From a virus, in the IMG/VR virus record IMGVR_UViG_3300047274_000027, positions 1 through 28,390 of that record: DNA of 28,390 nt. One strand, written 5' to 3'. The notes below the pieces were generated by a model. It did no database searches and was not told the DNA's origin. It worked only from the letters and a program-made list of their open reading frames with translations. The position numbers and the translations under genes were made by a program. Below are positions 1 to 28,390 of the stretch, piece after piece. The stretch's first letter is position 1; the number at the start of each line of letters is the position of its first letter.

Positions 1-3000
1 GGTAAGAACACTCAGTGGGCTGGTCGTCAGCTTATGGTTGGTTTTACAATTCCTCTTGCATACCTTGGAACCGTTGCTTCCAAAACATTTATGCAGATGG
101 AAGAGCAGGCGATCAGATTTAAGCGTGTCTACGGCGATACGTTTACTGCTACAGCTGAAACCGATAAGATGATTGACCAGGTAAAGAGGCTTGCTGGCGA
201 ATTTACCAAGTACGGTGTACAGGTCGAAAAGACTATGAAGATGGCTGCTGATGCAGCTGCTATGGGTAAGATGGGTGCAGATCTTCTGGCTCAGATTAAA
301 GAAGCTAGCACACTAGCCGTTTTGGGTGGGGTAGAGCAAGAGCAAGCCCTAGAAACAACCATCTCTCTAACTAATGCTTTTGGTATTGCTGCAGAAAAGC
401 TAGCTGGAAAGATAAATTTCCTAAACGCAGTAGAAAACCAAACAGTAACATCCATTGAAGACTTGACGATTGCTATTCCGAAGGCTGCTCCTGTAATTAA
501 GCAGCTCGGTGGTGACGTAGAAGATTTGACATTCTTCCTGACAGCTATGAAGGAAGGTGGCATTAATGCTTCCGAAGGTGCTAACGCACTAAAGTCTGGT
601 TTGGCATCCCTAATTAATCCAACAGACAAAGCTAGCAAATTTTTGGAAGGTTTCGGAATTAACCTCAAGGGGATTGTTGAGGCTAACAAGGGGAATGTCA
701 AGGGTCTAGTAACAGATTTTGCTAAGGCCCTTGACACTCTTGACCCACTAAATAGAGCTAGGTCCATTGAGCAGCTATTTGGAAAGTTCCAGTTCTCACG
801 TCTTTCAACACTATTCCAAAACGTTATTGCAGAGGGAAGCCAGGCAGAACGAGTCTTGAAGCTAACAAGAAACTCTACGGAAGAGCTTGCGATTCTGTCT
901 GAGCGAGAGTTGAAGCGTGTAGAAGACTCTCCAATGTACAAGTTCAAGAAAGCTGTAGAAGACCTTAAGGTTTCTCTGGTTCCGCTTGGTGAGGCATTCC
1001 TAAAAGCAGTCACACCACTTGTAGAATTTGCAAAGGGATTCCTAGACAGATTTAACTCTATGGGAGAGGGTGCAAAACAGTTTGCTGTTATTGCTACTAC
1101 GGTAGTTGCTGGTATAGGTCCAGTACTCCTTATGACATTCGGTCTTATCGCTAACGGTGTTGCAAACCTTATCAAGATGTTTGCTGCCATATCAAACATT
1201 TTTAGAGGTGCAGGAAAGTCATCTACGGATCTTGGAACGCAGACCGAGTACATGACCCAGCAGCAACTAGAGGCAGCAGCAGTAGCTGCATCTTTGGATC
1301 AAACCCACGCAAAGCTTATTCAGACCTTTGGTGTAGAAACGGCAGCTGTAGAAAAGTTGGCTACCGCATATGCTCGTGCAGTAGTTGCACAGTCTAAACT
1401 AGTTGGTGCTCCTGCAGGTGGTAAGCGTGGTGCTGCAAGTCAGAAGCCAATGAAACTTCAGTCTGGAATCTTGTCTGTTCCTGGTCCAAAGGGTGCAGGA
1501 GACGTTGTTCCTGCTATGCTCTCGCCTGGCGAGGCAGTTATCCCTGCTAAGCAATCTCAGAAGTACGCTGGACTAATCCAGGGCATGATGAAGGATGAGA
1601 TCCCAGGATTTAGATTTGGTCGCAATCCTTTTGCCTCTATGCTTGGTCGCTCTCGTGTTGCTGTAAGGATGAAGCAGGAAGACCTACAGGCTGCACTTGG
1701 AGCTGGCAAGAAGGCACGTTACCAGAACGCATTTGCTACTGGTACTGGTGCAGACTACCTGACTACTTCTGGTCTGCAGAATCCAGCACAGGCTAAGCTA
1801 CGCTCTGCAATGGAGAGAGATGTCTTTGGCATTCCTCTAGATGCTGCAGCAGGCTCTAGACCAACTTATGGATATGCAAGAACATCTCCACTCCAGGCAA
1901 TTATTAATAAGCTTTTTGGATTCAAGGGCAGACAGTTTAATACTGTTACAGCTAACCAGAGAATTGGTGAAAAGAAGTTCTGGAGTCCAGCTAACCAGCC
2001 AGATGTTAAGTACCCAGAGCTTGATAGAAATGATCCTCTTGCACGTTATGGTGATGTGGACCTCATTACTAGGAGATCTGTTGCAAAGAGATCTTCTGCA
2101 CACGTTGGCGATGCCCTGATTCGCTACAATAGAGTTCTGGGTGGAAGAAAGTCAGTAGTTCCAGTCGATCCAAGATTTGGTGCAGCACCAATAAAGGGTG
2201 CTACACAGTCGCAGCTTGACAAGGCAATGTTCGATACCCTGAATAGTCCATTTGGAAACAACCGTGTTCCTGGAACAAACATGTACAACGCCAACCCAAA
2301 GCCAGGGTACGTAGAGACATATACTCCAGGTGGCTTTGGTCTAAACGAAGTTTCTAGAATTGTTACAAGAGACCGAGGTACTGCTAAGCAACTACAAAAG
2401 CTTGTTGATAGAGCTGGTCTAAGAATCAAGGTAACCCCACAGAATGCCCCACTAGTTGTTAGAATGCTTTCTAACGTTATTGGGTCTCGTTTTTCTGAGG
2501 GATCAGATAAAATATCTGCAAATATTATTCGTGAGCTTAGGTCTAAGCTAAGAGGATCTCCTACAGCAATCAGTGATGCCTATAAGGGTGTCACATACGG
2601 AGCGTTGGCACAAGAAGATGCTTTAGTTAAGAGTTTGGCTACAAAGTATGGTCTATCACAGTCTCAAGTCCTTAGCTTGCTTGGCACAGACAACTCTCAT
2701 ATTGGTAAAGTTACAAGAACAGTAACTATTGGTGGTTCCGCAGAAGAGGCAAAGCTTTGGAGAATGCAGGACATTCAAAAGGACCACAGAGCAGTAAATC
2801 AGATTCTAGAAAACATCTCTGTAATGGGTTCTCCAAAGGGATCGTTCCTACAGTCTTTGACTGCCGAAGAGATTTCACGTTCACAAAAAATTGGTTTAGA
2901 GGATGCTAGAAGAGAGCTTGCAAACATTAAAGCTGGTGGTCACCCAACTAGTAGAGCTGGATATCAGGTACTTAAGGGAATTGCTGACATTACTGCAAAC

Positions 3001-6000
3001 AAGTTCCCAACCAAGGCAACTGGGGTTAGAGCAAAGATTCTTTCTGAGCTTCTAGATTTCAGATTTAAGGACAAGACTGCTGGATCTTATTTCAAGGCAC
3101 TGGAGGCAAAGAAACTAACTCTTCCAGCAGATGATAAGATTACGAGCCGAGGAATTGCTCAGCAAGACAGAAGAATTGCTACAGCAAATCAACAGCTAGC
3201 TCTTTTACCATCAGTTAAGAGACCAGCAAAGAACCCAACCACCAAAGTTCAAGCTCCAAAGCTAACCAGGGGTTCTAAGCAACAAGCAGCAATTAGCATG
3301 GCTCAGTTGCTAGGTAAAAGGTATGCTAGCGGTGTTGTTTCTGTTCCTGGACCAAAGGGTGCTGGCGATGTGGTGCCAGCCATGCTGTCTCCAGGAGAGG
3401 CTGTAATCCCTGCCAAGATGTCGGAAAAGTATGCTCCGCTAATTAGCAGCATGATTTCTGACTCAGTCCCTGGATATGCCCAGGGTAGACAGCGTAGAAA
3501 CCGTGCTAACTTTGGAAGCAACTACGGACCAATAGCACGTGGAGAGATGACTCCTCCAGTATCTCAAACACAGGTATCAGCTTCAGTAGCTAACACCTTG
3601 ATGGCATCCATGAAGTCTTCTAGGGTTAAGACAGCTTTTGGAAACATTGCTACTTCTGTAGGAAACTCAATTAGCTCAGGTTTGTCAAGCATTAAGGGCA
3701 AGCTTGTTGATGCAGCATCTTCTGTTCAAGAAAGAATATCTTCTAGGCAGCAGGCTCAAACAGGCCAGATTGTCCAGACTGGAAATAGATATTACGAGGT
3801 AGACGAAAACGGCAAGAAGAGACAAATTAAGAAAGCTGATGCTCTGGCTAGACAGCAATCTCAACCAAAGCCAAGTCTGGGAAGTCGAATTAGTGGTCGT
3901 CTTGGAACAGTAGGCATGGTTGGATCAACAGTAGGCATGGGTATGATGATGTCTGGTGATCCTGGAATGCAGCAAGCTGGTGGATTGGTAATGGGTGCCA
4001 GCATGCTTGCCCCACTGCTGCCTATGATAATGAATCCTATCGGTCTTACCGTTACTGCCTTAGCTGCCTTGGCTGCTGGAGCCTACTTCTTGAATGAACA
4101 GTTCAAGCAGAATGTTAAAAATGCATACGACCTAGAGATGGCAACAGGTGGGTCAGCTCAAGCATTGCAAAAATTCTCCGAATTCTCTGGAAATGTTGGT
4201 GCAGGAGAAATCATGGACCGCCGTCGTGATGCAGGCGTTGACGTTTTCCAAACAGCAGCAGGAAAAACTGGCTTTGGCGAAGCCTACTTGCAGTCAGAGG
4301 CTGGAAAGTCTATGTACGAGTCTTTCAGCAAGGTGTTCAATCAGCAAGGCAGAGACTCTGCAATTTCAAACCTTACAAGCCAGATGACGACAGCTGTTGC
4401 CTCTGGTGTCTTGGATGCAGGGCAAGCAAGGGACATTGTGGCAGCACTAGGAAAGCAGCTCAACGATTACTCATTCTCTATTAGCGTTAATTCAAAACTT
4501 CTGAGTCTTCTGGGTCCAAACGGAGAAAATCTACTAACAAACCCACTTCAGATTAGAATAGCTGCAATTGAATCATCTAGGGAGCAGGTAGCTGCAACAT
4601 TGCCAGACGTTTCGTATAGTCAAGACTTCAACAAGAACTATGGTCTTGCAGAAGCAATGATATGGATTGGAAATACATTCTTGGGCCAAGACTCTTTGAC
4701 AAATTCTGACATTGATGCTGGAAAGGTTAGCCTAAGTAACGATCCAGCTGCCATAGGGTCTTACGTTGCCTCAACTGCAATTGCTCTACAGACTAACCAG
4801 GAAATGCTGGACTCTTTACAGCTACAGCACGAACAGCTTGTCGCAAATGCAAAGGCTAGAGGAGATCTTGCCGAGGTAGCTAGACTAGAAAAGCAGTATG
4901 AAGAAGACAGGACTGCCCTTCTTAGAGAAAATGCAACTACTGTCAAAGCTATTCAGGATAATTTTGCCAGATTTACTGGACCCACCCAGGCAAAGGTTTT
5001 GACGCAGTATAAAGACCTTACCAAAGAGCTGTACAAAGATGACCCAATTCAAACAAAGATGCTTGAGGGGCTAGAGACAAACCTGGCAGCACTTGATGAT
5101 GATAAAGAGGTTGTTATTCGTGCAGCTTTGCTCTCTAAGGATCTTTCTCCTACCGCAGCCAACAACCTTCTTAGTGGAGAAAATGTAGATACAAACGTAG
5201 ATCTGATGGTAAAGCTAGGAGCACAGGGATACAACAAGGCAGATAGCATAGCAGGAATGTTTGACAAAAAGGGCAATACTGCTCAGCTGTTTAAGGATAA
5301 GCTTCTTGGCTTCGAAGACCCAGTAGATGCTGAAAACTATATGAGCAGCTTCGATTCTGTAATTCAAAGCCTTTCTGCTGCAGGTGATAGTGCACTTACC
5401 GTTGGAATGGAGTTTTACTTTAAAAACCCAGAGCTTTTAACAGATGCTAATAAGGATATTGCTGAGTTTAAGAAGAAGACTGAGGGTAAACCAATCACCA
5501 TGGACATTATCCAGCAGGTGTATGGTCAAGAAATGGTTGATCAAATCAAGACCAACCAGGCATACTTTGACTCTTTGCCAGACGACCAAAAGGTAACCTA
5601 TACAACTGTTCTACGAATGGTTGGAGAGATGGACCCAGCTGCAAAGATGATTGCTGCAATTAACTTTGTTAAGAGTGGTAAGGGTGCAGATCAATTTAAG
5701 AAGATGACTGGTATGGACTATGCCACTGCCTCAGCTTCTGGAACAATGAGTTATGAGTGGGTCAATAGCAAGGCAGTAGAGGTTTTTGACACCTACTATG
5801 CTGAGTCAGTAACTTCTGCAGGAGACACGTCTGGTGGGACAACCAAGGCACCAACCACAAAGGCACCTGGAGGGAAGAAGGATGACCCATATGAGGATAT
5901 CCTTCGTGACCTAAAGAGACTGAGAAACTGGACTATCAAGACTGCTGGTGGCTTTAAAGAGCTACAGCGTGTAATGGGCAAGTCTAACAATATGAAGATT

Positions 6001-8439
6001 CTTGGTGGTGTAGAGTCTAAGCTTCTAGAATCTACTGCAGGAATTTCTGCACCAATGGCAAGCTACTTCGCTGGCCTAGATGAGGCTACCCAAAAGCTAT
6101 TCTTTAAGATTGGCAAAGATGGTAAGCTAGTCCTAACAAAGCAGGGTAAATACTTTAAGCAAGCTTTTGATGAAAGAGCTGTAGGAAACGTATATGTTGG
6201 ATTGCAGGGCCAGCTAAAGACTCTTAAACAGCAAAATATTGCAACCAAGAAGCTAGCAGACATGGGGCTCGACTGGGCAACCGCATCAGAGATGGCTGGC
6301 GATGCTGAGTTTGCTGCAGCTGTAGCTAGCGGAAAAAATGCTGCAGAGCTACAGAAAATTGTAAACCTAAAGAAGGAAGAGCTAGAGCTTACAAAGAAGA
6401 GCAATGCTTTGCAAGAAGCTAGAATTGCAATTGATGAAAATAACGAACAAAACAAGCTAAATGATCTTATAGCTACATATTCGTTCGACGACCAAAAGGC
6501 TATCATGGCTAGCTCTCAGTTGCAAGAGCTAATTAAGACAGGGCAGGCAAACACAGAAGAGTTCCAGAGACTTCTTGCACAAGAGATTAAAAAGATTATT
6601 GAGCAAGATTTTAAGGCAGCAAGCGATGCTCTAAAGCAGGCAATAAAGGATTACGTAGCACAAGCCAGAGCAGAGAGAACCGTCGAGAAACAGTTTGGAA
6701 AATCTTCGCCAGTAATCAACTCAGTAATTCAAAATGATCAGCAGTTGATGGATATGATTGTTGCTGCACAGACTGCAGGAAAAGAGCTTGGCCAAGAGTT
6801 TTATGCCAGACTAAAGCAGCTGCTTTCTGATTCAGATGTCCTTGGCCAGGTTTTTGATGAAGGCCTTAACAATGCTTTTGCTGCTTTTGACGCACAAGAA
6901 AAAAAGATTGAGCTAAAGTTTGAGGCAGACACTAGCTACCTTACTGACCCAGAAAATGGAATAATTCCAAAGGCACAAAGACAGATTGCTGACCTAGAAT
7001 ATGCAATTGATGACTATAACTATGGCCTAGAGCAGATTTCTCAAAAAGAAACAGAGATTAACGAAAAGTACGAAGAAAGATTCAAGGCTCTTGATGAAAT
7101 CAGAAAGGTAAATGACAGACTTGTTGCACAAGAGCAAGCACAGCTAAGCGTAGCTGATGCTCTTACTCGTGGAGACGTTGCAGCAGCAGCAAGGGCTGTT
7201 CAGGATTACAGAGCTAAGCAGGTTGCTACAAATGCTGAGGCACAGCGTGATGCTCTAGAGCTGGCTAAGCAGAAAGAGCTAGATGCCATTACAGCTACCA
7301 TTAATGGAAAATCTTTAACTCGTAAGCAGATAGAGAAAGAGATTCAAACTATCAAGAACCAGATTCTTGAAATTGAGGAAAAGACTCTTGAGCCAGCAGA
7401 AAAGGCATTAAGAAACTTTACCGAACAGCGTGATATTGCTATTTCTAATGTGACTGTTCTTGGAAAGACACGTCTAGAGTGGGAGGGCATTCAGAACCAA
7501 GTAGCTCTAGCAACTGTAAATAACAATGCATTCCTGTCATCTCTAGTAGCAACGCTATCTGTTGTAGAAGCACTAAAGAAGGCTTACGGAGAGCTTGGTG
7601 GCTCTACCCCAGGATCTGTTGACGTTGCAACTGCTCCAACTGGAACAATACCTGTGTTCACAACTCCTGAAACTACAAAAGCTGATGACAGTAGCATAAC
7701 GATTAACCCAAATCTGACAGCTGCACCAACACCAGCTCCAACAACAGCTCCAACCATAGATCCTAAGCTATTGGCTACTGCACCAAAGGATACTACCGCA
7801 AAGCCTATCACTACAGTTAAGCCAACTACTACAACTAAAAAGCCAACAACAACGACTACACCAAAGATTAATCCAGCATATATATCTGCAAAGCAATCTG
7901 TTGACAGCCTAAGTAGTCAGCTTCAGGCAGCGAGAGAAAAAGTTGCAAGCTATCAGGCATCGTTGGCTTCTGCTGAAAGGTCTAGGGCTGCCGTACCACC
8001 TTCATATCGATACACTTATGACGACGACATTGCAAAGTATAAGAGCCTTATCTCTACCTGGTCTACAACTGTAAACTGGACAGGTACAGCTTTGCAGCAA
8101 GCACAAACTAAGCTTAAGGGAATCCCTCAGTACTTGGCATATGGTGGCATGGTTCGTGCCATGAACACTGGTGGGTTTATTTCTAGAGGCACAGACACAG
8201 TTCCTGCCATGCTAACTCCAGGAGAGTTTGTTGTTCGTAAGTACGCCGTAGACAACTTCGGGGTAGATAATCTAAAGTCTATAAATAATGGAACATACCA
8301 AGGCGAATCAGTGTATAATTATGAAGTAAACATTAGCGTTAAGTCAGATGCAGATGCAGATCAGATTGCAAGAGCAGTTATGTCGCAAATAAAGCAAATA
8401 GACTCGCAAAGAATTAGAGGAAATAGTTTCAATGGCTAG
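1..8439 (+). CDS. Tail tape measure protein (5' truncated by the window edge)
   Basis: Sets tail length and is threaded through the tail tube. The frame is open from base 1, and the residues before the first ATG (base 34) read like the usual tape measure lead-in, so the true start lies upstream. A TP901-type core spans about bases 1-1000. Hydrophobic stretches lie at about 1081-1170 and 3980-4095. A VPAML(S/T)PGE motif occurs three times (1507, 3373, 8200). Between the first two copies is an ADP-ribosyltransferase-like segment (about 1855-2380). Thr/Pro-rich linkers lie at 5824-5880 and 7710-7870, and a long charged probable coiled coil at 6955-7450. At more than 2,800 residues it is very long; about 1.5 angstrom per residue would allow a tail of up to roughly 400 nm, less if the globular insert does not extend. 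No lysozyme or peptidase domain was recognised. The stop overlaps the next start by 8 bases. The family call is secure; the embedded domain is inferred. Confidence 0.93.
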   Translation, partial: GKNTQWAGRQLMVGFTIPLAYLGTVASKTFMQMEEQAIRFKRVYGDTFTATAETDKMIDQVKRLAGEFTKYGVQVEKTMKMAADAAAMGKMGADLLAQIKEASTLAVLGGVEQEQALETTISLTNAFGIAAEKLAGKINFLNAVENQTVTSIEDLTIAIPKAAPVIKQLGGDVEDLTFFLTAMKEGGINASEGANALKSGLASLINPTDKASKFLEGFGINLKGIVEANKGNVKGLVTDFAKALDTLDPLNRARSIEQLFGKFQFSRLSTLFQNVIAEGSQAERVLKLTRNSTEELAILSERELKRVEDSPMYKFKKAVEDLKVSLVPLGEAFLKAVTPLVEFAKGFLDRFNSMGEGAKQFAVIATTVVAGIGPVLLMTFGLIANGVANLIKMFAAISNIFRGAGKSSTDLGTQTEYMTQQQLEAAAVAASLDQTHAKLIQTFGVETAAVEKLATAYARAVVAQSKLVGAPAGGKRGAASQKPMKLQSGILSVPGPKGAGDVVPAMLSPGEAVIPAKQSQKYAGLIQGMMKDEIPGFRFGRNPFASMLGRSRVAVRMKQEDLQAALGAGKKARYQNAFATGTGADYLTTSGLQNPAQAKLRSAMERDVFGIPLDAAAGSRPTYGYARTSPLQAIINKLFGFKGRQFNTVTANQRIGEKKFWSPANQPDVKYPELDRNDPLARYGDVDLITRRSVAKRSSAHVGDALIRYNRVLGGRKSVVPVDPRFGAAPIKGATQSQLDKAMFDTLNSPFGNNRVPGTNMYNANPKPGYVETYTPGGFGLNEVSRIVTRDRGTAKQLQKLVDRAGLRIKVTPQNAPLVVRMLSNVIGSRFSEGSDKISANIIRELRSKLRGSPTAISDAYKGVTYGALAQEDALVKSLATKYGLSQSQVLSLLGTDNSHIGKVTRTVTIGGSAEEAKLWRMQDIQKDHRAVNQILENISVMGSPKGSFLQSLTAEEISRSQKIGLEDARRELANIKAGGHPTSRAGYQVLKGIADITANKFPTKATGVRAKILSELLDFRFKDKTAGSYFKALEAKKLTLPADDKITSRGIAQQDRRIATANQQLALLPSVKRPAKNPTTKVQAPKLTRGSKQQAAISMAQLLGKRYASGVVSVPGPKGAGDVVPAMLSPGEAVIPAKMSEKYAPLISSMISDSVPGYAQGRQRRNRANFGSNYGPIARGEMTPPVSQTQVSASVANTLMASMKSSRVKTAFGNIATSVGNSISSGLSSIKGKLVDAASSVQERISSRQQAQTGQIVQTGNRYYEVDENGKKRQIKKADALARQQSQPKPSLGSRISGRLGTVGMVGSTVGMGMMMSGDPGMQQAGGLVMGASMLAPLLPMIMNPIGLTVTALAALAAGAYFLNEQFKQNVKNAYDLEMATGGSAQALQKFSEFSGNVGAGEIMDRRRDAGVDVFQTAAGKTGFGEAYLQSEAGKSMYESFSKVFNQQGRDSAISNLTSQMTTAVASGVLDAGQARDIVAALGKQLNDYSFSISVNSKLLSLLGPNGENLLTNPLQIRIAAIESSREQVAATLPDVSYSQDFNKNYGLAEAMIWIGNTFLGQDSLTNSDIDAGKVSLSNDPAAIGSYVASTAIALQTNQEMLDSLQLQHEQLVANAKARGDLAEVARLEKQYEEDRTALLRENATTVKAIQDNFARFTGPTQAKVLTQYKDLTKELYKDDPIQTKMLEGLETNLAALDDDKEVVIRAALLSKDLSPTAANNLLSGENVDTNVDLMVKLGAQGYNKADSIAGMFDKKGNTAQLFKDKLLGFEDPVDAENYMSSFDSVIQSLSAAGDSALTVGMEFYFKNPELLTDANKDIAEFKKKTEGKPITMDIIQQVYGQEMVDQIKTNQAYFDSLPDDQKVTYTTVLRMVGEMDPAAKMIAAINFVKSGKGADQFKKMTGMDYATASASGTMSYEWVNSKAVEVFDTYYAESVTSAGDTSGGTTKAPTTKAPGGKKDDPYEDILRDLKRLRNWTIKTAGGFKELQRVMGKSNNMKILGGVESKLLESTAGISAPMASYFAGLDEATQKLFFKIGKDGKLVLTKQGKYFKQAFDERAVGNVYVGLQGQLKTLKQQNIATKKLADMGLDWATASEMAGDAEFAAAVASGKNAAELQKIVNLKKEELELTKKSNALQEARIAIDENNEQNKLNDLIATYSFDDQKAIMASSQLQELIKTGQANTEEFQRLLAQEIKKIIEQDFKAASDALKQAIKDYVAQARAERTVEKQFGKSSPVINSVIQNDQQLMDMIVAAQTAGKELGQEFYARLKQLLSDSDVLGQVFDEGLNNAFAAFDAQEKKIELKFEADTSYLTDPENGIIPKAQRQIADLEYAIDDYNYGLEQISQKETEINEKYEERFKALDEIRKVNDRLVAQEQAQLSVADALTRGDVAAAARAVQDYRAKQVATNAEAQRDALELAKQKELDAITATINGKSLTRKQIEKEIQTIKNQILEIEEKTLEPAEKALRNFTEQRDIAISNVTVLGKTRLEWEGIQNQVALATVNNNAFLSSLVATLSVVEALKKAYGELGGSTPGSVDVATAPTGTIPVFTTPETTKADDSSITINPNLTAAPTPAPTTAPTIDPKLLATAPKDTTAKPITTVKPTTTTKKPTTTTTPKINPAYISAKQSVDSLSSQLQAAREKVASYQASLASAERSRAAVPPSYRYTYDDDIAKYKSLISTWSTTVNWTGTALQQAQTKLKGIPQYLAYGGMVRAMNTGGFISRGTDTVPAMLTPGEFVVRKYAVDNFGVDNLKSINNGTYQGESVYNYEVNISVKSDADADQIARAVMSQIKQIDSQRIRGNSFNG
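1474..1551 (+). repeat. Tape measure motif, copy 1 (SVPGPKG...VPAMLSPGE)
   Basis: A 26-codon segment whose protein sequence is identical to the segment at 3340-3417, while the DNA differs at 15 third-codon positions. It sits just before the ADP-ribosyltransferase-like segment. The core VPAMLSPGE occupies 1507-1533. Similar motifs are common in phage tape measure proteins, usually near the C-terminus; their role is not known to me. Confidence 0.9.
3340..3417 (+). repeat. Tape measure motif, copy 2
   Basis: Protein-identical to copy 1 over 26 codons, with 15 synonymous differences. The flanks are also related: KYAxLI follows both copies, and a PG(F/Y)xxGR stretch follows about 20 residues later. 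It closes the roughly 1.8 kb segment that begins with copy 1. The core VPAMLSPGE occupies 3373-3399. Confidence 0.9.
8170..8244 (+). repeat. Tape measure motif, copy 3 (C-terminal GTDTVPAMLTPGEFVVR form)
   Basis: This is the form usually seen near the C-terminus of tape measure proteins, a Gly-rich lead then GTDTVPAMLTPGEFVVR. It shares VPAML(S/T)PGE with the two internal copies but diverges around it. The core is at 8200-8226. Confidence 0.85.
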
Positions 8440-9160
8440 TATTAATTACTTTTCTGGTAGAAAAAGATATGGCAGGCCACAAGCCATGCTTTTTTCAGAT
8501 AATCCAGGAACACTGCATGTTTTAAATGCTGGTACGGAAAATGAACAAAAGTTTTATTTGCCAGACGGCTTTGAAGTCGGAACTAGCCAACTAAACATTA
8601 CAGACCCAGAGCTAATAGATCAATTTTTAATTCTTTCTGATGACAACAGGTCAGAAATAAAGTTTGATACTGAGAGAATTGAAAAGCGTCAAAGAATGAT
8701 TAATGGAAGAATGCGTTCTTATCATATTGCAGATAAGCTAAAGATTAATGTTTCGTGGGACATGCTGCCTTCCAGAGCTTTCAAAACTTTTGCAGGGTTT
8801 AATCCAGACGATGGAGTTGCAAGCTTGGTTAGTGCGGTAGATCATGATAATTCACAAGCAACCATAGACAAAAGGGTCAAGCCTTATGGCTCTGCTTATT
8901 ACGATGATCAGCAATATACCACTGATGGTGGAGCTGGTGGGGTAGAGCTATTAAAGTGGTACGAGAATCACCCAGGATCATTCTGGGTATTCCTATCATA
9001 CGATAAGTACTCCGCTTTTGAAAATTTGCCATTTAACAATCTAAACAAGTATAGCCAGGTTGTAGAGGTTTTCTTTGATGACTTTTCATACTCAGTAGTT
9101 AAGCGTGGAAGATCTAATCATGACTTTTGGAATGTGTCCCTTACTCTAGAAGAGGTTTAA
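8432..9160 (+). CDS. Distal tail protein-like minor tail protein
   Basis: A 242-residue protein directly after the tape measure gene, the usual slot of the distal tail (Dit-type) protein joining the tail tube to the tip. No enzymatic motif or membrane segment is seen; the sequence is rich in aromatic and Asp/Asn residues, as in beta-rich tail proteins. ATG 8432 is preceded by an AGAGGA Shine-Dalgarno near 8414-8420 and overlaps the tape measure stop by 8 bases (ATGGCTAG). Its final Glu-Val codons (GAGGTT, 9152-9157) supply the ribosome-binding site of the next gene. The structural role is inferred from position and composition; the exact family is unproven. Confidence 0.65.
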   Translation: MASINYFSGRKRYGRPQAMLFSDNPGTLHVLNAGTENEQKFYLPDGFEVGTSQLNITDPELIDQFLILSDDNRSEIKFDTERIEKRQRMINGRMRSYHIADKLKINVSWDMLPSRAFKTFAGFNPDDGVASLVSAVDHDNSQATIDKRVKPYGSAYYDDQQYTTDGGAGGVELLKWYENHPGSFWVFLSYDKYSAFENLPFNNLNKYSQVVEVFFDDFSYSVVKRGRSNHDFWNVSLTLEEV

Positions 9161-9161
9161 G

Positions 9162-12100
9162 TTGTTTGTTGATAAAGACCTCAAAAAGCATCTTGATACA
9201 TCTGCAGTAATTAAAAACCAATCCCTGGTTGTAGCAGAGTGGAACATGAACATTGCCACCAATATTGCTAAGGTTGGCAACTATAAGTATCGACCATATG
9301 AAAGCGTTGCACTTGCAGCAGGATTGCGATCAGTCTACTCAACCCTAAACAACGCATTTGACCAGAACGATACAGGAAACTTTTACACAGGTGCTACAGA
9401 TAGCGACATCACTATTGATGGTGGCTATGATGATTCAGACCAGCTAATGGTTTTTAGCAGACCAAAGCAAAAGGAAAAACTTCTATATTCGCTAGAGAGC
9501 TGCTTTGAAAGGTTTAGACCAAGATCTGGAATCAACAAGCTTCGCTGGTTCGATAGCTCATATTCCCATTTCTCTAACGCAAACCTCTCAACGAGGCCAA
9601 GATACTACATGGCACATAAAGACGACCCATTTAAATACTGGTCTTCTTATAGAATGGATGGCAATTCAGAAAGGGGAATCGCCAACACGTCTAGGAAATT
9701 TTCTGGTTTAAACTATATTGATGACGCTGCTCCGTTTGTAGTATATTCTAGCCCTGTTCCAGCAAATAGGCTGGTTGTAAAAATGCAAACAAATGTCGGA
9801 ACCACAAATCTGGGACCGTTTAAGAATAGTTTTGGTGAGTTTTCAGATCCATTTTTTGGAGATGAAAATAGAACTGTTCCACAACGTTGGAAGATTCAAT
9901 ACTTAAGCAATGGCTCTTGGCAAGACGCAATTTCATTTAATGAGTTTTCTGTAAGATCTGATGGAACACAGGTTATCGGTGCAGACGGCTATGTTGAAAT
10001 AGCTTTTGGCTTGTTGATTCCAGAGCAATACAAGAATAACTTTGTGCTTTATAATACAATATCTTCATCATTTGCTTTGCCAGTTGAGGCAGAAATAGGC
10101 CAGGCATGGCTAGTTGCCAGTGGCACTAACGACCCAGGAACTATTCACGTCTGGACGGCTAATGGATTTAAAACATTTGCTGCACGGTACGGCTGGTCTT
10201 TGCTAGACTCAGAAATGTCGTCGTCATTGACGGTTGCAACAAAACTAGTGTCTCCAGACAGCTTCCTAGACCCAGTATCATCTAAGACAGTTTATAGAGA
10301 GTTTCAGTATATTTCTGGAATAAGAATTGTAGTTGATACAATGGTAAAACCAGAATCAACCCTAGACCTGATTGAAATGTCTCCACGGTTGGTTGCTGAT
10401 CTTACAGACAAGACATCATCATTCTCAGTAAATAAAACTGCTTCAGATCTTGGGGTTAGCGGTCTGCCTGTTGGCCAGCTTTTAGCAGGAACAGGAGACC
10501 TTACTCTTTTCGACTATGACCTAGCTTTTTCTAAAACAAATACAGATAGCATAGTTGCAAACTACGCATCTCAAAGCATACAAATTAAATTTTATGAGGC
10601 AATTTTTGACGTGCCTCAGTACAATTACCTTGGCAACCTTACAGGTAAAGCAAACTACTATGTGCCAATTAAAACTATGTTTACAGAAGGCTTCCCATCT
10701 ATTGACTCAAACACCAGAAACGTGCAGCTAAGTCTTAGAGATAAGTTCTTTTATTTTGAATTTTTGACGGCACCGCAGCTGTTTATCCAAAACGTATCTT
10801 TAAGCTATGCAGTCTCAACCATTCTAGACTACATTGGTTTTTCTAATTATGTCTTTAAGAGGCTTCCAGACGAAGAAGATCCAGTTATCCCATTTTTCTT
10901 TGTCAAGCCAGAAACCTCTGTTGCACAAGTTCTGCAAGATTTGGCAATTTCGACTCAAACAACTATGTTCTTTGACGAATACAATAATTTTGTTGTAATG
11001 AGTAAAAACTATATGTTGCCATCATCTGATAGTAGAGCACTAGATATGGTGTTTACTGGCTCTAAAGATTTTGAATCAGATGGAGTTTACTCTAACAAGC
11101 CAACTAACGGAGACTCGCCACTGGCAAACATCATTGAGATTGCATCTCAGGACAACCAGGTGTATAATGACGGATCCATTCAGTATACCCATAGATATAT
11201 CCAGAGATCGATTGGAAAGCTTAGTCAGGCATCGTTTACTGAAAAGGATCAGACCTGGATATACAAGCCAGCACTCTTGTGGGAGATTGCCCCAGAAGAG
11301 AGTGCGAAGTCGATTAACAACGAGGTATCGTCAGTTTCAAACTATGCACTTACGGCTGTTCCACTAAATTCTGATCTGCCAGACAAAGAACCAACTGTTT
11401 CTAATAACAAAATTCTCTATAACACAATAGATTTGGGAGAGGCAGTCTTCTGGCTAGGAAGATACAATGGATATCTGTACGCAAATGGTGAAATAATTAA
11501 ATTTGACGCAATTCAATATACAATTCCTGGATTCACCGCAGAAGATGGCACAAGCAATTTTTGGATTTCTAGCGTTAGGGAGTATCAAAAATACTTCTCT
11601 ATGATTCCGTTTAATGGCAAGCTTTACCCAACTGGGCTTGTAAGGATTTACTGTGAGCCACACTACCAAACAATTGGAAACATCACACAAATGAAGAGCG
11701 GAAATGTTGCCAAGCACGGTCGTGGCCAGTTCGGTACGCCAGTAGTCTATCACCATGCTGGGCTCAACGCTCATTGGACTGATAACAATAATGTTCACGC
11801 ATGCAAGATGCAGACAGAATATCTGTTTGGCACTCAGGCATTTTCTGGAACACTTGACGATACAATCGCTGGCGATTCTCCTTCTGTAGCAATTAGATTA
11901 AGTAGAAACGGAATTATCAAAAACTTTTTGAGTGCTACCTATAATTCAGAGTCTGACGTAAGCTCTCTATATTCTACACAGACTGGAACTGTTCAGTCAT
12001 CAGCTTTGGTTATGCAAGGCGGTAGCTTCTTTAGTACAGAAACTCCATTGCAGTATGTGTCTTATGTCCATAAGCCTTTGTCTAATAACTTTAAGCATTT

Positions 12101-13511
12101 CGGAACTAGGATGCGAATTGTTGGAAGAGTAGAGAATGACTCCAATAATACCCAGACTCCATCTGGATCAATGCCATACTTTGTATCTCAAAACGCTACG
12201 CCAGACAAGTCCCCAGTTATTGGTGGTGGCTCTGGAGGTCTTGGAATTTTTATAAACCCAACAAAGAATACTGGATATTTCTTTGAAATGGTTGCTCTAG
12301 CTAGCACAAATGTTGACGACATTGAGTCAATCGCTGACGTAATATTTTACAAGGTCCAGGCATCAGACGGCAAAGCTATTCCAATAAAGCTGTGGTCTGG
12401 CATAGCAGGCAACGTAGTTGATGATGGAAACTTTACAGGCCAATATAGAATTACAGCTGAAGAAAGACCAACGGTCTATGATATTGCTATTGAGTATCAG
12501 GACATTGGAAAGATCAGAAGGTTCTATCTTTACATTAATAATAGCCTTGTCCAGATTGTTGATGATACTGACCCTCTACCAATTTATAACAATATGGCAC
12601 TTTTTGTTAGGGGTACGTCAAAGTGTATGTTTGAAAATGTGTATGCTATCACTGCAAACTATGCACAAAACACAGCAACAACATTTAACCTGCCGTCATC
12701 GTCGGTATTTTCAAACAAAGCAATAACTGTAAATGATACATTTAGAAAATATGCAATTAGCGGAATGGTAGAATCGTCCTATCTATCAAATATTAGCCCT
12801 GCTCAGCCACCATCATACGACATGTATTTCGAAGAGTTTGGAACCATCATGAGAGAAGCAGCCTATATGAATGTAAGGTACGAGGTGTTTCCAGCACTGA
12901 CAGCACAGATATCGCCAACATTTAGCAGCCTAAAGAGCTATGCAGTTTCAGGTTTTACTGCTGGGGCATATGGAGCAGAGTTCCTAATTTTTAATACTAC
13001 TGATGCACCAATCAGCCTAGATGAAACCAGTGGAAACTATTTAAGAATTCAGGGTGCAACCATAACCCAAGAATCAGACAACGAGCTAACTGTTGATGAG
13101 TATTTTGCAAAGACAGGAAGTTTTAGCGACCAAGAGATTTCTTTTGGAAACTCACTAATATTTTCACCAGCAAAGCAACAGAAGCTTTTTTACGATATCA
13201 AAAATAGCAGAATAACCTATGGAAAGAATGCTTTTAGCTTGGCTGCACCTTATATTCAGAGCCACGATGAGGCTTGGAACCTGATGGGATGGCTTACTAA
13301 AAAGATCATGAAGCCTAGACTTTCCGTTGGCCTTAAAGTTTTTTCAAATCCAACAATTCAGCTAGGAGACATCGTTAGCATTGACTACAAAGACAGCTCT
13401 AGAGATGTTGTTATTTCTAGTGACAAGAAGTTTGTGGTGTACAATATTTCTCATACCAGAAATCCTGAAGGTCCAGAGATGACGGTTTACCTAAGCGAGG
13501 TTGGTGAATAA
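9162..13511 (+). CDS. Baseplate hub / tail-tip protein with embedded lectin-like domain
   Basis: A 1,449-residue tail-tip protein. A segment at about 10905-10990 (ETSVAQVLQDLAISTQTTMF, then FDEYNNFVV) resembles tail hub (gp27/Tal-like) domains, and the C-terminus (13318-13508; SNPTIQLGDIVSIDY, then ISHTRNPEGPEMTVYLSE) has the look of a hub-domain end. Between them, at about 12025-12660, lies a concanavalin A/LamG-like beta sandwich (GIFINPTKNTGYFFE, YDIAIEYQD, FYLYINNSLVQIVDD), plausibly for carbohydrate or receptor binding. Start: TTG 9162, 6 bases after the GAGG ending the previous gene; a later ATG at 9246 would cut conserved-looking N-terminal sequence. The stop overlaps the next ATG by 1 base (TAATG). 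Structural assignment is likely; the receptor role is inference. Confidence 0.75.
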   Translation: MFVDKDLKKHLDTSAVIKNQSLVVAEWNMNIATNIAKVGNYKYRPYESVALAAGLRSVYSTLNNAFDQNDTGNFYTGATDSDITIDGGYDDSDQLMVFSRPKQKEKLLYSLESCFERFRPRSGINKLRWFDSSYSHFSNANLSTRPRYYMAHKDDPFKYWSSYRMDGNSERGIANTSRKFSGLNYIDDAAPFVVYSSPVPANRLVVKMQTNVGTTNLGPFKNSFGEFSDPFFGDENRTVPQRWKIQYLSNGSWQDAISFNEFSVRSDGTQVIGADGYVEIAFGLLIPEQYKNNFVLYNTISSSFALPVEAEIGQAWLVASGTNDPGTIHVWTANGFKTFAARYGWSLLDSEMSSSLTVATKLVSPDSFLDPVSSKTVYREFQYISGIRIVVDTMVKPESTLDLIEMSPRLVADLTDKTSSFSVNKTASDLGVSGLPVGQLLAGTGDLTLFDYDLAFSKTNTDSIVANYASQSIQIKFYEAIFDVPQYNYLGNLTGKANYYVPIKTMFTEGFPSIDSNTRNVQLSLRDKFFYFEFLTAPQLFIQNVSLSYAVSTILDYIGFSNYVFKRLPDEEDPVIPFFFVKPETSVAQVLQDLAISTQTTMFFDEYNNFVVMSKNYMLPSSDSRALDMVFTGSKDFESDGVYSNKPTNGDSPLANIIEIASQDNQVYNDGSIQYTHRYIQRSIGKLSQASFTEKDQTWIYKPALLWEIAPEESAKSINNEVSSVSNYALTAVPLNSDLPDKEPTVSNNKILYNTIDLGEAVFWLGRYNGYLYANGEIIKFDAIQYTIPGFTAEDGTSNFWISSVREYQKYFSMIPFNGKLYPTGLVRIYCEPHYQTIGNITQMKSGNVAKHGRGQFGTPVVYHHAGLNAHWTDNNNVHACKMQTEYLFGTQAFSGTLDDTIAGDSPSVAIRLSRNGIIKNFLSATYNSESDVSSLYSTQTGTVQSSALVMQGGSFFSTETPLQYVSYVHKPLSNNFKHFGTRMRIVGRVENDSNNTQTPSGSMPYFVSQNATPDKSPVIGGGSGGLGIFINPTKNTGYFFEMVALASTNVDDIESIADVIFYKVQASDGKAIPIKLWSGIAGNVVDDGNFTGQYRITAEERPTVYDIAIEYQDIGKIRRFYLYINNSLVQIVDDTDPLPIYNNMALFVRGTSKCMFENVYAITANYAQNTATTFNLPSSSVFSNKAITVNDTFRKYAISGMVESSYLSNISPAQPPSYDMYFEEFGTIMREAAYMNVRYEVFPALTAQISPTFSSLKSYAVSGFTAGAYGAEFLIFNTTDAPISLDETSGNYLRIQGATITQESDNELTVDEYFAKTGSFSDQEISFGNSLIFSPAKQQKLFYDIKNSRITYGKNAFSLAAPYIQSHDEAWNLMGWLTKKIMKPRLSVGLKVFSNPTIQLGDIVSIDYKDSSRDVVISSDKKFVVYNISHTRNPEGPEMTVYLSEVGE

Positions 13512-14002
13512 TGGTCAGTGCAGTTCCAAACATTCCTTCTATCCAGTCTAGCTCTTTGGCATCTCCAGCTACCAAAAAGGCAGAGCCAGATAGAATTCTG
13601 ATGGACAGTCAGAACACTCCAGTATCAGCAATTCCTCAGCTCCTTTTGGAGAACATTGGTGGGCAAGAGCTTTTGAGCTTGTCTAGGCACGATTTGGTAA
13701 ATGGTCAAAGCATCGTATACCGACCAATTAAAAATTTGGCAGATCTATCTAATCGCTACGGACCACAAAACCTGGTAGCCTTGCAGTCGCCAGGAAATGT
13801 AATTTTTAACAATTTCTCAATCAAGCTAGGCGACAAGGTTCCAGATAGTGGAACAGGTCCAAATGGAGAGATTGTATACATAGAAGAAATAACAAATAAT
13901 TTAGTTATTAATGTGTTCAACATGGCAGAAGACGAGCAGGTAGAAGTTGAAATATTAGTGTCTGGCTTGGTGCAGGATGATACAATAGAGGTTGGAGAAT
14001 AA
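13511..14002 (+). CDS. Tail/baseplate-associated protein of unknown function
   Basis: A 163-residue protein between the hub-like protein and a probable baseplate or fibre protein. No family was recognised. The first 30 or so residues are Ser/Ala/Pro-rich and probably unstructured. The rest alternates short beta-type segments (IVYRPIKNLADL, NLVALQSPGNVIFNNFSI, EIVYIEEITNNLVINVF) and ends with an acidic tail (EVGE). There is no signal peptide or membrane segment. TAATG coupling at both ends (13511 and 14002) places it in the tail operon. A structural tail-tip role is inferred from position alone. Confidence 0.5.
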   Translation: MVSAVPNIPSIQSSSLASPATKKAEPDRILMDSQNTPVSAIPQLLLENIGGQELLSLSRHDLVNGQSIVYRPIKNLADLSNRYGPQNLVALQSPGNVIFNNFSIKLGDKVPDSGTGPNGEIVYIEEITNNLVINVFNMAEDEQVEVEILVSGLVQDDTIEVGE

Positions 14003-15165
14003 TGATTACAGAAACTGGAAAAAACATTTTAGCCAAATACATGATTGGCCAAGCACCTGCATACGCCTCATACCTATCTTTCGGCAGTGGTCCAAAAGCG
14101 TTGTCATCATCTGAGCAATTTAGCAATGACCCAAATTCAACCTCTATGAAGTTTGAAATGTTTAGGTCTCCCATTGTGTCTAGAGGATATGTCACACAAA
14201 ATCTAACTGATGAGAATGGCGTAATTCAGCTAGACCCAGAAACCCAAGAGCCAATTAAGTATTCTGAAATTGTATTTACGGCCCAGCTCCCCACGGACGA
14301 ACGCTACGAAATTACTGAAGTTGGGGTATGGTCTGCAGGAGGTAATCCATCTGCAGGATCCAACGATAGTAGAATGCTGTTTGCATTTAGCGAGTCAGAA
14401 AACTGGGAACATCACACAGCCCTTACTGCGGTCCCAGCACCAAAAATTACGGCTGCACTAGATGAAGCAAATGAGCAAAATACTATTGAGGTTACCCAGA
14501 AGGTGTTTCAGGCTAATTCAGATAATACTGCCCTAGATGCTCCAGTCAGATACCAGAGAAATGAGCGTCCACGATTTTTGAATAACTCGCTGTTTGTTAG
14601 AGGCGACGTTTCTTCTGTATCTGGTACAGGTAGCTCCATGACCGCAAGTGGTGAGCATGTTCACCTAAATGGAGTAAGTCTAAATCTGGATAAAAATTCT
14701 GGATCTGACGAGATTAGGATTGCATTCTCGTTAATTAATAAGTTTTCTACATCGGAAAGCCCAAGCGATGTAAAGATCATCGTTGAGTTTTCTACACCAG
14801 AAGATGGTGGCTCTCCACAGTATGCAAGGCTAAAGGCACACCTTACCTCAGTATCTGACGGATTTAGCACCAATAGGTACTTTGTCGTTTCAAAAAAGAT
14901 AGAGGACTTGGAAAAGAGCCAGTCATTTAGCTGGCAGTCAGCAACGGTAGTAAAAATCTATGCGTCTATCATTGACGACGGTGAGCCATCAGAAGACTTC
15001 TACCTTGCCTTTGATGGCATCAGGCTAGAAAATCTTACCACACAGAACCCACTTTATGGTCTTGTCGGATATACTCAGGTAAAAACAGAGTCTGGCCTGC
15101 CAATTATTAAGCAGCCAAACACCTCAAACCTTTTAGAGTTTAGATTTGCCATGGATGTGCAATAA
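14002..15165 (+). CDS. Baseplate or tail-fibre structural protein
   Basis: A 387-residue protein. Its N-terminus (ITETGKNILAKYMIGQAPAY, then a short Gly/Ser stretch) resembles the start of minor tail or fibre proteins in large phages, where this part joins the baseplate. Further on, YEITEVGVWSAGG is typical of phage fibre and baseplate connector proteins. The C-terminal half (about 14580-15160) is beta-rich with an FYLAFDGIRLEN segment suggestive of a jelly-roll or carbohydrate-binding fold. It starts and ends with 1-base TAATG overlaps. Function is inferred from position and these resemblances. Confidence 0.6.
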   Translation: MITETGKNILAKYMIGQAPAYASYLSFGSGPKALSSSEQFSNDPNSTSMKFEMFRSPIVSRGYVTQNLTDENGVIQLDPETQEPIKYSEIVFTAQLPTDERYEITEVGVWSAGGNPSAGSNDSRMLFAFSESENWEHHTALTAVPAPKITAALDEANEQNTIEVTQKVFQANSDNTALDAPVRYQRNERPRFLNNSLFVRGDVSSVSGTGSSMTASGEHVHLNGVSLNLDKNSGSDEIRIAFSLINKFSTSESPSDVKIIVEFSTPEDGGSPQYARLKAHLTSVSDGFSTNRYFVVSKKIEDLEKSQSFSWQSATVVKIYASIIDDGEPSEDFYLAFDGIRLENLTTQNPLYGLVGYTQVKTESGLPIIKQPNTSNLLEFRFAMDVQ

Positions 15166-15623
15166 TGGCCGATAGCAGGATTAAGAAGGTTATCATAAAT
15201 AAGGCATCCTTGCCAGCGTTAAATGGTGACTTAGAAAAGTATGTTGTTCGGTATAGGGTAATTTCCGAAGACAGGAACAGAATTTCGCACTGGTCTCCAC
15301 AATTTTATATTTCTCCAAACCCATTAATACCTGGCTCGGCTACTACTGCTATTATCGTAAAAGTCGATAACTCAATTGTTGTAACTTGGCCAATTGATGA
15401 TGATAGCGAGGTCCTAGCATCTGATGTTTTTGTTGCATGGGGAACCCAGCCTGGATCAGTCGGATCTTATGAGTACCACGCCACAGTGACAGCAAACTCT
15501 ACTACTATCCCAATTCCTAGTGGGAAGGTATCGGTAGATGTAAAGATTCAGCTAGCCGTATACCCAAGAAAGCTGGTAGAGTCTAGAATTATTTCAGAAT
15601 CTGGTGTTCAGGCACTGGTTTAG
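15165..15623 (+). CDS. Small tail protein, possible fibronectin III-like fold
   Basis: A 152-residue beta-rich protein. YVVRYRVISEDRNRISHWSP and SIVVTWPID resemble the strand pattern of fibronectin type III domains, which decorate many phage tail proteins; the match is by eye and weak. It is translationally coupled to the preceding gene by TAATG at 15163-15167. An 18-base gap with a TATAATATAAT element follows, so the main tail transcription unit may effectively end here. Confidence 0.5.
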   Translation: MADSRIKKVIINKASLPALNGDLEKYVVRYRVISEDRNRISHWSPQFYISPNPLIPGSATTAIIVKVDNSIVVTWPIDDDSEVLASDVFVAWGTQPGSVGSYEYHATVTANSTTIPIPSGKVSVDVKIQLAVYPRKLVESRIISESGVQALV

Positions 15624-15637
15624 TGGTATAATATAAT
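15624..15637 (+). promoter_or_regulatory. Extended -10 element TGGTATAATATAAT ahead of the 15642 gene
   Basis: The spacer between the TAG at 15623 and the ATG at 15642 holds two overlapping TATAAT boxes (15627-15632 and 15632-15637) preceded by the extended -10 TGn. The -35 match is weak (TGTTCA at 15605-15610, 16-base spacer). No Shine-Dalgarno is visible before the ATG, so transcription starting about 7 bases past the box would give a leader of 0-3 bases. The same TATAATATA string precedes genes at 18393 and 25342. Confidence 0.6.
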
Positions 15638-15641
15638 AACT

Positions 15642-16085
15642 ATGTCAAGAGTTCCAGTACCAGAGCGAGGTCAGCCACTAGACCTTTCATACATCAGCCT
15701 TCTTGCTGAGGCTATTAATGATATGTCGGCACAGCTATCGCCATCAAATAATAGATATGTCACAATTGACACTCCTGCGGATGGAAAGCAAAGCACCCTT
15801 TCGTCTGGCGTAAAGATTAATGCTGCCTACGTTCAGGTTGCAAACAGTAGCACAGTTCTTGCTGGATCTGAGCAGACTTTTCAGTACATCTTCCCAGCTG
15901 AATATAAGTATGCCCCAGTAGCAACGGCAACTCCTGTAAATGCTGGCGGTACACCAGCAGGTAGAGAAATCTCCGTCATCCTTAAAAATGTTACGACTTC
16001 TCGTGTTGATGGGGTTATAAAGTACAATGCTAGCGGTGACGTTACAATTGGTGTAAACATCATAATCGTGGGTATCCCAAACTAA
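15642..16085 (+). CDS. Tail tip / fibre accessory protein
   Basis: A 147-residue protein. The N-terminal 35 residues look like a short helical attachment segment (RGQPLDLSYISLLAEAINDM), followed by a beta-sandwich-like region (TFQYIFPAEYKYAPVATATP, VILKNVTTSRVDGVIKY) ending in the hydrophobic VNIIIVGIPN. This layout is frequent in small fibre or tip proteins of aquatic and actinobacterial phages. No enzyme motif is seen. It appears to have its own promoter immediately upstream and no Shine-Dalgarno. Structural role inferred. Confidence 0.55.
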   Translation: MSRVPVPERGQPLDLSYISLLAEAINDMSAQLSPSNNRYVTIDTPADGKQSTLSSGVKINAAYVQVANSSTVLAGSEQTFQYIFPAEYKYAPVATATPVNAGGTPAGREISVILKNVTTSRVDGVIKYNASGDVTIGVNIIIVGIPN

Positions 16086-16086
16086 A

Positions 16087-16626
16087 ATGAAAAAAGGCGG
16101 ACCGCTCTCCAGGGGGGACTATAATTCCGCACCTGTAATACCAGGAAACAAAAAGGTGTGGTTTTTAAACGGTGATCTTGTGCGGATTCACCATATCAAT
16201 AGGTCAAACGGAATAATGTCTGTTTATAACATTATTCATGACAGAATTGAAAGCTGCCTGGTTAGTGATTTTAATAAGAATAAGGAGAGGGCTTATACTG
16301 TTGGCGAGACTGCTGCACTAGTAAATCGTCATAAAAAGTATATGCCAAGCCTGATGGGTCGTGGAGTTATTCCTTTTCCTATGGGTAGTCAAAAGGGTGG
16401 AGCACGAGGCTGGCAGGTAAGAAGTTATTATTCAGAGTCGCAAGTTCGTGAAATTCGTGATATACTTGCTTCCTATCATATGGGTAGGCCCAGAAAAGAT
16501 AGGCTTATAACAAACGACATAACTCCATCGCCACAAGAGTTGACAAGGCGTATGGGTGATGGTATACTGACTTATACAAGGACCGAAGACGGACGCTTTA
16601 TCCCAATCTGGTCTGAATCAATATAG
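16087..16626 (+). CDS. MerR-like helix-turn-helix DNA-binding protein with AT-hook-like motif
   Basis: A 179-residue protein at the boundary of the tail and replication modules. The centre (about residues 70-130; YTVGETAALVNRHKKYMPSL, then RSYYSESQVREIRDILAS) has the MerR/excisionase-type winged-helix layout: helix-turn-helix, wing, then a YYSESQVREI helix. Immediately after, GRPRK (residues 133-137) resembles an AT-hook core that would contact AT-rich minor groove. The first 65 residues form a small beta-type region; the last 30 (ILTYTRTEDGRFIPIW) look like another small beta unit. There is no Shine-Dalgarno; the ATG lies one base after the upstream stop, so it is probably coupled. The position suggests control of the replication module, whose first strong promoter lies inside this gene's 3' end. 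Specific targets are unknown. Confidence 0.65.
   Translation: MKKGGPLSRGDYNSAPVIPGNKKVWFLNGDLVRIHHINRSNGIMSVYNIIHDRIESCLVSDFNKNKERAYTVGETAALVNRHKKYMPSLMGRGVIPFPMGSQKGGARGWQVRSYYSESQVREIRDILASYHMGRPRKDRLITNDITPSPQELTRRMGDGILTYTRTEDGRFIPIWSESI
16540..16568 (+). promoter_or_regulatory. Sigma70-type promoter TTGACA-N17-TATACT
   Basis: A perfect TTGACA (16540-16545), a 17-base spacer ending in the extended -10 TGG, then TATACT (16563-16568). Transcription would start near 16575 and give a leader of about 75 bases before the start at 16649. It lies inside the 3' end of the MerR-like gene. This is the best consensus match in the window and a good candidate for driving the helicase operon. Confidence 0.6.
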
Positions 16627-16648
16627 TTTCTTGAAAGGAAACATGGGT

Positions 16649-16858
16649 ATGGAAAACGAAAACACTAAAGTACGAGTTGCACTAGGTTATACTCTCAATC
16701 TGGGTAACTTTCAGTCGCTACGCATAGACCTTGAAGTATCGGACAATAAGCGTGATGGCGAGAATACCAACGATGCCTTTGAGCGTGTCTACTCTTTTGT
16801 TGAGGACAAGCTAGCAGAAAAGGTAAAGGAAGCTTCGCAGGAGATTGAGAGTAAGTAG
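16649..16858 (+). CDS. Small conserved-looking phage protein, unknown function
   Basis: A 69-residue acidic protein; I know of no function. The first half is a beta-type segment (TKVRVALGYTLNLGNFQSLR, then IDLEVSDN); the second half is a helix (AFERVYSFVEDKLAEKVKEA). Start choice: AGGAA at 16636-16640 lies 8 bases before ATG 16649 but only 2 before ATG 16643, so 16649 is favoured. The stop overlaps the next GTG by one base (TAGTG). The upstream promoter at 16540 and its place ahead of two replication genes suggest an early role. Confidence 0.6.
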   Translation: MENENTKVRVALGYTLNLGNFQSLRIDLEVSDNKRDGENTNDAFERVYSFVEDKLAEKVKEASQEIESK

Positions 16859-17166
16859 TGGCAGATCGCAAAGACCGAATGGCTTTGCTGAGCAGATTTA
16901 ACAAGCACTATCAGTTCAAGTACAACGTAAAGCCAACTTATAATCTGTGGGCAGAGCAATGGGCTGCAGATGCCCTAATTGAATCTTATGGGTTAAGCAC
17001 GTGCTACGAGCTCCTAGAGTATTACTTTGAGTCTGCACAAAGACCAGACTGGAAGTATTTTTCCAACTTTGCCCACGAGATTGTCGTGGCAAAGCAGAAT
17101 TATGAATCAGATAAAAAAGAGCGTGAGCAACGCAGACAACTAGCAAAGAAGTGGCTAAATGAGTAA
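16858..17166 (+). CDS. Hypothetical protein next to helicase; possible helicase-loader role
   Basis: A 102-residue, mostly helical protein with many aromatic residues (NLWAEQWAADALIESYG, YELLEYYFESAQRPDWKYF) and a charged C-terminal helix (DKKEREQRRQLAKKW). No family was firmly recognised. Small helical proteins encoded directly before a phage DnaB often act as loaders or replication accessory proteins, so that role is a guess from position. GTG start at 16858 overlaps the previous stop by one base; the stop overlaps the helicase ATG by 8 bases (ATGAGTAA). Confidence 0.5.
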   Translation: MADRKDRMALLSRFNKHYQFKYNVKPTYNLWAEQWAADALIESYGLSTCYELLEYYFESAQRPDWKYFSNFAHEIVVAKQNYESDKKEREQRRQLAKKWLNE

Positions 17167-18379
17167 CGTAGAGGCAAAAGTAATATCAGCAGTTCTGCAA
17201 GACAAGCAGATCCACGTTTTGCTGCAGGCAAATGTCGAGACGCTGTTAAGAACTCACAACGACATCTGGAATTTCATTCGCCTATACTCTGAACAAAACA
17301 ATGCTCTGCCACCCACAAGCTTGGTTGTAGAAAAGTTTAGAGACTTTACTCCTGTAGAGGGGGTTGGTGCAACTAAGCATCATCTAGAAGAGTTGCAAGC
17401 GGACTACCTCAACGATAGCCTCAAAGACATTATTCGGAATGCAGCAACAGAGGTTCAGTCTGGCCAGGGCACAAAGGCCCTGGAAGAGCTAATCCAAAAG
17501 ACATCAGAACTAAAGAAAAACACAGCAGTAATTAGGGATATTGACGTAACGGATATTGAGTCAGCAGTTGCATATTATGAACATGTTCAAAAGCAGCAAG
17601 AACTTGGTACGATTGGCATCAAAACAGGTCTACCAGGATTCGACAATTACCTTCCTGCAGGAATTATGCCAGGTCAGCTTGGAGTTTTTCTTGCTTATCC
17701 TGGAATTGGCAAGTCTTGGCTTTCCCTTTATTTTGCTGTTCAAGCTTGGAAGCAGGGTAAGTCTCCTCTCGTCATTAGCCTTGAGATGTCGGAAACAGAG
17801 GTCAGAAACCGTGTTTTCACTATTATGGGAGAGGGGCTTTGGTCTCATCGCAAACTGAGCAACGGTCAGATTGATATTAATGATCTAAAGCGTTGGCACA
17901 AGTCTAAGCTTGAGGGTCGTCCAGAGTTTCACATTATTTCTAATGATTCTGGCGGAGACATTAGCCCATCTGTTCTTAGAGGCAAGATTGATCAGTATAA
18001 ACCTGACTTTGTCATTGTAGACTACTTGCAGCTAATGTCGCCAAATCAGAAGGCAGATAACGAAACAGTTCGCATGAAGAACCTGTCACGTGAACTCAAG
18101 CTCCTAGCTATTGCAGAAGAGGTTCCAATTATTGCTATCTCCTCAGCAACACCAGACGACATTACTAAGCTTGACACTGTTCCAACTCTAGGTCAGACCG
18201 CATGGTCACGTCAGATTGCTTATGATGCTGACTGGGTAATGGCTTTGGGTCGTGGAACTAACTCTGACATTATTGAGTGTGTGTTCCGTAAAAACCGTAA
18301 TGGTTTTATGGGTGAGTTTTTGGTCCAGGTAGATTTCGATAAAGGCTGGTACAAATACAAAGACATGGAAGATATGTAG
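17159..18379 (+). CDS. dnaB: DnaB-like replicative DNA helicase
   Basis: A 406-residue hexameric 5'-3' helicase that unwinds the fork and recruits primase. A short N-terminal DnaB-type helical domain (about residues 1-110) precedes a RecA-fold motor. Walker A is AYPGIGKS (residues 179-186, K185). The DnaB signature VISLEMSETEV follows, then Walker B VIVDYLQLM, and near the C-terminus the FRKNRNG motif containing the expected arginine finger region. It is somewhat shorter than the roughly 470-residue bacterial DnaB. ATG 17159 overlaps the upstream gene by 8 bases. No intein or frameshift is seen. Confidence 0.93.
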   Translation: MSNVEAKVISAVLQDKQIHVLLQANVETLLRTHNDIWNFIRLYSEQNNALPPTSLVVEKFRDFTPVEGVGATKHHLEELQADYLNDSLKDIIRNAATEVQSGQGTKALEELIQKTSELKKNTAVIRDIDVTDIESAVAYYEHVQKQQELGTIGIKTGLPGFDNYLPAGIMPGQLGVFLAYPGIGKSWLSLYFAVQAWKQGKSPLVISLEMSETEVRNRVFTIMGEGLWSHRKLSNGQIDINDLKRWHKSKLEGRPEFHIISNDSGGDISPSVLRGKIDQYKPDFVIVDYLQLMSPNQKADNETVRMKNLSRELKLLAIAEEVPIIAISSATPDDITKLDTVPTLGQTAWSRQIAYDADWVMALGRGTNSDIIECVFRKNRNGFMGEFLVQVDFDKGWYKYKDMEDM

Positions 18380-18380
18380 T

Positions 18381-18392
18381 TATAATATATGC
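18381..18392 (+). promoter_or_regulatory. TATAATATA element placed for a leaderless start at 18393
   Basis: The 13-base gap after the helicase stop is almost entirely TATAATATATGC. The last T of TATAAT (18386) is followed by six bases and then the ATG at 18393, the geometry of actinobacterial leaderless promoters. There is no Shine-Dalgarno and only a weak -35 (AAGACA at 18360-18365, 15-base spacer). Confidence 0.6.
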
Positions 18393-18719
18393 ATGGATAC
18401 ACTTCATCACAAGCCTATTAGGCGGTTTGGTCTAGGTGGCATCATCTACGACGATTCCGCAATTGTGAGGTTGCGTACTGAATACTTGAAGCTTTTGACT
18501 ACAGAGATGAGGCTTCTTGGCTATGTTCCAAGACTTGACATTAATCAAGACTTTACGTTAAAATATAACGAACAGACTAAGTATTTTGAATTTGAATTAA
18601 GCATTTATGGAGTATACGTAGGGAAAAAGAAGAGCGAATGGATATCAGGAATAGACGAAACGGCAGTGGTGCCTATACAGCAGATCAAATCAAGCGAGTT
18701 CTCGCAGGAGCAGGTATAG
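18393..18719 (+). CDS. Hypothetical protein between helicase and primase
   Basis: A 108-residue protein of unrecognised family. It contains a helix (SAIVRLRTEYLKLLTTEMRL) followed by beta-type strands (FTLKYNEQTKYFEFELSIYG) and a polar C-terminus. Its 3' end overlaps the primase gene by 82 bases in another frame. The primase start cannot easily move downstream without losing the sequence leading to its zinc domain, so the overlap looks real. Position suggests a replication accessory role, unproven. Confidence 0.55.
   Translation: MDTLHHKPIRRFGLGGIIYDDSAIVRLRTEYLKLLTTEMRLLGYVPRLDINQDFTLKYNEQTKYFEFELSIYGVYVGKKKSEWISGIDETAVVPIQQIKSSEFSQEQV
18535..18564 (+). promoter_or_regulatory. Candidate promoter TTGACA-N18-TAAAAT upstream of primase
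   Basis: TTGACA at 18535-18540 and TAAAAT (5 of 6 to consensus) at 18559-18564 with an 18-base spacer, inside the 18393 gene. The start would fall near 18571, about 67 bases before the primase ATG. One of four TTGACA boxes in this half of the window with a good -10. Confidence 0.4.
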
Positions 18720-19582
18720 GCATTGAATCTGAAGTAGATTCGGATTATATTATCTTCTGTCCATTCCATGGTAATCACAGGACTCCTGCAGGAGAAGTTG
18801 ATAAAACATCTGGAATGTTTTTTTGCTTCTCTTGTCACCATGTTACTGACCTAGTGCAGCTTATTATGCACATGACTAATAGAACATACTTTGAGTCAGC
18901 ACGGTATATCAAGAGCAAAGAGAGTGGCTCAAATCTAGAGGCAGAGATTAACAAAAAGCTTATTGTACAGCCAGTGTACGTACAGTATGACCAGGTGCTT
19001 ATTAAGAGACTAAACCAGCAAGCTCTAGAGTCACCACGTGCAATGCGTTACTATGGTAGCAGATTAATTACAGAAGCATCTGTAAAAAAGTTTCAGCTCG
19101 GATTTTCGGAAAAGCAAGACATGGTAACTATTCCTGTGCACTCTCCAGATGGAATGGAGATTGGATTTGTTGGCAGATCTGTAGAAGGCAAAGAGTTTAA
19201 GAATACACCTGGTCTGCCAAAGTCTAAAATCTTATTTAACCTGCACAGGATTAAGACCTCTAGCAAAGTTTATGTTGTGGAATCTTCTTTTGATGCCATA
19301 CGGCTAGACCAGTGTGGGTTCCCAGCGGTAGCAACCCTTGGATCAAATGTATCGAACATACAAATAGAACTTCTTCAGAAATACTTCAATGATATTTATG
19401 TCATTGCTGATAATGATGAAGCTGGTGGTAACATGAGAGACAGGCTCGTTGAGCGACTAGGGTCACGTGTTACTGTCATACAACTAAATAAGGAATACAA
19501 AGACATTGGAGATATGGACGATGCAGCGATAAAAAAGTTAGAACAATCGTTTGACAAATCTATATCCATGATGTTAAACTGA
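18638..19582 (+). CDS. dnaG: DnaG-type DNA primase
   Basis: A 314-residue primase that makes RNA primers for lagging-strand synthesis. The N-terminal zinc-binding domain has C41-x2-H44 and C63-x2-C66, the CHC2 pattern. The TOPRIM domain carries the catalytic Glu (E215 in VYVVESSFDA) and the D-x-D pair (D258 and D260 in IADNDEAGG). It is much shorter than bacterial DnaG (about 600) and seems to lack a C-terminal helicase-interaction domain, as is usual in phage versions. ATG 18638 follows an AAGAAGAG purine run and lies 82 bases inside the upstream gene. Its stop is followed by the largest gap of the window (44 bases). Confidence 0.92.
   Translation: MDIRNRRNGSGAYTADQIKRVLAGAGIGIESEVDSDYIIFCPFHGNHRTPAGEVDKTSGMFFCFSCHHVTDLVQLIMHMTNRTYFESARYIKSKESGSNLEAEINKKLIVQPVYVQYDQVLIKRLNQQALESPRAMRYYGSRLITEASVKKFQLGFSEKQDMVTIPVHSPDGMEIGFVGRSVEGKEFKNTPGLPKSKILFNLHRIKTSSKVYVVESSFDAIRLDQCGFPAVATLGSNVSNIQIELLQKYFNDIYVIADNDEAGGNMRDRLVERLGSRVTVIQLNKEYKDIGDMDDAAIKKLEQSFDKSISMMLN
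19551..19580 (+). promoter_or_regulatory. Candidate promoter TTGACA-N18-TAAACT upstream of the SSB gene
   Basis: TTGACA (19551-19556) and TAAACT (19575-19580) with an 18-base spacer, at the very end of primase. A start near 19587 would leave a leader of about 40 bases that includes the strong AAGGAG Shine-Dalgarno. A separate transcript would fit the need for abundant ssDNA-binding protein. Confidence 0.45.
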
Positions 19583-19611
19583 TATAGCTAATTTACATAG
19601 CAAACTACTAT

Positions 19612-19617
19612 AAGGAG
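19612..19617 (+). promoter_or_regulatory. Strong Shine-Dalgarno AAGGAG
   Basis: AAGGAG nine bases before ATG 19627, in the only sizeable untranslated leader here. Most other junctions have weak or no Shine-Dalgarno, so this gene is probably translated at a high level. Confidence 0.75.
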
Positions 19618-19626
19618 AAATAAAAC

Positions 19627-20283
19627 ATGAGTGTTATTAAGGGACTTAAGAACATTAACGCACTACTAGATAAGCCAAAGTATGACGAGAACACTGCAAA
19701 AGTTCGTTGGCTTAAGCTTGCAGACGGTCAGTCTGTAAAGATTCGTTTCGTAGAAGAGCTGGACGAAGATTCAGCAAGCTACTCGCCAGATCGTGGCCTT
19801 GCTCTTGTTGTTAAGGAGCACACTAACCCAAAGGACTACAAGCGTAAGGCTGTAGATACCATGGACACCGAGGGTCGTGACTGGGCAGAAGAGATGCACC
19901 GCAAAGACCCAAAGGCTGGATGGCGTGGTCGCCTACGCTTTTACTGCAACGTTGTTGTAGATGATGGCATCGAGGCTCCATATGTTGCAATTTGGTCAAT
20001 GGGTGTTAGCAAGCAGTCTGCATTCAATACTATCCGTGAGTATGCAATTGAGACTGGCAGCATCTCAAACCTACAGTGGAAGCTAAAGCGTAATGGCCAG
20101 GGTACTGAAACCAGCTACACTTTGATTCCATCAGCTCCAGACACACAGCCATTCGACTGGTCAAATGTCAAGCCTTTCCCACTAGAGTCTGCATTGAACA
20201 AGGTTCCATATGCAGAGCAAGAGGCATTCTATTTGGGCTTTGATGGCCCATCTTCGTCTGCCACTTCAAACATCGACTGGTAA
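19627..20283 (+). CDS. Probable single-stranded DNA-binding protein
   Basis: A 218-residue protein between primase and polymerase, with the strongest ribosome-binding site in the window. Its layout resembles phage gp32-like SSBs: a beta-rich OB-fold-type core (VRWLKLADGQSVKIRFVEEL, RLRFYCNVVVDDG, YVAIWSMGVSKQS) followed by a Ser-rich tail ending SNIDW, similar in spirit to SSB tips with a terminal aromatic residue that bind partner proteins. No cysteine-based zinc knuckle is seen. Family assignment is by eye; a general replication accessory protein is the alternative. Confidence 0.6.
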   Translation: MSVIKGLKNINALLDKPKYDENTAKVRWLKLADGQSVKIRFVEELDEDSASYSPDRGLALVVKEHTNPKDYKRKAVDTMDTEGRDWAEEMHRKDPKAGWRGRLRFYCNVVVDDGIEAPYVAIWSMGVSKQSAFNTIREYAIETGSISNLQWKLKRNGQGTETSYTLIPSAPDTQPFDWSNVKPFPLESALNKVPYAEQEAFYLGFDGPSSSATSNIDW

Positions 20284-20298
20284 GAAAGGTCCTCTACG

Positions 20299-23200
20299 TT
20301 GAGTTACATTGGTTTACACGTTCACACCCACTATTCTCTATTTGATGGCATTGCCACACCTGCTGAGTACGTAGATCGTGCACAGGAGCTGGGAATGTCG
20401 GCACTAGCTATTACTGACCACGGTTCACTTTCTGGACACCGTGAGATGTATCGTGCTGCAAAAGAGAGGGGTATCAAGCCAATCCTTGGCGTAGAAGGCT
20501 ACATAACTGAAAACAGGTTCGACCAGCGAGACAAAGAGCAGAGACAGGGACCACTAGATCTCGTCTACAATCACATTATTATTCTCGCTAAGAACGACAT
20601 TGGGCTAGAAAACCTAAACAAGCTCAATGAGATTGCGTGGACTGAAGGTTACTACAAGAAGCCACGTATCGACTACGAGGTGCTAGAGAAGTACTCAGAG
20701 GGACTGATTGTTCTTTCTGGGTGCCTCTCTGGTGCCCTAGCCAAGGCCATTGAGGCTGAAGAATTTGCAGAAGCAAAAAGAATTATTGAGTGGCACAAGC
20801 GTGTCTTTGGTGACGATTACTACATTGAGGTAATGCCACACAACCCTGCAGAAGTAAACAAGCAGCTTCTTGCTCTGGCAGATGAGTATGGGGTAAAGGC
20901 TGTCATCACACCTGACTGCCACCACGCTCACACTGGTCAGAAAGAAATCCAGGAGCTAAAGCTTATCCTTAACACCTACTCTAACAAGGTACAAAAGGAT
21001 GTCACATACGAGAAGTCAACTAAGTTTGACAATCTAGTGGATCGCCTAGATTACCTGTACGGTAAGCGAGACATTACCTTTACAGAGTTTGATATCCACC
21101 TATTGTCTGACGACGAAATGCACGATGCCATGAAGGCTCAGGGTATTGACCGTGAAGACATGTATGAAGCCACCATCGAGATTGCTGACAAGATTAGCGA
21201 CTATGGAATTAAGGACCACGCAAACCTACTGCCAGTGCAGTATCAAGACCCAGATGGTGAGCTATACAAGCTTGCTATTGAGGGACTGACTCAGCGTGGC
21301 CTAGTAGACAAGGAGAACTACCTAGCACGTCTAGACGAAGAGCTAGAAGTAATCAAGGCAAAGAACTTTGGTCCATACTTCCTAGTTGTACGCAATATGA
21401 TTTCTTGGGCTAAGCAAGAGGGCATCATGGTAGGGCCAGGCCGTGGTTCTGCTGCAGGCTCTTTGCTATGCTATGCACTAGGAATTACTGACGTTGATCC
21501 TATTCAGCATGGCTTGTTGTTTTTCCGTTTTATTAACCCAGAGCGTAATGACTTCCCAGATATCGATACAGATATCCAGGACTCACGTCGTGAAGAGGTT
21601 AAAGACTACCTTGTCAGGCAGTACCGTCACGTTGCATCTATTGCTACATTCCTTGAGTTTAAAGACAAGGGTGTGGTTCGTGATATTGCACGAGTGTTGA
21701 ACATTCCACTAACAGATGTCAACAAGGTTATGAAGGTAGTTGACACTTGGGACGACTATTGCACATCAAAGCAGGCTGCATGGTTCCGTGAGAAGTATCC
21801 AGAGATTGAGAAGTATGGAGACCAGCTCCGAGGTCGCATCCGTGGCACTGGTATTCACGCTGCAGGCGTTGTGACTGCAAAGGAGCCTATCTTTAGGTAT
21901 GCACCAATGGAGACTAGAACGTCTCCAGGATCTGGAGAGCGTATTCCAGTAGTTGCCGTAGACATGGAAGAAGCAGAGCGTATTGGCCTTATTAAGATTG
22001 ACGCACTTGGTCTAAAGACTCTATCTGTTATTCAAGATACGTTGGCAATAATCAAAGATAGAACTGGCAAGAAGATCGACCTTCTCTCATTAAACATGGA
22101 AGACTCCAAGGTTTATGAAATGCTATCATCTGGATTTACAAAAGGTGTGTTTCAGTGTGAAGCTACTCCATACACCAATCTACTTGTAAAGATGGGTGTT
22201 AAGAACTTTGCAGAGCTTGCAGCCTCCAACGCTTTGGTCCGTCCAGGTGCTGCAAATACAATTGGCAAGGACTATATTGCTCGTAAGCACGGTAAGCAAA
22301 ATATTGCATACCATCACCAAGTAATGAAGGCGTTTACTGCAGAGACCTATGGCTGCATCTTGTATCAAGAACAGGTTATGCAGGCTTGTACAGAACTTGG
22401 CGGTATGACCATGGCTGAGGCTGACAAGGTTCGTAAGATCATTGGTAAGAAGAAGGATGCTAAGGAGTTTAAGCAGTTCCAGGATAGGTTCGTAGACGGT
22501 GCTTCACGATTCCTAGCACCTAATGTTGCACTAGAGCTGTGGCACGACTTTGAGGCTCACGCAGGATACTCTTTCAATAAGTCACACGCTGTAGCATACT
22601 CAACATTGTCCTACTGGACTGCATGGCTTAAGTATTACTATCCTCTAGAGTTCATGTACTCATTGCTAAAGAACGAGAAAGACAAGGATGCTCGTACTGA
22701 GTACCTGATTGAAGCAAAGCGTATGGATATTCCTATTCGCTTGCCACACATCAACGAGTCAGACATTGACTTTAAGATTGAGGGTAAGGCTATCCGCTTT
22801 GGCCTGTCTGCTATCAAGTTTATTAGCGATAACATCGCAGAAAAGTATATTGCTGCACGACCATTTGCATCTTACAAAGAGCTAGAGGACTTTACCTTTG
22901 GCAAGGGCAATGGAGTTAATTCACGTGCTCTACAGGCTTTACGAGTGATTGGTGCAGCAACATTCCCTGACCAGCCACGAAATGACGAGGAAATCCGAGA
23001 GAACCTTTACGAGTACCTAAACCTACCAGAGTTTAATATTACCGTGCCAAATCACTTTCACGCATTTATCAATGATGTGGCGGACTTTGAAGAAAAGGGT
23101 GTTTTTATCCTAATGGGTATGGTCAAGGCTATTAAGCGTGGTAAAGGTTGGTCTCGTGTAGAGGTCCTAGATAAGACTGGTAGTGTTGGAATCTTCGATG

Positions 23201-23574
23201 AGGAGCAGACGGCAATTGAGCCAGGCAAGACCTACCTGCTTCTTGCTAGTGATAACAGAATTACTAGTGCTATTCAGGTAGAGGACCTAAAGAAGTCTGA
23301 ATCTTCGCTTGTCAAATTCTTGAACTACAAGCAGCTACCTTATAAGGATGAAGAAATGTATGTTGTGTCATTCAGACCACGCATCACTAAGGCAGGCAAG
23401 AAGATGGCTAGCCTAACGCTAGCAGATAGCACAAGAGATTTGCACTCTGTAACTGTATTTCCAACGGCATTCCCCAAGGCATACATGAAAGTTAAAGAGG
23501 GCAACGCATACAAGTTTGACTTGGGCAAAACAAAAGATGGAACAATTATTATGGAGGACGTATTCGATGTTTGA
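20299..23574 (+). CDS. dnaE: DNA polymerase III alpha subunit (replicative polymerase)
   Basis: A 1,091-residue C-family polymerase copying the phage genome. The N-terminal PHP domain has HVHTHYSLFDG, ITDHGSLSG, GVEGYI, an NHIIILAK histidine, the SGCLSG cysteine and PDCHH; all the expected metal ligands appear present, suggesting an active proofreading exonuclease. Palm motifs include GPGRGSAAGSLLCYALGITD and PDIDTD, with catalytic D421 and D423 and the third Asp D568 in KIDALGLKTL. A helix-hairpin-helix region and a C-terminal OB-fold region follow (about 23085 to the end). It is slightly shorter than bacterial DnaE (about 1,160). TTG start at 20299 with AGAAAGG 9 or so bases upstream. The stop overlaps the MazG start by 8 bases. 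Confidence 0.95.
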   Translation: MSYIGLHVHTHYSLFDGIATPAEYVDRAQELGMSALAITDHGSLSGHREMYRAAKERGIKPILGVEGYITENRFDQRDKEQRQGPLDLVYNHIIILAKNDIGLENLNKLNEIAWTEGYYKKPRIDYEVLEKYSEGLIVLSGCLSGALAKAIEAEEFAEAKRIIEWHKRVFGDDYYIEVMPHNPAEVNKQLLALADEYGVKAVITPDCHHAHTGQKEIQELKLILNTYSNKVQKDVTYEKSTKFDNLVDRLDYLYGKRDITFTEFDIHLLSDDEMHDAMKAQGIDREDMYEATIEIADKISDYGIKDHANLLPVQYQDPDGELYKLAIEGLTQRGLVDKENYLARLDEELEVIKAKNFGPYFLVVRNMISWAKQEGIMVGPGRGSAAGSLLCYALGITDVDPIQHGLLFFRFINPERNDFPDIDTDIQDSRREEVKDYLVRQYRHVASIATFLEFKDKGVVRDIARVLNIPLTDVNKVMKVVDTWDDYCTSKQAAWFREKYPEIEKYGDQLRGRIRGTGIHAAGVVTAKEPIFRYAPMETRTSPGSGERIPVVAVDMEEAERIGLIKIDALGLKTLSVIQDTLAIIKDRTGKKIDLLSLNMEDSKVYEMLSSGFTKGVFQCEATPYTNLLVKMGVKNFAELAASNALVRPGAANTIGKDYIARKHGKQNIAYHHQVMKAFTAETYGCILYQEQVMQACTELGGMTMAEADKVRKIIGKKKDAKEFKQFQDRFVDGASRFLAPNVALELWHDFEAHAGYSFNKSHAVAYSTLSYWTAWLKYYYPLEFMYSLLKNEKDKDARTEYLIEAKRMDIPIRLPHINESDIDFKIEGKAIRFGLSAIKFISDNIAEKYIAARPFASYKELEDFTFGKGNGVNSRALQALRVIGAATFPDQPRNDEEIRENLYEYLNLPEFNITVPNHFHAFINDVADFEEKGVFILMGMVKAIKRGKGWSRVEVLDKTGSVGIFDEEQTAIEPGKTYLLLASDNRITSAIQVEDLKKSESSLVKFLNYKQLPYKDEEMYVVSFRPRITKAGKKMASLTLADSTRDLHSVTVFPTAFPKAYMKVKEGNAYKFDLGKTKDGTIIMEDVFDV

Positions 23575-23884
23575 TGAACTAGCAGAACAGCTGCATACAA
23601 CGGCAGTTGCAAAAGGCTTTTGGCCAGAGGATGTAGACGATATCTTCATAACCAAGCAGCTTATGATGATCGTATCAGAAGCTGTAGAGGTCATGGAGGC
23701 TATTCGCAAGGACAAGGGTGAAGACCAGATCGCTGATGAAATGGCTGACATCCTTATCCGCACACTAGACCTATATGCAGGTCTGGTAGAGAATGGATAT
23801 ACTCGTGTATCACTTGACTACGCTCTCGACAAGAAGGCAAATATTAACAAAGACAGACCAGAAAGGCACGGTGTTCGCTTTTAA
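23567..23884 (+). CDS. mazG: MazG-like nucleotide pyrophosphohydrolase
   Basis: A 105-residue all-alpha NTP pyrophosphatase-type protein. It carries the MazG metal-binding pattern E38-x2-E41 (SEAVEVMEA) and E58-x2-D61 (DEMADILIR). Phage MazG proteins hydrolyse (d)NTPs and may adjust nucleotide or alarmone pools. Start choice: a longer frame opens at 23516, but GGAGG (near 23553-23557) lies at ideal distance from ATG 23567, giving an 8-base ATGTTTGA overlap with the polymerase stop, the same junction form as four other gene pairs. The stop overlaps recA by one base. Confidence 0.85.
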   Translation: MFDELAEQLHTTAVAKGFWPEDVDDIFITKQLMMIVSEAVEVMEAIRKDKGEDQIADEMADILIRTLDLYAGLVENGYTRVSLDYALDKKANINKDRPERHGVRF

Positions 23885-24894
23885 TGACAACTATTGAGGA
23901 GGCTCTAGCACAGCTAGATCCAAAGATTAGAAAGCGTTTGGGACCAGCTATCGGAATTAAAACAGAGTTTCAGCCGACACCAAGCCCAGGATTGAATCGT
24001 GCACTAGGTGGTGGATTTCCATACGGACGACAGGTTTTGCTATGGGGCAGCAAGTCTAGTGCAAAGTCTTCGCTTTGCTTGCAGACAATTGGCATGGCTC
24101 AAAAAGAAGGTAAGCTATGTGCCTGGATTGACGCTGAGATGTCTTATGACGAAGAGTGGGCTAGACGGCTTGGAGTGGACACTGAACAGCTAATTTATTC
24201 AGAGGCACGAAGCATTAACGACATGGTTGATGTTGGGGTGGCACTACTAAACGCAGGAGTTGACCTGATCGTCATTGACAGTATTAGTTCGCTTTTGCCA
24301 GCGGTATATTTTGAGAAAGACTCTGATGAACTAAAGGCTCTAGATCAAACTAAGCAGATTGGTGCAGAGTCTAAGGATCTCAAGCATGCATGGCTAATGC
24401 TAAACTATGCAAACAATAGAGAAAAGCCTGCACTAATTATTGCAATTTCTCAAGCACGAAATAACATCGGTGCAATGTACACTCAGTCAGTACCTACTGG
24501 AGGATTGACTACTCAATACATGTCTTCAACTATTGTTAAGCTATTCTCTTCCCCATCTGATGCTAATGCTATCAAGGCAAAGATTCCAGTTGGAGACAAG
24601 CTTATTGAGCAGAAGATTGGTCGTAAGGTCCGCTGGGAAGTTACCAACTCTAAGACATCTGCTCCTGGAGATTCTGCAGAGTATGACTTCTATTACAAGG
24701 GCGATTTGATTGGTGTAGACACCATTGCAGATCTAGTTGACACTGCAGAGATGCTTGGCTTTGTGACTAGAACTGGTGCCTGGTACATTCTTCCAGATGG
24801 CTCAAAGGTTCAGGGTAGAGATGCTTTTATTGTCAAAGTAAAAGAAGATTTAGAGCTACAGCAATCGCTGAAGGATAAGCTGGCAGATGTCTAA
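23884..24894 (+). CDS. recA: RecA-like recombinase
   Basis: A 336-residue strand-exchange ATPase. Family features: Walker A region GSKSSAKS (residues 55-62), CAWIDAEMSYDEEWARRLGV with the catalytic Glu, Walker B VDLIVIDSISSLLP (D132), and a downstream IAISQARNNIGAMYTQS region corresponding to the segment before DNA-binding loop L2. The second Gly of the P-loop (GKT in most RecA) is Ala60. It would pair ends and help form concatemers, along with the nucleases encoded downstream. ATG 23884 is coupled to mazG (TAATG). Confidence 0.92.
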   Translation: MTTIEEALAQLDPKIRKRLGPAIGIKTEFQPTPSPGLNRALGGGFPYGRQVLLWGSKSSAKSSLCLQTIGMAQKEGKLCAWIDAEMSYDEEWARRLGVDTEQLIYSEARSINDMVDVGVALLNAGVDLIVIDSISSLLPAVYFEKDSDELKALDQTKQIGAESKDLKHAWLMLNYANNREKPALIIAISQARNNIGAMYTQSVPTGGLTTQYMSSTIVKLFSSPSDANAIKAKIPVGDKLIEQKIGRKVRWEVTNSKTSAPGDSAEYDFYYKGDLIGVDTIADLVDTAEMLGFVTRTGAWYILPDGSKVQGRDAFIVKVKEDLELQQSLKDKLADV

Positions 24895-25072
24895 ATATAT
24901 AATTTATAGTGGGCAATTCCCTTGCCACACTTGCAAAAAGGTTGTAACAAGTCTAAGGTCTTATCCAGACACAAAAGAGCTTACATGGATGTGTCCAGAC
25001 AAGCACCTTAGCAAGGTAAGCCTTAATACAAAAAAGACTAAGAGAGATTATGAGCGAGAAGAGCGAGAGTAA
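24887..25072 (+). CDS. Small zinc-ribbon-like protein
   Basis: A 61-residue basic protein with CHTCKK near the N-terminus and WMCPDKH about 20 residues later, so Cys/His ligands for one metal ion are plausible; the C-terminus is Lys/Arg/Glu-rich. No named family was recognised. ATG 24887 overlaps the recA stop by 8 bases (ATGTCTAA), with AAGGA 11 bases upstream. It may be a nucleic-acid-binding accessory of the recombination operon, from position only. Confidence 0.55.
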   Translation: MSKYIIYSGQFPCHTCKKVVTSLRSYPDTKELTWMCPDKHLSKVSLNTKKTKRDYEREERE

Positions 25073-25337
25073 AAGACTTGGTGCCAAACAGCATAAGAAC
25101 TCTGGCAGAGGAACTCATAAAGGAGACGCTAGCTGGGAAAACTTTACGGTGGACTTTAAGGAAGTTGGGAAAAGCTTTACTCTTAATCGTGAAGTATGGG
25201 CCAAGTGCGTTACTGACGCTATTAGAAATAACAACGATCCTGCTATTGTTGTTGTACTTGGCGATAGTGGTGTCAAAGTACGACTGGCTATAATTGAACT
25301 TGGATTACTTGAACAACTGATAGGTGATGGTGTATAA
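25050..25337 (+). CDS. Small PD-(D/E)XK nuclease / resolvase-like protein
   Basis: A 95-residue protein with a compact PD-(D/E)XK pattern: a Ser/Gly-rich lead (NSGRGTHKGD, D26), then FTVDFKEVGKSFTL with D35-x-K37, a Trp-containing helix (NREVWAKCVTDAIRN) and a hydrophobic strand (PAIVVVLGD). This order, KGD, then strand with (D/E)xK, then KS(F/Y)(S/T)L, is that of small phage endonuclease/Holliday-junction-resolvase-like proteins. It is short even for that fold. ATG 25050 overlaps the upstream gene by 23 bases. Substrate is unknown; branched DNA is a guess supported by the recombination neighbours. Confidence 0.6.
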   Translation: MSEKSESKRLGAKQHKNSGRGTHKGDASWENFTVDFKEVGKSFTLNREVWAKCVTDAIRNNNDPAIVVVLGDSGVKVRLAIIELGLLEQLIGDGV

Positions 25338-25343
25338 TATAAT
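25333..25343 (+). promoter_or_regulatory. TATAATATAAT element at the start of the 25342/25345 gene
   Basis: Two overlapping TATAAT boxes (25333-25338 and 25338-25343), as at 15627. A TTGAAC -35 (25309-25314) lies 18 bases upstream. Six bases separate the first box from GTG 25345, and ATG 25342 is just before it, so a leaderless or nearly leaderless transcript is likely. No usable Shine-Dalgarno is seen. Confidence 0.6.
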
Positions 25344-25656
25344 GGTGGAAGCAACAAAAGACAAAACAACCTTAGAGATGATTAATGGTCTAGCAGAAAT
25401 TGCAGACTTCATGAATGATGAAGAGCTAACTGCTGCACTAACTACTATCGCTAAGTTAATTATTAAACCAGACATTCCATTGCAAGTGGCAACAGTAGAA
25501 ATTGTTAGACTACAGGCAATTGCAGCTAAGATGGCTTTTAAGGCCACCTGGCTGGTAAATGTCGATAAAGGGAACAGAGAGAAGAAGAACATTTACTTTA
25601 CTGCACATGAAGCTATCACGGATCTCGTGTCTGCTCTGAAGTATATTGTTCGATAA
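25342..25656 (+). CDS. Hypothetical helical protein
   Basis: A 104-residue protein, predicted mostly alpha-helical (LEMINGLAEIADFMNDEELT, VEIVRLQAIAAKMAFKATWL), family not recognised. The frame extends upstream to 25324, but those codons are the TATAATATAAT element, so the start is ATG 25342 or GTG 25345 (which would suit a leaderless mRNA). It sits between two nuclease genes; a role in recombination is possible but unsupported by motif. Confidence 0.6.
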   Translation: MVEATKDKTTLEMINGLAEIADFMNDEELTAALTTIAKLIIKPDIPLQVATVEIVRLQAIAAKMAFKATWLVNVDKGNREKKNIYFTAHEAITDLVSALKYIVR

Positions 25657-25662
25657 AACATT

Positions 25663-26463
25663 ATGGCTAAAAACTTACTACAACAGATTATGCTAAAAGG
25701 CGAAGGGTCATACAAGGCACCCACGTTTCTGAATACGCAAGATCTGATTGATAAAATTAACTATGGATATATCGCTAAGCGTGAGACTAAGTTTGCACAA
25801 AAGAAAACATTTGCTCCAAGCACAATTGCATATTCACATGGAGAGTGTCCCCGATACTGGTACCTAGCATTTGAGGGTGCCATGTTTGAGGATAATGCAG
25901 ATGCCTATGGCGGTGCCAACATGACTGCTGGAACTAAGTCGCACGAGCGTATCCAGCAGGCCATGGCCGATGCAGGAATCCTAAAGGATGCCGAGTTTAA
26001 GGTTGTGTCTAACGATCCTCCAATTTTTGGTTATGGTGACGTTATTCTCGATTGGGCAGGAGAAGATCTGCTCGGTGAAATCAAGACAATGCCAAGTGAA
26101 GGTTTTGAGTATCGCAAGGCAAGTGGTAAGCCAAAGCTTGGGCACTTGGTGCAGCTGCTTATCTATATGAAGATTCTAAACAAGACAAAGGCAGTCTTGA
26201 TTTATGAAAACAAAAATAATCATGACCTACTGATTATCCCAGTAGAGATTAATGATTACAAAGTCAGGTGGGTAAACCAGACATTCGAATGGATGCGTTC
26301 GGTACGAAAAGCTTGGGAAGAGAAGAAGCTTCCTGAGAAAAACTATCGTTCCAATTCAAAGATTTGCAAGACATGTCCTCTAAGTAAGACGTGTGCTGAA
26401 GCTGGCAAGGGAGATATTAAGATTAATTCTCTGGAGCCATTAGATGAAGCACAAGCACTGTGA
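25663..26463 (+). CDS. Cas4/RecB-like PD-(D/E)XK exonuclease with 4Fe-4S cysteines
   Basis: A 266-residue nuclease that probably processes DNA ends for recombination. Features in order: GECPRYW with C62; FGYGDVIL with D126; LLGEIKT with E139 and K141 (the D...ExK metal-binding core); a Gln-containing helix HLVQLLIYMK; and C-terminal C235-x2-C238-x5-C244. One N-terminal and three C-terminal cysteines form the Cas4/AddB-type iron-sulphur arrangement. There is no CRISPR array or other cas gene here, so this is a recombination nuclease rather than part of an adaptation module. Start ATG 25663, six bases after the previous stop, without a clear Shine-Dalgarno. Confidence 0.87.
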   Translation: MAKNLLQQIMLKGEGSYKAPTFLNTQDLIDKINYGYIAKRETKFAQKKTFAPSTIAYSHGECPRYWYLAFEGAMFEDNADAYGGANMTAGTKSHERIQQAMADAGILKDAEFKVVSNDPPIFGYGDVILDWAGEDLLGEIKTMPSEGFEYRKASGKPKLGHLVQLLIYMKILNKTKAVLIYENKNNHDLLIIPVEINDYKVRWVNQTFEWMRSVRKAWEEKKLPEKNYRSNSKICKTCPLSKTCAEAGKGDIKINSLEPLDEAQAL

Positions 26464-26737
26464 GTGGTGTGACACTCAGTTTTTAGCTAAAGTATCTTAT
26501 CAGATATATTGTTCTGTAGAGTGTAGAGAGTTTGCTACCAAAGAAAAGATTTCAGAAAGATATGCGATTGCTCGCAGATCTAGACTATCTAAGAAAAATA
26601 GAACCTGTAAATCTTGCGGTAGCAGACTCTCTGTCTATAATGATGACGAGCTTTGTCAAGGTTGTATTATTAATCCAAAAGACGTTAAGAAAGCCCTGAA
26701 AGAAATTAAGGATATCATTAATGAAAAAGATAGTTAA
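26444..26737 (+). CDS. Double zinc-finger small protein
   Basis: A 97-residue basic protein with two cysteine clusters: CEWC...YCSVEC near the N-terminus and CKSCGSRL...LCQGC in the middle, each able to bind a zinc ion, followed by a charged helix (DVKKALKEIKDIINEK). ATG 26444 follows GGAG by 7 bases and overlaps the Cas4-like gene by 20. It is probably nucleic-acid binding; the target is unknown. Confidence 0.65.
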   Translation: MKHKHCEWCDTQFLAKVSYQIYCSVECREFATKEKISERYAIARRSRLSKKNRTCKSCGSRLSVYNDDELCQGCIINPKDVKKALKEIKDIINEKDS

Positions 26738-27296
26738 TCTTTACACTGGACCAAGATCAATCATGGCTATTGATGCAAGTACAAACAGTCTTGCTTTTGC
26801 AATTTTCATTGATGAAAAGCTTTACCGTTTTGGAAAAATAAATTTTTCTGGTGCCACAACATACGACAAGGTCATTGATGCATGCAAGAAGACCGCTGCA
26901 TTTATGAAGCATTATAGTGTAGATGCAATTGTCATTGAGCATACAGTCTTTATGAATAGCCCAAAGACTGCAGCCGACCTTGCCTTGGTTCAAGGTTCGC
27001 TATTGGGTGCAGCTGGAGTTTCTGGGGTAAGTAATGTTAGATCAGTTGCACCTATCACGTGGCAAAATTTTATTGGGAATAAAAAGTTTTCAAAAGAGGA
27101 AAAGTTAAAGATTAGGCACGAACATCCTGGAAAGTCAGAGTCTTGGTATAAAAATTATGAAAGACAAGAAAGAAAGAATAAAACTATTAATTATATTGAT
27201 ATTCAATATGATAGGCTGGTTAGTGACAACGATGTCGCTGATGCAATTGGCATCGGTCATTATGCAATAAACAACTGGGATAAGTTGACAAGGTAG
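26721..27296 (+). CDS. RuvC-like Holliday junction resolvase
   Basis: A 191-residue RNase H-fold nuclease. Acidic residues appear in RuvC order: D18 in IMAIDASTNSLAFAIF, E73 in VDAIVIEHTVFMN, and D169/D171/D174 in DNDVADAIGIGHYA. The middle also has RuvC-like NSPKTAADLALVQGSLLGAA. An extra charged stretch (about residues 120-155; FSKEEKLKIRHEHPG, ERQERKNK) precedes the last motif. It would cut four-way or branched DNA before packaging. ATG 26721 overlaps the zinc-finger gene by 17 bases. Confidence 0.87.
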   Translation: MKKIVNLYTGPRSIMAIDASTNSLAFAIFIDEKLYRFGKINFSGATTYDKVIDACKKTAAFMKHYSVDAIVIEHTVFMNSPKTAADLALVQGSLLGAAGVSGVSNVRSVAPITWQNFIGNKKFSKEEKLKIRHEHPGKSESWYKNYERQERKNKTINYIDIQYDRLVSDNDVADAIGIGHYAINNWDKLTR

Positions 27297-27313
27297 GCTA
27301 TGTCTGGTAAACT
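27285..27313 (+). promoter_or_regulatory. Candidate promoter TTGACA-N17-TAAACT with extended -10
   Basis: TTGACA (27285-27290), 17-base spacer ending TGG (27305-27307), then TAAACT (27308-27313). The start would be near 27320, inside the first codons of the HTH gene, so it would serve the downstream genes or an internal ATG at 27351. It shares TTGACAAGG and the TGG extension with the 16540 promoter. Confidence 0.45.
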
Positions 27314-27455
27314 ATATACAAGCGAACTGTGGCTACGTAAGCGGTATCATATGGATAAACGCACTCCAGAACAAATTGCGAAAGAGTGTGGAGTAAGCGT
27401 TGAAACCATTTATGTTTACTTGGCAAAGTTTGGATTAAGAAAGTCAAAACGATGA
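27300..27455 (+). CDS. Short helix-turn-helix protein
   Basis: A 51-residue protein. TPEQIAKECGVSVETIYVYLAK is a clear helix-turn-helix of the resolvase/sigma region 4 type, followed by a basic end (LRKSKR). A GGTAGG lies just upstream of ATG 27300. An in-frame ATG at 27351 would give a 34-residue form from the promoter at 27285. The stop overlaps the next ATG by four bases (ATGA). It may be a small transcription regulator; target unknown. Confidence 0.65.
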   Translation: MSGKLYTSELWLRKRYHMDKRTPEQIAKECGVSVETIYVYLAKFGLRKSKR

Positions 27456-27625
27456 GAATACTGAAACACTTTGCTTGGGTTGCCAAGGGAATGGTGCTTA
27501 GGCTATTCTGCAATCACTCAAATACTCGTACAGCATCATGTCCTGTCACAATGTACACTTACACTACGTGCAACAATTGTGGCAAGAGGCTTGCAATCGT
27601 AAGAACGGAAGATTTAAATGGCTAG
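27452..27625 (+). CDS. Small zinc-ribbon-like protein
   Basis: A 57-residue protein with CNH, ASCP and TCNNCGKR, a plausible single-zinc ribbon, after a hydrophobic/basic N-terminal helix (LKHFAWVAKGMVLRLF). It is coupled at both ends: ATGA with the HTH gene and an 8-base ATGGCTAG with the next gene, which supports it being real. Function unknown. Confidence 0.55.
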   Translation: MRILKHFAWVAKGMVLRLFCNHSNTRTASCPVTMYTYTTCNNCGKRLAIVRTEDLNG

Positions 27626-27905
27626 GCGTAAAAAAGAAGCTGAAGTTGCACCATCGCACTTTGTTACTACCCCATATATGGAGGTCAACGGTTTCCCGAT
27701 TCAAAAGGGTGATATTATCAAGATCCAAGGGGAATACGGATCAAAGTTTAAGTTTGTTGGAGTAACTGAGAATACTCTAACTGGTGCAACCTGGGTAGAC
27801 TGCTTCCAGATTATTGGCACAGTTCCATCGGTATTCAGATCTTTTAAGGAAGACCGTGTAAAGCGTATTCCTAAGAGAGGAAAGCGAGCAAAGCGTGTCG
27901 TTTGA
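27618..27905 (+). CDS. Basic SH3-like small protein
   Basis: A 95-residue protein with basic ends (MARRKKEAE and KRIPKRGKRAKRVV) and a beta-type core (DIIKIQGEYGSKFKFVGVTE, GATWVDCFQIIG) resembling small SH3/KOW-like barrels found in many actinobacteriophages. It probably binds nucleic acid; no function was recognised. GGAAGA precedes ATG 27618, which overlaps the upstream stop by 8 bases. Confidence 0.6.
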   Translation: MARRKKEAEVAPSHFVTTPYMEVNGFPIQKGDIIKIQGEYGSKFKFVGVTENTLTGATWVDCFQIIGTVPSVFRSFKEDRVKRIPKRGKRAKRVV

Positions 27906-28390
27906 AGACTTGACAATCGAGCACCTTGACGAAGTAAACAAGGTTGTAGAAAAATATTTAGCAGGTAATGAGCCTACTCAAATTTCTAAAGATCTGGCTA
28001 TGCCACGTCAAAAGGTTGTGGCCTATATTAACGAGTGGCGAGCAATGGCTGCAGACAACGCTGCAATTCGTGCTCGTGCAAAAGAGGCATTGGTTGGTGC
28101 AGACACCCACTACACTAAGCTGATTCAGAAGGCTTATGAGGTTATTGATGATGCAACCACAACCGCAAACCTTAACGCTAAGACGGCAGGCATCAAGTTG
28201 GTCATGGACCTTGAGTCTAAGCGTATTGACATGCTGCAAAAGGCTGGTCTACTAGAGAACAAAGAGCTTGCAGAAGAGATGATTGAGATTGAGCGTAAGC
28301 AAGAGCTATTGGTATCAATCTTGAAAGACATCGCATCTGAGCATCCAGAGATTCGTGACAAGATTATGCGTAGGCTTTCAGACGTTGCGA
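27895..28390 (+). CDS. Probable terminase small subunit (3' truncated by the window edge)
   Basis: At least 165 residues, continuing past the window. The N-terminus has a helix-turn-helix (YLAGNEPTQISKDLAMPRQK, then VVAYINEWR), followed by long helices (KRIDMLQKAGLLENKELAEE, MIEIERKQELLVSILKDIAS) as in phage small terminase proteins, which bind the packaging site and oligomerise. GTG start at 27895 overlaps the previous gene by 11 bases; GAGAGGA lies 13 bases upstream, rather far. A generic HTH DNA-binding protein is the alternative; finding a large terminase gene next would settle it. Confidence 0.6.
   Translation, partial: MSFEDLTIEHLDEVNKVVEKYLAGNEPTQISKDLAMPRQKVVAYINEWRAMAADNAAIRARAKEALVGADTHYTKLIQKAYEVIDDATTTANLNAKTAGIKLVMDLESKRIDMLQKAGLLENKELAEEMIEIERKQELLVSILKDIASEHPEIRDKIMRRLSDVA

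What the first reader, a model, noticed from the sequence alone, without database searches (positions are those of the whole stretch)
25050..27296. Three different nuclease folds beside RecA
A 95-residue PD-(D/E)XK protein, a Cas4-like 4Fe-4S exonuclease and a RuvC-like resolvase lie within 2.3 kb after RecA, interleaved with zinc-finger and helical small proteins. It looks like a self-contained end-processing and branch-resolving set. The two possible junction enzymes (small PD-(D/E)XK and RuvC-like) suggest a split of labour not explained by known phage pathways.
Basis: partly seen in the sequence, partly recalled or inferred. Interest (0 to 1): 0.5.

Follow-up and report, generated by a model that had tools for sequence, protein, structure and literature searches.

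The report
Conserved actinophage recombination nuclease block
A virus fragment related to phages of Actinobacteria carries, next to its RecA gene, the same row of DNA-cutting and DNA-recombining genes already annotated in sequenced Streptomyces, Rhodococcus and Gordonia phages; the set is ordinary for that group, but why these phages keep two different junction-cutting enzymes seems untested.

Summary
The genes are real and at the stated coordinates, but they are a known, annotated block. The 95-residue protein matches PHROG 2002 (Holliday junction resolvase), the 266-residue one PHROG 1706 (Cas4-like), the 191-residue one PHROG 159 (RuvC-like). Among related loci, the 129 of 188 distinct ones with at least 6 kb downstream all keep both Cas4 and RuvC; 9 of 10 phage records opened keep the order RecA, small resolvase, Cas4, RuvC. 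[quoted passage not shown]

"Three different folds" is wrong: Cas4 is itself PD-(D/E)XK, so at most two.

Most likely function: end resection, RecA strand exchange and junction cleavage in recombination-linked replication, with a broad phage-type RuvC clearing branches before packaging. The split of labour is untested. New member of a known kind; low interest with one fair open question.

The parts
23884..24894 (+). RecA/UvsX-like recombinase (336 aa)
   Evidence: Pfam RecA 5.5e-32; PHROG 97 UvsX-like 1.7e-55; upstream of the small resolvase in 143 of 143 distinct loci with room
24887..25072 (+). 61-aa zinc-ribbon-like protein (C13, C16, C36, H40)
   Evidence: C13/C16/C36/H40 in 144 of 144 distinct sequences; PHROG 10952, unknown function, 4.1e-5; found in 130 of 143 distinct loci with room
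25050..25337 (+). small putative Hjc-type junction nuclease, 95 aa; E3, D26, D35, K37
   Evidence: PHROG 2002 Holliday junction resolvase 9.7e-19; catalytic pattern constant in 176 distinct domains; fold not resolved
25342..25656 (+). 104-aa small protein of unknown function (listed as 110 aa from GTG 25324; I read it from ATG 25342 because the PHROG match starts near there)
Evidence: PHROG 9818, unknown function, 5.7e-24; found in 123 of 129 distinct loci with room; alignment A6.
25663..26463 (+). Cas4/RecB-like putative 4Fe-4S exonuclease, 266 aa; C62, C235, C238, C244; D126, E139, K141, Q164
   Evidence: PHROG 1706 7.9e-46; TIGR00372 cas4 2.2e-10, below its cut-off; residue counts in 177 distinct sequences
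26444..26737 (+). 97-aa protein with two four-Cys groups, zinc-finger-like
   Evidence: PHROG 10853, unknown function, 4.5e-12; weak resemblance to HNH (7.6e-5) and NinG (0.043) zinc fingers; six Cys 170 of 170, C23 168, C27 169 of 170
26721..27296 (+). phage-type RuvC-like resolvase, 191 aa; D18, E73, D171, D174; R148, R151, K152
   Evidence: PHROG 159 2.9e-18; AlphaFold pLDDT 93.2, Foldseek 2.9e-9 to T. thermophilus RuvC; catalytic acids in 190 of 190; bIL67 triad aligned
27300..27455 (+). 51-aa helix-turn-helix protein following RuvC
   Evidence: PHROG 9759 DNA binding protein 5.8e-11; weak HTH profiles
27895..28389 (+). PHROG 9507 protein, cut by the end of the window; its Samisti12 homologue precedes the large terminase gene
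   Evidence: PHROG 9507 1.6e-45, Samisti12 homologue 4.5e-96; Samisti12 gene order

Best explanation
This is the recombination and branch-processing block of a tailed phage related to Stanwilliamsviridae and other actinophages. Inferred pathway: the Cas4-like exonuclease resects DNA ends, RecA pairs the single strand with a homologue (repair and recombination-linked replication), and the resulting junctions are cut. The RuvC-like protein is most likely a broad branch-cutting enzyme of the Lactococcus phage bIL67 type that clears remaining forks and junctions before packaging. The 95-aa protein is most likely a second, Hjc-type junction nuclease working close to RecA. Shown here: the genes, their constant order among relatives, and conserved catalytic residues. 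Inferred: every biochemical activity and the order of steps.
For: Family assignments. Cas4 and RuvC downstream in 129 of 129 distinct loci with at least 6 kb of room, RecA upstream in 143 of 143 with 2.5 kb, DnaE polymerase in 118 of 118 with 5 kb (188 distinct loci held). Same order in Annadreamy, Samisti12, Trina, NiceHouse, Kabocha, GMA6, Cantare, Weasels2 and Dorin. RuvC model pLDDT 93.2; Foldseek matches to RuvC, the bIL67 enzyme 4ktw at 3.2e-6 and 3.9e-6. R148, R151 and K152 are kept in 183, 187 and 186 of 190 distinct sequences and align with bIL67 R121, R124 and K125 in three MAFFT modes and in hhalign (94.8% probability, single comparison); the bIL67 paper reports severe defects in fork and junction cleavage on changing these residues and no equivalents of R121/R124 in E. 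coli or Thermus RuvC (passages). Eight BE1 phages have terminal repeats of 10.7-11.5 kb (whole text), which to my knowledge goes with concatemer packaging; four to six genes lie between RuvC and the large terminase gene in five named phages.
Against: I found no activity data for any member. The 95-aa protein has no confident structure and no detected link to archaeal Hjc, so 'resolvase' rests on the PHROG label and the residue pattern. In Gordonia phages Kabocha and GMA6 RuvC is followed by a ParB-like gene, in Brevibacterium phage Cantare by an HNH and then a ParB-like gene, not by terminase in the stretch shown, and these three RuvCs lack the full R/R/K triad: a general packaging link is weakened. 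Their Cas4-like proteins have Phe at C235.
Confidence: 0.72

Rival explanations
1. The 95-aa protein is a structure-specific nuclease or nickase of another kind (for example a RecA-coupled flap or D-loop nuclease), not a four-way-junction resolvase; RuvC alone resolves junctions.
For: No profile or structural link to Hjc found; it is very short; it sits on the RecA side of the block, not beside RuvC.
Against: PHROG 2002 label; E - D - (D/E)xK pattern in the same order as in Pfu Hjc (E9, D33, E46, K48) and as Glu10, Asp40, Glu53, Lys55 of the phage enzyme Hjc_15-6 (passages).
Confidence: 0.3
2. The two junction enzymes are redundant: both resolve the same intermediates and are kept as insurance or because they differ only in sequence preference.
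For: Both present together with conserved catalytic residues; sequence-dependent cutting is known for RuvC enzymes (recalled).
Against: Retention of both in each of the 129 distinct loci that could be scored is easier to explain by distinct roles; this is an argument, not a test.
Confidence: 0.25
3. The Cas4-like and small nucleases degrade host DNA or counter host defence instead of serving phage recombination.
For: Genes annotated Cas4-like or RecB-like also occur outside this group (weak hits at E up to 1 in Rhizobium, Thermus, Moorella and Alteromonas phages and Betalipothrixvirus); host-chromosome degradation by phage fork cleavage is mentioned in the bIL67 paper.
Against: Constant position among DnaE polymerase, RecA and resolvase genes in related loci.
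Confidence: 0.1

Closest known systems
RecA - Holliday junction resolvase - Cas4 - RuvC block of Stanwilliamsviridae (Streptomyces phages Samisti12, Annadreamy)
   Same: Same genes, order and strand, including the 61-, 104- and 97-aa companions
   Different: 34-46% protein identity for the three nucleases (alignments A1, A4, A5); extra small genes in places
Rhodococcus phages Trina, NiceHouse, Weasels2, Dorin (and Nova53)
   Same: RecA, resolvase, small protein, Cas4-like, RuvC-like in order in the four opened (in Weasels2 the Cas4-like gene is annotated hypothetical); [quoted passage not shown]
   Different: The 61-aa and 97-aa genes were not detected in Trina and NiceHouse
Gordonia Bendigovirus (Kabocha, GMA6) and Brevibacterium phage Cantare
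   Same: DnaE, RecA, PHROG 2002, Cas4-like and RuvC-like genes in the same order (PHROG matches for most of them)
   Different: The 61-, 104- and 97-aa genes not detected; Phe at one cluster Cys of the Cas4-like protein; ParB-like gene after RuvC
Lactococcus phage bIL67 RuvC (PDB 4ktw)
   Same: RuvC fold; R/R/K triad aligned
   Different: bIL67 has its last two acids four apart (D145, D149); the window has D171 and D174, while 13 of 190 relatives have only the bIL67-like pattern
Hjc_15-6 of Thermus phage Tth15-6, and archaeal Hjc
   Same: Glu - Asp - (D/E)xK residues in the same order
   Different: No detected profile similarity to archaeal Hjc; Hjc_15-6 itself was not compared; the window protein has Asp where Hjc has Glu before xK

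Membership tests
PHROG 2002 (phage Holliday junction resolvase) | Profile match over most of the protein | tested here: met
   9.7e-19, residues 2-91 on 22-114 of 130; 26 of 26 members of A10, window included, match
Hjc-type PD-(D/E)XK resolvases | Catalytic E - D - (D/E)xK residues | tested here: met
   E3 174 of 176 (2 gaps), D26 176, D/E35 176, K37 176 of 176
[quoted passage not shown]
   Model pLDDT 54.9; no PDB match at E <= 0.001; best VIA Z 2.9
Hjc-type PD-(D/E)XK resolvases | Pfam Hjc (PF01870) match | tested here: not met
   No match at E <= 10; profile comparison with four archaeal Hjc/Hje sequences, probability 0.3%
Hjc-type PD-(D/E)XK resolvases | Cleaves four-way junctions | not testable with these tools
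   Needs purified protein
Cas4-like 4Fe-4S exonucleases | Four cluster Cys and RecB-type D, ExK, Q residues | tested here: met
   C62 177, C235 174, C238 177, C244 175 of 177; D126, E139, K141, Q164 177 of 177; all present in the window protein
CRISPR Cas4 proper (TIGR00372) | Score above the curated cut-off | tested here: not met
   40.7 bits against 65
CRISPR Cas4 proper (TIGR00372) | Neighbouring cas1/cas2 | tested here: not met
   No cas1/cas2 family listed for the ten proteins scanned between 23.6 and 27.9 kb
RuvC resolvases | RNase H-like RuvC fold | tested here: met
   pLDDT 93.2; Foldseek 2.9e-9 to 4ld0, probability 1.00
RuvC resolvases | Four catalytic acids | tested here: met
   D18, E73, D174 190 of 190; Asp at 170 or 171 in 190 of 190
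Cellular RuvC equivalog (TIGR00228) | Score above the curated cut-off | tested here: not met
   12.7 bits against 100.65
Phage-type (bIL67) RuvC | R121/R124/K125 equivalents | tested here: met
   R148, R151, K152 aligned to them in three MAFFT modes and hhalign; kept in 183, 187, 186 of 190. In one search the supporting piece alone is weak (7.7 bits) and overlaps another placement.
Stanwilliamsviridae | Whole-genome gene sharing | not tested
   The record is a 28.4 kb fragment; only the gene block was compared

The most novel reading that the evidence does not exclude
A whole group of actinophages runs an obligatory two-resolvase system: a minimal Hjc-type nuclease tied to RecA resolves recombination junctions during replication, while a promiscuous RuvC-type enzyme debranches the concatemer for packaging. 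Neither replaces the other, which would explain why both are kept in each distinct locus that could be scored.
Probability: 0.3. Interest if true: 0.45.

Novelty: new member of a known kind. Interest (0 to 1): 0.2.

Why it matters
If the two resolvases do divide recombination and packaging, this would be a clean natural system for asking why some viruses need two junction enzymes when T4 and T7 are usually described with one (recalled). Streptomyces phages such as Samisti12 make it testable in laboratory strains.

Tried and rejected
Structure of the 95-aa protein: AlphaFold on alignment A2 (window plus 22 close relatives) gave pLDDT 54.9; Foldseek and VIA-align on that model gave nothing usable. 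I recognised no PD-(D/E)XK chain among the rows; with such a model that says nothing.

Routes to Hjc by sequence: PDB sequences, Pfam, NCBIfam, PF01870 and hhalign gave no link. Two single-member Pfam hits (FokI cleavage domain 0.0024, DUF5640 0.0022, each 1 of 21) were treated as noise.

Distant relatives: scans of viral contigs with the Cantare and NiceHouse proteins found none; the alignment with Gordonia members was too variable to search; alignment A1 returned mostly loci already held; alignment A9 reached more distant ones.

Idea that the 104-aa protein is a recombination mediator like T4 UvsY: not pursued; the PDB profile search gave a designed helical bundle at 1.2e-6 and three matches at 0.026 to 0.9.

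Idea that some Rhodococcus phages lack RuvC (5 of 9 by tblastn): not so for Weasels2 and Dorin, the two opened for this, which have an annotated RuvC-like gene.

Counts. The first count, 107 of 119 for RuvC within 3.5 kb, looked like losses; the 12 misses all have RuvC further away, with extra sequence between the small resolvase and the 104-aa gene. The 179 of 179 counts some contigs twice. One search merges loci with identical DNA in a 180-base stretch of the resolvase gene and is the count I rely on: 274 loci, 188 distinct, scored only where the stretch was long enough, with no distance limit inside the locus. It includes the named-phage loci L158-L164; Weasels2, Dorin and the Bacillus phage were opened later and are not in it. 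Window copies L001 and L222 were dropped. The loci were all fetched by similarity to this block's own resolvases, so the counts describe kin, not phages in general.

Literature: 9 of 10 searches used. No paper held 'phage' with 'two Holliday junction resolvases' or 'Streptomyces phage' with 'RuvC-like resolvase'; some searches gave listings in which I opened only PMC13325033 and PMC8782336 (passages; the latter concerns other phages) and PMC3864405 (passages). The library holds open-licence papers only.
Full report
What is there. The window is a 28,390-base virus record. On the + strand it codes for tape measure and tail proteins, then a DnaB-type helicase, primase, single-strand binding protein, DnaE-type polymerase, MazG-like protein and RecA. 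After RecA (23884-24894) follow a 61-aa Cys-rich protein, the 95-aa protein (25050-25337), a small protein (104 aa from ATG 25342; 110 aa if GTG 25324 is used), the Cas4-like protein (25663-26463), a 97-aa eight-Cys protein and the RuvC-like protein (26721-27296).

What the genes are. PHROG profiles name the three nucleases directly: Holliday junction resolvase (9.7e-19), CRISPR/Cas-associated, i.e. Cas4-like (7.9e-46), and RuvC-like resolvase (2.9e-18). The title's 'three different folds' is not right: Cas4 belongs to the PD-(D/E)XK superfamily (established knowledge), so if the small protein is also PD-(D/E)XK there are two folds.

The small protein. Across 176 distinct domains, the most distant at 28% identity to the window, D26 and K37 never change, D35 is D or E, E3 is Glu in all but two with a gap there, and N17, S18, G19 and K24 are present in 175. 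That is the E - D - (D/E)xK pattern of Hjc enzymes; for the phage enzyme Hjc_15-6 the active-site residues given are Glu10, Asp40, Glu53 and Lys55 (PMC8805305, passages). The refutation by fold is undecided: pLDDT 54.9, no Foldseek match at E <= 0.001, no detected profile link to archaeal Hjc. All 26 members of alignment A10 match PHROG 2002, but the functional label of that family is an annotation, not a test.

The RuvC-like protein. The model is confident (pLDDT 93.2) and its top 14 Foldseek hits are RuvC structures (4ld0 2.9e-9; bIL67 RuvC 4ktw about 3e-6). D18, E73 and D174 are invariant in 190 distinct sequences, and an Asp stands at 170 or 171 in all 190; 13 have it only at 170, like D145 of bIL67 RuvC. 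R148, R151 and K152, kept in 183, 187 and 186 of 190, align with R121, R124 and K125 of bIL67 RuvC in three MAFFT modes and in hhalign (94.8%); in the earlier profile search the piece carrying this alignment was weak by itself (7.7 bits). The bIL67 paper reports severe defects in fork and junction cleavage when these residues are changed to alanine (R121A keeping some activity in UV repair), says that R121 and R124 have no equivalents in E. coli or Thermus RuvC while K125 does, and speaks of a versatile debranching endonuclease (PMC3864405, passages). This favours a broad branch-cutting role here.

The Cas4-like protein. C62, C235, C238 and C244 are kept in 177, 174, 177 and 175 of 177 distinct sequences, and D126, E139, K141 and Q164 in 177 of 177; the exceptions at C235 are the Kabocha, GMA6 and Cantare proteins. 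It scores 40.7 bits on the CRISPR cas4 model, below the 65-bit cut-off: Cas4-like, not CRISPR Cas4.

How widespread. tblastn in 50,697 phage records (E <= 1e-3) finds the small protein in 151 (127 Streptomyces, 13 Gordonia, 9 Rhodococcus, 2 Brevibacterium), RuvC in 133 (127 Streptomyces, 5 Rhodococcus, 1 'Bacteriophage sp.') and Cas4 in 137 (127 Streptomyces, 9 Rhodococcus, 1 Bacillus). The main host counts agree between the three lists, but I did not match them record by record, and some phages appear under two accessions. I opened ten records. Nine (Annadreamy, Samisti12, Trina, NiceHouse, Kabocha, GMA6, Cantare, Weasels2, Dorin) keep RecA, the small resolvase, Cas4 and RuvC in order (the first seven also by profile search; several Gordonia and Brevibacterium proteins by PHROG). 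In some of them genes are annotated only as hypothetical, and in GMA6 the resolvase frame is not annotated. The tenth, Bacillus phage KLEB27-3, reached by a weak RuvC match (1e-3), has a RuvC gene, a Cas4-family gene about 2.7 kb further on the other strand and a PD-(D/E)XK gene upstream, with no RecA annotated in the 12.4 kb shown.

In the IMG/VR and named loci held, 274 loci with the small resolvase reduce to 188 with distinct resolvase DNA. With at least 6 kb downstream, Cas4 and RuvC are found in 129 of 129; with 2.5 kb upstream, RecA in 143 of 143; with 5 kb upstream, the polymerase in 118 of 118. The 104-aa protein is found in 123 of 129, the 97-aa in 123 of 129, the 61-aa in 130 of 143. 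These are kin of the window by selection; the result shows a constant block in this phage group, not that the pairing is general.

How it probably works. Inferred from families: Cas4-like resection, RecA strand exchange, junction cleavage, and a phage-type RuvC removing leftover branches before packaging. The eight BE1 phages described in PMC5764925 have direct terminal repeats of 10.7-11.5 kb (whole text), and in Samisti12, Trina, NiceHouse, Weasels2 and Dorin four to six genes lie between RuvC and the large terminase gene. Against a general packaging link, in Kabocha and GMA6 a ParB-like gene follows RuvC, in Cantare an HNH gene and then a ParB-like gene, and these three RuvCs lack the full R/R/K triad. 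The separate roles of the two junction enzymes are a hypothesis without data.

Known or new. [quoted passage not shown] My searches (open-licence library, mostly listings seen) turned up no paper on why two resolvases are kept. Verdict: an ordinary block of a known phage group, with one reasonable open question.

Changes on checking. The habitat word 'freshwater' was removed because no call supports it, the count of genes between RuvC and terminase was reworded, and the bIL67 triad was re-aligned.

Noticed in passing
L135:504-3834, L077:10274-12965, L243:10274-12899 and others: The junction between the small resolvase and the 104-aa gene is an insertion spot in relatives: 63 of 254 loci (redundant) carry 700 bp or more there, up to 3.4 kb. 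Of ten inserted proteins scanned with Pfam, two match RNase_H_2/RNase_T exonucleases (about 6e-12), one weakly a cupin (0.0065) and seven nothing; several of the unmatched look to me like 2OG-Fe(II) oxygenases (impression only). The window has no insert.
   Followed up: partly
L163:6998-7258 (Gordonia phage GMA6): The small resolvase frame is open in GMA6 but not annotated as a gene: it overlaps the end of the recombinase gene and the start of Orf89.
   Followed up: no
window 26721-27296 and relatives: Two placements of the third RuvC acid coexist in one family: Asp at 171 (three before D174, as in bacterial RuvC as I recall it) in 177 of 190, and Asp only at 170 (four before, as in bIL67 RuvC) in 13 of 190, among them Samisti12 and Trina.
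   Followed up: partly
L162, L163, L164 Cas4-like proteins: Kabocha, GMA6 and Cantare versions have Phe in place of one of the four putative cluster Cys, so they may lack or alter the 4Fe-4S cluster.
   Followed up: no
window 27895-28389: PHROG 9507 protein of unknown function; its homologue directly precedes the large terminase gene in Samisti12; possibly a small terminase subunit.
   Followed up: no
window 27618-27905: DUF7246 protein (Pfam 4.8e-12) of unknown function downstream of the block.
   Followed up: no
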